Shown here piece after piece: positions 1 through 64,000 of a stretch of 64,000 nt of DNA. The stretch is taken from contig NZ_QANS01000005.1 in assembly GCF_003052265.1 (NCBI RefSeq), forward strand, positions 310,001 through 374,000, given 5' to 3'. The first letter of the stretch is position 1. Every line of letters starts with the position of its first letter. The DNA is from Stenotrophobium rhamnosiphilum. GTDB lineage: Bacteria; Pseudomonadota; Gammaproteobacteria; Nevskiales; Nevskiaceae. The notes under the pieces were generated by a model. It searched no databases and was not told the origin of the DNA. It saw nothing but the letters and a program-made list of their open reading frames with translations. A program made the position numbers and the translations under genes.

Positions 1-2
1 TA

Positions 3-776
3 CCTTTTGTTGCGGATCTTTACGACAACTTTGAAGGTTTTGGCCAAGCGCGAATTCCTGGCATGGTGGCCGCATTGCGACGTGCCGTACGCAATGCCGA
101 CTTGGTCACCACGACTAGCGAGCCCTTACGAGAATTGGTTGTTGATGGCTACGGCGCGCGAGGCCTTGTCATCGCCATGCCAAGCACTGTCGACAAAACT
201 GTTTTTCGTTCGCGTGAACGCATCGCATGCCGTCAGTCATTAGGGCTACCAGAGTCAGTGCGTTTAATCGGCACTGCCGGCGGTCTCTATCGCGACAAAG
301 GTGTCGAAACACTTTATGAGGCTTGGAAGATCGTTTCGGAGCAGCGCAGCGATGTGCACCTTGTATTGGCCGGGCCTACGGATCCGCGCTTTCCACCACC
401 TACTGGCGATCGCATTCATACCCTTGGCATGCTACCCCACGCCCGAACTGCAGAGTTGTTTAACGCATTAGACGTGGGCGCCATCTGTATTCGCGACACC
501 CCTTTTGGGCGCTACTGCTTTCCACAAAAAGCTTATGAAATGTTGGCCTGTGGTTTGCCCGTTGCCGCAGCAAGCGTCGGAGCAATGACACATTTGTTGG
601 CGGATGTACCTTCTTGTTTATATCGCGCCGATGATGCAAAAAGTCTTGCAACTACGCTGCTCTCGCAACTTGATCGACCCGTTGTTGCCAATGTTGGAAT
701 TGAGGATTGGGTTCAGCTCATAGGTTCACTAGAGCCGCAACTACAAAAATTGCTTGCCATCAGCCTGCGCACTTAA
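3..776 (+). CDS. Glycosyltransferase, GT4-like, 5' end outside the window
   Basis: The frame is open from base 3 with convincing protein before the first ATG (base 63), so the gene starts upstream of the window; 257 residues are visible. The visible part resembles the C-terminal nucleotide-sugar-binding half of a GT-B glycosyltransferase: an IGTAGGLYRDKGVETLYEAW-like strand and helix, then a KAYEMLACGLPV segment whose Glu fits the conserved sugar-nucleotide-binding position of family GT4. It presumably transfers a sugar to a surface polysaccharide or glycan. It converges on the GT4 gene on the other strand. The substrate cannot be told from sequence. Family call good, specific role unknown. 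Confidence 0.8.
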   Translation, partial: PFVADLYDNFEGFGQARIPGMVAALRRAVRNADLVTTTSEPLRELVVDGYGARGLVIAMPSTVDKTVFRSRERIACRQSLGLPESVRLIGTAGGLYRDKGVETLYEAWKIVSEQRSDVHLVLAGPTDPRFPPPTGDRIHTLGMLPHARTAELFNALDVGAICIRDTPFGRYCFPQKAYEMLACGLPVAAASVGAMTHLLADVPSCLYRADDAKSLATTLLSQLDRPVVANVGIEDWVQLIGSLEPQLQKLLAISLRT

Positions 777-903
777 CTCAGCAAGTGCCCAAATTCAAGA
801 AAAATACGCGTCGTACACCACCCATGCCAACACTAATCTCGACAAAGCGTTCTGCACGCCATGTCGTGCTCACATCATGCACACTGTTTTACGTGAGATC
901 TTT

Positions 904-2106
904 TCAGATACAGCTGCTGATTAAATCAGCGTAGCCATTAGCAATTACTTTCCAATCGATGCGGCCAGCAACAGCATGCCGAATGCTTTGAGCCCGACTC
1001 AATGCCTGCTGGGGATCCTCTAACGTCGCAAGCAAGCTAGATGCGAGTGCGGCTGTGTCTTGAGGATTGACACAGATATCGTCTGCGGCCTGCCCCAGTA
1101 AATCACGAACGCCTGCCACATCGCCCACCACCACAGGGCATCCGCAACCAATCGCTTCCATCAATACAACCGGCAGTCCCTCTTGATCTCCGGCAGCATC
1201 GCGAATAAACGGCGCAACAAAAACACTGGCCCGGCGATAGAGCTTGGGCAAATCCTGCTGCGGCATCGCGCCCAGAAAATTAACCTGAGACTCAATGCCT
1301 AGCTTGCGAGCTTGCGTACGCAGCGCCGTTTCTTCTGGGCCAAATCCTGCGATGTTGAGGATGGTTGCAGGCCGTTGCGCCAACACTTGAGGCATAGCGT
1401 TTAACAGATACACCAGTCCTTTTTTGGCAACCAGTCTGCCTACAAAAAGTAGTTGGTTTTCTGCACGCTGAATATCAGGATCGACGACAAAGCGCTGATG
1501 CAGATCAACACCCATAGGCAGTACTGCTAATTTTGGTGGCTTCAATTTAATGCGCTGCGCTTCATCTCTCATTGCTGTACTTACAACGGTCATAGCAGAC
1601 GAGGAATCGGCAACCAATCTCTTGAGCGCCTCTAACGCTCGCCCACGCAGACTAAACAAATCTCCGCCATGCGAGGTGACGAGATACGGCGTCGCAGTCT
1701 TACGTTTCAACTGCCATGCAATTAACCCTTGTGGGATTAACCAATGCGCATGAATGAAGTCAACGCTGCGCTTCTGCAAAAGACGGCATGCAGCAAAATA
1801 TTGTCCCAGCACGAATCCTGGAACCAATAAGAATTTCCATGGAGACTGGCGTAGGTTGGCAACGATGCCGCCGTTATTAACCAAGGTTTGGCACGCCCGC
1901 GGTGCATAGCGAAACCGCACTACTTCGACACCATCAAGCAAGCCATCGCCGTCAGCTCCAGGAGCATCCGGCACCAAGGCGATTACATTGAAGCGATCCG
2001 TTAATCGGTGACACAGCTCATGGACAAACCCGGGCTCTGGATCATTCCGCCAACGCGGATAGGTCGAGGCCAACACTAAAATCGTAGGCCGATTCAGCTC
2101 ACTCAT
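904..2106 (-). CDS. Glycosyltransferase family 4 protein
   Basis: A 400-residue GT-B fold glycosyltransferase. The N-terminal half contains the acceptor-domain features STYPRW (about residue 14) and SHGGDLFSLRG (about 145-155). The C-terminal GT4 domain (about 215-370) starts with LLFVGRLVAKKG and carries the EX7E motif at E309 and E317 (EGLPVVLMEA). There is no signal peptide or membrane segment, so it should be cytoplasmic or peripheral. The ATG start overlaps the end of the upstream GT2 gene by 8 bases, so the two are probably co-transcribed and translationally coupled. Sugar and acceptor are unknown; cell-surface polysaccharide or pilin glycosylation are both possible. Confidence 0.88.
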   Translation of the reverse strand: MSELNRPTILVLASTYPRWRNDPEPGFVHELCHRLTDRFNVIALVPDAPGADGDGLLDGVEVVRFRYAPRACQTLVNNGGIVANLRQSPWKFLLVPGFVLGQYFAACRLLQKRSVDFIHAHWLIPQGLIAWQLKRKTATPYLVTSHGGDLFSLRGRALEALKRLVADSSSAMTVVSTAMRDEAQRIKLKPPKLAVLPMGVDLHQRFVVDPDIQRAENQLLFVGRLVAKKGLVYLLNAMPQVLAQRPATILNIAGFGPEETALRTQARKLGIESQVNFLGAMPQQDLPKLYRRASVFVAPFIRDAAGDQEGLPVVLMEAIGCGCPVVVGDVAGVRDLLGQAADDICVNPQDTAALASSLLATLEDPQQALSRAQSIRHAVAGRIDWKVIANGYADLISSCI

Positions 2107-2953
2107 CGCGTCTATAGGTCAGCGCTGTGATTTGCTCAGAGATTAAACCGATTAAGAATACGATCACCGATGCGCTTAAGAGCAGCGCGCTCATATTGGT
2201 GAAGCGATGCAGCGTAACGAATGTATAGATGTAGTGCCCCAATCCGAGCATGAAAAACAACACACTGGCAGGCACAAAAAGTTTAAGCGGTGAATACAAT
2301 GTTGCAATCTTGAAAATGATCAACAGAAACCGCAGACCATCGCGCAACGGTTTGATATGGCTCTTGCCTACGCGCTGAGCAACCTTGATCGGCAGATAAG
2401 CCACAGAATAAGCACTACGGAAAAAGGCCATAGTGCTGGTCGTTGGATACGAGAATCCGTTTGGCAATAAATAGAGAAACTCGCGGAACTTGTTTGCACG
2501 TACAGCGCGGAAACCTGAAGTAAGGTCTGCCACATTGAAGCCAGTGATACGTGAGGCCAGCCAGTTGTAGAAGGCATTAGCCATGCCGCGGCTAACGGTA
2601 GCCTGACCATCCCAGTCACGCGCACCGACCACCATGTCGTAGCCTTCATCCAATTTACTGAGGAGTCGCTGGATATCTACAGGGTCATGCTGATCGTCTG
2701 CATCCATAAACACGATCACATCGCCCTGTGCAGCCCGCGCGCCACGTTTGATCGCGGCACCGTTGCCCATCGAATATGGGGCAGACAGACAAACCACACC
2801 ATGCTCTGCACAGAGCTCGCGCGTATTATCGGTGGAACCGTCATCAACAACGATAATCTCTGCTTGCGGCTGATTTTGGCGCAAACGCGGCAGTAACTTA
2901 GCTAATGCTGCGCCTTCGTTTTTGGCAGGCAAAACGATACTAATCCGGTCCAA
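2099..2953 (-). CDS. Membrane-anchored glycosyltransferase family 2 (dolichol-phosphate mannosyltransferase/GtrB-like)
   Basis: 284 residues. The N-terminal GT2 domain shows the nucleotide-binding VDDGS (36-40) and the metal-binding DAD (84-86, within DADDQHD). Two hydrophobic segments at about 226-248 and 255-275 anchor the C-terminus, as in polyprenyl-phosphate glycosyltransferases that load a sugar onto undecaprenyl phosphate. The start is TTG at 2953, preceded by GGGGACAA as a ribosome site; no ATG lies nearby. It is the first gene of a two-gene unit with the GT4 gene. A likely role is supply of a lipid-linked sugar, but the sugar cannot be assigned. Confidence 0.88.
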   Translation of the reverse strand: MDRISIVLPAKNEGAALAKLLPRLRQNQPQAEIIVVDDGSTDNTRELCAEHGVVCLSAPYSMGNGAAIKRGARAAQGDVIVFMDADDQHDPVDIQRLLSKLDEGYDMVVGARDWDGQATVSRGMANAFYNWLASRITGFNVADLTSGFRAVRANKFREFLYLLPNGFSYPTTSTMAFFRSAYSVAYLPIKVAQRVGKSHIKPLRDGLRFLLIIFKIATLYSPLKLFVPASVLFFMLGLGHYIYTFVTLHRFTNMSALLLSASVIVFLIGLISEQITALTYRRDE

Positions 2954-3198
2954 GTTGTCCCCGATATTTATAATAAAAAATTAGATGGCGACAGTAGCAC
3001 AGCTCTACGTAATTTGAGGCCATCAAAAGAGCGGATTTCCGGTGCTATCGGCCCTAAATATCTGTGTATCTGTCAGACAACGACTACACAGCCACGCAGG
3101 GGCTAGGAGAATTACCGTCCACTTAGTCTGACTGGTGGTTGACTACAGTGTCACTGCAAGCACAATATCCATCAGTTCAACAAACTCAGTAACTTGCA

Positions 3199-4935
3199 GT
3201 GGCCATTAATCCTCAAATGTCATCACCCAGCGGCTTCATCGGCGGCCTCGCCAGACGGCTGGTTGCTGACGGTCTGATTGCTGAGGACATCGCGCGCGAG
3301 CATCAACAAAAAGCGCTTAAAAACGGCGTTCAATTTGTTTCGCTCCTCGTTGAATCTAAGTTAGTTACTGCCGCAAAGATCGCAGAAGCCGCCAGCATCG
3401 AATTCGGTGTGCCGCTGATTGATATGCGTGCGATTGAAATTGATCTGACAGTTGCCAAAGGCGTTAACGAAAAAGTCCTTAAAAAAGCCCACGCTCTGCC
3501 GATTTTTGCGCGTGGCAAGAAAATTTTCGTTGCAGTTTCAGACCCCACAAATCTGCAAGCACTAGACGACATCAAGTTTGCAACGGGCAGCACCACCGAA
3601 GCGATCCTAGTAGAAGAAGACAAGCTCACCAAAGCGATTGAAGCCACGCTGCAGGCGATTGAATCGTCCAGCATGAAAGTTTCGGGAGATACTGATCTCG
3701 ATAATTTGGATTTTGTCGACACCAGTGAAGAAGACACCCCCGACGTCAGCCGTAGCGATGCAGATGACGCACCGATTGTTCGCTTCGTTCACAAAATCAT
3801 GATTGATGCGATTAACCAAGGCGCATCTGATATTCACTTTGAGCCTTACGAAAAGATTTATCGCATCCGCTACCGCAGAGATGGCGAGCTAAAAACCGTC
3901 GCCACGCCACCGGTGGCGATGGGCGGACGCTTGGCAGCGCGCGTCAAAGTGATGTCACGTTTGGATCTTGCTGAGCGTCGCGTACCACAAGACGGTCGCA
4001 TCAAACTGCAGATATCAAAAAACAAAGCTATCGACTTCCGTGTCAGTAGCTGCCCGACGCTATTTGGCGAAAAGATTTGCTGTCGTATTTTGGATCCTTC
4101 CAGCGCACAGTTGGGTATCGATGCGCTGGGCTACGAGCCAGAACAAAAAGACGCATATATGAAAGCCTTGGGTCGTCCACAAGGCATGATTCTGGTGACC
4201 GGCCCCACAGGCTCGGGTAAAACCGTTTCGCTTTATACCGGCCTCAACATCCTCAACACCGAAGACATCAATATTTCGACCGCGGAAGACCCGGCCGAAA
4301 TCAATTTGCCGGGTATTAATCAGGTCAACGTCTATCCCAAGGTCGGCCTGACCTTTGCGGCCGCTCTCAAAGCCTTCTTGCGCCAAGATCCTGATGTCAT
4401 CATGGTCGGCGAAATTCGTGACCTCGAGACTGCCGAAATTGCGATCAAGGCTGCGCAGACGGGACACTTGGTGCTTTCAACACTGCACACCAATGATGCG
4501 CCACAAACTTTGGTGCGCCTGATGAATATGGGCGTTCCGGCATACAACGTTGCCTCGACACTGAACCTGATTATTGCTCAGCGTCTGGCACGCAAACTGT
4601 GCCCACACTGCAAGCGTCCAGCCAGCATTCCAAAACCCGAGTTGGTTCGCCAAGGCTTCAAGCAGGAAGAAGTTGATGCGCCTGGCTTCACGGTTTACGA
4701 AGCGGTTGGCTGCGATCAGTGCGACCTAGGTTACAAAGGCCGTACCGGCATCTACCAAGTGATGCCATTTTCAGACGCCATGGGCCGCATCATGATGGAA
4801 GGCGGCAACGCCATTGAAATTGCGGATCAGGCTCAGAAAGAAGGCATCAAAGATTTACGTCAATCGGCTTTGGTCAAAGTAAAGGCCGGCAGCATTGACC
4901 TCGCGCAAGCTAACGCTTGTACGATGGGCGAATAA
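3199..4935 (+). CDS. pilB: Type IV pilus assembly ATPase PilB
   Basis: 578 residues, the usual length for PilB. The N-terminal MshEN-type domain (about 10-170) is followed by an ASDIHFEPYE segment and the ATPase core: Walker A GPTGSGKT (335-342), Walker B-like DVIMVGE (399-405), and a zinc-binding pair C468-x2-C471 and C505-x2-C508. It is the cytoplasmic hexameric motor that extrudes pilin subunits with PilC. The called start is GTG at 3199 without a strong ribosome site; ATG at 3217 (MSSPSG) is an alternative. pilC follows after 25 bases and pilD after that. No pilin gene is present in the window. Confidence 0.97.
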   Translation: MAINPQMSSPSGFIGGLARRLVADGLIAEDIAREHQQKALKNGVQFVSLLVESKLVTAAKIAEAASIEFGVPLIDMRAIEIDLTVAKGVNEKVLKKAHALPIFARGKKIFVAVSDPTNLQALDDIKFATGSTTEAILVEEDKLTKAIEATLQAIESSSMKVSGDTDLDNLDFVDTSEEDTPDVSRSDADDAPIVRFVHKIMIDAINQGASDIHFEPYEKIYRIRYRRDGELKTVATPPVAMGGRLAARVKVMSRLDLAERRVPQDGRIKLQISKNKAIDFRVSSCPTLFGEKICCRILDPSSAQLGIDALGYEPEQKDAYMKALGRPQGMILVTGPTGSGKTVSLYTGLNILNTEDINISTAEDPAEINLPGINQVNVYPKVGLTFAAALKAFLRQDPDVIMVGEIRDLETAEIAIKAAQTGHLVLSTLHTNDAPQTLVRLMNMGVPAYNVASTLNLIIAQRLARKLCPHCKRPASIPKPELVRQGFKQEEVDAPGFTVYEAVGCDQCDLGYKGRTGIYQVMPFSDAMGRIMMEGGNAIEIADQAQKEGIKDLRQSALVKVKAGSIDLAQANACTMGE

Positions 4936-4960
4936 AACATAATAAGAATTAGGGGTTTAT

Positions 4961-6202
4961 ATGGCAAAGGCAAAGGCTGCAGCCGCTATTGTGATCAAGG
5001 AGTACACCTTCGCGTGGGAAGGCACCGACCGTAAAGGACAACGCGTCAAAGGCCAGAGCATGGGCCCTAGTGAAAGCATGATTAAAACCCAGTTGCGCAA
5101 GCAAGGGATTAATCCGTTAAAAGTCCGCAGACAGTCGACTATGTTCGCTGCTGCGAAAAAGAAAAAAATCACCAGCAGCGATATCGCAATCTTCAGTCGC
5201 CAGATGGCAACGATGATGTCGTCAGGCGTGCCCTTGGTTCAATCGCTCGAGATTATTGGACGCGGCCACGACAATCCCGCGATGTGCGACATGATTCTTG
5301 GCATTAAAGCCAATATCGAAAACGGTTCATCTTTTTCGGAGAGCTTGGGCAAGTATCCGCTCTACTTTGACGACCTATTCGTCAACCTGGTTGAGGCTGG
5401 CGAAAAATCCGGTGCACTCGAAACACTTCTCGGCAAAGTCGCTACCTACAAAGAGAAAACCGAGGCCATTAAAAAGAAAGTTAAGAAGGCTATGACTTAC
5501 CCTGCAGCCGTTATGGTTGTGGCGGTAATTGTGACCACCATCTTGCTGATTTTTGTGGTGCCTCAATTTGAAGAGCTGTTCAAAGGCTTTGGAGCCGACC
5601 TGCCCGCTTTCACGATGATGGTGGTCGGCATGTCGCGGTGGATGACAGCCAATTGGGTGACGATGGGCTTGATCATCGGCGGCTCGGTTTTTGGGCTCAT
5701 TAACTTGCATAAACGCTCAGCAAACTTCCGCCGCTTAACAGATCGTGTACTGCTCAAAGTTCCTATCGTCGGCGACATTCTTTATAAGTCGGCTGTTGCG
5801 CGCTTTGCGCGTACCCTGTCAACCATGTTCGCTGCCGGTGTGCCGCTGGTTGAAGCCATGGAATCAGTCGCCAAAGCAGCCGGCAACATCGTTTTCACCG
5901 AAGCGATTCTGGTTATGCGCGATCAGGTTTCGACAGGTCAGCAGTTACAGCTGACGATGCAGCAAGCAGGCCTCTTTCCCAACATGGCCGTGCAGATGGT
6001 GGCTATTGGCGAAGAGTCCGGCTCACTCGATCAGATGTGCGCAAAAGTCGCCGACTTTTATGAAGAAGAAGTCGACAACCTTGTCGATTCGCTCTCCAGC
6101 TTGATGGAGCCCATGATCATGGCCGTACTGGGCGTGCTAGTGGGCGGCCTGGTTGTGGCCATGTACCTGCCAATCTTCAAACTCGGCGAAGTTGTCGGAT
6201 AA
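4961..6202 (+). CDS. pilC: Type IV pilus inner-membrane platform protein PilC
   Basis: 413 residues with two type II secretion F domains (about 75-198 and 278-400), each with the GEKSG/GEESG loop typical of the family (147-151 and 350-354), and three predicted membrane segments (about 182-202, 232-250, 384-404). It is the platform on which PilB acts during pilus extension. An AGGGGT ribosome site precedes the ATG. It sits between pilB and pilD, and a strong terminator follows, which suggests that pilB-pilC form one transcript and pilD starts another or depends on read-through. Confidence 0.96.
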   Translation: MAKAKAAAAIVIKEYTFAWEGTDRKGQRVKGQSMGPSESMIKTQLRKQGINPLKVRRQSTMFAAAKKKKITSSDIAIFSRQMATMMSSGVPLVQSLEIIGRGHDNPAMCDMILGIKANIENGSSFSESLGKYPLYFDDLFVNLVEAGEKSGALETLLGKVATYKEKTEAIKKKVKKAMTYPAAVMVVAVIVTTILLIFVVPQFEELFKGFGADLPAFTMMVVGMSRWMTANWVTMGLIIGGSVFGLINLHKRSANFRRLTDRVLLKVPIVGDILYKSAVARFARTLSTMFAAGVPLVEAMESVAKAAGNIVFTEAILVMRDQVSTGQQLQLTMQQAGLFPNMAVQMVAIGEESGSLDQMCAKVADFYEEEVDNLVDSLSSLMEPMIMAVLGVLVGGLVVAMYLPIFKLGEVVG

Positions 6203-6248
6203 TCGATCAAGCGCAAACGCGCACCGTCGTTATTCTTGCCTCATCAAC

Positions 6249-6280
6249 ATCACCCGCAGCACTCCTGCGGGTGATTCTTT
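6249..6280 (+). terminator. Rho-independent terminator after pilC
   Basis: A perfect 11-base stem ATCACCCGCAG/CTGCGGGTGAT (6249-6259 with 6265-6275) with a short loop is followed by TCTTTT. It lies 46 bases after the pilC stop and 23 bases before the pilD start. Confidence 0.85.
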
Positions 6281-6302
6281 TCCGCCTCACTGAGCTTTAC
6301 GC

Positions 6303-7172
6303 ATGATTCTGTTTGACGCCCTACGCGATAACCCAGGATTTCTGTTGTTTGCCACTGGCCTGCTCGGGCTGTTGGTGGGCAGCTTTCTCAACGTTGTGAT
6401 CCTGCGTTTGCCGCGCATGATGGAGCAGGCGTGGAAGAGTGAATGCCGCGAGATTCTGGAACTGCCCGCAGTTGAGGAGCAGAAAATCTCTTTGATGCTG
6501 CCGCCCTCTTGCTGCACCAACTGCGGCGCCAGTATTCGCGCTTGGCAGAACATTCCGGTGATCAGTTGGGTGTTGCTACGCGGCAAATGTGCGGGCTGCA
6601 AAACGTCAATTTCGATGCAATATCCCTTGGTTGAAGCGGCCACGGGCATCATGTCTGCTGTCTGCGCATGGCACTTCGGCTGGAGCCTCGACCTCTTAGC
6701 CGCACTGCTACTGACCTGGACACTGATCACGCTCGCCGTGATCGATCTGCGCACCCAGTTACTGCCCGATAGCATCACCCTGCCTCTGCTCTGGCTGGGC
6801 TTAGCGCTGGCCTTGGTGCCGGTTTCTGTCAGTCTGCAAAATGCTGTGGTCGGCGCGATTGCCGGCTACCTGAGCCTCTGGTCCATGTTCCACCTGTTCC
6901 GCCTGCTGACCGGCAAGGAAGGCATGGGCTACGGCGACTTCAAGCTGTTTGCGGCACTCGGCGCTTGGCTGGGCTGGCAGATGCTGCCGATGATCATCCT
7001 GCTGTCTTCATTGGTGGGCGCAGCCGTTGGCGGCGCAATGATCGTGTTCCGCCGTCAGGGCAAGGACATCCCGATGGCCTTCGGCCCTTATCTGGCCGCC
7101 GCAGGCTGGATCGCGCTGATTTGGGGTCAGCAGATCACCGACGCATACTTGGCTTACTCGGGCATCCACTGA
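6303..7172 (+). CDS. pilD: Prepilin peptidase/N-methyltransferase PilD
   Basis: 289-residue polytopic membrane protein. It has the N-terminal methylase domain with two CxxC pairs (C71/C74 and C96/C99) and the aspartyl peptidase domain with D148 (VIDLR) and D212 in GMGYGD (207-212). It cleaves the short leader of type IV prepilins and pseudopilins at the inner membrane and methylates the new N-terminus. It is separated from pilC by a terminator and followed after 7 bases by coaE, so pilD-coaE are probably co-transcribed. Confidence 0.96.
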   Translation: MILFDALRDNPGFLLFATGLLGLLVGSFLNVVILRLPRMMEQAWKSECREILELPAVEEQKISLMLPPSCCTNCGASIRAWQNIPVISWVLLRGKCAGCKTSISMQYPLVEAATGIMSAVCAWHFGWSLDLLAALLLTWTLITLAVIDLRTQLLPDSITLPLLWLGLALALVPVSVSLQNAVVGAIAGYLSLWSMFHLFRLLTGKEGMGYGDFKLFAALGAWLGWQMLPMIILLSSLVGAAVGGAMIVFRRQGKDIPMAFGPYLAAAGWIALIWGQQITDAYLAYSGIH

Positions 7173-7179
7173 CACCGCC

Positions 7180-7788
7180 ATGTCGCAACTCACTGTAGGC
7201 CTCACCGGCGGCATCGCCAGCGGCAAATCGTTGGTGGAGTCGCAGTTCCGCGCGCTCGGCGTGCCGGTGCTGGATGCGGATCAGGTTTCGCGCGATGTCG
7301 TAGCCCCGCCCTCACCCGCACTGGATGAAATCGCTGAACGCTTCGGTGCCGAATTCATCACCGCAGAAGGCACGCTAGACCGCCGCCGCATGCGCGAACT
7401 GGTGTTTAGCGACGCCGGCGCCAAGCAGCGACTAGAGGCGATCCTGCATCCCCATATTCGCCAGCGCTTGAAGCAATGGCGCGATGCCCAAACCGCGCCC
7501 TACTGCATCATCTCCGTCGCCATTTTGCTGGAGACCGGCATGCGCACGCTGGTCGACCGGGTGCTGGTGGTTGATGTGCCCGTCGAAACACAAATGACGC
7601 GGCTCACCGTTCGCGATGGCATTGCAGAAACACTGGCCAGCAGCATGATTGCTGCACAAACACACCGCCAGGTTCGGCTCGATGCTGCTCATGACGTGAT
7701 CCAAAATATCGGCACACCCGAGCAAACGCAGCGCGAAGTTGCACGACTCCATCAGCTCTATCTGCAATTAGCTGGGACACAGAGCTGA
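7180..7788 (+). CDS. coaE: Dephospho-CoA kinase
   Basis: 202 residues with the P-loop GLTGGIASGKS (7-17). CoaE catalyses the last step of coenzyme A synthesis, phosphorylating the ribose 3'-hydroxyl of dephospho-CoA. The conserved LDADQVSRDVV and LHPHIR segments support the family. It lies between pilD and zapD, a classic arrangement in gammaproteobacteria, in a probable pilD-coaE-zapD-yacG operon. Confidence 0.95.
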   Translation: MSQLTVGLTGGIASGKSLVESQFRALGVPVLDADQVSRDVVAPPSPALDEIAERFGAEFITAEGTLDRRRMRELVFSDAGAKQRLEAILHPHIRQRLKQWRDAQTAPYCIISVAILLETGMRTLVDRVLVVDVPVETQMTRLTVRDGIAETLASSMIAAQTHRQVRLDAAHDVIQNIGTPEQTQREVARLHQLYLQLAGTQS

Positions 7789-7857
7789 AATTTCGCATTG
7801 CACACGCATGCGACACAGTTCACAATCTTGTCTGTTATTCATGCGGCTAGGAAATTC

Positions 7858-8634
7858 GTGACACAAGGGGCAGAGTTCGTTGTTTATGAACAGCCGCTCA
7901 CCGAGCGTGTACGTACTTTTCTGCGCCTCGAATTCCTGTTCTCTGAGCACGCTTACTACCGCGCTGGACAAGGGAACTTGGCCGTTCGCAGCACACTGCA
8001 GTCGCTGCTGGATATTCTGACCGTGCTGTCGCGTTCAGACCTGAAGAACGACATCCTCAAAGAACTCACCGATCAGCACAACGCGCTGACCAAGCTGGCC
8101 GCGCGTCCGGGCATTGATGCGAGCAAGCTCCAGGGCGTTCTGTCTGAGATTACGCAGGCCATCAATGGCATGCAGCAACTCACAACCCACTTTGCCGCAT
8201 CGCTTCTGCGCGGCAACGACTTTCTGACATCGCTGCTCAACCGCTCGGGCATCCCCGGCGGCACCTGCGCGTTTGATCTGCCGGCGTATCACTTTTGGCT
8301 CTCGCAGCCTTGCGAGAACATCAAACGCGATCTCGATGCATGGTTCGCTGATCTGCGCCCGTTCGAGAAAGCCATTGGTCTATATCTGCGTTTGCTGCGC
8401 AATAGCATCGAGCCAGAAACCAGCGTCGCTACGGGCGGCATGTACGTGTACACGCCGCAAGGCCCCTGTGTGTTAGTTCGCGTGACTGTGCCGGTCGCCG
8501 CTGCGGTTTATCCGGAAATCAGCGCCGGACGCCATCGCTTCACAGTGCGCTTCATGAGCGTTCGCGACGTCAATGTGCGCAGCCAACAGGCCACCGCCAA
8601 CATCAGCTTTCAGATGCAGTGCTGCACGCTTTAA
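7858..8634 (+). CDS. zapD: Cell division protein ZapD (FtsZ-associated)
   Basis: 258 residues from the chosen start. The family begins with a short strand and then PLTERVRTFLRLEFLF, seen here immediately after GTG at 7858. That GTG has an AGGA ribosome site five bases upstream. A longer version from TTG at 7798 adds 20 residues with no family support and is rejected. ZapD is cytoplasmic and cross-links FtsZ filaments at the Z-ring. The gene sits with coaE and yacG as in many beta- and gammaproteobacteria. Confidence 0.93.
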   Translation: MTQGAEFVVYEQPLTERVRTFLRLEFLFSEHAYYRAGQGNLAVRSTLQSLLDILTVLSRSDLKNDILKELTDQHNALTKLAARPGIDASKLQGVLSEITQAINGMQQLTTHFAASLLRGNDFLTSLLNRSGIPGGTCAFDLPAYHFWLSQPCENIKRDLDAWFADLRPFEKAIGLYLRLLRNSIEPETSVATGGMYVYTPQGPCVLVRVTVPVAAAVYPEISAGRHRFTVRFMSVRDVNVRSQQATANISFQMQCCTL

Positions 8635-8658
8635 ACCGGTCTGAGTTTTAAATAAGCC

Positions 8659-8841
8659 ATGGCCCTCTGCCCGCAGTGCAATCAAGCCACATCGCTCAGC
8701 AGCGATAACGCATGGCGCCCGTTCTGCTCAGAGCGCTGCAAACTCTTGGATTTGGGTGAATGGTTTGGCGAGCGCTACACCGTTCCGGTAGACAACCTCG
8801 AAGGCGATCTCCTTCAAGACGAAGACGGCACGCTCCAGTAA
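8659..8841 (+). CDS. yacG: DNA gyrase inhibitor YacG (zinc-binding)
   Basis: A 60-residue protein with a C4 zinc site C4-x2-C7 and C23-x3-C27 (CSERC), followed by the typical KLLDLGEWF segment. Family members bind GyrB and inhibit gyrase. It is the last gene of the coaE-zapD-yacG string; its 3' end overlaps the converging MutT/ThiE gene by 28 bases. Confidence 0.94.
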   Translation: MALCPQCNQATSLSSDNAWRPFCSERCKLLDLGEWFGERYTVPVDNLEGDLLQDEDGTLQ

Positions 8842-9764
8842 GCGGAGATACCCGCAACACCTTGCGCGTAATGCGCAAACGCCTGTTCCCGATCACGCGG
8901 CCTGACGCCACCAATGGCATAGACCGGCCGATTCGCCTGATCTGCCAAAGCCGCGAATCCTGACCAACCCAGCACCTTGCCTTGCGGGTGACTTGGCGTT
9001 GGATTCACCGAACCGACAACTAGAAAATCTGCACCAGCTTTTTGCGCCTGTGCCAGTTCCGCCTCGTTGTGAACCGAAGCGGCAAACCAGAATTCTTCAG
9101 CCAACGGGCGCGATGTTTGCGCACTAAGCGCAGCAGCCGATGCATGCCAACCCGCAGCACCCAATTCCGCCACCATCGCGGGATCACGATCCAGCATCAG
9201 GAGCAGTCCTAAGCGCTTGCACGCGGGCGCCAATCGCCCAGCCAAAGCTTTGTAGGCTGCATCACTTAATGCAGGCTGACGCAGCCGCAGCAATGCGCCC
9301 TTCGGCAGCAGCGGCAAGCCCGAGACGAGCGCAGCCTCGTCTATGCCTTCCGGCGTAAACACGTAGTCCTGCGGCAGCCGCAGCGAGGCCACGATGGGGC
9401 CGTCAGCGCCAAGCAGCGGATAGTCGAATAAGCGCTCAGGCCGAACCCAAGCAAACGCCTGCTGTTCACGACCATGGGGCTCACCGCTGAATGCAGTGAC
9501 CAACCAAGTGTCGAGAACAACCTTGCGATCGCTGTAGTCGTGAGTAATGCGAACCAACGGACGGAACGCGCTGGCATGCACGCCAAGCTCTTCTTCCAAC
9601 TCGCGCACAAGCGCCTGATCAGCACGCTCACCCACCTCGATCTTGCCGCCAGGAAACTCCCACTTACCCGCCGCAATTTTCCCTTCGGGACGTTGCGCAA
9701 TCAGCACTTCGCCGGCTGCATTCACAATGCAGCCAGCAGCGACGGCAATTGAGCGGCGAATCAA
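8814..9764 (-). CDS. Nudix hydrolase/thiamine-phosphate-synthase-like fusion (MutT-ThiE type)
   Basis: 316 residues from TTG at 9764. The N-terminal Nudix domain has the full box GX5EX7RE...EELG (about 40-61), as in MutT proteins that hydrolyse oxidised dGTP. The C-terminal third resembles thiamine monophosphate synthase (VVGSVNPTPSHPQGKVLGW, then YAIGGVRPRD). The TTG start overlaps the argJ stop as TTGA, which indicates translational coupling; a start at 9818 would lie 55 bases inside argJ and adds residues with no Nudix support. Such fusions are common next to argJ in gammaproteobacteria. Nudix activity is likely; whether the ThiE-like half is catalytic is doubtful. Confidence 0.9.
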   Translation of the reverse strand: MIRRSIAVAAGCIVNAAGEVLIAQRPEGKIAAGKWEFPGGKIEVGERADQALVRELEEELGVHASAFRPLVRITHDYSDRKVVLDTWLVTAFSGEPHGREQQAFAWVRPERLFDYPLLGADGPIVASLRLPQDYVFTPEGIDEAALVSGLPLLPKGALLRLRQPALSDAAYKALAGRLAPACKRLGLLLMLDRDPAMVAELGAAGWHASAAALSAQTSRPLAEEFWFAASVHNEAELAQAQKAGADFLVVGSVNPTPSHPQGKVLGWSGFAALADQANRPVYAIGGVRPRDREQAFAHYAQGVAGISAYWSVPSSS

Positions 9765-10981
9765 GTGCGGTATTCGGCGTTGATCTTCACATAGTCGTAG
9801 CTGAAGTCGCAGGTCCACACCGTGGTCTGCGCGTTGCCGCGACCCAGACCAATGCTGATCGCGAACTCTTCTTTAGCGACGACCGCTGCACCCTTGTCTT
9901 CGTGATAGCTCGGATGCGGTTCGCCCTTTTCGATGAGCTGCACATCATCCAGCGCCACGCTGACCTTGGCGGCATCCAGACCTTCAACGCCTGCTTTACC
10001 GATGGCCATGACGATACGGCCCCAGTTGGCATCGGACGCAAACAGCGCCGTCTTTACCAGCGGCGAATGTGCGACAGACAAAGCCACCTGCCGCGCTTCC
10101 GCAGCCGTGGTCGCGCCACCGACATTGATCGTGACGAACTTGGTCGCGCCTTCACCGTCACGCACGATCGCGTGCGCGAGCTCGCGGCAGACCGATTCAA
10201 TCGCGCTGCTGATTGCAGCGTAATCCGCATGGCTGGCATCGACATCGCTGCTGCCGACCTGTGCCGTGGCAATCAACACGCAGGAATCATTGGTCGAGGT
10301 ATCGCCATCGACCGTCACGCAATTGAAGCTGCGCGAGACGGCATCTTTCAGAATGGCACTCGTTGCTTCAGCGCTGAGCCGCGCGTCAGTCGCGATGAAC
10401 GACAGCAACGTCGCCATATCCGGATGGATCATGCCCACGCCTTTGGCAATGCCAGTCACAGTGACTTCGCCCTGAGAAGTCTGCACTCGACGCGTCGCGC
10501 CTTTCGGCAGCGTGTCGGTGGTCATAATCGCGCGCATCGCGTCCGGCCAATGATCAGCATTGAGCACAGCCGCAGCATTCGGCACGGCATCAACCATGCG
10601 CTGCACTGGCAAGCGCTGGCCAATCACACCGGTAGAAAACGGCAGCACTTGCTCAGGCTTGCAGCCCAAAGCTTTGGCCACCACGACAGACGTCAGCCGC
10701 GCATCTTCAATGCCGCCACTGCCTGTGGCCGCATTCGCATTGCCCGAGTTCACCAGCAGCGCGCGCATCTCACTGCCAGCAGCGAGACGCTCGCGGCATA
10801 GGATTACCGGCGCAGCCGAAAAGGCATTGCGCGTAAACACGCCCGCAACGCGCGAACCCGGCGCCAGTTCAATCAGCAGCAAATCCTTGCGGCCCGGTTT
10901 CTTGATCGCAGCCTCAGCCACGCCAAGGCGGATGCCTTTGACCGGATGCAGAACTTCGGGAACCTTGAGATTGACGGCCAT
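9761..10981 (-). CDS. argJ: Bifunctional glutamate N-acetyltransferase/amino-acid acetyltransferase ArgJ
   Basis: 406 residues from ATG at 10981 (GGAAA seven bases upstream; a GTG two codons earlier is less likely). ArgJ moves acetyl groups from N-acetylornithine to glutamate in the arginine pathway. The self-cleavage motif [14 protein letters not shown] places the nucleophile at T191, between A190 and T191. The proenzyme splits into alpha and beta chains there. It lies downstream of secA on the same strand but is separated from it by a terminator and repeats, so it may have its own promoter. It is coupled to the MutT/ThiE gene downstream. Confidence 0.95.
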
Positions 10982-11007
10982 GTGCACATTTCCGAGTGAG
11001 ACTAAAA

Positions 11008-11047
11008 AAGAAAGACGCTAGGCGAACCTAGCGTCTTTCTTATTTTA
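11008..11047. terminator. Bidirectional terminator hairpin between argJ and secA
   Basis: A perfect 15-base stem (11008-11022 with 11027-11041) closes a CGAA tetraloop. On the plus side it runs into TTCTTATTTT and on the minus side into TCTTTTTTAG, so either direction could terminate. On the minus strand it lies 27 bases before the argJ start. The hairpin repeat units begin 17 bases beyond its plus-strand side. Confidence 0.85.
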
Positions 11048-11058
11048 AAGCCTTTTTA

Positions 11059-11110
11059 TGTACAGGATGTACGGTATGTGGATGGGCGCATGGATGCGCA
11101 GGAATCCACA
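11059..11110 (+). repeat. Covarying hairpin repeat, copy 1
   Basis: Begins with TGTACAGGATGTACGGTA and then forms a hairpin: outer arm TGTGGAT (11077-11083), GG, inner palindrome GCGCAT-GG-ATGCGC (11086-11099), AGGA, outer arm ATCCACA (11104-11110). The core is shared with three other copies, but the outer stem sequence is not. It is followed directly by a second unit in the same orientation. Confidence 0.85.
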
Positions 11111-11112
11111 AG

Positions 11113-11167
11113 ATGTACAAGGATGTACGGTACCTCCGCGGGCGCATGGATGCGCAGGAGCGGAGGT
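11113..11167 (+). repeat. Covarying hairpin repeat, copy 2 (tandem)
   Basis: Same plan as the preceding unit: ATGTACAAGGATGTACGGT, then an 8-base outer stem ACCTCCGC/GCGGAGGT (11132-11139 with 11160-11167) around the same GG-GCGCATGGATGCGC-AGGA core. All eight outer-stem pairs are intact although the sequence differs from the other copies. Confidence 0.85.
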
Positions 11168-11194
11168 CTCGCCACCTTAGCCACTATCACTCAT

Positions 11195-11215
11195 GGTGCG
11201 CGCAGCGCACCCTAC
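11195..11215 (-). repeat. REP-like hairpin next to the secA stop
   Basis: On the minus strand it reads GTAG followed by the 7-base hairpin GGTGCGC-TGC-GCGCACC. A GTAG tetranucleotide ahead of a hairpin is the form of REP sequences linked to REP-associated tyrosine transposases. It lies 6 bases after the secA stop codon. Similar elements follow eutC and lptB. Confidence 0.65.
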
Positions 11216-11221
11216 AAAGCA

Positions 11222-13957
11222 TCAGACCAACGCACCGTGACACTGCTTGTATTTCTTGCCCGAACCGCAAGGACAAGGATCGTTACGGCCAACCTTGGGC
11301 TGATCGCGCATGATTGGTGCGGTTTTGATCGGCTCCGGTGCAGCTTCTAACGAACGCGGAGCGCTTGGTTCTGCCGCAGCAGCCTGCTCAACTGGACTAG
11401 CAGCCTCAGCATGCTGGAACTGAAGTTCACGAGGCTTGCGGCGTTCTTCTTCCATCGCTGCCACTTCTGCTTCTGACTGCACGCGAACGCGCGCCAGCAG
11501 CGTAATAACTTCGTGTTTGAAGCGCGCAAGGATGTCGTTGAACATCGTGAAGGCTTCGCGCTTGTATTCCTGCTTGGGATCTTTCTGCGCATAACCGCGC
11601 AAGTGGATACCCTGACGCAGATAGTCCACCGCGGCCAAATGCTCGCGCCAGAGGCCATCAAGCACCTGCAGCATGATCGACTTCTCGAAGTGCTCCAAAA
11701 CGCTGGCGCCAATCTGTTCTTTCTTCAGGTTGTAGGCCGCGTCCGTTTCTTTGATCAGGCGCTCGCGCAGGCCTTTTTCATTGAGTGAGACTTCGTCGTC
11801 CAGCCACTTCGCAATCGGCAGATCCAAGCCAAAGTCGCGGCGGAAAGCTTCTTCCAAGCCCGGCACATCCCACAGTTCCACCACGCTCTGTGGCGGAATG
11901 TTGGCGTCGACAATTGCATTGATAACGTCAGGGCGGATGCGATCAACCATCGCGGTCACGCGCTCGCTGCCCATCAACTCATCGCGCAGATCGTAAATCG
12001 CTTTACGCTGATCGTTGGCAACGTTGTCGTAGTCGAGCAGGTTTTTACGAATATCGAAGTTATGCGCTTCAACCTTGCGCTGCGCCGTTTCAATCGCGCG
12101 CGTTACCCAGCGGTGTTCAATCGCTTCGCCTTCAGCCATGCCCAAGCCTTGCAGCATTGAGCGCATGCGTGGTGGCGTGAAGATGCGCATCAAGGTGTCG
12201 TCTAACGACAGATAGAAACGCGTTGCACCCGGATCACCCTGACGACCTGAACGGCCGCGCAGCTGGTTATCGATACGGCGTGATTCGTGGCGCTCAGAAC
12301 CGATCACCAACAAACCACCGGCTTGCAGCACTTGATCGTGTCGAATCTGCCAGGCTTTCTTGGCAGCTTCGCGAGTAGCGACGTCATCTTCTGTGATCTG
12401 ATGCAGCTCAGCTTCCAAGCTACCGCCGAGCACGATGTCCGTACCACGACCGGCCATGTTGGTCGCGATGGTCACACCACCCTGACGACCAGCCTGCGCA
12501 ACAATTTCTGCTTCGCGCTCATGCTGTTTAGCGTTAAGCACTTCGTGCTTGATGCCCTCTTTCTTCAACAGTGAAGAGAGCAGTTCCGAAGTTTCAATCG
12601 ATGCCGTACCCACCAGCACCGGTTGCAGCTTGGCATGTGCTTCTTTGACGTCGCGAATCACGGCGTCAAACTTTTCCTTGGCGGTCATGAACACCTGATC
12701 ACCGCGATCGAGGCGCAGCATCTTGCGGTTCGACGGCACCATCACAACTTCAAGGTTGTAAATGCTCTGGAACTCAAACGCTTCGGTATCGGCGGTGCCG
12801 GTCATGCCCGAGAGTTTGTTGTACAGACGGAAATAATTTTGGAATGTGATCGACGCCAGCGTCTGGTTTTCCTGCTGGATCTGCACGCCTTCTTTGGCTT
12901 CAACAGCCTGATGCAGGCCATCGCTCCAGCGACGACCCGACATCATACGGCCGGTGAATTCGTCGATGATCACGACCTGACCATCACGCACGATGTATTC
13001 AACATCCTTGTGATACAGGGTGTGCGCGCGCAGCAGCGCGTTGAGGTGATGCATCAAGATGATGTTGGAAGCGTCGTAGAGGCTTTCTTCTTCGCCAAGC
13101 AAACCGGCTTGACGCATATAGCCTTCAACGCTCTCGTGTCCCTGCTCGGACAGATGAACCTGCTTACCCTTTTCGTCGGCGTAATAATCGCCTTCGGTTT
13201 CTTCGCCTTCCTGGCGCTTGAGGCGCGGCACGATCGCGTTGATCTTGCGGTACAGCGCAGGATCATCATCGGTCGGACCGGAGATGATCAGCGGCGTACG
13301 CGCTTCGTCGATCAGGATGGAGTCGACTTCGTCGATGACCGCGTAGAACTGACCACGCTGCACCTTGTCGGTGAGCGCAAACGCCATGTTGTCGCGCAGG
13401 TAATCGAAGCCAAGTTCGTTGTTGGTTGCGTAGGTGATATCAGCGGCATAAGCCTGACGCTTTTCTTCTTGCGACTGGCCGGAAACAACAACGCTGACCG
13501 TCATGCCGAGGAAGCGGAAAATGCTGCCCATCCACTCGGAGTCGCGGCGTGCAAGGTAATCGTTGACGGTAACAATGTGAACGCCCTTGGCGGGCAGCGC
13601 ATTGAGATAAGCCGACAACGTTGCAACCAGCGTTTTACCTTCACCGGTTTTCATTTCTGCAATCTTGCCGGCGTGCAGCACTGCACCACCGACCAGCTGC
13701 ACGTCGAAGTGACGCATGCCCAGCACGCGCTTGCCGGCTTCACGCACTACGGCGAAAGCTTCAGCTTTGAGCTTATCGAGTGCTTCGCCCTTGGCGAGAC
13801 GATCGCGGAATACCTGCGTTTGACGCGCAAGCTCTTCATCGCTCAACGCAGCAAATTTAGGCTCTAAAGCGTTGACTTGAGCAACCAGTCCTTCGAGGGC
13901 TTTAAGGTTGCGCTGATTGCGGCTCCCAAAGATACGAGCCAGCAGATTATTAAACAT
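11222..13957 (-). CDS. secA: Preprotein translocase ATPase SecA
   Basis: 911 residues, full length. Walker A is MKTGEGKT (102-109) and Walker B DEVD (209-212). The C-terminal tail has the SecB/zinc motif C895-x-C897...C906-H907. SecA powers export of unfolded proteins through SecYEG. The gene lies downstream of the M23 peptidase, with 133 bases between them, as in pseudomonads. A REP-like hairpin directly follows the stop codon, and a terminator lies about 200 bases further on. Confidence 0.98.
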
Positions 13958-14090
13958 AAGTTTTAGGCACTATGAGCTTCGACCAGCGAAGCCGGGATGG
14001 GGGCGCGGTTAGGCAACCAGATTGGGCGCGTATTATGCATCGCCCACAGAGTCGATGAGGGCGTTGCGATACGAATTCAAGGGGACCAGC

Positions 14091-15020
14091 TTAGTGAGAA
14101 GCCTGAATATACTGCTCAGGGTTCACAAGTGCGCCATTGAACAGCACTTCAAAGTGCACATGCGGGCCAGTAGAACGACCAGTTGAACCCATCAAAGCAA
14201 TGCGCTGGCCCTTGTTAACCTTGTCGCCAACTCTGACCAGAGCTTTCTGGTTATGGCCATAACGCGTGACATAGCCATTGCCATGGTTAATCTCAACCAA
14301 AATGCCGTAGCCCGAACGCTCGCCTGCGTCGGTCACAATGCCGGTGGCAACAGACAACACATCTGAGCCATTACGAGCCGCAAAATCGATTCCGTAATGG
14401 TTGGCATACCGGCCCGTGAATGGATCCGTACGCGTACCGAAGGTCGATGAAATCCAGCCGTCCGCAATCGGCCAACCAGAAGGGCGGACTTTTTGCTGCA
14501 AGCGACTGGCGAGCAGCAGATCTTCCAAAACGCGCATTTGGCGTTCGCGATCGGTCAGCTGTTTTTCGAAACTGTCCAAAGAAGTCAGCACATCGCCGAG
14601 CACAGGCTCTTGCCCAGGCACGAGTTCTTCGGGGCCACCGACAGGTGGAGGTGCGTTGAAATTGAATTCGCCTTTATCCAAACCGGCGATCTGAGTCAGG
14701 CGTTGACCGGCTGCGTCGAGACGCAAAACATGGGCCTGCAACTCGGCAATACGGCGTGCCAATGCGCGGGCATTTTCACCGGCGGAGACACGGGTCTGAC
14801 TGATTTCTTCGCGTTGCGCGGTGGCTTCTTTAGCCCAGGCAGCAACCAATCCGGAGGGGAGAACTTCGCCGTCGCCGCGCGCCATGTAACCAATGGTGCC
14901 GCAAAGCACGCAGATCAAGGCCACGAGCGTAGCCAAGGGCAGCCAGCCAAGAACATTGCGCGGATGCAGATGGAATCTCCATGTGCGTCCCCGTTCTTTA
15001 CTGACGACTATAATGTCCAT
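14091..15020 (-). CDS. M23 family (LytM) peptidase, membrane-anchored
   Basis: 309 residues: cytoplasmic N-terminus, one membrane segment (about 25-46), coiled-coil stretches (about 62-110 and 145-175), and a C-terminal LytM domain with zinc ligands H208-x3-D212 and H287-V-H289. It is expected in the periplasm, cutting peptide cross-links in peptidoglycan or activating amidases. Its location between lpxC/dciA and secA is conserved in gammaproteobacteria. The start codon lies only two bases from the divergent dciA start, so the two promoters must overlap each other's genes or starts. Confidence 0.92.
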   Translation of the reverse strand: MDIIVVSKERGRTWRFHLHPRNVLGWLPLATLVALICVLCGTIGYMARGDGEVLPSGLVAAWAKEATAQREEISQTRVSAGENARALARRIAELQAHVLRLDAAGQRLTQIAGLDKGEFNFNAPPPVGGPEELVPGQEPVLGDVLTSLDSFEKQLTDRERQMRVLEDLLLASRLQQKVRPSGWPIADGWISSTFGTRTDPFTGRYANHYGIDFAARNGSDVLSVATGIVTDAGERSGYGILVEINHGNGYVTRYGHNQKALVRVGDKVNKGQRIALMGSTGRSTGPHVHFEVLFNGALVNPEQYIQASH

Positions 15021-15022
15021 AC

Positions 15023-15346
15023 ATGGTGCATCAAATTAAGCCCACCGACGCCGAACCTTTGCAGAACTGGCTAAGCCAGCAACCGCAAACTGTGCGTGAG
15101 CTTTTGTCTCGCGCCCAGCGGCTAACCGCTATAAATAACGAACTACAAGAACAGTGGTCTTCCGAGCCTTGGATCAAATCCATTCGTATTGCCAATATCC
15201 GCGGCAATACGGTTGTGATCTTTGCCCAAACCGCTGCTAGTCTAGTTCCCCTTCGCTACCGTAAAGCATCTCTGCTCGGGCTCCTTAAGGAGCGATTTAA
15301 TCTGACCTGCACCGAAATTGACGCAAAGGTTAGGCCAGACTTCTAG
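15023..15346 (+). CDS. dciA: DciA family (DUF721) replicative helicase loader
   Basis: 107 residues. The core GNTVVIFAQTAASLVPLRYR followed by a helix matches the DUF721/DciA domain, although this is a short member. DciA is the loader of the DnaB helicase in bacteria that lack DnaC. The assignment rests on the domain and on the position between lpxC and the M23 peptidase/secA, which is the usual place in gammaproteobacteria. The only plus-strand gene in this stretch, it converges on lpxC. Confidence 0.85.
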   Translation: MVHQIKPTDAEPLQNWLSQQPQTVRELLSRAQRLTAINNELQEQWSSEPWIKSIRIANIRGNTVVIFAQTAASLVPLRYRKASLLGLLKERFNLTCTEIDAKVRPDF

Positions 15347-15410
15347 CGTATTCACCGCAGTCTAATCAGGAATCAAAGGCTTAGGCAAGAAATCGCCTAG
15401 GAAAATGAGC

Positions 15411-16328
15411 TCAGGCAGTTGCCAGGCTGCCGCGAACGAAGGAAATCGGCGCAGGTGCGGCCGCATCGTCAAACGTCACCAATTCCCATGCCGCCTGATC
15501 CGCCAGCACTGCACGCACCAGCTTGTTATTGAGCGCGTGGCCAGACTTATAAGCGTTGTAAGCACCAATGACACTGTGGCCGAGCAGGTACAGATCGCCG
15601 ACCGCATCCAGAATTTTGTGACGAACGAATTCGTTCTCGTAGCGTAGGCCGTCGTGGTTGACCACGCGGAACTCATCCAGCGCTACAACGTTGTCTAAGC
15701 TCGCGCCTAAACCAAGGTTGGCCGCACGCAGCTGATCCAGCTCGCGCATAAAGCCAAAGGTGCGAGCACGGCTCACTTCTTTGACATAGGTGGTGGTCGA
15801 GAAATCGACCACAGCGGTCTGGCCGCTGGCCTTCAGGACCGGGTGCTTGAAATCGATGCTGAAGTTGAGGCGATAGCCATCAAATGGCTCAAAGCGCGCA
15901 AATTTGTCACCTTCTTCCACTTGCACTGGCTGCTTGATGCGGATGAATTTCTTTAGCGCGTCTTGCTCGTGAATACCGGCAGACTGAATCAGGAATACGA
16001 ATGGGCCGGCGCTGCCGTCCATGATCGGCACTTCAGGTGCCGAGAGTTCAACAATGCAGTTGTCGATGCCCAAACCCGCAAGCGCCGACATCAGATGCTC
16101 GATGGTCGCGATTTTGACGTCGCCTTCGACCAGCGTGCTGCACATGATCGCTTCGCCAACGAGGTGAGCCTGCGCTTTTACTTCTGGAACAGGGCTAAGG
16201 TCGGTACGGCGGAAAACGATGCCCGTATCAGGACCAGCAGGCAGCAGCGACATATACACCTTACGGCCAGAGTGAAGGCCGATGCCGGTGGCACGTACTG
16301 CTTGTTTAAGTGTGCGCTGCCTGATCAT
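15411..16328 (-). CDS. lpxC: UDP-3-O-acyl-N-acetylglucosamine deacetylase LpxC
   Basis: 305 residues. Zinc ligands H78 (IEHLMSAL), H237 and D241 (HKILDAVGD) and the catalytic H265 (KSGHALNN) are present. LpxC performs the committed step of lipid A synthesis in the cytoplasm. It follows ftsZ at the end of the dcw cluster, with a 121-base gap that holds two hairpins, so it may be partly uncoupled from ftsZ transcription. Confidence 0.97.
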
Positions 16329-16368
16329 TGCGCTAAAGCTACCTGATTTTCGGATCTGTATTAGTACT

Positions 16369-16389
16369 GCGGCGCCCTATAGGCGCCGC
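16369..16389 (-). other. Hairpin in the lpxC leader
   Basis: Perfect 8-base inverted repeat GCGGCGCC/GGCGCCGC with a 5-base loop, 40 bases upstream of the lpxC start. There is no T-tract on the lpxC side, so it is not a classical terminator. A second, weaker hairpin (GGTTCC/GGAACC, 16416-16440) follows the ftsZ stop. Either could stabilise or modulate the lpxC message; this is speculation. Confidence 0.45.
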
Positions 16390-16449
16390 AATAGTGACAT
16401 CAGATTGTAACATGGGTTCCGAAGGCCTACGCCCGAGGAACCGCTACCT

Positions 16450-17655
16450 TTAGTCAGCTTGGTGACGCAGGAAAGCCGGGATGTTGATGATGTCTTCATC
16501 CAGTTCCTGCAGATACGCAGCTGCCGTACCTACTGAGCCCTGACGGATGTTGCGGTTGTAGGCTGGACGATCCAGATCTGGCTGACGCTGTGGCATCGGC
16601 TGAGCCACTGGCATTTCCGGACGGATGAACGAGGCAACGCGCGGATTGATTGGCTGAGCCGTCGGTACAGCAACCTGAACCGTCGTCTTCATGCCGTGCA
16701 GACCCGTCGCAACCACGGTCACGCGCAGCTCGCCGTTGAGGTTCGGATTAACCGACATACCGCACTTGGCATCAGCTTCGTCAGAAGCGATTTCATGTAC
16801 GCGTTCGTTGATCAGCGAATACTCTTCCATCGTCAGCGAGTCGTCGCAGGTCACGTTAACCAGCAAGCCGCGAGCGCCGCGCAGTTCGATATCGTCGAGC
16901 AGCGGGCTGGACAGAGCCATTTCAACAGCCTTCAGCGCGCGGTCTTCACCACTCGCCACGCCCACGCCCATCATCGCCATACCGCGGTTGCTCATAACCG
17001 TCTTAACGTCAGCAAAGTCGACGTTGAGTTGGCCCGGGCAAGTAATCAGCTCGGAGATGCCGCGCACTGCGTTCTGCAGTACGTCGTTCGCTGCCTTGAA
17101 GGCATTGGTCATGGTGATCTTGGTGCCGAGCACCAGACCGAGCTTCTCGTTAGGAATCACGATCAGCGAGTCGGTGAACTCACGCAGCTCTTCCAGACCC
17201 TGCATCGCAATGTTCATGCGCTTCTTGTTCTCGAACAAGAAAGGCTTGGTTACCACGGCAACGGTGAGGATGCCCAGTTCTTTAGCAACCTGTGCAATCA
17301 CTGGTGCAGCACCCGTGCCCGTACCGCCACCCATACCAGCGGTGAGGAACAGCAGGTCGGTGCCTTCCAGCATTTCGCGGATGCGGTCACGATCTTCTTC
17401 AGCCGCCTGACGGCCTACGCGCGGATCAGAGCCAGCGCCAAGGCCGCGAGTGATCTCGGGACCGAGCTGCAGCTGGTTGGTCGGAACGCAGCGTTCCAAA
17501 TGGTCACGGTCGGTATTAGCGACGATGAACTCCACATCTTGGATATCAGCCTGAGCCATCTGGTTGACGGTATTGCAGCCACCGCCGCCAATGCCGATAA
17601 CGCGGATGACCGCTTTGCGACTGTGTCCATCCGTAAATTCAAAGTGATCGTTCAT
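16450..17655 (-). CDS. ftsZ: Cell division GTPase FtsZ
   Basis: 401 residues with the tubulin signature GGGTGTG (109-115), the N-terminal GIGGGGCNTVNQM strand, and the conserved C-terminal tail DEDIINIPAFLRHQAD that binds FtsA and ZipA. It polymerises into the Z-ring that organises the septum. It is the last division gene of the dcw cluster, with a 216-base leader after ftsA that carries its own probable promoter. Confidence 0.98.
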   Translation of the reverse strand: MNDHFEFTDGHSRKAVIRVIGIGGGGCNTVNQMAQADIQDVEFIVANTDRDHLERCVPTNQLQLGPEITRGLGAGSDPRVGRQAAEEDRDRIREMLEGTDLLFLTAGMGGGTGTGAAPVIAQVAKELGILTVAVVTKPFLFENKKRMNIAMQGLEELREFTDSLIVIPNEKLGLVLGTKITMTNAFKAANDVLQNAVRGISELITCPGQLNVDFADVKTVMSNRGMAMMGVGVASGEDRALKAVEMALSSPLLDDIELRGARGLLVNVTCDDSLTMEEYSLINERVHEIASDEADAKCGMSVNPNLNGELRVTVVATGLHGMKTTVQVAVPTAQPINPRVASFIRPEMPVAQPMPQRQPDLDRPAYNRNIRQGSVGTAAAYLQELDEDIINIPAFLRHQAD

Positions 17656-17779
17656 TGTGCTTCTCCTGCGTTGTGCCTGCGCGAATTAAATGTGGTAACC
17701 CTGAAAAAAATGCTTCTTACCGTTCGCTTTGCATTGCACAGTGCATTTGTTATGAATTATTACCAGCTTCTCAGCATGT

Positions 17780-17808
17780 AACGTATTTAATAACAGTGCC
17801 TGTGTCAA
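17780..17808 (-). promoter_or_regulatory. Probable sigma-70 promoter for ftsZ
   Basis: On the minus strand a perfect -35 TTGACA (17803-17808) is followed after 17 bases by TACGTT (17780-17785), a moderate -10 box. It would give a 5' leader of roughly 120 bases before the ftsZ start. The leader includes the palindrome TGCACAGTGCA (about 17735-17745). An extra promoter just ahead of ftsZ is common in proteobacteria. Confidence 0.5.
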
Positions 17809-17871
17809 TATGTATATAAGCGATTTCGTTAATTTAGTTTTAAAACTTCGACATTCCGCTCGAAATTCGAG

Positions 17872-19107
17872 CTAAAAATTGCCCTTAAACCAGCTACTGA
17901 CCCGGTTCAACAAATAGCCCGGACCGCCTGAATCGCCACCCCGTGAAACCAGCTTGGGTTGGTCCTGAATGCCGTACAGCAGTAGTCCCACCGCGGTTGA
18001 ATAAACCGGGTTTCGGACCACGTCTTTGAGCCCTTCGATGTTCTGCGGAACGCCGATACGAACCGGCAGTTCAAACACCGCTTCAGCCAATTCGCGCACA
18101 CCGGGCATCTGTGCCGAGCCGCCGGTGAGGACGATGCCGCTGGCGATCACGTCGTAAAAATCGCTGCGATGCAGTTCTTTGCGAATGAAGCGGAACAGTT
18201 CGTCGTAGCGCGGCTTGATCACTTCTGCGAGCGTGTGGCGCGACAAAGTGCGCGAAGGCATTTCGCCAACACTCTTCACTTCAATCATCTCGTCACTCGC
18301 CGCGAACTCTGGCAGCGCGCAACCAAACTGAATTTTGATTTCTTCTGCATAAGGCACTGGCGTGCGGAAAGCGACCGAGATGTCGTTGGTCACTTGATCG
18401 CCAGCAATCGGCAGCACTGCGGTGTGACGCACCGAGCCACCTTTGAAGATTGCGATGTCGCTCGTACCACCACCGATATCGACCATGCATACGCCAAGAT
18501 CGCGCTCATCTGGCATCAACACAGCGTGGCTAGATGCAAGATGCTGCAAGATCAATTTGTCTACGCGCAGACCGCAGGATTCAACACATTTCTGAATGTT
18601 CTGCGCAGCGCTCAAGCTGCCAGTGACCATGTGCACATGTGCTTCAAGACGTACGCCCGACATGCCAACCGGTTCGTGAATTCCGTCTTGTCCGTCCACC
18701 ACAAATTCTTGTGGAACGACGTGCAGAATTTTTTGATCCGCAGGAATCGCAATCGCGCGTGCAGCGTCGATCACCGATTCCACATCGCGCTCATTCACTT
18801 CGCGATTACGCACTGGCACCACGCCAGTGGAGTTGAAGCTCTTGATGTGTGAGCCAGAGACGCCGACGTAAACCGACTGCGCGCGGCAACCAGCCATCTG
18901 TTCTGCGTTCTCAACAGCGCGGCGAATCGATTGCACGGTGGCATCGATATTCACCACCACACCTTTCTTGAGACCGCGCGAGGGAGCGGAGCCTTCACCA
19001 ACCACTTCGATGCGACCGTCGGGGAGAATTTCTCCAACCACGCACACCACTTTCGAAGTACCGATGTCGAGACCGACCAACAGGTTTCTCACTTCTCTCT
19101 TGCTCAT
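17872..19107 (-). CDS. ftsA: Cell division protein FtsA
   Basis: 411 residues from ATG at 19107. The actin-like ATPase signature VGLDIGTSKV opens the protein, and the C-terminal YLLNRVSSWFKGNF is the amphipathic membrane-targeting helix. FtsA tethers FtsZ to the inner membrane. The ATG overlaps the ftsQ stop as ATGA and has GAGGAGAA upstream; a start 13 codons earlier (19146) lies within ftsQ and is not supported by family length. Confidence 0.96.
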   Translation of the reverse strand: MSKREVRNLLVGLDIGTSKVVCVVGEILPDGRIEVVGEGSAPSRGLKKGVVVNIDATVQSIRRAVENAEQMAGCRAQSVYVGVSGSHIKSFNSTGVVPVRNREVNERDVESVIDAARAIAIPADQKILHVVPQEFVVDGQDGIHEPVGMSGVRLEAHVHMVTGSLSAAQNIQKCVESCGLRVDKLILQHLASSHAVLMPDERDLGVCMVDIGGGTSDIAIFKGGSVRHTAVLPIAGDQVTNDISVAFRTPVPYAEEIKIQFGCALPEFAASDEMIEVKSVGEMPSRTLSRHTLAEVIKPRYDELFRFIRKELHRSDFYDVIASGIVLTGGSAQMPGVRELAEAVFELPVRIGVPQNIEGLKDVVRNPVYSTAVGLLLYGIQDQPKLVSRGGDSGGPGYLLNRVSSWFKGNF

Positions 19108-19862
19108 TGTTTTTTCTCCTCGGCAGCCGCACCCGGCGCACGCCAAGCCACTGCAAAACCATTGGTGTAACGAAGGTCCACGTAATTCACTTCACTCAAG
19201 CGCGGGCCCAGCGCGCGCAACATTGGCCCCGTAATCATGTCGAGCTTGCTGTCTGGCGCGCCTTGGCCCAGTCGCAACTCAATGCCCGACGCAGTACGTG
19301 CCAACCACTCGCCGCGAACATCCATATCCAATTGCGCCAAGGGCAAAGGCGTTTCGGCCAAGCGCTGACTCAACTGTTTGTAGGCGTCCATCACTTCTTG
19401 TTCATGCCCATCAGGACCGGAGAGTTTTGGTAAACCTTCTGGAATTTCTTTGGCATCTGGCAAAAACGAAACTGCTTTCGTGCTGAGCAATTCATTGGCG
19501 TGCCAACGCGAATACGCTTCGCGCTCCCAGATACGCACACGCAAATCACCGGGCCATACACGCTCAACGCGTGCGTGCTCTACCCAAGGCAAACGCTCAA
19601 GACTCGCGCGTGCCGCTTCCAGGTCCATCGTCAAAAAGCCTTCGGGCAATTGATTCGCTACTGCAATGCGTACCAACTCGGGTGACACACGCTTGAACGG
19701 TCCTTCAATCTGCAAATGCTCAACCACATGATTGCCGCGCGCCGCGCCATACAAACCACCACCACCCAAAATCAACAGCAACGCCGAGACCCCAGCCAAT
19801 ACAGGCTTGAAGTCAAAGTTGGCGGTGCTGAATCGATCGAAGGTCATGGTGTTAGCCGACAT
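19104..19862 (-). CDS. ftsQ: Cell division protein FtsQ
   Basis: 252 residues: a short cytoplasmic tail, one membrane segment (about 22-43), a POTRA domain (about 47-115, starting VVEHLQIEGPFKRVS) and a beta domain containing LPWVEHARVERVWPGDLRVRI-type strands. It is a bitopic protein of the FtsQLB complex at the septum. It overlaps ddl upstream by 11 bases and ftsA downstream by 4. Confidence 0.94.
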   Translation of the reverse strand: MSANTMTFDRFSTANFDFKPVLAGVSALLLILGGGGLYGAARGNHVVEHLQIEGPFKRVSPELVRIAVANQLPEGFLTMDLEAARASLERLPWVEHARVERVWPGDLRVRIWEREAYSRWHANELLSTKAVSFLPDAKEIPEGLPKLSGPDGHEQEVMDAYKQLSQRLAETPLPLAQLDMDVRGEWLARTASGIELRLGQGAPDSKLDMITGPMLRALGPRLSEVNYVDLRYTNGFAVAWRAPGAAAEEKKQ

Positions 19863-20796
19863 CGCCCTGCCCCAGCGTGGTTTCGAGCAGCGCCCAGCAC
19901 AGATCGGCGTAGCTCAAGCCACTCACCTTGGCGGACATCGGCACCAATGAGTGCGAAGTCATGCCTGGCAGCGTGTTGATTTCCAGCAACCAAGGTTTGC
20001 CCTGCGCGTCCATCATGAAATCGACGCGACCCCAGTCTTTGCAACCAATGAGATCGAAAGCCTTGGCGCAAATCTGCTGCAAGATTTTTTCGTGCGGCGC
20101 TTCAAGGCCTGCGGGGCAGTGATAGCTGGTTTTGTCTGAGATGTACTTGGCGTTGAAGTCGTAGAACTCGCCATCGGGTTCGATACGAATGATCGGCAAC
20201 GCAACGCCATCGAGAATCGGGCAGGTGTATTCACCACCCGAAATAAATTCTTCAGCGATCACAACGCGGTCATCGCCGAGTGCATCAGCAAACGCTTTGT
20301 CGACTTGATCAACCGACTTCACTTTCGACACGCCAACGCTGGAGCCATCGGCTGCAGGTTTGATGATCAGCGGATAGCCAAAGCGCTTGGCAGCTTCGTG
20401 CGCGTCATCAGCATTCTTCAGCACCATGAAATCTGGCGTCGGCAAACCTTCAGCCTTCCAGATGCGCTTAGTGCGCAGCTTGTCCATCGCCAGCGATGAA
20501 GCGAGCACGCCACTGCCGGGATACGGCAAACCATGCAAATCCAGAACCGCCTGCACCGTGCCGTCTTCACCACCAGTGCCGTGCATGATGTTGAACACAC
20601 GGTCGTAGCCTTGCGCGCCGAGGTTCAGCACGGTGTTCTTGTCAGCATCTACTGCCGTGACGTCGACACCTTTTTCCTTCAGCGCTGCAACCACGCCTTC
20701 ACCGCTCCACAAGGAAACTTGGCGTTCTGCGGACCAGCCGCCCATAAGCACGGCGACGCGGCCGAACGCCTTAGGGTTTTTGACGAGCTTACGCAT
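19852..20796 (-). CDS. ddlB: D-alanine--D-alanine ligase
   Basis: 314 residues, ATP-grasp fold. It begins GRVAVLMGGWSAERQVSLWSG; conserved segments include HGTGGEDGTVQ, the ATP-binding LIIKPAADGSSVGV, and WLLEINTLPGMTSHSL near the C-terminus. It makes the D-Ala-D-Ala dipeptide for MurF. It lies between murB and ftsQ with overlaps of 8 and 11 bases. Confidence 0.96.
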   Translation of the reverse strand: MRKLVKNPKAFGRVAVLMGGWSAERQVSLWSGEGVVAALKEKGVDVTAVDADKNTVLNLGAQGYDRVFNIMHGTGGEDGTVQAVLDLHGLPYPGSGVLASSLAMDKLRTKRIWKAEGLPTPDFMVLKNADDAHEAAKRFGYPLIIKPAADGSSVGVSKVKSVDQVDKAFADALGDDRVVIAEEFISGGEYTCPILDGVALPIIRIEPDGEFYDFNAKYISDKTSYHCPAGLEAPHEKILQQICAKAFDLIGCKDWGRVDFMMDAQGKPWLLEINTLPGMTSHSLVPMSAKVSGLSYADLCWALLETTLGQGDVG

Positions 20797-21673
20797 GGCG
20801 AGGCTCTCCGATGACTCTGACTTCTGGTTCCAATTCGATACCCTTCTGTTGTTTCACCTCGGCGCGCAAAAACGCGATCAAGGCTTCGACGTCAGCCGCA
20901 GTCGCGCTGTCGTCGGTGATGATGAAATTTGCATGCAGCGTTGAGACCTGCGCACCGCCGATGCGATGACCTTTGAAGCCACAGGCTTCGATCAAACGCG
21001 CTGCGTGATCGCCTGGTGGATTACGGAAGGTGCTACCCGCGCTCGGTTTTCCCACCGGCTGTGTTGCCTTACGGCGTGCGAGCCAAGCTTTCATTTCTTG
21101 CTCGGCATTGCCTGCTTCATCGCGCTCAAAACGGAAGCGCGCAGCGACAAAACCAATCATGTCTTTCGGAAATTCAACATGGCGATAGCCGTAGGTGAAT
21201 GCGCTACGTGGCAGCCATTCGCAGCGACCGTCATGGAACATCACTTCGACTTCTTTCACGCTGTCCCAAGTCTCGCCACCATGTGCACCTGCATTCATTG
21301 CGAGTGCGCCGCCAACTGTTCCTGGAATGCCTGCAAAGAAACCGGCACCTGCAAGCTTTGCATTGACCGCAAATTTGGCCATACGTGCGCAATGCACGCC
21401 GGCTTCAGCGTAAATTTCTTGCTCGCCGTTCATCTCTAATTTTTCGAGTGCGCCGTGCAGACCAATGACGGAGCCACGCACGCCACCATCACGCACCAAT
21501 AAGTTGCTGCCTAAACCAATCCAATAAATTGGTTCAGACGCAGGGCGGCTGCTAACAAACGCCGAGAGATCTTCTCGGCTCTGCGGTTCGTAATAACGAT
21601 CCGCAGGACCACCTACACGCCACGAGGTGTGGCGTGACAGCGGTTCATTCATGAGCAGGGTGCCGTTCATCAC
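20789..21673 (-). CDS. murB: UDP-N-acetylenolpyruvoylglucosamine reductase MurB
   Basis: About 294 residues. FAD-binding features are [12 protein letters not shown] near the N-terminus and [20 protein letters not shown] in the middle, with GSTFRNP holding the catalytic Ser. It reduces the enolpyruvyl group to make UDP-MurNAc. The start may be GTG 21673, ATG 21670 or ATG 21652; all lie at or just inside the murC stop. murB inside the dcw cluster, between murC and ddl, differs from the E. coli arrangement. Confidence 0.95.
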
Positions 21674-23103
21674 ACCGCCCGTTTAAAGTGTTGTGTGAGT
21701 GCAGCAGGCACGCTGCCAACATCGCCTGCGCCCAGCGTCAGCACGAGATCACCGTCTTTCACCATGGCTTCGAGTGCGGCTGGAACTTCCTGCACGCTCT
21801 TGAGGAAAATCGGCTCAACCTTGCCGCGCGCACGAATCGCGCGTGCCAAGGCACGGCCATCAGCACCTTCAATTGGCGCTTCGCCTGCTGCATAGACTTC
21901 GCACAGCAACAGCGCATCGGCCTGCGACAGAATTTCGCTGAAGTCTTCGAACAGATCGCGCGTACGTGTGTAGCGATGCGGCTGGAACACAACCACCATG
22001 CGGCGCGTCGGATGCGCAGCGCGCATCGCTTGAAAAGTCGCAGCCACTTCGCGTGGGTGATGGCCGTAGTCATCGACCAACAAGGCCGAGCCCTTGGCCA
22101 ATTGCAGATCAGGATGTGGCTCGCAGCGACGACCCACGCCTTGGAAATTACTCAGCGCGCGACGAATCGCATCGAAGCTCACACCGAGTTCGCGACCAAT
22201 CGCAATCGCGACCAACGCGTTCTGCACATTGTGCTGACCGGGGAGATTTAAATGGAATTCTTCGCGAACTCCGCCTGCCATCGTCAAAGTGAAATGCGCG
22301 CCGGAACCTTCAGGACGAATATCCGTCGCACGCACGTCAGCGTCTGCCGCCATGCCATACGTCAAGATCGGGCGACCCACTTGCGGCAATAGCTCACGCA
22401 CCACCGGATCGTCGATGCACATCACTGCCAAACCGTAGAAGGGCAGGTGATGCAAGAATTCAATGAAGGTTGCCTTCAGGCGCTTGAAGTCGCCGCCGTA
22501 GGTTTCCAGATGATCTGCGTCGATGTTGGTGACGGCCGACATCATTGGCATCAGATGCAGGAACGAAGCATCGCTCTCGTCAGCTTCTGCAACCAAATAA
22601 GGGCCTTCACCGAGTCGTGCATTCGTGCCCGCGCTCTTGAGCTTGCCGCCGATCACGTAGGTTGGATCGAGTCCACCTTCAGCCAATACGCTCGATACCA
22701 AGCTCGTCGTCGTTGTTTTGCCGTGCGTACCGGCAATCGCAATGCCATAACGGAAGCGCATGATCTCAGCCAGCATCTCTGCGCGACGCACAATCGGAAT
22801 GCGATGTTCGCGTGCGTATTCCAGTTCTGGATTGCCCGCTTTCACCGCGGTCGACACGACTACAGCATCAACGTTATGTGCATTCTCGGCGCGATGGCCG
22901 AAATGAATCTTGGCGCCCAGCTCCGTGAGGCGATTCGTTGCAGCGCTCTCTTTAAGATCGGTGCCACTCACTTCATAGCCGAGGTTCAGCAACACCTCTG
23001 CAATGCCGGCCATGCCAGAACCGCCAATGCCGAGCATATGAATGCGACGCACACGACGCATCGGCGCGGTCATCATGTTCTTCATGCCACTGGAACTCAC
23101 CAT
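21670..23103 (-). CDS. murC: UDP-N-acetylmuramate--L-alanine ligase MurC
   Basis: About 477 residues. It starts with the Rossmann-like [17 protein letters not shown], then the ATP-binding [12 protein letters not shown], and [14 protein letters not shown] in the C-terminal domain. MurC adds L-Ala to UDP-MurNAc. ATG at 23103 overlaps the murG stop by 7 bases; an earlier in-frame start at 23136 lies further inside murG. It is paralogous to mpl at 53751-55106. Confidence 0.96.
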
Positions 23104-24179
23104 GCCGTCCTCCTCGCCTGCGCACACGTCAGGCACTGCTCAACAATTTTTTCGACCGCATCGGGAACTGCTTTCGAGCGTGAGGCTTGCGCCATGCGCA
23201 CCAAGCGTTCGCGATCACCCAGCAAGCTGCTGAGCAACGCGGATAATTTTTCGGCATCGATATCGCGCTCTTGCGCAATCACCGCGCCGCCTGCTGCAAC
23301 GAGAAACTCACCGTTGCGGGTTTGATGGTCATCAACCGCCGCTGGGAATGGCACGAGCAAAGCTGCGCAACCTGCGGCTGCAAGTTCAGCAACGGTTGAT
23401 GCGCCAGAGCGGCACACCACCAGATCTGCTGCGGCATAAGCGGCAGGCATGTCCGTGATGAACTGTTCGACAGAAGCCTGCACCTGCGCCTGTGCGTAAG
23501 AGGCCTGCGCAACTTCCAGCGTGCGACCCGCTTGATGACGAACCTGCGGACGCTGCGCTTCAGGAATCAAGGCCAGCGCTTTCGGAATTAATTCATTCAG
23601 CGCACGCGCACCTTGGCTGCCGCCAATCACCAACATGCGTGCTGCACCGCTATGCGCCATCCGTTGTTCTGGCGCAGGCAGTTCAGCAAACCCTGCACGA
23701 ACCGGATTGCCCACCGTGAGTGCGTTGGCAAAAGTATTGGGGAAGGCTTGCAGCACACGCGTTGCAATGCGCGCAAGCAAACGGTTGGTCAGGCCCGCAG
23801 CAGCGTTCTGTTCATGAATCAACAGTGGGCATCGCATCAACCAGGCCATCAAGCCACCTGGGCCTGCAGCGAAGCCGCCCATGCCCATAACGACATCTGG
23901 TTTTTGACGACGCAGTACCGCGCGCGCATCCAACAAGGCGCGCGCCAACAACAGCGGCGCTTTAAGCAATTTGACGACGCCCTTGCCACGCAAGCCGCTG
24001 ACGCGCACGAACTCCATCGGAATACCGTTCTGCGGAATCACGCGCGACTCAAAACTATCCGGCGTGCCCATCCAAACAATTTCGTGGCCTTGTTCGCGCA
24101 TCGTCAATGCGACAGCCAGCGCAGGGAAAACATGTCCGCCGGTGCCGCCTGCCATGATCATGACTTTAATCGGCTTCAT
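23097..24179 (-). CDS. murG: UDP-GlcNAc:undecaprenyl-PP-MurNAc-pentapeptide GlcNAc transferase MurG
   Basis: 360 residues. [18 protein letters not shown] is the N-terminal glycine-rich loop; the C-terminal half holds [17 protein letters not shown], the UDP-GlcNAc site. It is a peripheral inner-membrane GT28 enzyme that converts lipid I to lipid II. It overlaps ftsW by 4 bases (ATGA). Confidence 0.96.
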
Positions 24180-25411
24180 GGAAACATCTCCGCCGCTTCT
24201 GGCTCAGCCAATGGCGAGACACGTGAAGGACGCGATACGCGATCTGCACGTTTACGCGGTGCGGCCTGCAATCCAGCCGCGACACGGTTTTCATAATCAA
24301 CGCGCAAGATCAGCGCGAGAATCAGGCAGACCGACACTAGCGATGAACCACCGTAGCTAATCAGCGGCAAGGTCAAACCCTTGGTTGGCAAAATGCCCAT
24401 GTTGACGGCCATATTGATCAGCGCTTGAAAGCCGATCCAACTCGACAGACCGTAGGTCAAATACGCGCGGAAGCGTGCATCCAATTCTTCTGCACGACGA
24501 CCAATCACAAAGCCACGCCAGACGATGACGCCGAACAAGGTCATCAACAGCGCGATGCCGACAAGACCAAACTCTTCCGCGAGAATTGCGAAGATAAAAT
24601 CGGTGTGCATTTCTGGCAGGTACAACAATTTCTGCACGCTATTGCCCAGACCAACACCAGTCCATTCGCCACGGCCGACGGCAATCAGTGACTGCGCCAA
24701 CTGCCAACCGCCGTGCTCGATATCAGCCCAGGGGTTGGTGAAATTCAGGATACGGCGCATGCGATAGGGTTCGATCAAAACCAGCAGCACAGCTGCGCCA
24801 ACAGCAATCGCGACCACGCCGCCGAAGTAGCGCAGTCTTGCGCCGCCAAGGAACAGCATTAAGAAAGCGACCATAAACAACACGACGGTGGCACCGAAGT
24901 CTGGCTCAAGCAACAACAGCAAAGCCGGAATCATCAGTAAACCAATCGGATTAATCAGCCCACGGAAAGAGTTCTGCAATTCGGCCTGACGTCGGGTGAT
25001 GTAACTGGCCAGATACAGGATGAGTGCGAGGCGCGCTGGCTCAGAGGCCTGCAAGCGGAATACGCCCAGATCAATCCAACGACGTGCGTGATTGATCTTG
25101 AGACCAAGCCCTGGGATCAACACGAGGATCAACAGAAACACTGCAAACAACAGCAGCCACATGCGACTGTTTTCCCATTGCTTCATCGGCACGAGATAAA
25201 TCACGCTGCCAGCGAGCAAGCCCAAACCAACAAAGAATAGCTGGCGATAGAAGAAGTGGAACGGCGCGCCCGTCATTTTGTCGGCCTGCGCGACCGATGC
25301 TGAGGCAACCATGATCAAGCCCCAAGTCAGCAGCACGAGCGAGGTGCCAACCAAGATGCCGTCGAGGCCGTAGCGTGCAGTTGGGAATTCGATGGAGCGC
25401 AGGAATTTCAT
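24176..25411 (-). CDS. ftsW: Septal peptidoglycan glycosyltransferase FtsW (SEDS family)
   Basis: 411 residues with about ten membrane segments. SEDS signatures are present, including MVAFLMLFLGGARLRYF, LLYLPEMHTDFIFAILAEE-like loop residues and PLISYGGSSLVSVCL near the C-terminus. It polymerises lipid II glycan strands at the septum together with FtsI. It overlaps murD upstream and murG downstream by 4 bases each. Confidence 0.96.
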   Translation of the reverse strand: MKFLRSIEFPTARYGLDGILVGTSLVLLTWGLIMVASASVAQADKMTGAPFHFFYRQLFFVGLGLLAGSVIYLVPMKQWENSRMWLLLFAVFLLILVLIPGLGLKINHARRWIDLGVFRLQASEPARLALILYLASYITRRQAELQNSFRGLINPIGLLMIPALLLLLEPDFGATVVLFMVAFLMLFLGGARLRYFGGVVAIAVGAAVLLVLIEPYRMRRILNFTNPWADIEHGGWQLAQSLIAVGRGEWTGVGLGNSVQKLLYLPEMHTDFIFAILAEEFGLVGIALLMTLFGVIVWRGFVIGRRAEELDARFRAYLTYGLSSWIGFQALINMAVNMGILPTKGLTLPLISYGGSSLVSVCLILALILRVDYENRVAAGLQAAPRKRADRVSRPSRVSPLAEPEAAEMFP

Positions 25412-26742
25412 AGCGCTTTCACCGCTGCGCGGAATTGCTCGCCGCGATCCACATAGCTCTTGAACTGGTCAAAGCTCGCACAGGCTGGCGACAGCAACAC
25501 GCGATCACCGCTGACAGCAATGCCATGTGCGCGCTTGAGCGCTGCGAACATATCGACTTCGCGATACACCGGCAGCGCACCGGCAATATCCTGCTCGATC
25601 TTCGCAGCGTCTTCACCAAACAAAATTGCGACGCGACCCTTACGTGCCAATGGCTCACTCAGCTCGGAGAAATCTTGTCCTTTGCCCTGACCGCCTGCGA
25701 GCCAGACTATCGGCGCAGGCAAGCCATTGATGGCCGCCACTGTCGAACCGACATTGGTGCCCTTGGAATCATTGAAGTAGGACACGCCCGCGACTTCAGC
25801 CACAAACTCACAGCGATGCGACAAGCCCGCAAAAGCCTTGAGCGCAATCACACTGGCTACACGTGGAATACCTGCTGCGTCAGCCAGCGCCAAAGCCGCG
25901 AGCGCATTGGCAGCGTTGTGCAGACCAAAAATCTTGAGTTCGGACTGTGGCAACACCACTTCATCACCACGAACCAAGCTCAAGCCTTGCGCCGTTTCAG
26001 CAAGGCCATATTGCTGTGCCGCAGGCTTGTCGATGCCAAAAGTCGTCGCGCTCTTAGGCGACAAGGCCATCACCGCCGCATCATCGCGATTGGCAATGCT
26101 GTGTTCGCAGTGATTGAAGACCGTCGCCTTGATGCGGCCGTAATGCTCCATCGTCACATGGCGATCAAGATGATCCTGCGACAGATTCAGAATGGTTGCG
26201 GCCTTGCAGCGCAGGCTGCTCGTGGTCTCAAGCTGGAAGCTCGACAGTTCCAACACATATAACTGTGCATCAGGCTTGAGCAAGTCCAACGCAGGCGGGC
26301 CAAGATTGCCGCCAACGCCAACGTTCAAGCCTGCGGCTTTGGCCATTTCACCGACCAGCGTCGTCACCGTGCTCTTGCCGTTGGAGCCGGTGATGCCAAT
26401 TACTGGCACGTCAGCATCGTTGGCAGCGCGCGCGAATAGTTCGATGTCGCCGATGATTTCGACGCCTGCGACTTGCAGCGCAACAGCAAGATCTGAAGCC
26501 AGCGAAATGCCTGGAGACAGGACGGCGGTTTGATACGTCTTGAGCGACAGCGCATTGACTGCTTTACCGCAAAGATTATTGTCCACGGAAATCTTGCTGC
26601 TGATTTCTGCAAGCTTAGGCGGCGTACCCGTCGCATCCCAAACGCTGACATCCGCACCTTCGGACAGCAGGTAGCGCACAGCCGCGACGCCACTGGCGCC
26701 CAGCCCTGCTACCAACATCTTCTGTCCGTTATAGCGTTTCAT
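25408..26742 (-). CDS. murD: UDP-N-acetylmuramoyl-L-alanine--D-glutamate ligase MurD
   Basis: 444 residues. It has the N-terminal VAGLGASGVAAVRYL nucleotide-binding strand, the P-loop GITGSNGKSTVTTLV, and FNDSKGTNVGSTVAA and LLSPACASFDQF in the C-terminal domain. It adds D-Glu to UDP-MurNAc-L-Ala in the cytoplasm. Six bases separate it from mraY. Confidence 0.96.
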   Translation of the reverse strand: MKRYNGQKMLVAGLGASGVAAVRYLLSEGADVSVWDATGTPPKLAEISSKISVDNNLCGKAVNALSLKTYQTAVLSPGISLASDLAVALQVAGVEIIGDIELFARAANDADVPVIGITGSNGKSTVTTLVGEMAKAAGLNVGVGGNLGPPALDLLKPDAQLYVLELSSFQLETTSSLRCKAATILNLSQDHLDRHVTMEHYGRIKATVFNHCEHSIANRDDAAVMALSPKSATTFGIDKPAAQQYGLAETAQGLSLVRGDEVVLPQSELKIFGLHNAANALAALALADAAGIPRVASVIALKAFAGLSHRCEFVAEVAGVSYFNDSKGTNVGSTVAAINGLPAPIVWLAGGQGKGQDFSELSEPLARKGRVAILFGEDAAKIEQDIAGALPVYREVDMFAALKRAHGIAVSGDRVLLSPACASFDQFKSYVDRGEQFRAAVKAL

Positions 26743-26748
26743 TTTTCC

Positions 26749-27834
26749 TTAGCGAATCTTCAGTGTTGCCAAACCAATCAAGACGAGAATCAGTGTGATG
26801 ATCCAGAAGCGCACGATGATCTTCGGCTCCGGCCAACCTTTCAGTTCGTAGTGGTGATGCAAAGGCGCCATGCGGAAAATTCGTTTTCCGCCGCTGTATT
26901 TGAAGTAACCCACTTGCAGTGCAACCGACACCGTCTCGGCGACAAACACGCCGCCCATCACTGCAAGTACCAATTCCTGACGAACCAGAATCGCAACAAC
27001 GCCGAGCGCAGCGCCCAGTGCGAGCGCGCCAACGTCGCCCATGAAAACCTGTGCGGGATAAGCGTTGAACCAGAGAAAGCCGAGACCCGCACCGGCAATC
27101 GCCGTGCAGAAAATCGCAAGCTCACCAACGCCGTTAATAAAAGGAATACCGAGGTAAGTAGCCATCTTGATGTTGCCGGTCACATAGGCGAACACTGCCA
27201 ATGCAGACGCCACCAACACGCAAGGCATGATTGCCAGACCATCCAAACCATCGGTGAGATTCACCGCATTGCTGGAACCGACGATGACGAGATAGCTCCA
27301 CAACACAAAGAAGCCACCGAGCGGAATCACGACGTCTTTGAACACCGGCAGAATCAACGACGTTTCCATCGGTGTTTTTGCGGTGAAATAAATCATCAGC
27401 GAAACGCCAAAGCCCGCTAGCGAAAGCCAGAAGTATTTCTGCTTCGCAGGCAAGCCTTTTGGATTTTTGTTTTTGATCTTGATGTAGTCGTCCGCGAAAC
27501 CAACCGCACCGAACGCCAGCATCACAACCAGTGCGAACCAGACAAAACGGTTTTGCAGGTTGGCCCACAGCAAGGTTGAGATCGTCACCGCCGCAATGAT
27601 CAGCACACCACCCATCGTTGGCGTGCCGGTTTTCTTTAGATGCGACTGTGGGCCATCGCTACGAACCGGCTGACCGAATTTGAAGCGATACAGTCGCTCA
27701 ATCAGGATCGGTCCGAAGACGAAGGAGAAGATCAGCGCGGTCAGGATTCCAAGCACTGCACGCATCGTCAGATACGTCAGAGCATTGAATCCGCTGATGT
27801 GTTCTTTGAGTAGTTCGGCCAGATATAGAAGCAT
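26749..27834 (-). CDS. mraY: Phospho-N-acetylmuramoyl-pentapeptide transferase MraY
   Basis: 361 residues, about ten membrane segments. Conserved stretches include [30 protein letters not shown] with the DD pair, [10 protein letters not shown], and the C-terminal [13 protein letters not shown]. It attaches phospho-MurNAc-pentapeptide to undecaprenyl phosphate, forming lipid I. The murF stop and mraY start overlap by one base. Confidence 0.97.
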
Positions 27835-29201
27835 TAGTGATCTCCCTTGACGCTTTCGCCCGTCAGCGTTGCAACCACACGCTCCATGCGCGAAGAGCGC
27901 GAGCCCTTCACCAATAGCGTGACTTTCTTATTGAGGTGCGGCCGCAGAGCAGTCGCGAGTTCGTTGAAATCTTCAAATGCATGCGCGCCTTCGCCAAAGC
28001 CTTTTGCAGCTTCGGCAGCGAGTGCGCCCAGTGTGTAGAGACGATCAATGCGCAGCGCTTTAGCCGCGACGCCAGCATCGTGATGCAGCTGTGTCGCATT
28101 CGCGCCGAGTTCAGCCATGCCGCCGAGCACCAACACGCGCTCACCAGACAGAGAAGCCAATAACTCCATGCCTGCTTGCAACGAAGTGGGATTGGCGTTG
28201 TAACTGTCATCAAGCAAACGCGCGCCTTCGCGTGTGTTCTTCCAGCTCAAGCGACCTTGCGGTGCATCCATGCGCGCAAGACCCGCAGCGATGTCTTTCA
28301 AATCCATCCCCAGTGCAACGGCGCATGCCGAAGCAGCGAGCGCATTGAAGATGTTGTGACGACCTGGCAGTGGCAGGTTCACGGTTTGGCGGCCTTCTGG
28401 TGCACGCAGCTCAAAACGCGTACCCACTGGTGCTTCCACCGGGAATGGCTGCACATGCAGCGCACGCACATCAGCCTGTTCGCTAAAACCAAATGTAATC
28501 GTCGAAGCGCTTTTCGTAAGCTCGTGCCACAGCGGTGCATAAGCGTCGTCGGCATTGATCACAGCGACACCACCACCGAGGCCTACAAACAACTCGCCCT
28601 TGGCACGCGCCACGCCTTCACGCGATCCAAAGCCTTCGAGGTGCGCATCACCCGCCTGTGTAATCACGCCGATATTCGGACGCGTGAGACGTGTCAGCAA
28701 TTCGATCTCACCCGGATTGCTAGCGCCCATTTCAATCACGGCGGTAACGTGTTCACGACGCAGTGACAGCAAAGTCAGCGGCAAGCCGATGTGATTATTG
28801 AAATTGCCCTGCGTCGCCAACACTGGGCCGCGCGTGACGAAGATCGACGAAAGCATCTGCTTGGTCGTGGTCTTACCGTTGCTGCCGGTGACGGCAACAA
28901 TCGGCAGATTGAAATCATTGCGCCAAGACGCAGCGTATTCCTGCAGCGCGATCAGTGTGTCGTTAACGACGATCTGTGGCAGTGGGCAATCGATGTGACG
29001 CGAAACAATCGCGCCGACAGCACCAGCAGCGGCCGCACGAGCTACAAACTCGTGGCCATCAAAGTTTTCACCCTTGAGCGCAACAAACAAATCGCCCTGC
29101 GCCAAAGTGCGCGTATCCGTCACCACGCGACTAAAGCCGACGTTTGCCCCTTCAAGGCGAGCGCCGATTCGCTGAGCCACTGCGTAGAGTGTTTCCATCA
29201 T
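27834..29201 (-). CDS. murF: UDP-N-acetylmuramoyl-tripeptide--D-alanyl-D-alanine ligase MurF
   Basis: 455 residues with the three Mur ligase domains. The P-loop is [15 protein letters not shown], and [13 protein letters not shown] marks the C-terminal domain. It completes the UDP-MurNAc-pentapeptide using the Ddl product. It overlaps murE by 4 bases. Confidence 0.96.
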
Positions 29202-30694
29202 GGCCGTGGCTCCACGCCAACCAGATGGGCAACAAAATTTCGATCACTAAACTGACGCACATCTGCACCGTAAATTTGATAGTCCTCGTGGCCCTTGCCT
29301 GCCACGACCACTGAATCGTTTTTTCCCGCCGCGCGCACAGCAGCGGTGATGGCCTGCGCGCGATCGTGAATCACGCGTGCTGAATGACCATTTGGGAGGC
29401 CAGTGCGAATTTCCGAAACGATCGCTTCTGGGTTTTCGCTGCGCGGGTTGTCATCCGTAATGACCAACTCGTCTGCATAAGCGGCTGCAGCTGCGGCCAT
29501 CAACGGACGCTTACCGCGATCGCGATCACCGCCACAGCCAAACACACACCAGAGCTTGCCTGTCGTGTGCGCGCGCACTGCTTTCAGAATCTGTTCGAGG
29601 GCCTGCGGTGTGTGTGCATAGTCAACCACGACCAAAGGCATGGCTTGCGCGCCGCGATAACCTTCAATGCGACCCGGCACAGTCTGCGATTGATTGAGTG
29701 CAGCAACTGCGTCTTGCAATGAGACGCCGCCTTGAAGAATTGCAGCCAATGCGGCGAGCAAGTTGTAGGCGTTAAAGCGGCCAAACAACTGACTCTGAAT
29801 ACGCGCCTGCCCCCAGCTGCTGTCGATATCGAAAGCAAGTCCGGTACTCAGCAGTTCTAATTTGCGACCCAACACATAGCGATGCGATGCGGGTACTTCG
29901 CCATCAAGGCCATAGGCAATTGAGATATCGCTGAACTCTTCAAGCCACTGCGCACCGCGTGCGTCATCACGATTGAAAATCGCGGCTTTAAGGCCCGGGC
30001 GTTCAAAAAGTTTGCGCTTGGCAGCAGCGTAGTTCTCGACCGTGCCGTGATAATCGAGATGATCACGCATGACATTGGTCAACACGGCGGCATCAAAATT
30101 CACGCCAGAGATGCGATCTTGATCGAGTGCATGCGATGACACTTCCATCGCGGCCGAGCGTGCGCCCTGCGCGTGCATCTGCGAGAAGTGACGCTGTAGT
30201 GTCACGGCATCTGGCGTTGTATGCGTCGCAACATCGAGCTTGCCGATGCGGCCATAGCCCAAGGTGCCGAGATAAGCGCAGGGCTGATCGAGACGATCGA
30301 GTGCTTGTGCGATCAAATAGGCGGTTGAGGTTTTTCCGTCGGTTCCGGTGACGCCAACGGTGAACATCTCGCGTGTCGGTTCGCCGTAATAGCGGCTGGC
30401 GATTTCGCCCGCATGTCGTGCGAGCTTCTCGACTGCGATTGCAGGAATCTTTGTTTCTGGACGCGTCCAATCTGCGGCAGGTTCCCACACAATTGCAGCC
30501 GCACCACGCTCCAAGGCTTGATGCAGATGTGCGAGGCCATGATGCTGACCCTGCCCTTTGCAAGCGAGGAACAAATTGCCCGGCGCAACGCGGCGGCTGT
30601 CCATTTCTACGCCCGTCACTGAAAGATCAGCGACAGAAGCAGAAAACCCTGCGAGCAAGGTTTTTACTGAATGTTGTGTTTGCTGAGCCGTCAT
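29198..30694 (-). CDS. murE: UDP-N-acetylmuramoyl-tripeptide synthetase MurE (meso-diaminopimelate adding)
   Basis: 498 residues. The P-loop is GVTGTDGKTSTAYLI. The specificity motif DNPR (ITDDNPRSENPE) is the form found in enzymes that add meso-diaminopimelate rather than L-lysine. That agrees with mpl elsewhere in the window. It overlaps ftsI by 4 bases. Confidence 0.96.
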   Translation of the reverse strand: MTAQQTQHSVKTLLAGFSASVADLSVTGVEMDSRRVAPGNLFLACKGQGQHHGLAHLHQALERGAAAIVWEPAADWTRPETKIPAIAVEKLARHAGEIASRYYGEPTREMFTVGVTGTDGKTSTAYLIAQALDRLDQPCAYLGTLGYGRIGKLDVATHTTPDAVTLQRHFSQMHAQGARSAAMEVSSHALDQDRISGVNFDAAVLTNVMRDHLDYHGTVENYAAAKRKLFERPGLKAAIFNRDDARGAQWLEEFSDISIAYGLDGEVPASHRYVLGRKLELLSTGLAFDIDSSWGQARIQSQLFGRFNAYNLLAALAAILQGGVSLQDAVAALNQSQTVPGRIEGYRGAQAMPLVVVDYAHTPQALEQILKAVRAHTTGKLWCVFGCGGDRDRGKRPLMAAAAAAYADELVITDDNPRSENPEAIVSEIRTGLPNGHSARVIHDRAQAITAAVRAAGKNDSVVVAGKGHEDYQIYGADVRQFSDRNFVAHLVGVEPRP

Positions 30695-32454
30695 GTGCGC
30701 GGCTCCCGAATCGGCAGCGCGACGGTTTGACGCGTTGGGATTGGCGCTGCAATTGGCGACGTCGGCAGATTCATCTGGCCCGGCGGAATTCGCAGCAAAC
30801 GTGCGGCGCCCTGCATCACCGTTGAAAAAACCGGAGCAGCAACAAGACCGCCGTAGTAATCGCCTGCACCCGGCTCATCAATCATGACGAGACCCACCAG
30901 ACGTGGATGCTCTGCTGGCAGCATGCCGATGAATACGGATTGATGACGTTTGTCTGCATAACCGCCGCTATCGGCAACTTTGCGAATCGTGCCGGTCTTG
31001 CCAGCAACGCGATAACCCGGAATGGCTGCGCGCTGTGCAGTACCGCCTTCTTGCACGACGCCTTCCATCAGCTCGCGCATCTCACTCGCAACCACGGCAG
31101 AAACTGCACGCTGTGGCGGAACTTGTGGCGCGCTGGCCAGCAAGCGCAACTGCGGCATCAAGCCATCATTGGCCAACGCAGCATACGCACGCACCAGATG
31201 CATGGCGGTGAGCGAGAGTCCATAACCGTAAGAAGCTGTTGCTGTAGCGATCTGGCCCCACTCGCTGTAATGACGCAGCACGGGACTCGCTTCACCGGGG
31301 AAGCCTGAATAGATCGGTTCGCCAAAACCAAAACGCTGATAGCCGGACCAAACTGATTCCGCGCCGAGTGCCAATCCAATTTTTGCTGCACCAACGTTGC
31401 TGGATTTGCTCAGCAATACTTTGAGATCGACATCGCCTTGCGGATGTTCATCACGCACGGTTAGCGCACCGACCTTGAAAAATCCTGGCGTGGTGTCGAT
31501 GTGGCTGGTGGGCTGATAAACGCCCAGCTCCAATGCTTGTGCGACCAGCAAAGGTTTTACCGTCGAGCCAGGCTCAAAACCATCCGTGATGCCGCGATTG
31601 CGCGAACCGCCGCCTTTGCGATCTTCAACGTTGTTCGGATTAAACCCAGGCTGACTCGCCATCGCGAGAATCTCGCCTGTGGTGCTATCGGCCACCACGA
31701 CTAACCCGCCGCGTGCATTGTTGCGTGCAACAGCGGCTTTCAATTCGCGATAAGCGAGATACTGGATGCGCAGATCAATCGTCAGCGCGAGATCTTTACC
31801 CGACAGCGCATCTTTGCTTTCAAGATTGTCTTCAACCACACGGCCCGTGCGATCACGAATCACACGACGTGCGCCTGCCTTGCCTGCAAGTGCTGCTTCC
31901 TGAGCCAGCTCCAAACCTTCTTGTCCACGACCATCACGGCCGCAGAAACCAACGACCTGTCCAGCCACTTCGCCCGCTGGGTAATAGCGTGCGTAAGCAG
32001 CTTCTGAAAATACGCCCGGCGCTTTGAGTGACAACACGCGCTCGGCTTCTGCGGGGCTGATTGCGTCACTGATGTAAACGAACTTGCGATCTTTGCGGTT
32101 GCGCAAAAAGTCCTGCAAATCTTTTGGATTGCGGCCAAGCAGTTTGGCGACTGCATAAACATGCTGTGGCGATTCCAACAACGCGGCAGGCACAGCCCAA
32201 ATCATTTCGACTGGAGCAGACAGCGCCAGAGGCTCGCCGCGGCGATCACGAATTGCACCGCGATGACCGGGAATCACCAACGTACGGATGTGGCGCTTGT
32301 CGCCTTCTTGCACCAAGAAATCACGCTGCAAAACCTGCAACTGAAACGCGCGGCCAAATACCACCACAACGCCCAGCCCCAACAAACCGAGGACTGCCCA
32401 CCGACGCCAGACCGGCACCGTTTGCGTCACATAGTTTGGACGCGCGCTACTCAT
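30691..32454 (-). CDS. ftsI: Septal peptidoglycan transpeptidase FtsI (PBP3)
   Basis: 587 residues: cytoplasmic N-terminus, one membrane segment (about 19-36), a pedestal domain and a class B transpeptidase domain. The active site has S297-T-V-K300, the S351-S-N353 triad and K486-T-G-T489. It cross-links septal peptidoglycan and partners FtsW. It overlaps ftsL and murE by 4 bases each. Confidence 0.97.
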   Translation of the reverse strand: MSSARPNYVTQTVPVWRRWAVLGLLGLGVVVVFGRAFQLQVLQRDFLVQEGDKRHIRTLVIPGHRGAIRDRRGEPLALSAPVEMIWAVPAALLESPQHVYAVAKLLGRNPKDLQDFLRNRKDRKFVYISDAISPAEAERVLSLKAPGVFSEAAYARYYPAGEVAGQVVGFCGRDGRGQEGLELAQEAALAGKAGARRVIRDRTGRVVEDNLESKDALSGKDLALTIDLRIQYLAYRELKAAVARNNARGGLVVVADSTTGEILAMASQPGFNPNNVEDRKGGGSRNRGITDGFEPGSTVKPLLVAQALELGVYQPTSHIDTTPGFFKVGALTVRDEHPQGDVDLKVLLSKSSNVGAAKIGLALGAESVWSGYQRFGFGEPIYSGFPGEASPVLRHYSEWGQIATATASYGYGLSLTAMHLVRAYAALANDGLMPQLRLLASAPQVPPQRAVSAVVASEMRELMEGVVQEGGTAQRAAIPGYRVAGKTGTIRKVADSGGYADKRHQSVFIGMLPAEHPRLVGLVMIDEPGAGDYYGGLVAAPVFSTVMQGAARLLRIPPGQMNLPTSPIAAPIPTRQTVALPIREPRT

Positions 32455-32747
32455 GGTTTGGAACTCACAACCACGTAGTCATGTGGCTCGGTCATGCCGA
32501 GCTGCTCGCGCGCATTTTTTTCCACACGGGCGTGATGCGAGAGCGTGGCTTCTTCAAGCTGCAGCTGTGCCCATTCCATGTTGAGACGTTCTTTTTCCGA
32601 ACGCATGCCATTGAGTTGATTCACCAGCACACGGTTTTCATGCTTAGTGCGCACAACAGCAAGTGCAGAAATCACCACTAAGAAAATCAGCGCCAGCGGC
32701 AACAACATGCCACCGCGACCTTCAATGAGTTCGCGGAAGCGTCTCAT
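32451..32747 (-). CDS. ftsL: Cell division protein FtsL
   Basis: 98 residues: one membrane segment (about 15-32) and a periplasmic heptad-rich helix (about 35-75), the usual FtsL architecture. Assigned by architecture and position between rsmH and ftsI. It belongs to the FtsQLB complex that activates FtsWI. Confidence 0.9.
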   Translation of the reverse strand: MRRFRELIEGRGGMLLPLALIFLVVISALAVVRTKHENRVLVNQLNGMRSEKERLNMEWAQLQLEEATLSHHARVEKNAREQLGMTEPHDYVVVSSKP

Positions 32748-33736
32748 GAGCGGCGCTCCGCAACGCGTAGCACAGCACTACGAGCACGCGGATTCACAGC
32801 GCTCTCTTCGTCTGTTGATAGTTGCTTTTTGCCGACTAGATTCAGCGGAAATGTAGCAGCGGATTGCGGCAACATTGGCAAGCGGCGGTCATACACTTCG
32901 GCTTCGCGTGAAGCGTCGCGCATGAAGCGTTTAACGATGCGGTCTTCCAGCGAGTGGAAACTGATCACCACCAAACGACCACCAGGTGCGAGTACATCCA
33001 ACGCTTGCTTGAGCACTGATTCCAACACTTCAAGTTCACGATTGATGTGAATGCGGATTGCCTGAAAGCTACGCGTAGCCGGGTGAATGTGATGGCTTCG
33101 TGGGCCCGGCACGGCTGCGATCAACGCAGCAAGCTGTGACGTCGTCGTGAATGGTGTTTCTACGCGCGCTTCAACAATGCGACGTGCAATGCGGCGACTG
33201 TTGCGCTCATCACCGAACTTCCACAGCACGTCAGCGAGATCACGTTCACCGACTTGTGCAATCCACTCAGCAGCAGATTCACCTGCCAGCGGATTCATGC
33301 GCATGTCGAGCGGGCCATCTTTGCTAAAGCTGAAGCCGCGCGATGCATCATCAAGCTGCGGCGATGAAACGCCGAGGTCCAACAAGATTCCACTAACGCG
33401 ACGCGTGATGCCTTCGCTCTCAGCTACCGCAGCGAGCTGCGAAAAGTTTTTGTGATGAATGCGGAAATTTTTGCGCGCGCCGTAGAGCTGCGTTGCTTCT
33501 GCGACGGCCTGCGGATCTTGATCGAGGCCATGCAACATTCCGTCGCCGCCTGCAGCATCAAGCGCTTCGAGAATCGCACCGGAATGTCCACCGCGTCCGA
33601 AGGTGCCATCGATGTAAATGCCACCCGCAACGACTCCGAGGCCGGCGAGGGCTTCTGTGAGCATCACCGGACGATGGGAGAACATCGGGGCGCTAGCCCT
33701 GACCGTTATGGCAGGGGAGGCGGCGCTGACAGACAT
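32744..33736 (-). CDS. rsmH: 16S rRNA (cytosine-1402-N4)-methyltransferase RsmH
   Basis: 330 residues. The S-adenosylmethionine-binding YIDGTFGRGGHSGAIL and GILLDLGVSSPQLDDASRGFSF-type segments mark the family. The homology begins at FSHRPVMLTEAL, about residue 19, so the true start could be ATG 17 codons downstream of 33736. It overlaps ftsL by 4 bases and follows mraZ by 6. Confidence 0.95.
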   Translation of the reverse strand: MSVSAASPAITVRASAPMFSHRPVMLTEALAGLGVVAGGIYIDGTFGRGGHSGAILEALDAAGGDGMLHGLDQDPQAVAEATQLYGARKNFRIHHKNFSQLAAVAESEGITRRVSGILLDLGVSSPQLDDASRGFSFSKDGPLDMRMNPLAGESAAEWIAQVGERDLADVLWKFGDERNSRRIARRIVEARVETPFTTTSQLAALIAAVPGPRSHHIHPATRSFQAIRIHINRELEVLESVLKQALDVLAPGGRLVVISFHSLEDRIVKRFMRDASREAEVYDRRLPMLPQSAATFPLNLVGKKQLSTDEESAVNPRARSAVLRVAERRS

Positions 33737-33742
33737 GGCGCC

Positions 33743-34186
33743 TCACCGCTTGAGATGCTTGAAGGCGGCCGAGAGCGCAGGCAACACGCTCTCTGGGCCT
33801 GAGCCAAACATGGTGTCCCAGATTTCCTCGGCGAACAGTTCCAAGCGATTGATCTGTCCCACCAACACTGCGCCAGTTTCCAAGCGCGCTTGTTTGCGAA
33901 GGAACTGCGGCAGCATCACGCGTCCTTGCTTGTCGATTTCTGTTTCCACCGCACGACCAACGAAGGCGAGCTTGAGCAGCTCTGCGGCTTCGCGATCTTC
34001 AAGATTCTGGATTTGCTCAGCGATGCTGTTGAACACCGCGACTGGATAAATTTCGAGCGAAGCGCGCGGCCCCATCGTGATCACAATTTGCAGGCCATAC
34101 GTATCGACGAGTTGCGCACGAAAGCGCGCCGGGATCGCGATGCGTCCCTTGTCGTCAACCGTTGAATGATGAGCGCCTGCAAACAT
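33743..34186 (-). CDS. mraZ: Transcriptional regulator MraZ
   Basis: 147 residues with two SpoVT-AbrB-like repeats: STVDDKGRIAIPARFR near the N-terminus and ETEIDKQGRVMLPQFLR in the second half. MraZ is a DNA-binding regulator of the dcw operon it heads. A set of 10-base-spaced GTG repeats lies 40-75 bases upstream and is the likely operator. Confidence 0.96.
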   Translation of the reverse strand: MFAGAHHSTVDDKGRIAIPARFRAQLVDTYGLQIVITMGPRASLEIYPVAVFNSIAEQIQNLEDREAAELLKLAFVGRAVETEIDKQGRVMLPQFLRKQARLETGAVLVGQINRLELFAEEIWDTMFGSGPESVLPALSAAFKHLKR

Positions 34187-34223
34187 GTGCTTGTGCGACG
34201 GCAGAACCGTCTATTCCTCTCAG

Positions 34224-34263
34224 TTTCTTCCACTGTGAGGCACTTTAATCCACTTCATACCAC
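34224..34263 (-). promoter_or_regulatory. Probable MraZ operator: four repeats at 10-base period
   Basis: On the minus strand GTGG, GTGG, GTGC, GTGG recur exactly every 10 bases (plus-strand CCAC at 34260, 34250 and 34230, GCAC at 34240). Two of them extend to AAGTGG/AAAGTG. MraZ proteins are known to bind short direct repeats with this period. The block lies between the mraZ start and a possible promoter. Confidence 0.7.
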
Positions 34264-34273
34264 CACGCAAGCA

Positions 34274-34303
34274 TTTTTACAGGAAAAAACTGAGTAACGA
34301 CAA
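34274..34303 (-). promoter_or_regulatory. Possible promoter of the dcw cluster
   Basis: Minus strand TTGTCG (34298-34303) and TAAAAA (34274-34279) are separated by 18 bases, directly upstream of the GTG repeats. Only a moderate match to sigma-70 consensus. Confidence 0.35.
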
Positions 34304-34534
34304 GCACTTAGGTCTATTTGCGACAGTCGATTAGGCACTTCATTTAAAACAAAGAGTTACAGCTAATACTTAAAGTAAAAATGAGCTGTTTACTGGGGAT
34401 TTTGAGCTCAGCCGCCCGTTAACCACGGTTTTGGACGTGAATTGGGGGTTGGAGAGTGTTTGTTGGTCAAAAAAGCAGCAAGATTCAAACCGAAACAGGC
34501 TGCCATATCGATGGGCCCCGCGCTTGGTGCGAGG

Positions 34535-34584
34535 CGCCGCTCCTGCGCATCCTGCGCCCGCGGCGTACCGTACATCCTGTACAT
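34535..34584 (-). repeat. Covarying hairpin repeat, copy 3
   Basis: Minus strand: ATGTACAGGATGTACGGTA (34566-34584), then outer arm GCGGCG/CGCCGC pairing (34535-34540 with 34560-34565) around the core. The inner palindrome has lost one A. It starts 11 bases beyond the rnpB terminator stem, on the side of its T-tract. Confidence 0.8.
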
Positions 34585-34617
34585 AAAAACAGAAACGGCT
34601 TGGTTTTAGCCAAGCCG
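34585..34617 (-). terminator. Rho-independent terminator of rnpB
   Basis: Minus strand 8-base stem CGGCTTGG/CCAAGCCG (34596-34617) followed by TTTCTGTTTTT. It lies about 25 bases downstream of the mature rnpB 3' end. Confidence 0.9.
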
Positions 34618-34641
34618 CCGGTAAAACCTACACGGTGTTTA

Positions 34642-34998
34642 ACGAGTCAGCCGTTAAGCCGGGTTCTGTCGTGGACAACCATTCCTCTAGGCGTACCGTC
34701 GCCGGCACGCTCAAGCAACCTACCCGGAAGGCATGCGGGCCGCATGTTGCCTTTCGGCGTCCTTCCCTATTTGGTCTTGCTCCAAGTGGGGTTTTCCGTG
34801 CCGCCACTGTTGCCAGTGACGCGGTGCGCTCTTACCGCACCTTTTCACCCTTACCGTCGCCTTGCGGCGCTTAGGCGGTTCATTCTCTGTGGCACTTTCC
34901 GTAGGCTCGCGCCTCCCAGGCATTACCTGGCACTTCGCCCGATGGAGCCCGGACTTTCCTCCCCCACTTGCGTGGCGGCGATTGTCTTGGCCGACTCA
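34642..34998 (-). ncRNA. rnpB: RNase P RNA (type A)
   Basis: Minus strand carries the universal segments GAGGAAAGTCCGGGCTCC near the 5' end, GGTAAGGGTGAAAAGGTGCG and AGACCAAATAGG in the middle, and CACGACAGAACCCGGCTTA near the 3' end. The ends pair as helix P1 (GAGTCGGCC with GGCTGACTC), which sets the limits to within a few bases. It is the catalytic RNA that matures tRNA 5' ends. Followed by a clear terminator. Confidence 0.96.
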
Positions 34999-35003
34999 CG
35001 ATC

Positions 35004-35029
35004 ATTTTAACAGGGCAGCCCTAGTGCAA
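35004..35029 (-). promoter_or_regulatory. Possible rnpB promoter
   Basis: Minus strand -10 TAAAAT (35004-35009) ends about six bases before the RNA 5' end. TTGCAC (35024-35029) is the nearest -35 candidate, but the spacer is only 14 bases, so the -35 is uncertain. Confidence 0.4.
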
Positions 35030-35066
35030 ACGGTATGATGGCGAACTAATTTTCAGGAGCAGGCCC

Positions 35067-35507
35067 ATGTCACGTTACGAAGTCAGTTTTGATGAGGTTT
35101 TCCCAGCGCCACGCAGCAAAATCTTCAAGTTCTTCGGCACGCACAAAAAAGTCGGCCTGATCTTTGGCGGCCAGTTTGATCGCATCAAAGATGGCGAAGA
35201 CGCAACAAACCCAGATGGTCTCGGCTCCGTCCGTCGCATCAAGCTGCCCCTGCCCGGCCCTTCGTTTGAAGAAACCATCATCACCTTCCAGCCAGAAACG
35301 CTGATCGAATACACCGTTACTCGCGGCAGCCCGATCACGAACCATCTCGGCCATATTGAATTCAGCGACGCCGCAAACGGCGGCACGCGCGTGAAGTACA
35401 CCATTGGTTTTGAGCCACGCATTCCCTGCACCGGCTTAGTGATCAAAGGCATTCTCGCTGCCGGCTTCAAAATCGGCATTCCTCGCGTGATGAAGAATCT
35501 CGACTAA
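35067..35507 (+). CDS. SRPBCC (START/Bet v1-like) family protein
   Basis: 146 residues, no signal peptide. The pattern of an N-terminal strand (YEVSFDEVFPAPRSKIFKFF), a beta-rich centre with VKYTIGFEP and a long C-terminal helix region (about 118-142) fits the SRPBCC superfamily of small cytoplasmic proteins with a hydrophobic ligand cavity. A CAGGAGC ribosome site precedes the ATG. It is followed after 15 bases by the BtuF-like gene, so the two are probably co-transcribed. Ligand unknown. Confidence 0.8.
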   Translation: MSRYEVSFDEVFPAPRSKIFKFFGTHKKVGLIFGGQFDRIKDGEDATNPDGLGSVRRIKLPLPGPSFEETIITFQPETLIEYTVTRGSPITNHLGHIEFSDAANGGTRVKYTIGFEPRIPCTGLVIKGILAAGFKIGIPRVMKNLD

Positions 35508-35522
35508 TTCGATTCCTTAGTC

Positions 35523-36281
35523 GTGCGCGTTTTTAGTCACACCTGTTCCAACACCGAAATCATGTGCGCGCTCGGATGCGCGCACATGATTGTTGGCATT
35601 GATACCGACTCCGACTATCCGCCGGAAATCGTCGAGCCTCTGCCGAAACTCGGCCGCGATCTCGATCTGGCCGCCGAGCAAGTCAAAAAATTCAAACCAG
35701 ATTTAGTACTGACCTCACTCACCGTGCCCGGTCACGAACGCATCGTCGACGCACTCCGCGCAGACGGCTTGCCGATATTGGTCTGTGATCCGCTCAGCCT
35801 CGACGACGTTTACGCCAACATCATCGAAATTGCCGAAGCCGTCGGAGTGCTCTCACGTGGTCGCGCACTCGTTTCAGAGATGCAAGCGCAGATGCCGCGC
35901 GTTGAACGTACACAACGTCCGCGCGTGTTGGTGGAGTGGTGGCCCAAGCCCGTGATTGCAGCGGCACAGCAATCTTGGGTGACAGATTTGATTGAACTCG
36001 CTGGCGGCGAGAATCCTTGGAAAGACACGGCAGCGAAGAGTATTCCATTAGAAGATTCAGCGGTCGTCGACGCAGCACCCGACGCCATCGTGATGAGTTG
36101 GTGTGGCGTGAAAGTGCAGAACTACCGCGCCGATGTTGTCATCCGCCGTCCCGGACACAACACAATTCCTGCGGTGCGTAATCAGCAGGTTCACGCAATC
36201 AGCGAAGAATTTTTAGGCCGCCCCGGCCCGCGCTTGGTCGAAGGCTATCGCGCGTTGCGCGACATTATTTCGAAGCTTTAG
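35523..36281 (+). CDS. BtuF-like periplasmic-binding-fold protein without signal peptide
   Basis: 252 residues. The fold is that of vitamin B12/siderophore substrate-binding proteins (PBP2 family, BtuF type): FSHTCSNTEIMCALGC near the N-terminus, the first-lobe strand KPDLVLTSL, the long linking helix around SLDDVYANIIEIAEAVGV, and WVTDLIELAGGENPW in the second lobe. The GTG start is followed at once by the mature fold with no hydrophobic leader, so the protein is predicted to stay in the cytoplasm. Such forms are annotated as cobalamin-binding proteins, but ligand binding is not shown. The TAG stop is part of a 9-base hairpin shared with the hisD 3' side. Confidence 0.8.
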   Translation: MRVFSHTCSNTEIMCALGCAHMIVGIDTDSDYPPEIVEPLPKLGRDLDLAAEQVKKFKPDLVLTSLTVPGHERIVDALRADGLPILVCDPLSLDDVYANIIEIAEAVGVLSRGRALVSEMQAQMPRVERTQRPRVLVEWWPKPVIAAAQQSWVTDLIELAGGENPWKDTAAKSIPLEDSAVVDAAPDAIVMSWCGVKVQNYRADVVIRRPGHNTIPAVRNQQVHAISEEFLGRPGPRLVEGYRALRDIISKL

Positions 36282-36304
36282 GAGCGCCTCTTAAGCGCTC
36301 CTAC
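36279..36304. repeat. Hairpin at the converging gene ends (REP-like)
   Basis: Nine-base stem TAGGAGCGC/GCGCTCCTA (36279-36287 with 36295-36303) around CTCTTAA. On the minus strand it begins GTAGGAGCGC. It contains the stop codon of the BtuF-like gene and lies 7 bases from the hisD stop. There is no T-tract; it may protect both 3' ends or be a REP-type element. Confidence 0.6.
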
Positions 36305-36310
36305 AAAATC

Positions 36311-37606
36311 TTAGAGACGATCTCTCGCACTGGCAGCATGCGCTTGCAAGCCTTCAGCATCCGCAATCGCACCAGCAATTTTCGCCAGTTCGCTCGCGCC
36401 CTTTGGGCTGCACTCAATCAGGCTGCTGCGTTTCTGGAATTCGTAAACGCCTAGCGGATTCGAGAAACGTGCGGCGCGTGAGGTTGGTAGCACGTGGTTG
36501 GGGCCCGCACAGTAATCGCCGAGTGCTTCTGGCGTGTGACGGCCGAGGAACACGGCGCCAGCGTGGCGGATTTTTGGCAGCCAATCGCGCGGAGCATCGA
36601 CTGACAATTCCAAGTGCTCAGGCGCAATCTGGTTCGACAATGCAATTGCCTCGTCGAGACCACGCGTTGCGATCAGTGCACCGCGATTCTTCAGCGATGC
36701 GCGCACAGTCACTTCGCGCGGCAGTTCGCTCATGCGCTTAGCCATTGCATCAGCAACGCGGTTGAGAAACTCAACATCCGGCGAAAGCAGAATCGACTGC
36801 GAATCTTCGCCATGCTCGGCTTGCGAGAACAGGTCCATCGCAATCCAGCCCGGATCGGTTTTGCCATCGCAAATCACAACGATCTCGGATGGACCAGCAA
36901 TCGAATCGATGCCGACCTGACCAAAAACAATGCGCTTGGCTGCAGCAACGTAGGCGTTGCCGGGGCCGACAATTTTATCGACTGGTGGAATCGTTTTCGT
37001 GCCGTATGCGAGCGCAGCAACAGCCTGCGCGCCGCCGACGGTGAAGACGCGATCAACGCCCGCGAGATGAGCAGCAGCGAGTACGACCGAATTCAGTTCA
37101 CCACCGGGCGCAGGCACCACCATGATGACTTCGCGCACGCCAGCGACTTTCGCCGGAATTGCGTTCATCAGCACAGACGACGGATAAGCAGCTTTGCCGC
37201 CCGGCACATAAAGGCCTGCGCGATCCAGTGGCGTAACCATCTGGCCAAGTTGATTGCCGTGCTCGTCGGTGAACGAGAATGGCGCAATCGTCTGATGTTC
37301 TGCGTAAGCGCGAATGCGTTGGGCAGCGGCTTCAAGTGCAGCGCGCAATGCGGCAGGCTGTGCATCCCAAGCAGCTTTGCGCTGTTCAACGCTGACTTCG
37401 AGTTCTGCAACGCTAGCAACATTGCGACGATCAAATTTGTTGGTGAGTTCCAGCAGCGCGACATCACCACGCGTGCGCACATCAGCAACGATGTTCTCAA
37501 CCGCGTGCGTCACATCTGCACTTTGCTCAGGCGCACGATCCATCAACGACGCAAATGCTGCGTCGAAATTTACATCGCTCGTGCTGAGGCGAGTGATCTC
37601 AACCAC
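36311..37606 (-). CDS. hisD: Histidinol dehydrogenase
   Basis: About 431 residues. Conserved stretches are [53 protein letters not shown] with a zinc ligand, and GPNHVLPT. It oxidises histidinol to histidine. GTG at 37606 (VEITRLS) overlaps the hisG stop by 8 bases; GTG at 37621 is also possible. hisC, the usual next gene, is absent; rnpB-linked genes lie beyond on the other strand. Confidence 0.95.
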
Positions 37607-38231
37607 GCTCCACCACCCCACTCAGACGATCCAACCAATCCTGCACCATCGCGTGCTTGGTCTTCATCGACGCTTTGTTCACAACCATGCGCGCGCTGAT
37701 CTGCGTGATGATTTCAGTTTCGATCAAGCCATTGGCTTTGAGCGTGTTGCCGGTGTCGACAAGATCAACAATCACGTCAGCCAAGCCCACGAGCGGCGCG
37801 AGTTCCATCGAGCCGTAAAGTTTGATCATCTCGACCTGCTGGCCCTTGGCGGCGTAGTGACGGCGCGTCAGTTCCAGATATTTGGTTGCGACGCGCAGGC
37901 GACGAATGCCGTCGTGCGGCGGTGCGTCTTTTTTCTGCGCGATCGACAAACGGCAGCGTGCGATGCCCAAATCCAGCGGCTCATAGAGCGCTTCGCCGCC
38001 GTGCTCCATCAGCACGTCTTTGCCGGTGATGCCCATGTCTGCCGCGCCGTATTCGACGAATGTCGGAACGTCGGCTGGGCGAATGATCAGCAGGCTGATG
38101 TTGGGATGATTGGTCGGCACGCGCAGCAGGCGGCCAATGTCGCCCGCTGGTTTGAGGCCAATCTTGGCCAGAAGCGGAAGGCTATCTTCGAGAATGCGGC
38201 CCTTCGAAAGGGCAATGGTCAGCGTCGTCAT
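37599..38231 (-). CDS. hisG: ATP phosphoribosyltransferase, short form
   Basis: 210 residues, so the short HisG type that needs the HisZ regulatory subunit (not in the window). [15 protein letters not shown] and [16 protein letters not shown] are characteristic. It catalyses the first step of histidine synthesis. Coupled to hisD by overlap. Confidence 0.95.
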
Positions 38232-38328
38232 AAGGCGCGCATTCTAGCTGCGCAAGGCTAATAACGGAGGCTTTTTGCCATTTATCCATTAGTTTTCATG
38301 GAACAGACTTGTTTTATTATATTTGTTT

Positions 38329-38349
38329 AATATTTCTATAATAAATATT
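38329..38349 (+). promoter_or_regulatory. Possible eutB promoter in an AT-rich palindrome
   Basis: A perfect TATAAT (38337-38342) sits inside the inverted repeat AATATTT...AAATATT within the very AT-rich stretch 38310-38370, about 160 bases before eutB. No good -35 stands 16-18 bases upstream, which would suit an activator-dependent promoter. The rest of the 269-base gap between hisG and eutB shows nothing recognisable. Confidence 0.4.
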
Positions 38350-38500
38350 TAATAACAATATATGAAACGGACTCACTTTATTGATTTCGTTTAAGCGCGG
38401 GTGCGGCCCAAGTCTTGCGTCATTCATCTCAGAATTTATGAGCTCGCTTGCGTACCCGCTAACACGCTCGCAAGCTCTAAGCGCTTAAGGACTTGATCTC

Positions 38501-39898
38501 ATGCAATACCGGCATCGCATTGGCCCCGTCACTCACGTCTTTAACGACCTGCGTGAACTCATGGCCAAAGCAACGCCTGCGCGCTCAGGTGATGTACTCG
38601 CTGGCGTCGCCGCGAAAAGTGCCGAAGAAAGAGTGGCCGCGCAAATGTGCCTCGCCGACTTGCCGCTGAGTACCTTCCTTAACGAGGCACTGATTCCTTA
38701 TGAAGGCGACGAAGTCACACGACTGATTGTTGATCGTCACGACGCCGACGCCTTCGCACCAATCCGCGCACTCACCGTCGGTGGCTTTCGCGACTGGCTG
38801 CTCTCGGATCAAGTCGACAGTGAAACGCTCAAAAAACTTGCGGCTGGCGTCACGCCAGAAATGGCAGCCGCAGTGAGCAAGTTGATGCGCAATCAGGATC
38901 TGATTCTCGCTGCGCGCAAATGCAACGTCGTTACACGCTTCCGCAACACACTGGGCCTACCGGAGCGTTTGGCCGTGCGTCTGCAACCGAATCATCCAAC
39001 AGACGACGCACGTGGCATCGCCGCTAGCATTCTCGATGGCCTGCTCTATGGCTGCGGCGATGCAGTGATCGGCATTAATCCGGCGAGCGAAGATCCGACT
39101 AAGTTGGCGCAACTCTGGCGCATGCTTGATGAGCTGATTCGTCGCTTCGAAATTCCGACGCAATCCTGCGTGCTGACTCATGTCACGCGCCAACTCGATG
39201 CCATCTCTGCGGGCGAGCCGCTGGATCTAATCTTTCAATCCATCGCAGGCAGCGAAGCAGCCAACCGCAGCTTCGGCATTGATCTCGCGCTGCTACGCGA
39301 AGCGCACTCTGCGGCCTTAAGCCTCAAGCGCGGCACAGTTGGTGACGACGTCATGTACTTTGAAACTGGCCAAGGCAGTGCGCTTTCAGCCAATGCGCAT
39401 CACGGCGTTGATCAGCAAACGATGGAGACACGCGCTTATGCGGTAGCGCGCGAGTTCCGGCCACTACTGGTCAACACCGTGGTCGGCTTCATCGGCCCCG
39501 AATATCTCTACGACGGCAAGCAAATCATCCGCGCGGGACTCGAAGATCATTTCTGCGGCAAGCTCATGGGCCTGCCGATGGGCGTAGATGTTTGCTATAC
39601 CAATCACGCCGAAGCCGATCAGGACGACATGGATACGCTGCTGACGCTGCTCGGCGCAGCAGGCGTGAACTACATCATGGGCGTGCCTGGTGCCGACGAC
39701 ATCATGCTGAACTATCAAAGCACTTCGTTTCACGATGCGCTGTATTTGCGTGAAGTGCTGGGGCTCAAGCGCGCGCCGGAATTCGAAGTCTGGCTAGAGA
39801 AAATGCGTCTGACCGATCACACAGGAAAACTTGCCGACGGAAGTGCATCACTCGCATTACCTGCCCTGCGAAAATTCACCGACGACAGTGCCGCATGA
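38501..39898 (+). CDS. eutB: Ethanolamine ammonia-lyase large subunit
   Basis: 465 residues, normal length. Clear EutB features are the N-terminal GDVLAGVAAKSAEERVAAQM segment, DDVMYFETGQGSALSANAHHGVDQQTMETRAYA in the middle, and GLPMGVDVCYTNHAEADQDDMD in the TIM barrel. The adenosylcobalamin-dependent enzyme splits ethanolamine into acetaldehyde and ammonia. It overlaps eutC by 4 bases. No shell, reactivase (eutA) or transporter gene is nearby. The pair is on the opposite strand from both neighbours. Confidence 0.97.
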   Translation: MQYRHRIGPVTHVFNDLRELMAKATPARSGDVLAGVAAKSAEERVAAQMCLADLPLSTFLNEALIPYEGDEVTRLIVDRHDADAFAPIRALTVGGFRDWLLSDQVDSETLKKLAAGVTPEMAAAVSKLMRNQDLILAARKCNVVTRFRNTLGLPERLAVRLQPNHPTDDARGIAASILDGLLYGCGDAVIGINPASEDPTKLAQLWRMLDELIRRFEIPTQSCVLTHVTRQLDAISAGEPLDLIFQSIAGSEAANRSFGIDLALLREAHSAALSLKRGTVGDDVMYFETGQGSALSANAHHGVDQQTMETRAYAVAREFRPLLVNTVVGFIGPEYLYDGKQIIRAGLEDHFCGKLMGLPMGVDVCYTNHAEADQDDMDTLLTLLGAAGVNYIMGVPGADDIMLNYQSTSFHDALYLREVLGLKRAPEFEVWLEKMRLTDHTGKLADGSASLALPALRKFTDDSAA

Positions 39899-40653
39899 AT
39901 AAGCCGCCAGTATTGATTGATCAATGGAGCGATCTGCGTCGCTACACCGCTGCGCGCATTGCACTAGGCCGCACCGGCGCAAGCCTGCCAGTGAATGAAG
40001 TACTGGAATTTGCCCTCGCTCATGCTCAAGCGCGCGATGCAGTACACACACCATTGGACGTAGAAGCGCTCACTGCACAACTTGAATTGCATGAGACCGA
40101 GGTTTTACAAATCCGCAGTCGCGCACAGGATCGCGCGACTTATCTGAGTCGCCCCGACTGGGGTCGACGACTTGATGATGAAAGCGCGAAGAAGCTAGCT
40201 GAATCGCAAAACAAAAATGCTGACGTGCTGTTCGTCCTCAGTGATGGCCTTTCATCTAGCGCCGTGCAAAAACATGCAGCGCCACTGCTGAATGCCTTGC
40301 GACCATTGCTTGCCAATTACCAATGGGCGCCACTACTGATTGCGACACAAGCACGAGTGGCGCTGGCCGACGAAGCTGGAGAATTGCTCGGCGCACGATT
40401 GGTGATCAGCCTGATTGGTGAACGCCCGGGTTTGAGTTCACCGGACAGTCTTGGCGCTTATCTGACGTTCAATCCGCGCATCGGTCGCAATGATTCCGAG
40501 CGCAATTGCATTTCCAATATTCGACCTGAAGGCTTGGACTACGCAGAAGCTGCGCGGCAAATCGCCGAGTTAATTCACGCAGCACTGAAGCTCTCGCTGA
40601 CCGGCGTAAATCTACGACTCGATCCGACACTGCCCACGCTAAGCGCCATGTAG
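39895..40653 (+). CDS. eutC: Ethanolamine ammonia-lyase small subunit
   Basis: 252 residues. SRPDWGRRLDDES, VLFVLSDGLSSSAVQKHA and LISLIGERPGLSSPDSLGAY-type segments, then NPRIGRNDSERNCISNIRP, match EutC, including the conserved late cysteine. With EutB it forms the B12-binding lyase. The TAG stop is part of the GTAG of a REP-like hairpin. Confidence 0.96.
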   Translation: MNKPPVLIDQWSDLRRYTAARIALGRTGASLPVNEVLEFALAHAQARDAVHTPLDVEALTAQLELHETEVLQIRSRAQDRATYLSRPDWGRRLDDESAKKLAESQNKNADVLFVLSDGLSSSAVQKHAAPLLNALRPLLANYQWAPLLIATQARVALADEAGELLGARLVISLIGERPGLSSPDSLGAYLTFNPRIGRNDSERNCISNIRPEGLDYAEAARQIAELIHAALKLSLTGVNLRLDPTLPTLSAM

Positions 40654-40676
40654 GGTGCGCTTTGCGCACCGACTAC
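40650..40676 (+). repeat. REP-like hairpin on the eutC stop codon
   Basis: GTAG (40650-40653) followed by the perfect hairpin GGTGCGC-TTT-GCGCACC (40654-40670) and then GACTAC. The TAG of the GTAG is the eutC stop codon. It separates converging eutC and murA; no T-tract follows. Confidence 0.7.
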
Positions 40677-40699
40677 GAGAGCAGTGCCAGAACCGTTGC

Positions 40700-41971
<1,272 letters not shown>

Positions 41972-42095
41972 CTATCCATGATTTCCGCAGAGCGGAAGTC
42001 GGTGTGGCAATGCCGGAACAGTGACCGGCGATGTGGCAAAGATTAAATCTTTAGCTCAGCAAAGTTGTGCAGATTCAGTGCAATTTTTCAGGCTT

Positions 42096-42314
42096 TTAAG
42101 CCGCGCGGGTTTTCAACGCCAGCGCATGAATATCACGACCCATCTTGTCACCCAACGCGGCATAAACCATACGGTGCTGTGCCAGCGGCAGCTTGCCAGC
42201 AAAATCCGGGCAGATCACTTCGGCTTCAAAGTGCTGGCCATCATCGCCATGAACCGTCACGGTTGCATTCGGCAGGCCGGCTTCGATCAGTTTCTTAATG
42301 TCGTCTTTGTTCAT
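42096..42314 (-). CDS. ibaG: BolA family protein IbaG
   Basis: 72 residues, short BolA-fold protein. AEVICPDFAGKLPLAQHRMVYAAL holds the conserved Cys and His typical of IbaG-type proteins that bind iron-sulfur clusters with monothiol glutaredoxin. The position next to murA supports IbaG rather than BolA. Three bases separate it from the upstream permease gene. Confidence 0.92.
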   Translation of the reverse strand: MNKDDIKKLIEAGLPNATVTVHGDDGQHFEAEVICPDFAGKLPLAQHRMVYAALGDKMGRDIHALALKTRAA

Positions 42315-42317
42315 GTC

Positions 42318-43085
42318 TTATTTTTTCATCTTGTAGCCGGTGATCAGCATCCACAAGCAGATGGCTGTCATCACGGCAAAAAATCCCGCAGTCCACATCA
42401 GGCTATGCCAAATGGAAACATCGGACACGCCGAAGAAACCAAAGCGGAAGCCGTCGATCATGTAGAAGAACGGGTTAAAGTGTGAAGCCTTGTACCAGAA
42501 TGGCGGCAGCGCATGCACTGAGTAAAACACGCCAGACAAGAACGACATCGGCGTAATCAGGAAGTTGGTGAACGCTGCGATGTGATCAAACTTTTGCGCA
42601 ACGATGCCTGCGATCAAACCCAGCACCGCGAGACTGCCACTGGTCAGCACAAAAATCGCGATCAGCGCGAGTGGCTGATGGATCGGCAGATGCACGAAGG
42701 GCAATACGACAACGAGCATCGCACTCGCAACAATCAAGGTGCGCACCAGCGCAGCGAGAATGTAAGCGAAGAACCATTCCCAAGGGCCAAGCGGCGCCAT
42801 CTGCAGGAACACGAGATTGCCCATGACCTTGGATTGAATCAGCGACGATGAAGTATTGGCGAAGGCGTTTTGAATCACCGTCATCATCACCAAGCCCGGC
42901 ACCAAGAATTCGGTGTAGCTCACGCCCGGATAAATTTCGGCGCGGCCTTTCATGGCTTGTGCAAATACCAAGAGATAGAGCAGCGCGGTGATGACAGGTG
43001 CAGTGACGGTCTGGCCAAGCACAGCCCAGAAGCGCATCACTTCTTTTTTCAGCAGCGTGTAGAAGCCGCGTTGATTAGGGGTCAT
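42318..43085 (-). CDS. yadH: ABC-2 type exporter permease, YadH-like
   Basis: 255 residues with about six membrane segments and the ABC-2 signature region PMSFLSGVFYSVHALPPFWYKASHFNPFFYMID. It forms the membrane part of an exporter with the ATPase encoded upstream (4-base overlap). Substrate unknown. Confidence 0.9.
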   Translation of the reverse strand: MTPNQRGFYTLLKKEVMRFWAVLGQTVTAPVITALLYLLVFAQAMKGRAEIYPGVSYTEFLVPGLVMMTVIQNAFANTSSSLIQSKVMGNLVFLQMAPLGPWEWFFAYILAALVRTLIVASAMLVVVLPFVHLPIHQPLALIAIFVLTSGSLAVLGLIAGIVAQKFDHIAAFTNFLITPMSFLSGVFYSVHALPPFWYKASHFNPFFYMIDGFRFGFFGVSDVSIWHSLMWTAGFFAVMTAICLWMLITGYKMKK

Positions 43086-44005
43086 GCCGCCACCTCACCC
43101 TTGCGACCGGTGAGTTCTACAAAGATGTCTTCCAAATCTGGATCGCGCGTTTGCACGTCTTCAATCGCCACGCCATCACGGCGCAGCAAGGCAAACACGG
43201 AGCTAAAGCTGTTCTTGGAAGTTTCCAATTTCAGTTCGAGACTGCCATTGATGTTGGCAGCAACCAGTGGCTGCAACTCAACCGGAAGCACCGCGCCTTC
43301 TGCAAGCTTCAGGCGCAGGAAACGGAACGGATGACGAGCCAGTAATTGCTGAGTCGTCTCCAGTGCTTTGATCTCGCCTTTGTCGATGATCGCGATGCGC
43401 TCGCACATCTCTTGTGCTTCTTCGAGATAGTGCGTGGTCAGCACAACGGTGGTGCCCTTGCTATGTAGATCGCGCATGAAAGTCCACAGCGTGCGGCGCA
43501 GTTCAACGTCTACGCCTGCGGTCGGTTCATCGAGAATGACGACGGGCGGTTTGTGCACCAGCGCTTGCGCAATCAGCACGCGGCGCTTCATGCCGCCAGA
43601 GAGTGCGCGCATCGAGACTTTGCGTTTTTCCCAAAGATCGAGACGCTGCAACATTTCGTCAATCCACGGCCATACTTCTTCGCCGCAGCCGTAGTAGCCG
43701 GCCTGAATGCGCAGCATGTCGGTGACGTTGAAGAAAGGATCGAAAACCAACTCCTGCGGCACGATGCCGAGCAGGCGACGCGCGGTACGGAAATCACTGA
43801 CGGTGTCATGCCCGAGCACAGAAATATTGCCCGCACTCGCCTGCACCAAGCCAGCGATGATGTTGATGAGTGTCGATTTACCCGCGCCGTTGGGGCCGAG
43901 CAGGCCGAAAAACTCGCCGCGCTGAATCTGAAATTCAACGCCTTTGAGTGCTTCGAGCTTGCCGTAGGTCTTGCGGACGCCGGAGATTGTGAGGGCGGCG
44001 GTCAT
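43082..44005 (-). CDS. yadG: ABC exporter ATP-binding protein, YadG-like
   Basis: 307 residues. Walker A is GPNGAGKST (about 37-45), the signature ALSGGMKRR comes about 100 residues later, and VVILDEPTAGVDVELRR is Walker B and D-loop. The C-terminal extension after residue 230 is typical of the family. With the downstream permease it makes a two-gene exporter. Confidence 0.92.
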   Translation of the reverse strand: MTAALTISGVRKTYGKLEALKGVEFQIQRGEFFGLLGPNGAGKSTLINIIAGLVQASAGNISVLGHDTVSDFRTARRLLGIVPQELVFDPFFNVTDMLRIQAGYYGCGEEVWPWIDEMLQRLDLWEKRKVSMRALSGGMKRRVLIAQALVHKPPVVILDEPTAGVDVELRRTLWTFMRDLHSKGTTVVLTTHYLEEAQEMCERIAIIDKGEIKALETTQQLLARHPFRFLRLKLAEGAVLPVELQPLVAANINGSLELKLETSKNSFSSVFALLRRDGVAIEDVQTRDPDLEDIFVELTGRKGEVAA

Positions 44006-44101
44006 TGGGGCGGAATTATACGCGTGACCGCTCTATAAGAGCCTGCATCGACAAACATAGTTTCTGCGTATTCCCGTCCAACAACCCCTTATGCTTGCCC
44101 A

Positions 44102-45544
44102 ATGACTACCGCCCTCCTCTGGCTGCGCCGCGACCTGCGCCTCACCGACCACCCCGCCCTTATCGCCGCTTGCGAGCGCCATGAACGGGTGCTGCCTGTC
44201 TACATTCATGCGCCGGACGAGGACGCCCCTTGGTCACCGGGCGCCGCCAGTCGCTGGTGGCTGCATCACAGCCTCAAGGCTTTGGGCGATTCGCTCAAAG
44301 CCATCGGCGCGCCACTCATCATTCGGGAAGGCGACAGCCTCACCAGCCTGCGTGCGTTGATCAAAGAAACCGACGCCAGCGCCGTCTACTGGAGCCGACT
44401 GTACGAACCCACCGCCATCGCCCGCGACACGCGCGTGAAAGAAGCGCTACGCAGTGACGAGATTGAGGCTGAGAGCTTCAACAGCGCCCTGCTGTTTGAA
44501 CCCTGGACGCTGAAAACCCTGAGCGGCGAGCCTTATCGCGTGTTCACTCCGTTTTGGCGCAACGCTTCGGCCCGACTGCATTCGCCCGTGCCACTGGCGG
44601 CGCCGGAACACATCAGCGCGCCCAAAAAGTTGCCGAAAAGTCTGCCTCTAGATGCTCTCAACCTGCTGCCCAAAATTCCTTGGGCGGGCGGCTTCACCCC
44701 ACGCTGGCAACCCGGCGAAGCAGGTGCATTTATCGCACTGAATGAGTTCTGCGAAGAGCGCATGCCCGACTACAAAGAGGCGCGCGATATTCCGTCCCTC
44801 GACGCCACCTCCTCACTCTCGCCCCATCTGCACTTCGGCGAAATCAGTCCACGCCAGATCATCGCCCGCGCGCAAGCACAGGCCGCCAGCGATGACGCGC
44901 CCGGCATGCTCGCAGGCAGCGAACATTTCGCCCGTGAAATCGGCTGGCGTGAGTTTGCGCATCACCTGCTGTTTCACTATCCGAAGACGCCAGACGAGCC
45001 GATGTACGCCAGCAAGTTCGGCCGCTTTCCGTGGCGCAAGCGCGGCGAATCGATTAATGATTTGGAAGCCTGGCAGCGCGGCCAAACTGGCATCCCGATT
45101 GTCGACGCCGGTATGCGCCAGCTGTGGACTACCGGCTATATGCACAACCGCGTTCGCATGATCGTCGCCAGCCTGCTGACCAAGAATCTGCTGATTCCCT
45201 GGCAAGACGGCGCGCACTGGTTTTGGGACACGCTGGTCGATGCGAGCCTGGCCAACAACACCCTCGGCTGGCAGTGGGTCGCCGGTTGCGGTGCCGATGC
45301 CGCGCCTTACTACCGAATCTTTAACCCCGTACTTCAGAGCGCCAAGTTCGATCCGCATGGCATTTACTTGCGCCGCTGGGTGCCGGAACTTGCCGCTCTG
45401 CCCGATAAGGATCTGCACGCTCCATGGGAAAAACCGGCGCTGCTCGCAGGCACCGGCTATCCCAAACCCATCGTTGATCTGGCCGACTCCCGCGTGCGGG
45501 CGTTGGCGGCTTATGAGGCAATAAAAGGCACAGATCCAGCATAG
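44102..45544 (+). CDS. phrB: Deoxyribodipyrimidine photolyase (class I, CPD type)
   Basis: 480 residues. N-terminal antenna domain (LLWLRRDLRLTDHPAL) and C-terminal FAD domain with SSLSPHLHFGEISPR, GWREFAHHLLFHYP, TGIPIVDAGMRQLWTTGYMHNR and LGWQWVAGCG. It repairs cyclobutane pyrimidine dimers using blue light. Divergent from yadG with 96 bases between the starts. Confidence 0.95.
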   Translation: MTTALLWLRRDLRLTDHPALIAACERHERVLPVYIHAPDEDAPWSPGAASRWWLHHSLKALGDSLKAIGAPLIIREGDSLTSLRALIKETDASAVYWSRLYEPTAIARDTRVKEALRSDEIEAESFNSALLFEPWTLKTLSGEPYRVFTPFWRNASARLHSPVPLAAPEHISAPKKLPKSLPLDALNLLPKIPWAGGFTPRWQPGEAGAFIALNEFCEERMPDYKEARDIPSLDATSSLSPHLHFGEISPRQIIARAQAQAASDDAPGMLAGSEHFAREIGWREFAHHLLFHYPKTPDEPMYASKFGRFPWRKRGESINDLEAWQRGQTGIPIVDAGMRQLWTTGYMHNRVRMIVASLLTKNLLIPWQDGAHWFWDTLVDASLANNTLGWQWVAGCGADAAPYYRIFNPVLQSAKFDPHGIYLRRWVPELAALPDKDLHAPWEKPALLAGTGYPKPIVDLADSRVRALAAYEAIKGTDPA

Positions 45545-45599
45545 GTTCATCGCAGGCCCAATATACTGACGCCCGATCAACCCTTACCGACAAATCGCC

Positions 45600-46082
45600 A
45601 TGCCCTCATTCGATATCATTTCCGAAGTCGACAAACACGAAATGACCAACGCGATCGACCAAGCCAAGCGTGACTTGGAAAATCGCTACGACCTGCGCGG
45701 TACCGGCGCCAGCTTCACCTTGGAAGGATTTGTCGTCGCCATGACCGCGCCGACCGAGTCCCATCTCGATCAGATGACGGAAATGCTGCACAAGCGCCTC
45801 GCCGGACGCGGCATCGATCTGCGCGCAATTGAAGCAGGCGATGTAGAAACCAATCTCGCCGGCGCACGCCAGAAGATCACGATCAAACAAGGCATCGAAC
45901 AAGCGCAGGCAAAAAAGATCGTCGCCAAGATCAAAGAATCCAAGATCAAGGTCGACGCCTCCATCACCGGAGAAAAACTCCGTGTGAACGGCAAGAAGCG
46001 CGACGACCTTCAGTTGGCAATGGCGTTTCTACGCAAGGCTGAGCTGGAGATTGCGGTGCAGTTTGATAATTTCAGAGAGTGA
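45600..46082 (+). CDS. yajQ: YajQ family nucleotide-binding protein
   Basis: 160 residues, full length. MPSFDIISEVDKHEMTNAI and the C-terminal VNGKKRDDLQLAMAFLR are the family's hallmark ends. YajQ (DUF520) proteins bind nucleotides; some homologues bind cyclic di-GMP. A GATCTCGT/ACGAGATC hairpin starts on the stop codon. Confidence 0.96.
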   Translation: MPSFDIISEVDKHEMTNAIDQAKRDLENRYDLRGTGASFTLEGFVVAMTAPTESHLDQMTEMLHKRLAGRGIDLRAIEAGDVETNLAGARQKITIKQGIEQAQAKKIVAKIKESKIKVDASITGEKLRVNGKKRDDLQLAMAFLRKAELEIAVQFDNFRE

Positions 46083-46100
46083 TCTCGTCAAAACGAGATC
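46081..46100. other. Hairpin after yajQ
   Basis: Perfect 8-base stem GATCTCGT-CAAA-ACGAGATC starting within the yajQ stop codon. No T-tract, so intrinsic termination is unlikely; it may limit 3' exonuclease decay. Confidence 0.5.
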
Positions 46101-46243
46101 GACCAGATTGAATCTCAAGCGGCCGCAAGAAGTTCACATTAATAAATAATTAATCACAGCGATCTCCGCCAAAACATTGCTGTGGCTGCGCCATTTGAGT
46201 GCCCTGCGGTTATCATTCGCCCTCTTTATTTGTAGGAATTCTC

Positions 46244-47221
46244 TTGCTCATGGATGCCGCAGCGCTGCAACAGATGGGTCGCAAGGTTTTGGAGATTGAG
46301 CGCGACGCGCTTACCGCTTTGCTGCCGCGCATCAATGAGGACTTTGCTCGCGCTTGTCAGATCATGCTGGCTTGCACCGGCCGCGTAGTGGTTACGGGCA
46401 TGGGCAAGAGTGGACATATCGGCGGCAAGATTGCGGCAACGCTCGCATCGACGGGTACGCCGTCATTCTTTGTGCACCCGGGCGAAGCCAGCCATGGCGA
46501 CCTCGGCATGATCACCAAGCAGGATGTGGTGTTGGCACTCTCCAACTCTGGCGAGACCAACGAAGTACTGACGATTCTGCCGCTGATCAAACGCATGGGC
46601 GCGCCGCTGATTGCGATCACTGGCAAACCAACGTCCACGCTCGCAAAAGCTGCAGATGCACATCTCGACGTAACCGTCGCGCAGGAAGCCTGCCCGCACA
46701 ACCTCGCCCCTACCGCCAGCACCACGGCGACTTTGGCGATGGGCGATGCGTTGGCCGTTGCGTTGCTCGAAGCACGCGGCTTTACGCCGGAAGATTTTGC
46801 GATGTCGCACCCCGGCGGTTCGCTCGGTCGCAAGTTGCTACTGAAAATTTCTGACCTGATGCACAAGGGCGAGCGCCTGCCCAAGGTGAGCCCAGACGCA
46901 ACACTCTCCACTGCACTACTGGAGATGACGCGCAAAGGCTTGGGTATGACAGCCATCGTTTCGCCAGAAGACAAGGTCCTCGGCGTCTACACCGACGGTG
47001 ATTTACGCCGCACGCTGGAAACCGGCATCGACGTGCGCACCGCCAAGATTCTCGACGTGATGACCCCAGGCGGTAAAACCGCCAAGGCTGATTGGCTGGC
47101 CGCGCAAGCGGTGCAGTTGATGGAGAAGCACAAGATCACCGTGCTGCTGGTGGTAGATGACAGCGCCAAACTCGTCGGCGCCATCCACATGCAGGACCTT
47201 TTGCGCGCTGGAGTGGTCTGA
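46244..47221 (+). CDS. kdsD: Arabinose-5-phosphate isomerase KdsD
   Basis: About 325 residues. A SIS domain (TGMGKSGHIGGKIAATLAS and LALSNSGETNEVL) is followed by two CBS domains. It interconverts ribulose-5-phosphate and arabinose-5-phosphate for Kdo synthesis. TTG at 46244 has AGGA six bases upstream; ATG at 46250 is the alternative; the 46199 frame opening has no support. First gene of kdsD-kdsC-lptCAB. Confidence 0.95.
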   Translation: MLMDAAALQQMGRKVLEIERDALTALLPRINEDFARACQIMLACTGRVVVTGMGKSGHIGGKIAATLASTGTPSFFVHPGEASHGDLGMITKQDVVLALSNSGETNEVLTILPLIKRMGAPLIAITGKPTSTLAKAADAHLDVTVAQEACPHNLAPTASTTATLAMGDALAVALLEARGFTPEDFAMSHPGGSLGRKLLLKISDLMHKGERLPKVSPDATLSTALLEMTRKGLGMTAIVSPEDKVLGVYTDGDLRRTLETGIDVRTAKILDVMTPGGKTAKADWLAAQAVQLMEKHKITVLLVVDDSAKLVGAIHMQDLLRAGVV

Positions 47222-47730
47222 TGGCTCTCACTCTTGCCGCGGTTAAGAAACGTGCAAAGAAAATTCGTTGCGTGTTTCTCGACATCGATGGCGTGATGAC
47301 GGACTGCAAGCTGTATCTCGCCGCTGATGGCAGCGAGCTCAAAGCTGTGAATGTTAAGGACGGCCTCGGTATCAAGTTGCTGATGAAAGCGGGCATTGAA
47401 GTGGCGGTGATTTCTGGGCGCCCTTCAGAAGCCATGCAGAAGCGCCTTGAATATCTCGGTCTCAAACACATTTATCTGAACACCGAAGACAAACTACCGG
47501 CGTACGAAGCCATTCAAAAGAAGCTCGGCATCAAGGACGAACACTGCGCGCATATGGGCGATGACACGCCTGACATTCCGCTGTTCACACGCGTGGGCCT
47601 CGCGATTGCCGTGAATGACGCGCACCCGAAAGCACTCGCTAAAGCACATTGGAAAACCCGCAATATCGGCGGCAACGGCGCGATTCGTGAAGCAGCTGAC
47701 ATGATTCTTGCAGCACAGGGCAAGGGCTAA
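47221..47730 (+). CDS. kdsC: Kdo-8-phosphate phosphatase KdsC
   Basis: 169 residues, HAD phosphatase without a cap domain. D21 and D23 lie in FLDIDGVMTD; GDDTPDIPLF is the second metal motif. It releases Kdo from Kdo-8-phosphate. It overlaps kdsD and lptC by one base each. Confidence 0.96.
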   Translation: MALTLAAVKKRAKKIRCVFLDIDGVMTDCKLYLAADGSELKAVNVKDGLGIKLLMKAGIEVAVISGRPSEAMQKRLEYLGLKHIYLNTEDKLPAYEAIQKKLGIKDEHCAHMGDDTPDIPLFTRVGLAIAVNDAHPKALAKAHWKTRNIGGNGAIREAADMILAAQGKG

Positions 47731-48290
47731 TGCGTCGGCTTCTGCTCCTTGCCGTAGCACTCGCGATCAGCGTAGCGCTGTGGATGGGCGTGCAAAGCTT
47801 TGACCGTGCGAGCGAGCCACAAGCTCAAGATGAAAGTGGCCCACGCCCACAATATGCCTTGCGCGATGCGGAGTGGACGCGACTCGGTGCTGATGGCAAA
47901 ACGCAGTTTCATATCACTGCGGCGACCATCGATTATTACGAAAATAAATCCGCCGTCATCGGTCGCATGAGCATGGATGGCCTCGGCGGTGACAAAGGCG
48001 CTTGGGCGCTCACCTCGCCTGCCGGCGAAGTGCCTGCGAATCAAGAACGCATTCTGATGAAAAAGCCGGTAGTGATTACGGGCAAGTCGAACAAGGGCGG
48101 CGCGCCCATGATGCTGTACACCGATGAACTGTGGGTGGATAGCAAGCGCAAAGAAATTTACACCAGCGCGCCGCTGCGTATGACTTACGGCGAGCAACAG
48201 GCCACCGCCACCGGCATGCGTGCTGACTGGGCGGGAGAAAATTTAAATCTGCTGCACGATGTTAAGGTTACATATGTCCCGCGCAGTTAA
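47730..48290 (+). CDS. lptC: LPS export protein LptC
   Basis: 186 residues: one N-terminal membrane segment (about 3-22) and a periplasmic beta-jellyroll domain. It links the LptB2FG transporter to LptA. The 3' end overlaps lptA by 17 bases. Confidence 0.92.
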   Translation: MRRLLLLAVALAISVALWMGVQSFDRASEPQAQDESGPRPQYALRDAEWTRLGADGKTQFHITAATIDYYENKSAVIGRMSMDGLGGDKGAWALTSPAGEVPANQERILMKKPVVITGKSNKGGAPMMLYTDELWVDSKRKEIYTSAPLRMTYGEQQATATGMRADWAGENLNLLHDVKVTYVPRS

Positions 48291-48915
48291 AACATTTGCG
48301 GCCTTGCTGTTGGCTGCCGCACTCGCACCGGCCTTTGCCGCGCCCGCCAAGAAAAATAACGCTGATGTGCTGCGCCCCACGGGCCCGGTAACAATCACTG
48401 CGGATCGCGCCGAATGGTCAAAAACCGGTGTGATGGTTTACACCGGCAATGTTTCGCTCGTCTCAGAAAAAATGAAGATGAACGGCAATCGTCTGGAACT
48501 CACGCAGTTCCCCGAGAGCCAATACACCGCCAAGATCACCGGCGATCAAGCACACTTGGAACACGCAGGCGAGCCGACCGAAAAAGGCGAGCCAACGCCA
48601 ACCGTCACCGCCGACGCCAGCACGCTGCTTTACGATTCACGCACGAGCGTGGTCGATGTCATCGGCAACGCCAAGATGACGCGCGGCAAAGACGAAGTCA
48701 CCGGCAGCAATATTCGCTACAACGTCGCTGAGCGTCGCATTCAGGCTACGGGCGGCGATGCGGGTCAGGTCAAAATCGTGATTCAGCCGCCGCCAGACAA
48801 GAAGTTGCAGCTGCAGAAAGCAGCAGAGTCCAAAGCCGCAGAAATCAAAGCGCCGGAAAGCACCACACCGGACGCAAAACCCGCTGTATCAAAACCGGCA
48901 GAAAACACACCGTGA
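48274..48915 (+). CDS. lptA: LPS periplasmic bridge protein LptA
   Basis: 213 residues from ATG at 48274, which has TAAGG six bases upstream and gives a good signal peptide ([21 protein letters not shown], cleavage near residue 22). The OstA-like jellyroll follows. The C-terminal 40 residues are rich in Ala, Lys, Pro and Ser and probably unstructured. LptA carries LPS across the periplasm. Confidence 0.94.
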
Positions 48916-49640
48916 GCTCCGTTCTCTCCGCGCGCAATCTGGTCAAGCAATATAAAAAACGCACTGTCGTGCGCGATGTTTCGCTGTCGGTGAAAGCCGG
49001 CGAAATCGTCGGCCTGCTCGGCCCTAACGGCGCAGGCAAAACCACTTCGTTCTACATGATCGTAGGCTTGGTGCCGGCTGATGGCGGCGTGATTGAGTTG
49101 GATGGCCAAGACATTACTTCCCTGCCGATGCACGCGCGCGCCAAGCTCGGCGTGGGTTATTTGCCGCAAGAAGCTAGCGTGTTTCGCAAGCTCTCGGTGG
49201 CCGACAACATCATGGCAATTTTAGAGATCCGCCCTGATCTCGATAAAGCCGGTCGCGCTGCTGAACTAGAGCGCCTGCTCAACGATTTGCACATCGCTCA
49301 CATCCGCGATGGCGAAGGCCAAAGCCTGTCGGGTGGCGAACGTCGTCGCGTAGAAATTGCGCGTGCACTTGCCGCCAATCCACGCTTCATCCTGCTCGAC
49401 GAACCCTTTGCAGGCGTTGACCCGATTGCGGTCGGCGACATTCAAAGCATCGTTAAACATCTACACAATCGCGGCATCGGCGTATTGATCACCGACCACA
49501 ACGTCCGCGAAACCCTCGGCATCTGCGAACGCGCTTACATCCTCGCCGAAGGCAAAGTGATTGCTGAAGGCACGCCGGATGAAGTGCTGAAGAACGAAAT
49601 GGTTCGCAAGGTTTATTTGGGCGAAAGCTTCAAGCTGTAG
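48912..49640 (+). CDS. lptB: LPS export ABC transporter ATP-binding protein LptB
   Basis: 242 residues. Walker [10 protein letters not shown] (37-45), signature [15 protein letters not shown] and Walker [14 protein letters not shown] are present. The GTG start overlaps the lptA stop (GTGA). It powers LPS extraction from the inner membrane with LptFG. rpoN, a frequent next gene in gammaproteobacteria, is missing here. Confidence 0.97.
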
Positions 49641-49800
49641 GGTGCGCCTCGCGCATCAATTGCCCTAATCCGTAGGGTGGGTGGAGCGCAGCGAATCTCA
49701 CCATCTCGCAGCACGCACAGCGGTGGGTTTCGCTGCGCGCGGCAATTGCTCCATGCATTGCTCTATCGAAGGCATCCATGCCCTCGTCTACTCACCCTAC
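49637..49800 (+). repeat. REP-like repeat cluster on and after the lptB stop codon
   Basis: GTAG (49637-49640, its TAG is the lptB stop) with GGTGCGC-CTC-GCGCA, then a second GTAG (49672-49675) leading GGTGGGTGGAGCGCAGCGAA. A matching inverted arm GGTGGGTTTCGCTGCGCGC lies at about 49722-49740, and CTCACCCTAC closes the cluster near 49800. The rest of the 275-base gap to the DUF1329 gene holds only that gene's leader. Confidence 0.6.
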
Positions 49801-49915
49801 GAAAGCCACGCCCCATTTCTGGGCAAGATCAAGATTAGTGCAAATTTATTTACGTATTTCTTGCCATTTCAGCTACTCTGAATAAAGTCTGCATAAAAAA
49901 TCAGAGGAGAATCAG

Positions 49916-51316
49916 ATGGCGACCTTTGCCGTGCGTATTTTCAAACGATACGCGTCTTTCGGAGTTACCGGCTCCACCGCTGCACTGTTAAGTCTTGGGC
50001 TGATTGCAACGCCCGCTTTAGCCAAAGTTTCTCAAGCCGAAGCAGACAAGCTGAAAAGCGAGTTGACGCCTGTCGGTGCCGAACGTGCGGCCAATAGCGC
50101 CGGCACGATTCCCAAATGGGAAGGTGGACTGAAAACAGCGCCGCCTTGCTATAAAGGCAGAGGCACTCGTTATTGCGATCCGTTCCCTTCAGATAAGCCA
50201 CTGTTCACGATTACCAAGGCCAATCTTGCGACCTATAAGGGTCAGTTGACCGAAGGTCAGAAAGCACTGTTCGCCAAATTTGGCGATAGCTACAAGATGA
50301 ACGTGTATCCAACGCGTCGTACGGTCGGCTTCCCAGATTTTGTTTACGAAGCCACCACCAAGAACGCGCTGAACGCCGAGCTCACCAATGGCGGTGAATC
50401 ACTCAATGGCGCGGTGTTGGGCATTCCATTCCCGATTCCCAAGACCGGCAACGAGCCGATCTGGAACCACAAGCTGCGTTATCGCGGCGTCGGTGTTGAT
50501 CGTTGGAACAATCAGGCTGCGGTCACCACTTCTGGCGATTTCAATCTGGTAAAAATTCACGAGCAAGTAAAGTTTCTTTACGACACTCGCGGCATTACGC
50601 CAGAGCAGCTCGATAACGTCGGCATTTACTTCATGCAGGTCGTTACTGCACCACCTCGTCTCGCAGGCCAGATTACGCTGGTGCACGAGACGATGGATCA
50701 GGTGAAAGAACCACGCCGCGCATGGCAGTACAACCCAGGTCAGCGTCGTCTGCGTCGCGCACCTAACGTCGGCTATGACAATCCGGGCACCGGCGCTGAT
50801 GGTCTGCGTACCAACGACCAGACCGACACCTTTAACGGTGCAACCGATCGCTACACTTGGAAATTGGTCGGCAAGAAAGAGATGTACATCCCGTACAACG
50901 CGTACGTGGTGCACTCCGACAAGTACAAGTTCAAAGACATCATTCGCAAAGGTCATATCAACCAAGACCTACCGCGTTATGAACTGCACCGCGTTTGGGT
51001 TGTGGAATCCAACATCAAGCCAGGCACCACGCACATCTATCGTAAGCGCGTGTTCTATGTTGATGAAGACAGCTGGCAGATTGCAGCTGTAGATATTTAC
51101 GACGCACGCCAAACCCTGTGGCGCGTACAGGAATCACACCTCATCGGCATTTACGATCTCCTGGGCAGCGGCCCTGTTTTGGAAACCGTTTATGACCTGC
51201 AGTCCGGCCGTTATCTGGCACAGGCGATGAACAACGAAGATCCGGAGACCAGCGAAAAGAATTTCGAGGTCAACTTCTTCGATCCTGCAAACGTCGCCAA
51301 ACAAGCCAGCAAATAA
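49916..51316 (+). CDS. DUF1329 family envelope protein
   Basis: 466 residues with a signal peptide (cleavage near residue 36, TPALA-KV). The family's features are AEADKLKSELTPVGAERAAN after the leader, EWGG-like GTIPKWEGGL, and the C-terminal VEYDLQSGRYLA-type strands (here TVYDLQSGRYLA). It should be periplasmic or outer-membrane associated. AGAGGAGAA precedes the ATG. It pairs with the DUF1302 gene 60 bases downstream; these two families are often encoded together. Biochemical role unknown; lipid or hydrophobic-compound handling has been suggested for such pairs. Confidence 0.9.
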   Translation: MATFAVRIFKRYASFGVTGSTAALLSLGLIATPALAKVSQAEADKLKSELTPVGAERAANSAGTIPKWEGGLKTAPPCYKGRGTRYCDPFPSDKPLFTITKANLATYKGQLTEGQKALFAKFGDSYKMNVYPTRRTVGFPDFVYEATTKNALNAELTNGGESLNGAVLGIPFPIPKTGNEPIWNHKLRYRGVGVDRWNNQAAVTTSGDFNLVKIHEQVKFLYDTRGITPEQLDNVGIYFMQVVTAPPRLAGQITLVHETMDQVKEPRRAWQYNPGQRRLRRAPNVGYDNPGTGADGLRTNDQTDTFNGATDRYTWKLVGKKEMYIPYNAYVVHSDKYKFKDIIRKGHINQDLPRYELHRVWVVESNIKPGTTHIYRKRVFYVDEDSWQIAAVDIYDARQTLWRVQESHLIGIYDLLGSGPVLETVYDLQSGRYLAQAMNNEDPETSEKNFEVNFFDPANVAKQASK

Positions 51317-51376
51317 ATCGAGGCGTCGACCGCATCTGGGGAGGATGCGGTCGATGTGATTACATCAGGGGGGCTT

Positions 51377-53644
51377 ATGAAATATTCCAACGCTAGCTGG
51401 CTGCGTGTTCAGTTGAACCGCGCCGCTACGATCACCGCCGTTATTCTTGCAACGCTATCTGTGTCTGCCAACGCTTTTGAAGTTGACGTTGCGGGCAAGA
51501 CCATCAAAATCGACAACCTGCTAACCATCGGCGGCATGATGCGCATGCAAGACCGCGATGGTCAGTTGGTCGGCAAGTCATCGTTGAATCCAGGCATCTG
51601 CGCCAGACGCACGAGCCCCGATCCATACAACGTGAATCCCGCCTATGCCGGTCACACCTGTAATGCAGGTGAAGATGCGCCGGGCTATGCCAATGCCAAC
51701 GCTTTTTTTGTCGATCAGCCCGGTTCGTACTCGCCCAACGGCGATGACGGCAACCTTAATTTCGACAAGCACGATATCGTTTCAACCACATTCAAGCTCA
51801 CGACTGACTTCTCACTAGAAGTCGGCGGCTACAACATTTTTGTGCGTGCCTTGGGTTATGCCGATCCGCGCTATTTACGCTTGCAAGAAAGTCATCCAGA
51901 CACCACCGCGCAGGCACGCTACACGGCGTACCGAGGCGAACCACGCAGACTCAATGGCCTGCGCTTCGAAATGCTGGATTACTTTGTTAGCAAAAACTTT
52001 GATATCGGCGACCGCGCTTTTAGCATCAAGGTTGGTAATCAGGTTCTGAACTGGGGCGAAAGCTCCTTCCTGCTCGCCAACTCGCTCAACTCAATCAACC
52101 CGCCAGACCAAGCTGCATTGCGCATGCCTGGCTTTGACTTGAAGGAACTGGCGCAGCCTGCAGGCATGGTGCTTTTCTCGGGCGATATCGTGGATGGCGT
52201 CAGCTTTCAGACCTTCTATCAATATAAGTGGGTACCGGTTATTCCGGATCCGGTCGGCAGTTACTTCTCAACGTCAGACATCGTTGGCGCAGGCGGCGAC
52301 TACGCCATGCTGTCCTTCGCAAAGGCGCCAGAAGATCCAGAACAACTTTATGAACCCGCACGCAATCCAGACGATCCTGCATTCATCATCAACTCCAAAT
52401 CCAGCCGCACGCTTTTGGTGGACCACGCTGCAAGCAGACGCGCTGAACCAAAGAATGGTGGGCAGTACGGCGCAGCCTTCAAGTTTTACTTAGAGGGATT
52501 GAATGGCACCGAGGTTGGTCTTTACTTTGCCAACTATCACGCACGCATTCCGAGCATCTCTGGCTACGCTGCAAACGCAACGTGTCTGCCTAACTCGGGC
52601 GTGACGCCGGTCGACACTATTTTGCAGATCGCGGTGAATTGCCTCAGCGATCTCAGTGAAGTTCCCTCCGCATTGGCTGCATTGGCCAACGGCGCGCCAC
52701 AGATTCCTTTAGACAAAGAAGCGCTACCTTTGGACAGCGCACGTTTGTTTATCGAGTATCCGGAAAACGTGAAGATGTACGGCGTCTCGTTCAACACCAC
52801 CGTCGGTGACATCGCGCTGGCTGGTGAATATGTCTATCGCCCTAATTTGCCTGGGCAGATTCATTCCACCGACTTGGTGTTTGCACTGCTGCAGCCTGCA
52901 TTCCCTGAGCAGGATTTGAACTTGGGCATCGCCACGCTGCCTGGCCGTCGCTCAGCCGCACCGGATTTCTTGACGCAATATCGCAACCCGGGCTGTGCGC
53001 CTAATTGCGTCACTGCGGGCCAGTACATCCGCGGCTATGAACCGATGAAGATCGGTCAGCTCAATCTCAGCTTGCTCAAAACCATCGGTGGCGATAACCC
53101 GCTGGGCGCAAGCCAGATCACCTTGCTGCTGGAAAGCGGTTTCACACACATCATCGATTTCCCTGACTTGTCAGAACTGCAGTTCAACGGCGCAGGTACC
53201 GACAGCCACATCTCAAGCGGCGCTGATGGCAGCATCGGCATCAACCCACGCGATGTGCGCACCAATCCTAACGATCCTTCCACCAGCAAAACCGACGGCA
53301 ATCTCACCGTGCGTCAGAACCCGACGGCTTGGAAAGATCACGGCGGCTTCGGCACCAAGTACTCGTACGGTTATCGCTTTGTAACGCTGACCCGTTATGA
53401 CAGCGCGCTGTTCGGCGCCAACCTCGAGTTCCTCAACGCACTGTTCCATGACGTGCGCGGTGTCGGCCCTGGTCTTGGTCAGAACTTTGTTGGCGGTCGC
53501 AAACAAATTCTGTCGGGCATTCGCATCGACTATCTCTCGCGCGTATTCGGCGAAGTGCGCTACACCTGGTTCACCGGTGGTGGCGTGCGTGATGCGCAGC
53601 GTGACCGTGACAATCTGATGATCTACGGTGGTTATCAGTTCTAA
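51377..53644 (+). CDS. DUF1302 family outer-membrane protein
   Basis: 755 residues from ATG at 51377 (AGGGGGGC just upstream; a start seven codons earlier lacks a site). A signal peptide ends near residue 34 (SANA-FEVD). The repeated amphipathic strands, GNQVLNWGESSFL, FYQYKWVPVIPDPVG and the C-terminal YGGYQF ending in Phe suggest an outer-membrane beta-barrel. It is partner of the DUF1329 protein and paralogue of the gene at 61777-64000. Function unknown. A strong terminator follows. Confidence 0.9.
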   Translation: MKYSNASWLRVQLNRAATITAVILATLSVSANAFEVDVAGKTIKIDNLLTIGGMMRMQDRDGQLVGKSSLNPGICARRTSPDPYNVNPAYAGHTCNAGEDAPGYANANAFFVDQPGSYSPNGDDGNLNFDKHDIVSTTFKLTTDFSLEVGGYNIFVRALGYADPRYLRLQESHPDTTAQARYTAYRGEPRRLNGLRFEMLDYFVSKNFDIGDRAFSIKVGNQVLNWGESSFLLANSLNSINPPDQAALRMPGFDLKELAQPAGMVLFSGDIVDGVSFQTFYQYKWVPVIPDPVGSYFSTSDIVGAGGDYAMLSFAKAPEDPEQLYEPARNPDDPAFIINSKSSRTLLVDHAASRRAEPKNGGQYGAAFKFYLEGLNGTEVGLYFANYHARIPSISGYAANATCLPNSGVTPVDTILQIAVNCLSDLSEVPSALAALANGAPQIPLDKEALPLDSARLFIEYPENVKMYGVSFNTTVGDIALAGEYVYRPNLPGQIHSTDLVFALLQPAFPEQDLNLGIATLPGRRSAAPDFLTQYRNPGCAPNCVTAGQYIRGYEPMKIGQLNLSLLKTIGGDNPLGASQITLLLESGFTHIIDFPDLSELQFNGAGTDSHISSGADGSIGINPRDVRTNPNDPSTSKTDGNLTVRQNPTAWKDHGGFGTKYSYGYRFVTLTRYDSALFGANLEFLNALFHDVRGVGPGLGQNFVGGRKQILSGIRIDYLSRVFGEVRYTWFTGGGVRDAQRDRDNLMIYGGYQF

Positions 53645-53670
53645 GATTTATTTAGCAGTACAAATGAGAA

Positions 53671-53703
53671 AGCCGGGCCGCATTTCGCGGCCCGGCTTTT
53701 TTA
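53671..53703 (+). terminator. Terminator after the DUF1302 gene
   Basis: Perfect 10-base stem AGCCGGGCCG/CGGCCCGGCT (53671-53680 with 53688-53697) followed by six T. It ends the DUF1329-DUF1302 unit. Confidence 0.92.
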
Positions 53704-53707
53704 TTGC

Positions 53708-53746
53708 TTTACTCCCTCGCCCCGTTTACGGGGAGAGGGAGTAAAG
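53708..53746 (-). repeat. Inverted repeat after mpl
   Basis: TTTACTCCCTC and GAGGGAGTAAA flank an inner CCCCG-TTTA-CGGGG, giving a long near-perfect hairpin five bases from the mpl stop. A pyrimidine-rich palindrome of this kind is likely dispersed in the genome; on the minus strand it may stabilise or end the mpl message. Confidence 0.6.
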
Positions 53747-53750
53747 AACG

Positions 53751-55106
53751 CTAGCCTTTAAGTGCGTCGACCAACTTCTGGTGAATCCCACCAAAGTCGC
53801 CATTGCTCATCACCACAATGCGATCGCCTTCGCGCGCTTCAGCTGCAATCGCCGCGATCAAAGGTTCGAGCGCCTGCTCTACGTGCAAACGTGAACCCAC
53901 ATCTTTCAGCGCAGATTTGGCGTCCCACTTGAGATCAGGTCGCGCGTATACAAAGCAGCGATCAGCATCACGCAAACTGCGCGCAAGTTCCTGTGCATGT
54001 GAACCCATGCGCATCGTGTTGGAGCGTGGCTCCAGCACGGCAAGTACACGACCACCCTGCTCTTTCACCGCGGCAAGCGTCACTTCAATCGCTGTTGGGT
54101 GATGCGCGAAATCGTCGTAAACCTTCACGCCGCGCGCTTCGCCAACCAATTCCAAGCGACGCTTCACGCTGTGAAACGCAGCAAGACCTTCAATCAATTT
54201 ATCGAGCGAAGCCCCGACATGCGTTGCCGCAGCAAACGCTGCAAGGGTGTTGGAGCGATTGTGCGCACCCGCCATCGGCGTTTGCACGATACCTTTGGAA
54301 CGCCCCTTCACATACAGCTCAAAGCCATCTTCACGTGGCTCCGCTTGCCATCCATCGACGTGATCGAAATGTTCGACCGAACTCCAGCAACCTTGCTGCA
54401 ACACGTGTGCAAGATTGGCGTCGGTACCATTCACGACCAAGCGACCTTCGCCGGGGACGGTGCGAATCAGGTGATGAAACTGACGCTCAATCGCAGCGAG
54501 ATCCGGAAAAATATCGGCGTGGTCGAATTCCAGATTATTCAGAATCGCCGTGCGCGGATGGTAGTGAACGAACTTGCTGCGCTTGTCGAAGAAGGCGGTG
54601 TCGTACTCATCCGCTTCAATCACAAAATATTTGGATTTGCCGAGGCGTGCGGACACGCCAAAGTTCACCGGCACCCCCCCGACCAAGAAGCCGGGCTCCA
54701 AACCTGCGTAATCGAGCAACCATGCGAGCAAGGAAGTCGTCGTAGTTTTGCCGTGCGTACCGGCAACCGCGAGCACGTGGCGACCTTGCAGTACGTTCTC
54801 AGCCAACCATTGCGGGCCAGAGATGTAAGGCAAGCCTGCATTGAGCACGTATTCCATCGCCGGATTGCCGCGCGTGACAACGTTGCCGACCACAACCACA
54901 TCGGGCGCAGGCTGCAGATGCGATGGCTCATAGCCCTGCATCAGCGTGATGCCAAGCGCTTCGAGCTGCGTAGACATTGGTGGCCAAGCATTCGCATCTG
55001 AGCCGGTGACCTTGTAGCCCGCTTCGCGCGCAATCGCTGCGATACCAGCCATAAAGGTGCCGCAGATACCGAGAATATGAATGTGCTTGGGTTTAGCTTG
55101 GGACAT
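53751..55106 (-). CDS. mpl: UDP-N-acetylmuramate:L-alanyl-gamma-D-glutamyl-meso-diaminopimelate ligase Mpl
   Basis: 451 residues. The N-terminus HIHILGICGTFMAGIAAIA and P-loop [16 protein letters not shown] (about 114-128) distinguish Mpl from MurC. It recycles murein tripeptide onto UDP-MurNAc in the cytoplasm. Single gene with its own leader; its meso-DAP substrate agrees with the MurE type here. Confidence 0.95.
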   Translation of the reverse strand: MSQAKPKHIHILGICGTFMAGIAAIAREAGYKVTGSDANAWPPMSTQLEALGITLMQGYEPSHLQPAPDVVVVGNVVTRGNPAMEYVLNAGLPYISGPQWLAENVLQGRHVLAVAGTHGKTTTTSLLAWLLDYAGLEPGFLVGGVPVNFGVSARLGKSKYFVIEADEYDTAFFDKRSKFVHYHPRTAILNNLEFDHADIFPDLAAIERQFHHLIRTVPGEGRLVVNGTDANLAHVLQQGCWSSVEHFDHVDGWQAEPREDGFELYVKGRSKGIVQTPMAGAHNRSNTLAAFAAATHVGASLDKLIEGLAAFHSVKRRLELVGEARGVKVYDDFAHHPTAIEVTLAAVKEQGGRVLAVLEPRSNTMRMGSHAQELARSLRDADRCFVYARPDLKWDAKSALKDVGSRLHVEQALEPLIAAIAAEAREGDRIVVMSNGDFGGIHQKLVDALKG

Positions 55107-55205
55107 CGACCTGACCTGATTGAACGATTGAAACCGCCACAGCGCTCCAATCGTTATTATTTATCCGCTTAGTTAATTTAGTTTAACAAATTTAAACAAA
55201 ACCGA

Positions 55206-55787
55206 TCAACTCACTGGCGCACCAAACAAGGCGCCTACAAACGTGCCGCCGACCACGCCAATGAACAGCATGACGCCAGCCGCAACAAAGCCGATCACAA
55301 AACCAACCCACATCGGCACGTTAGCCGCGTGACGGAAAATGTGCGCGGTAACAGCAAAGTTCCAGAAATTGAGCAGGTTCATTAGCAGCACAGGCAGCGT
55401 GGGCAATTTAATCGCCTCAGCATTCTTCATCGCTTCTGGATTTTTGGTCAGCTCCAGCAATTGCGGTGCTATCTGCGAGAACGGAATGACCGTAGCTAGC
55501 GTCAGCAAGAGCGTGGTGGCAAGCAGCGAATCAAACGTCTGCTGAAAGCGAGCGGTCAGATTGCGCAAGCGCAGCGTCCAGCGCACCACCAGCGCCATGC
55601 CGCCAATCATGGCGACAGCGATGCCTATCGCCATGCTCAGGGGCAAGACCTGCCCAAACACCAAGGCATTGGCTGTAGCGGCCAGCAACAAGAGCGCCGG
55701 ACGAATGCCGATGGCATAGGGGAAATCCTGCGGTCCTGCGCGGAAAAACAGGATGCGGAGCGTGGGGGTGAGTACTTCGTTAAACAT
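55206..55787 (-). CDS. Yip1-like integral membrane protein
   Basis: 193 residues with about five hydrophobic segments (near 28-46, 50-68, 88-106, 128-150 and 158-188). The leading LTPTLRILFFRAGPQDFPYA helix and overall layout resemble the Yip1 family of small bacterial membrane proteins, but the similarity is weak. Role unknown. It is divergent from rnd, with the large palindromic element in between. Confidence 0.65.
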   Translation of the reverse strand: MFNEVLTPTLRILFFRAGPQDFPYAIGIRPALLLLAATANALVFGQVLPLSMAIGIAVAMIGGMALVVRWTLRLRNLTARFQQTFDSLLATTLLLTLATVIPFSQIAPQLLELTKNPEAMKNAEAIKLPTLPVLLMNLLNFWNFAVTAHIFRHAANVPMWVGFVIGFVAAGVMLFIGVVGGTFVGALFGAPVS

Positions 55788-55826
55788 TTTTCAATCTTCA
55801 GCCTTCGATAGCCGATATTCTATGTG

Positions 55827-56100
55827 CTTTAGGGCGTGCTGGTCCTTATTTCACGTCAGCGCTGCCCCCTCAAAAATCGCCATGCAAGGCGCGACTGAGG
55901 AGGTTTAGTCGTTCTAAATAACGAAGGAGCAACGCGGCATGGCGATTTTTGAGGCAGCAGCCCGAAGGGGCGGAAGCCATTGGGCACATGGCCGCGTCAT
56001 CGCTCGCTTACATAGTTCACTATGCCGCGCTAACTCTTCCTTGCCCTGCACCCAATGGCTCTCCGCCGCTGGCGCGAAATAAGGGCCAACACGCCCTAAG
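55827..56100. repeat. 274-base branched palindromic element
   Basis: An outer inverted repeat of about 34 bases (55827-55861 with 56067-56100) encloses two internal inverted repeats. Arm 1 pairs 55861-55885 with 55937-55961 (25 bases, two mismatches). Arm 2 pairs 55969-55984 with 56051-56067 (one bulge). Small hairpins lie in the arm tips, such as CATAG-TTCA-CTATG in arm 2. It ends 10 bases before the rnd start. No coding capacity is credible. Confidence 0.8.
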
Positions 56101-56110
56101 ACCGAAGCTC

Positions 56111-57208
56111 ATGCCCAATCACGTTTTTATCCAGACCGCCGACATTCTCCAAACCTATTTGGAACGCTGGGCCACGCGCCCTTGGTTGGCGGTGGACACC
56201 GAATTTGTCCGTGTCGATACCTATTACCCCAAGCTCTGCCTAGTGCAGATTGGCGACGGCGAGACCAGCGCCTGCATTGACGCGGTCACCATCAAAGACC
56301 TGAAACCGCTATTTGACCTGCTCAATCGCAAAGACATCCTCAAGGTGTTTCACGCCGCGAGTCAGGATCTGGAAATCTTTGTCGAACTCAGCGGCATCTG
56401 CCCTTCTCCAATCTTCGACACGCAAACCGCTTCCACAATACTGAGCCTCGGCGACCAAATGGGCTATGCCGCATTGGTGGAAAAACGCTGCGGCGTTGTG
56501 TTGGATAAAAGCCTGACGCGCACCGATTGGTCGCGTCGTCCGCTCACCGCGGCCGAGCTCGATTACGCTGCGCTCGACGTGCATTACCTCGCCGAAATTT
56601 ATCCAGTGCTGCGTGAAGAACTCGCCACTGCAAATCGATTGGCGTGGCTGGAAGAAGATTGCGCACGCGCCTGCATCGCAGAAAATTATCTGAATGATCC
56701 CGCCGATGTTTGGCGTCGCCTTAAAGGTTTAGCGCGTCTAGCGCCACGCGCGCAGGTGATTGCTGCTGCGCTGGCAGAGTGGCGTGAAGTGGAAGCGCAA
56801 ACACGTAATCGCCCACGTAAATGGATCATCGAAGACGATGCGATTTATCGCATGGCCGAACGCGCGCCAGAATCGCTGGAACAGATTGAAGCACTCAGCG
56901 TATTGCCACCGAAAACTTTTGCACGTCATGGCGAAGGTTTGTTGGAAGTGATCACTCATGCGCGCACGCTAGAGCCACGCACACTCGCAAGCGATGATCG
57001 CTTAGAGCCTGAAATCAAAGCGCGCGTTACCAAGCTGCAAGAACGTCTGCGCGCGATTGCTACAACGTTGCAAGTGCCACCCAGCACGCTGGCACCACGC
57101 GCTGATGTAGAAGCGCTCGCGCTATTTGGCGCAGAGGCAAAGGCCAATGTATTGATGGGCTGGCGGCGTGATGTGGCTGGAACTGAGCTACTGAAACTGT
57201 TGGTTTAA
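56111..57208 (+). CDS. rnd: Ribonuclease D
   Basis: 365 residues from ATG at 56111. The DEDDy exonuclease domain starts with LAVDTEFVRVDTYYPKLC (D29, E31), and an HRDC domain follows (about 205-290). It trims tRNA 3' ends. The frame remains open back to 55949, but that part lies in the palindromic element and has no homology. The promoter may lie within or before the element. Confidence 0.95.
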   Translation: MPNHVFIQTADILQTYLERWATRPWLAVDTEFVRVDTYYPKLCLVQIGDGETSACIDAVTIKDLKPLFDLLNRKDILKVFHAASQDLEIFVELSGICPSPIFDTQTASTILSLGDQMGYAALVEKRCGVVLDKSLTRTDWSRRPLTAAELDYAALDVHYLAEIYPVLREELATANRLAWLEEDCARACIAENYLNDPADVWRRLKGLARLAPRAQVIAAALAEWREVEAQTRNRPRKWIIEDDAIYRMAERAPESLEQIEALSVLPPKTFARHGEGLLEVITHARTLEPRTLASDDRLEPEIKARVTKLQERLRAIATTLQVPPSTLAPRADVEALALFGAEAKANVLMGWRRDVAGTELLKLLV

Positions 57209-57227
57209 CTCACATTCGCACAAAACG

Positions 57228-57259
57228 AAAAAGCCGCGAGCAATCGCTAGCGGCTTTTT
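57228..57259. terminator. Bidirectional terminator between rnd and adk
   Basis: Ten-base stem AAAAAGCCGC/GCGGCTTTTT (57228-57237 with 57250-57259) with T-rich sides in both directions, between converging genes. Confidence 0.88.
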
Positions 57260-57283
57260 GCGTACTAATTTTAAACGTGCTGT

Positions 57284-57844
57284 TTAGAGCGCGTCGATGA
57301 TGCGATCAAAAATTTCGTCGAGCGAACCAATACCATCAACGTCCACCAGTTTGTGCTGATGCGCGTAGAAGTTCAGCAGCGGCTTGGTCTCGCCGTTGTA
57401 AACTTCAATGCGATGACGAATGACATCTTCCTTGTCATCAGCGCGGCCTTCTTTCTTGGCGCGATCAAGCAAACGGGCAACAATTTCTTCGTCAGCAACA
57501 GCCAAGTGAACTGAACGGCTAACAGGTGGCTGGCCGAGACGCTCCAACATGCCATCCAACACCTTGGCCTGCACAACGTTGCGCGGAAAGCCATCAAGGA
57601 TGAAGCCATGTGCCGTATCCGGCTGCTGCAGGCGCTCTTCAACGATACCGATCACGATCTCATCAGCCACCAACTGGCCAGCGTCCATTGCGGCCTTGGC
57701 CTTGACGCCCATTGGGGTGCCGGCCTTAACAGCGCCGCGCAGAGCGTCGCCAGTCGAAATCTTGGGGATTTTGTAATGCGCAACCAGCTTCTCGCCTTGG
57801 GTGCCCTTTCCTGAGCCGGGCGCACCCAGCAGAACAATTCTCAT
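57284..57844 (-). CDS. adk: Adenylate kinase, short-LID form
   Basis: 186 residues. P-loop GAPGSGKGTQ (7-16), ISTGDALR and FILDGFPRN are conserved. The long LID domain of the 214-residue E. coli type is replaced by a short loop around DRAKKEGRADDKEDVIRHR. It balances AMP, ADP and ATP. Confidence 0.96.
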   Translation of the reverse strand: MRIVLLGAPGSGKGTQGEKLVAHYKIPKISTGDALRGAVKAGTPMGVKAKAAMDAGQLVADEIVIGIVEERLQQPDTAHGFILDGFPRNVVQAKVLDGMLERLGQPPVSRSVHLAVADEEIVARLLDRAKKEGRADDKEDVIRHRIEVYNGETKPLLNFYAHQHKLVDVDGIGSLDEIFDRIIDAL

Positions 57845-58175
57845 GTTTTAACTATCTCTTTGACTTGGAGTTCTGTTTATCCGCAGCCTGTTTTGCCGAA
57901 CGGCCGGCTGCTTTGGGTAGAAATTACCTGCTGGCCCTCCCTACGTCAACGCACTTTGTGGCTCGCAGTAGGCTTTCTCCATTAAACTAAGGGCTTATAT
58001 CGCCATAAAACCAAGCCCTTTCCGGATGCCACAATGCCCTCCATGCCCCGCGGGGCGACATTGCGGCGGTCAACGAAACTGCGCGTCCGTACCGGAAAAA
58101 TGGCGGCGTTTAAGCAACACTATTTTTTGTGCCGCGCACGCGCGGATTTTAAGTCACTGACCAAGAGGCAACATC
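57845..58175. other. Intergenic region between adk and ppa
   Basis: 331 bases between divergent adk and ppa. I see no coding sequence. It contains a perfect GC palindrome GCCCCGCGGGGC (58045-58056) and the longer imperfect pair GGGCTT...AAGCCC (about 57990-58018). Promoters of both genes must lie here, but no box is convincing. Confidence 0.5.
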
Positions 58176-58706
58176 ATGGGTATTGAAGCACTGGGCCCGG
58201 GCGAAAAGGCCCCCAACGAGTTTTACGTCGTCATCGAAATCGCCGCTAACGCTGGCCCGGTGAAGTACGAAGTGGATAAAGAAAGCGGCATGTTGATGGT
58301 TGATCGCTTCATGAACGTGTCGATGCACTATCCAGCCAACTACGGCTACATTCCTAAGACCCTCGCTGGCGACGGCGATCCGACCGACGTGCTGGTGCTG
58401 ACGCCGTTCCCGATCGTGCCTGGCTGCGTTATCAAGTGCCGCGCTGTTGCCGTTCTCGACACCGTCGACGAAAAAGGCACCGACGCCAAGCTGCTCGCCG
58501 TGCCGACCGACAAGGTTTCAACCAAGTACTACGAGAACATCAAAGACATCGGCGACGTTCCGCCACGCCTGCTCAACGAGATCAAGCACTTCTACGAACG
58601 CTACAAAGATCTGGAAGAAGGCAAGTGGGTGAAGGTTGCTGGCTGGCGCGATGCAGCGGCGGCTCGTGAGGAAGTTGTGAATGGTATTAAGGACTACAAG
58701 GGCTAA
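58176..58706 (+). CDS. ppa: Inorganic pyrophosphatase (family I)
   Basis: 176 residues, typical bacterial length. The signature DGDPTD (66-71) in DGDPTDVLVL carries the metal-binding Asp residues. It hydrolyses pyrophosphate in the cytoplasm. A terminator follows the gene. Confidence 0.97.
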   Translation: MGIEALGPGEKAPNEFYVVIEIAANAGPVKYEVDKESGMLMVDRFMNVSMHYPANYGYIPKTLAGDGDPTDVLVLTPFPIVPGCVIKCRAVAVLDTVDEKGTDAKLLAVPTDKVSTKYYENIKDIGDVPPRLLNEIKHFYERYKDLEEGKWVKVAGWRDAAAAREEVVNGIKDYKG

Positions 58707-58730
58707 GTATTGGCCTTGTGGTGCATGAAG

Positions 58731-58757
58731 GGCGAGGCTTTGGCTTCGCCTTTTTTG
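58731..58757 (+). terminator. Terminator of ppa
   Basis: Eight-pair stem GGCGAGGC with GCTTCGCC-side pairing (one G-T pair) around a 4-base loop, followed by TTTTTTGTTTTT. Confidence 0.88.
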
Positions 58758-58837
58758 TTTTTGGGCCGCCTGTTGAATATGCCGTTAGCTGTCGCTTCTG
58801 GGTGGTCTTTTGAGTAGGCTGACGCGGGAAAGGGGCG

Positions 58838-58925
58838 TTCCTGCGCGGCCATTAAATGGTGCCATTTAGGCTCCCACCAATCCCGCTCCTGCGCGGCCTT
58901 TAAGACAGGCCTGTGCTTAATGAGA
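58838..58925 (-). repeat. Partial repeat units and palindromes beside copy 4
   Basis: Two shortened units carry TCCTGCGCGGCC (plus strand, about 58839 and 58888), matching the AGGA-plus-half-palindrome end of the repeat core. They alternate with the palindromes TAAATGG-TG-CCATTTA (about 58853-58868) and ACAGGCCTGT (about 58905-58914). Confidence 0.6.
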
Positions 58926-58927
58926 GA

Positions 58928-58979
58928 ATCCCGTTCCTGCGCATCCATGCGCCCACGGGATACAGTACGTCCTGTACAT
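58928..58979 (-). repeat. Covarying hairpin repeat, copy 4
   Basis: Minus strand: ATGTACAGGACGTAC (58965-58979), then outer stem ATCCCGT/ACGGGAT (58928-58934 with 58955-58961), the intact inner palindrome GCGCAT-GG-ATGCGC (58939-58952) and AGGA. It begins directly beyond the T-tract of the next terminator-like hairpin. Confidence 0.85.
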
Positions 58980-59003
58980 AAAAAAACCCGGCTTTGGGCC
59001 GGG
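58980..59003 (-). terminator. Terminator-like hairpin beside repeat copy 4
   Basis: Minus strand stem CCCGGC/GCCGGG (58987-58992 with 58998-59003) followed by seven T. It faces ppa from the opposite strand and no gene is seen upstream of it on that strand within 250 bases, so the transcript it would end is unclear. The remaining stretch to 59250 shows nothing coding. Confidence 0.7.
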
Positions 59004-59250
59004 CTAAATAATTGCGACGACTTGGGGGTAACATCGCATTTAAGGGGAGCGAAATTGCTTCCGCTCGAGCACAGATTGCGCTTGCGGAATTTAGCTCGCA
59101 ATAGACAAAAACTACTGTCCTCACGGGACAAGTCGTACACTGACAATTACCCGGCAATGGCGCATGATCGCAAGCATTGGATATCTTAAAAAATATTCAC
59201 TTTCGCCATAACTTGTTGCCCTGATCACCAAGCATTTAGCGCGAGAAAGA

Positions 59251-61380
59251 ATGCCTTTCAATTTTGAAAAAATGACTGTCAGGGCAAAGCTTCTACTGAT
59301 GGTTGCTTTGATGAACGGCCTGCTTGTTTTGGCAGGCGCATTTGTTCTTGCGCGTTTGTTTTTTGTTGCGACGAATTACGAAAACTTTCGCGAACACACC
59401 GTTCATTTTTCCAACATTAATTCAGTCGCCGAAGATCTCAGCAATCTTCAAGGAACATTGAATCTTGGGCTGCGCGCCAGCTTGACTACAGACGGCGCTT
59501 GGCCTGCCGAGGCCACCGCGCCACTGACCGACGAACTCAAAAGCCTGCGCACGCGCATTCGCTTGTTGGGTCAAGATCAAGAACAAGACACCAAAGAAAT
59601 CGTTACCGCCGTTAGCAGTTTGGCCGACAGCGTTGAGCAAGCGTTGGCACTGCAACCTCGCGATCCGAAAGCCGCGAGCGTCGCGTTTTCGCAGTTGACT
59701 GACGAGCGCATGCCCGCCGTTTGGAAGCTGATGCTGGGCACCACGCGACAAGGCCTCACAACCGTCGATGTAGCGCAAGCCAAAATCACGCACGGAGACG
59801 TTCTCGCCCTGCAATATGGTTTGGTTGGCATCGGCTTGGCGTTGCTTGCTGGCCTCGGTATTTCCTACGGCATTTTTGATTCAGTGATACGCCCCATCGG
59901 CGATATGCACCGCACGCTTCTGCAAGTGCTCTCTGGCGATTTTCGTGGTGTGAGTTTGCCGCGTCGCGAAGATGAAATCGGCGCTATCGGCCGCGTGATT
60001 GAAGACATCAAAGCGCGCAGTGAACATGTTCACCGACTCGCTTATTACGACAATCTGACTGGTCTGCCGAACCGGCTACGACTTTCACGCGACGTTGGCG
60101 AAATCACGCGAGGTGCTGGAGATCAGCGCACCTTCGCCGTCATGCTAATTGGCATTGATCATTTTTCTGCGATCAGCTCAGGCTTCGGCCCTCGCTATGG
60201 CGATGAAGTGCTTCGCCAGATCGTGAAGCGCATTGAACCGCGCCTCGGCAGAGACGGAAAACTCTATCGCTATAGCGGTGACATCTTTGCCTGCGCACTC
60301 CGCGAGTGCGCCAGCGACCAAGAGATTCAGGGCATCGCTGAAGATCTGGCGCAGCTGATTACGGCTGACTTCCAGACGCCAATTCACGCTGGCGAACTCG
60401 ACACCACACTCACCGTAAGTATTGGCGTTGCGTTATCACTGCAAACTGAACGTCCCGATGAAATTCTGACGGAAGCAGAAGCCGCATTGCTGGAAGCGAA
60501 AAAGGGCGGCGGCAATGCCACCGTCACAACGGTGCGCCAGCATTCAGAACAATTCCGCCGTCGCCTCAAGCTCGCTGATGACATTCGCAAAGGTATCGAC
60601 GCGAAGGAATTTGAACCGTTCTATCAACCCGTTGTTGATGTTGAACGCGGCGTCACGGTGGGTGCAGAAACTTTGGTGCGCTGGCGCCGTGCTAACGGGC
60701 AGATCATGATGCCCGCCGAGTTTATTTTTGTCGCTGAAGAAAGTGATCTCATCCGCGGCATTACCAAACTCATGGTTAACCGCGCTTGCTCAAACTTCGC
60801 AGAATGGAATGCACAAGGGCGTGATCTGCGCGTTTCATTCAATGTCTCAGCGCGCCTGGTGCAGGTTGGCCTGAAAGAAATTATCGTGGATGCGCTGCAG
60901 CGCTCCGGGCTCCCGCCGGACTCGCTGGAGATGGAAATTACTGAAACCGTACTCATCGGCAACCAGAGCGAGGCCGAAAAACTGCTGCAAGACCTGAAAA
61001 AACTGGGCCTACGTCTGTCGCTAGACGATTTTGGCACCGGTTATTCGTCTATGGGCTATTTGAGTCGGTTCCAAGTTGATAAAATAAAGATCGACGCAAG
61101 CTTCGTTAAATCGCTTGCTGCTGGTGACAAGCAACGTGAAGTCGTTGCCAGCATTGTCCGACTTGCAAACCGTTTGAACATCGACGTGGTTGCTGAAGGA
61201 GTCGAAACGGTGGAGCAAATGCAACAACTCCGCGCCATGGGCTGCAAGCTCATGCAAGGCTGGTTGTTTGCTGCAGCATTGCCCGCACCGGATTTCCCAC
61301 GATGGGTCGATTCAACGGGCGTATTGCTCGATGAACTGACACGCCAAAACAAGATGCCTACTGCAATCCGGGGCCTGTAG
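59251..61380 (+). CDS. Membrane GGDEF-EAL protein with degenerate GGDEF motif
   Basis: 709 residues. Two membrane segments (about 14-38 and 188-208) flank a periplasmic sensor region; a HAMP-like linker (209-262), a GGDEF domain (263-432) and an EAL domain (440-700) follow. The GGDEF signature is SGDIF (342-346), so cyclase activity is unlikely. The EAL motif reads ETL (473-475), but the other catalytic residues look intact: N531, E562, D592-D593 (DDFGTG), K in DKIKID, E in AEGVE and Q in QGWLF. It is probably a cyclic di-GMP phosphodiesterase. The signal sensed is unknown. Confidence 0.93.
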   Translation: MPFNFEKMTVRAKLLLMVALMNGLLVLAGAFVLARLFFVATNYENFREHTVHFSNINSVAEDLSNLQGTLNLGLRASLTTDGAWPAEATAPLTDELKSLRTRIRLLGQDQEQDTKEIVTAVSSLADSVEQALALQPRDPKAASVAFSQLTDERMPAVWKLMLGTTRQGLTTVDVAQAKITHGDVLALQYGLVGIGLALLAGLGISYGIFDSVIRPIGDMHRTLLQVLSGDFRGVSLPRREDEIGAIGRVIEDIKARSEHVHRLAYYDNLTGLPNRLRLSRDVGEITRGAGDQRTFAVMLIGIDHFSAISSGFGPRYGDEVLRQIVKRIEPRLGRDGKLYRYSGDIFACALRECASDQEIQGIAEDLAQLITADFQTPIHAGELDTTLTVSIGVALSLQTERPDEILTEAEAALLEAKKGGGNATVTTVRQHSEQFRRRLKLADDIRKGIDAKEFEPFYQPVVDVERGVTVGAETLVRWRRANGQIMMPAEFIFVAEESDLIRGITKLMVNRACSNFAEWNAQGRDLRVSFNVSARLVQVGLKEIIVDALQRSGLPPDSLEMEITETVLIGNQSEAEKLLQDLKKLGLRLSLDDFGTGYSSMGYLSRFQVDKIKIDASFVKSLAAGDKQREVVASIVRLANRLNIDVVAEGVETVEQMQQLRAMGCKLMQGWLFAAALPAPDFPRWVDSTGVLLDELTRQNKMPTAIRGL

Positions 61381-61446
61381 AAACGGCCAGCAGCGCAAAA
61401 CGCTGCGTAGATGGATAGCAGGCTTTTAAATGATTAGGAGATTTAG

Positions 61447-61674
61447 ATGGTTGATGACGCTGATATCAGCTCAGAAGTAGAAGAGATTGCCCGCGCCAAC
61501 TCCTTGGCCGCATTGATGCGCAAAGCACCCACTGCAGAATCGCTGACCGAATGCGAAGAATGCGGAGAAGATATTCCCGAAGCACGCCGCAAGGCCGTAG
61601 CTGGCTGCAAACGCTGCATCGATTGTGCACGCAAAGCTGAGAAGACCACTGACCGCATGTTTCCGCAAAGCTAG
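61447..61674 (+). CDS. Small DksA/TraR-type C4 zinc-finger protein
   Basis: 75 residues. The zinc finger is C36-x2-C39-x17-C57-x2-C60, as in the C-terminal part of DksA/TraR proteins; the long N-terminal coiled coil of DksA is missing. TAGGAGA precedes the ATG. It might bind RNA polymerase like TraR, but this is by family only. It lies 66 bases after the GGDEF-EAL gene, perhaps in the same unit, and a terminator follows. Confidence 0.88.
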   Translation: MVDDADISSEVEEIARANSLAALMRKAPTAESLTECEECGEDIPEARRKAVAGCKRCIDCARKAEKTTDRMFPQS

Positions 61675-61730
61675 TTTTAGCTTCGCCATAATTCGCAGTT
61701 CGCTCAAACCGAGCGCAGGCAGCACAAACA

Positions 61731-61758
61731 AAAACACCCTCTTTCGAGGGTGTTTTTT
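61731..61758. terminator. Bidirectional terminator
   Basis: Eleven-base stem AAAACACCCTC/GAGGGTGTTTT (61731-61741 with 61746-61756) with a TTTC loop and further T, between the converging zinc-finger and DUF1302 genes. Confidence 0.92.
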
Positions 61759-61776
61759 ATTGCAACCGTTCGACGC

Positions 61777-64000
61777 TTAGAACTGGTACTTCACAATCGC
61801 GCGCGCTGCATCACGATCCATCAGCAAGTTCTTATCGCCACCGCCAGTGATCCAGTTATAGCCCAAACCAATTGAGAATGCCGACTTGTAACGCGTCGTT
61901 ACCAAGATGTCGAAAACCTTGCGGCCGCCGAGGAAGTTGCCACCAGGGCCAGGTGCGTTGCCATTGACGTCATGCTTCGCCGTAACCTGCGATTCGATAC
62001 TGATGCCCGGCAACACGCTCTCATAACGAATCAGAGCGACGAGGTTGTAGCCCCAAGCAAACTTGTTGGCGAAATCGCCGAGTGGAGCTTGATGCGGGTT
62101 AAAGCGCAGACCGTCTACGCCATCGCTGCCAGGAGAGTTAGCCTTCGAAACGCAGTAGTGCTTATTGCCAGCGCAAGCCTGCTGCGAACCATCAGCGCCT
62201 GAACCATCGGCACCCGCAGTCGCGGAGGTGTACGTGCTGCCTTCAGCAATGATCTGCAACTCGTCTCTGTCCGGAATATCCGCCCAGTTCGCGCCAACTT
62301 CATACAGCATCAAAATCTGGTCAGCCGCGATGAGGGCCGGCACCGTATCCGAAGCACCCCAAACCTGCGTTGCGCCCAAGTCGAACTGTGCCGTCTTGAA
62401 GCGCTCGTAACCCTGAATGTAGCCAACATTTTTGCGGTCCAGTGGCTTGGAGAAATCGGTCGGCGAGTTTTCGCCAATCAAACCACCACGATACGGAATG
62501 ATGTAGTTCGGGAATGAACGAGCCGAACCGTCAGCATGACCAACAAGCAGCGTGAAGGTATCGCAACCGGAACCGTAGTTAGTGCCAATACCAAGGCCAG
62601 GCGTACAGCCGGACGTTACGTCGCTAGGACCATAATCAACTGCACTCGTTACTGTCTGAGCGAGATTGCCCAAAAGAGCCTTGAGCGTCGAGGTTAATTG
62701 CGTTGCATTGGTGATCTGCGAAACCAAATCTGGGCTCGTCAGCGCTGTACCAATGCAATTGCCGCGATGGCATGACGTCAACGTCGGGCCGAAAGCTGCA
62801 AACAACACGTCAACCGGATTGACCTGCAACGGCGCATTTGGACGATACGCAACTTCGCCTTGCAGCGAGATGCTACCAACGGTGGTGTTGAAGCTGGCGC
62901 CGATCAAGTGAATGTTGCGTGGATATTCAATCCAGAGCTTGGCGGTATCAAGCGGTACAGCATCGCTAAACAGTGACTGCCCCGCTGCGTTCATCGAAGG
63001 CACGCCCGGCAGTGGGCCAGAAGACGCTGGATCACCTGGCTGCCACTTCACGCTGCCCGGATGCAGAATGTCTGCGAGCAAAGGAATGTTGGAGCAAGCT
63101 GCACCAAACGTCGCGGTGTCAAAAGCATTGAGGCCCGTGCCGCCGCTCAGAGACGGCAAGCTATTGCCAGCAAGGCTCGGATCCCAACCGTTGATCGAGT
63201 CAGCACCGCGTGCGCAGCTGGCGCGCGTTGCAAAGGCACTCGCGAACGGCAAGCGCGAGTGATAGTTCATGTAGTAGAGACCCAAGCCCGTACCGTTGTT
63301 CAACCATTCGGCGTAGTACTTCAGCGCAATGCCGTACTGGCCCGTGCCATTGGGTTTGTCATCTTTAATTTTGCCGACGTGAGCAGAAGACGGCGTGATG
63401 CCGCTCAAAGGGTTGTCTTGCAAGTAACCCAAACCATAAGGGTCATCTGCGGCAGTACCAAAGCTCAGGTTAGCGCCACCTGAAGCATTGTTGGTACCGA
63501 CGATGTCGTTACCCGAATAAAAGCTGCCAGCTGCCGGAGCTTCTAGTGGTTTCCACTCATATTGGTAAAAGGTTTCAACGGTGAGGCCTTCATAAACGTC
63601 AGCACTGAGGAACGCCATGCCGACCGGAATAAAGACTTCTTCAACTTGGAAACCCATGCGGTAGAAGTTGTTGGCATTAACCGGGTTCGCCGAGTTGATC
63701 GAGTTGATCACGTTGAGCGTACTTTCGCCCCAGTTCACAGTTTGGCGACCGAGCTTGAAACCAACTTCGGTATCAAACACTGGCACCTTGCCGTAAACGT
63801 AGGCATCGAGCAGCTGTAAATTGGTGCCAACCTGTTCAAGCGTTGCGCCGTTATTGCGGCGGCTTTTAACAACTGCGCCCTTGGGAACAACCTTGCGTGG
63901 CAAGCCGCTTGGATCATCAACGCGCAGAGAATCGATGTTCTCTGGCGTGATCATGTTGGGGTGGTATTCGGTGAAGTTGTTGTTCACCTGATCATAGAAA
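61777..64000 (-). CDS. DUF1302 family outer-membrane protein, 5' end outside the window
   Basis: About 741 residues visible; the frame stays open to the window edge (FYDQVNNNFTEYH before the first GTG), so the start and any signal peptide lie beyond it. Family features match the gene at 51377: LGRQTVNWGESTLNVINSIN, FYQYEWKPLEAPAAG, LGLYYMNYHSRLPF and a C-terminal aromatic (KYQF). Probably an outer-membrane beta-barrel; function unknown. A DUF1329 partner could lie upstream, outside the window. Confidence 0.9.
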   Translation of the reverse strand, partial: FYDQVNNNFTEYHPNMITPENIDSLRVDDPSGLPRKVVPKGAVVKSRRNNGATLEQVGTNLQLLDAYVYGKVPVFDTEVGFKLGRQTVNWGESTLNVINSINSANPVNANNFYRMGFQVEEVFIPVGMAFLSADVYEGLTVETFYQYEWKPLEAPAAGSFYSGNDIVGTNNASGGANLSFGTAADDPYGLGYLQDNPLSGITPSSAHVGKIKDDKPNGTGQYGIALKYYAEWLNNGTGLGLYYMNYHSRLPFASAFATRASCARGADSINGWDPSLAGNSLPSLSGGTGLNAFDTATFGAACSNIPLLADILHPGSVKWQPGDPASSGPLPGVPSMNAAGQSLFSDAVPLDTAKLWIEYPRNIHLIGASFNTTVGSISLQGEVAYRPNAPLQVNPVDVLFAAFGPTLTSCHRGNCIGTALTSPDLVSQITNATQLTSTLKALLGNLAQTVTSAVDYGPSDVTSGCTPGLGIGTNYGSGCDTFTLLVGHADGSARSFPNYIIPYRGGLIGENSPTDFSKPLDRKNVGYIQGYERFKTAQFDLGATQVWGASDTVPALIAADQILMLYEVGANWADIPDRDELQIIAEGSTYTSATAGADGSGADGSQQACAGNKHYCVSKANSPGSDGVDGLRFNPHQAPLGDFANKFAWGYNLVALIRYESVLPGISIESQVTAKHDVNGNAPGPGGNFLGGRKVFDILVTTRYKSAFSIGLGYNWITGGGDKNLLMDRDAARAIVKYQF

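Follow-up and report, generated by a model that had tools for sequence, protein, structure and literature searches.

How four copies of one hairpin-forming sequence, with a fixed core and changing outer stems, came to lie within one stretch of a bacterial genome is the question raised by the window analyzed here, a 64,000-nucleotide stretch of the Stenotrophobium rhamnosiphilum genome. The original prediction left the choice between a structured RNA and a mobile hairpin, and it recognized no named family. Empty orthologous sites, an in-frame insert in PurL, insertion within palindromes, and class-wide spread point to the mobile hairpin, with a structured RNA the weaker of the two. The lack of a name has held up, as no Rfam family matched the element at the gathering threshold and relaxed E-values returned only chance-level hits. 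No description of the sequence or of its kind was found in the open literature, subscription journals lying outside the search.

Direct reading located all four copies where they had been placed, with copies 1 and 2 in tandem on the + strand and copies 3 and 4 on the - strand (Table 1). Along the GGA-bearing strand, each copy consists of a T-tract, ATG, hairpin 1 (GTAC, loop A(N)GGAN, GTAC), and GGTA or TGTA, followed by a variable outer stem of 6 to 8 pairs, GG, the inner stem GCGC, loop A(N)GGAT, GCGC, AGGA, and the closing outer stem. Copy 2 has no T-tract of its own because it is preceded by copy 1. In general layout the element, about 51 bases long, has a small hairpin xxxC-A(N)GGAN-Gxxx separated by a short spacer from a longer stem, which encloses a second GGA-loop hairpin. 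Folding z-scores were -3.3, -5.0, -2.4, and -3.4 for copies 1 to 4, respectively. The strings described as common to the copies are present in all of them but are not identical (copy 2, TGTACAAGGATGTAC; copy 3, GCGCAGGATGCGC, one base shorter; copy 4, TGTACAGGACGTAC), and all differences fall in hairpin loops. Likewise, the leading TGTACAGGATGTAC is a shared lead but not a fixed one, being itself a hairpin whose stem covaries in other copies. The conserved strand is the same in every copy only as the GGA-bearing strand of the element, not as one strand of the genome. A fifth lead motif, at window position 50884, lacked hairpin 2 and any covariance model match and was set aside as chance.

Table 1. 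Copies of the element and neighboring features in the window
Feature	Position	Strand	Description and basis
Copy 1, hairpin 1	11060-11072	+	GTAC-AGGAT-GTAC; sequence, fold, covariance model match 11052-11114 +
Copy 1, hairpin 2	11077-11110	+	Outer TGTGGAT/ATCCACA around GG-GCGC-ATGGAT-GCGC-AGGA; sequence, fold, model
Copy 2, hairpin 1	11115-11128	+	GTAC-AAGGAT-GTAC; sequence, fold, model match G000:C20:321107-321170
Copy 2, hairpin 2	11132-11167	+	Outer ACCTCCGC/GCGGAGGT around GG-GCGC-ATGGAT-GCGC-AGGA; sequence, fold, model
Copy 3	34535-34582	-	Hairpin 1, 34570-34582; hairpin 2, 34535-34565, outer CGCCGC/GCGGCG, inner GCGC-AGGAT-GCGC; sequence, fold, model match 34531-34590 -
Copy 4	58928-58977	-	Hairpin 1, 58965-58977, GTAC-AGGAC-GTAC; hairpin 2, 58928-58961, outer ATCCCGT/ACGGGAT; sequence, fold, model match 58924-58985 -
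argJ	9761-10987	-	Pfam
Symmetric terminator hairpin GAAAGACGCTAGG / CCTAGCGTCTTTC	11010-11039	.	Read directly; copy 1 on its + side
secA	11222-13957	-	Pfam
Terminator-like hairpin and T-tract	34597-34616	-	Read in sequence; directly upstream of copy 3, downstream of RNase P RNA gene
RNase P RNA (class A)	34639-34998	-	Rfam search; upstream of copy 3
Terminator-like hairpin CCCGGC..GCCGGG	58980-59003	-	T-tract runs into copy 4; upstream, no gene was found on the - strand

Across the whole 3.96-Mb genome, a covariance model (R1) built from 22 copies detected about 53 copies at an E value of ≤0.01, and the lead motif had 33 matches, compared with none when it was read backwards as a chance control. 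Pairing was maintained in 99.2% of cells in the 22 copies versus 87.2% in shuffles, double-change cells numbered 24 versus 5.2, and the covariation score was 0.338 versus 0.114 in shuffles and at most 0.044 in slid versions. For example, the hairpin 1 stem appears in the genome as GTAC/GTAC, GAAC/GTTC, GGCC/GGCC, GGGC/GCCC, GCAC/GTGC, GTGC/GCAC, GGAC/GTCC, and GTCC/GGAC, and its loop A(N)GGAN is kept in 48 of 53 copies; the stems covary and the loops stay fixed. Standard pairs are almost all Watson-Crick, and among 854 cells the mispairs comprise 14 G.T and 8 A.C, so that G.T is not clearly commoner. Paired cells and double changes this far above shuffles strongly support the proposed selection on structure. 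Copies with unpaired outer arms, which the original prediction had named as evidence against it, were confined to a few degenerate members, such as numbers 32, 38, and 52 of the genome set.

The element is not restricted to this genome. The hairpin 2 core was found in at least 111 stretches from Gammaproteobacteria and a few other phyla, with listed hosts including Marinobacterium, Amphritea, Sedimenticola, Thiolapillus, Dasania, Acidiferrobacterales, Luteimonas, Dyella, Rhodanobacter, and Solimonas. Among the matches listed, hosts outside the class include Eremiobacterota, Hydrogenedentota, and others, and the period of tandem arrays is often 51 bases. At least 60 of 274 sampled gammaproteobacterial genomes and at least 50 of 222 genera were positive. 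Copy number differs within the family of the window, with 53 copies in this genome, 4 in its congener, and 2 in Solimonas soli. Marinobacterium ramblicola is among the copy-rich hosts, at about 66. The plasmids and phages searched did not contain the element, and the viral contigs searched yielded 2 matches. The scan of the class had selected stretches by their hairpin 2 core only, which makes hairpin 1 an independent test of structure. A perfect 4-bp hairpin with a GGA loop was present in 81 of 114 upstream stretches, compared with 1.8 in shuffles (maximum, 6). In a broad set of 88 copies selected by their hairpin 1 loop (A-G-G-A-N or A-N-G-G-A-N), 95% of pairs were Watson-Crick, versus 55% when shuffled and 12 to 17% when slid, with 19 different 5' arms.

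Evidence for insertion came from orthologous sites. At the 3' ends of seven conserved genes resembling citrate synthase, PntB, SucB, COX3, CpoB, amidase, and a PotA-like ATPase (names by sequence recognition), relatives G001 (same genus), G010, and G023 (Solimonas soli; the same genome as G076, which includes the contig of L128) have no element, and most keep a comparable terminator. Clear empty sites were found at citrate synthase in all three relatives, at COX3, and at PntB in G001 and G023. Behind the RNase P RNA gene, the element is absent from 16 family relatives, whose flanks have diverged too far to define an exact junction. Insertions also lie within proteins. The PurL protein of Stenotrophomonas sp. 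PS02298 exceeds a solved PurL chain by exactly 17 residues, which the element encodes in frame (51 nt), and TatD of a family relative carries a comparable insert when compared with a PDB sequence. Up to 5 bp (CGCCG) at the PurL insert could be a target duplication, judged without the empty-site DNA sequence. No clear target-site duplication was seen by eye at terminator copies, and long terminal inverted repeats, which together with a target duplication would mark a MITE (DDE transposon derivative), were not seen in the element. Presence and absence at orthologous sites mark this as an interspersed mobile repeat, and precise loss from the relatives is a less parsimonious account than insertion.

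Some copies lie within open reading frames resembling IS91-type transposases (L120, L180, and L225 and probably L138, L153, L193, L221, and L222), at several sites and in both orientations as judged by eye. A copy that seemed to interrupt a tRNA (L181, ~4530 to 4600, GCGCCCGTAGCTCAGTTAGA..) lies in tRNA-like sequence, in which ARAGORN detects no intact tRNA.

In this genome, a terminator-like hairpin with a T-tract lies directly upstream of 40 of 53 copies, compared with 162 of 10,600 random positions in the same loci (1.5%), and 4 of the 13 copies failing this test are still terminator-like by eye. Copies without a terminator occur just after stop codons or within other palindromes. In G087, about seven copies are set into the loop of GTCATTCCCGCG..GCGGGAATCC palindromes, similar in kind to CGTC-1/dRS3 (PMC3733652), and related palindromes contain copies in the S. 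rhamnosiphilum genome. The element prefers other palindromes and the 3' side of terminator hairpins. At least 29 of 53 copies follow, in sense, an open frame of ≥200 codons whose end is no more than 120 bases upstream. Many lie behind real genes in a way that would suit an RNA role too, but a preference for terminators as targets would produce the same bias, which by itself does not demonstrate such a role. In the window, copies 1 and 4 lie behind terminator hairpins with no upstream gene found on that strand, and the hairpin next to copy 1 is probably the secA terminator, read on the - strand.

Other repeats accompany the element at several loci. Three copies (L002, L030, and L011) are flanked on either side by one half of a GTCATTCCGAACGCAGTGAGGAATCT..AGATCCCTCGCGATGCTCGGGATGAC repeat pair. 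A second unit of ~47 bases with two GGA-loop hairpins, GTGAGGGCATGGATGCCCGAAGTAGAGCAACGCAGGAGCAGTTGCCG, sits within the inner loop of several copies (among L010, L011, L005, L029, L080, L081, and L085) and stands alone in L087 inside a GTAGGGTGGG..CCCACC palindrome. Further repeats of the CGCGCAGGAGCGGAGGTGTTYGTGCAGAGATGC and CCGCGCAGGAGCGGGA types, often following the element, occur at window positions 58820 to 58920 and downstream of copies in L037, L028, L001, and L062, and are apparently decayed or shortened kin of its 3' half.

We consider it probable, if well short of certain, that all copies arose by insertion of a short, non-autonomous mobile element of ~51 bp whose folded GGA strand is read via its loops by machinery supplied in trans and inserted at hairpins. 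A single strand would fold into two hairpins, each exposing an A(N)GGAN loop, and a mobilizing protein or protein-RNA machine may recognize the folded GGA strand by these two loops, the evidence for strand-specific reading being loop conservation. Insertion would then occur where the target DNA also forms a hairpin, such as a terminator stem with its T-tract, the loops of REP-type palindromes, or the element's own inner loop. The machinery may act in trans; no transposase, integrase, or reverse transcriptase linked to the element was found, and the 16 stretches between neighboring copies contained no recurrent gene that could mark an autonomous version. Under such a mechanism, stems need only pair and would drift by compensatory change, and loops would stay fixed because the machinery reads them. 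Hairpin targeting would explain why most copies lie outside genes, and the common form, whose length is a multiple of three, is free of stop codons in all six frames, so that some copies within genes would be tolerated.

One alternative is that copies are CsrA/RsmA decoys or targets, with the two GGA-loop hairpins of each copy, transcribed by read-through of the terminator, binding one CsrA dimer, so that the set of copies would buffer CsrA or place 3' ends under its control. The CsrA SELEX consensus is RUACARGGAUGU, and hairpin 1 of copy 2 (GUACAAGGAUGUAC) fits it. The CsrA-type trait of GGA in hairpin loops in an A(N)GGA context extends through the 48 genome copies noted above and the broad set. 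This genome has one CsrA, 17 of 19 element-bearing genomes have CsrA, and the sense bias behind long open frames is compatible with transcription. Paired A(N)GGAN loops also recall the predicted CsrA-binding families TwoAYGGAY and Bacillaceae-1 (PMC4333381). However, G087, a closed single chromosome, has 17 copies and no CsrA match, and the Eremiobacterota MAG G079 likewise has 7, with GGA in both loops of the copies listed. Copies sit behind the terminator rather than before it, copies 1 and 4 are oriented away from transcription, and insertions in open reading frames take both orientations (20 versus 15 in a rough count in which some frames may be spurious). Together with the lack of a clear excess of G.T over A.C mispairs, the hosts with no detected CsrA and the placement of copies 1 and 4 argue against CsrA being what preserves the loops, and we regard this role as unlikely. 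Placement of the copies follows hairpins, not transcription. A related idea, that a class-wide mobile family evolved or hijacks the CsrA/RsmA RNA-binding code of paired A(N)GGAN loops, read as RNA or single-stranded DNA by new mobilizing machinery with terminator hairpins as landing pads, seems to us a comparably long shot.

Mobilization by a RAYT (Y1 HUH transposase), as for GTAG-tagged REPs, would fit the imperfect palindrome, high copy number, extragenic 3' placement, intragenic copies, and insertion in other palindromes (PMC3733652), and one Y1_Tnp protein is encoded in this genome. That protein, the only one of its kind here (L031 1120-1818 -), reads EFH at the expected HUH motif and may be inactive. 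No copies were found at 31 Y1 loci spanning 92 kb (its own gene and 30 others from element-bearing genomes), and 4 of 16 element-bearing genomes lack a Y1 match. The palindrome foot carries no GTAG or CGTC tag, the element instead ending in TTATG../..GCGGC or GACG../..GCGRCC, and by inspection pairs and arrays run head to tail rather than as inverted dimers. A RAYT-linked REP identity was rejected on the missing tag, the missing Y1 linkage, and the lack of inverted dimers, leaving mobilization of this kind quite improbable. Group IIC introns insert behind terminators, and the element's junction, which falls at the T-tract 3' of the terminator, where transcripts end, could reflect RNA-mediated spread, either as RNA joined to the free 3' U-tract end of terminated transcripts and reverse-transcribed or as group IIC intron-like insertion. 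This is very improbable, as other insertions fall in palindrome loops and inside genes, where no RNA 3' end is expected, and neither an intron core nor a reverse transcriptase was seen adjoining copies.

An apparently unnamed repeat family occurs in at least a fifth of sampled Gammaproteobacteria, following a sharp rule of structure (stems free, GGA loops fixed) and a sharp rule of target (hairpins and terminator T-tracts). With such rules in hand, how orphan hairpin repeats with no linked transposase move becomes directly testable. The element accounts for odd peptides of 17 residues within conserved proteins, PurL and TatD being examples, and it advises caution with genome scans, in which CsrA-like GGA hairpins may not be CsrA targets but mobile repeats.

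Several known systems share parts of this anatomy. CsrB, CsrC, and RsmZ sponge RNAs carry CAGGA(U/C/A)G-type loops on hairpins and resemble the element in their GGA-type loops, whereas the element occurs as dispersed single units with no common transcript; a CsrC match in Rfam proved to be a terminator only. TwoAYGGAY RNA (RF01731) and Bacillaceae-1 (RF01690) also consist of two hairpins with GGA-type loops and are predicted to bind CsrA (PMC4333381), but they are taken as RNA genes and the element is taken as a mobile repeat. RF01731 had no match at an E value of ≤10, nor at ≤5 in seven copy-rich loci, and a match to RF01690 was on the opposite strand, at chance level (E value of 2.8; 14.2 bits versus a cutoff of 35). 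Rickettsia palindromic elements (RPE) are palindromic too, and conserved proteins tolerate their in-frame insertion, but they differ in sequence, structure, and hosts, and the element's common form is open in six frames and lies chiefly behind terminators. The GTAG- and CGTC-tagged REPs, SMAG, and dRS3 (Di Nocera 2013, PMC3733652) share with it short hairpins, tens of copies, compensatory stem variation, and a location mostly behind genes with some copies inside genes or palindromes. Unlike them, the element forms two hairpins whose GGA loops are fixed, lacks both a tag and a linked RAYT, is arrayed head to tail, and lies tightly against terminator T-tracts. In its behavior it resembles REPs and RPEs, but it fails the REP tests of tag, RAYT link, and inverted dimers and belongs to no Rfam family. 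We place its copies among interspersed mobile palindromic repeats.
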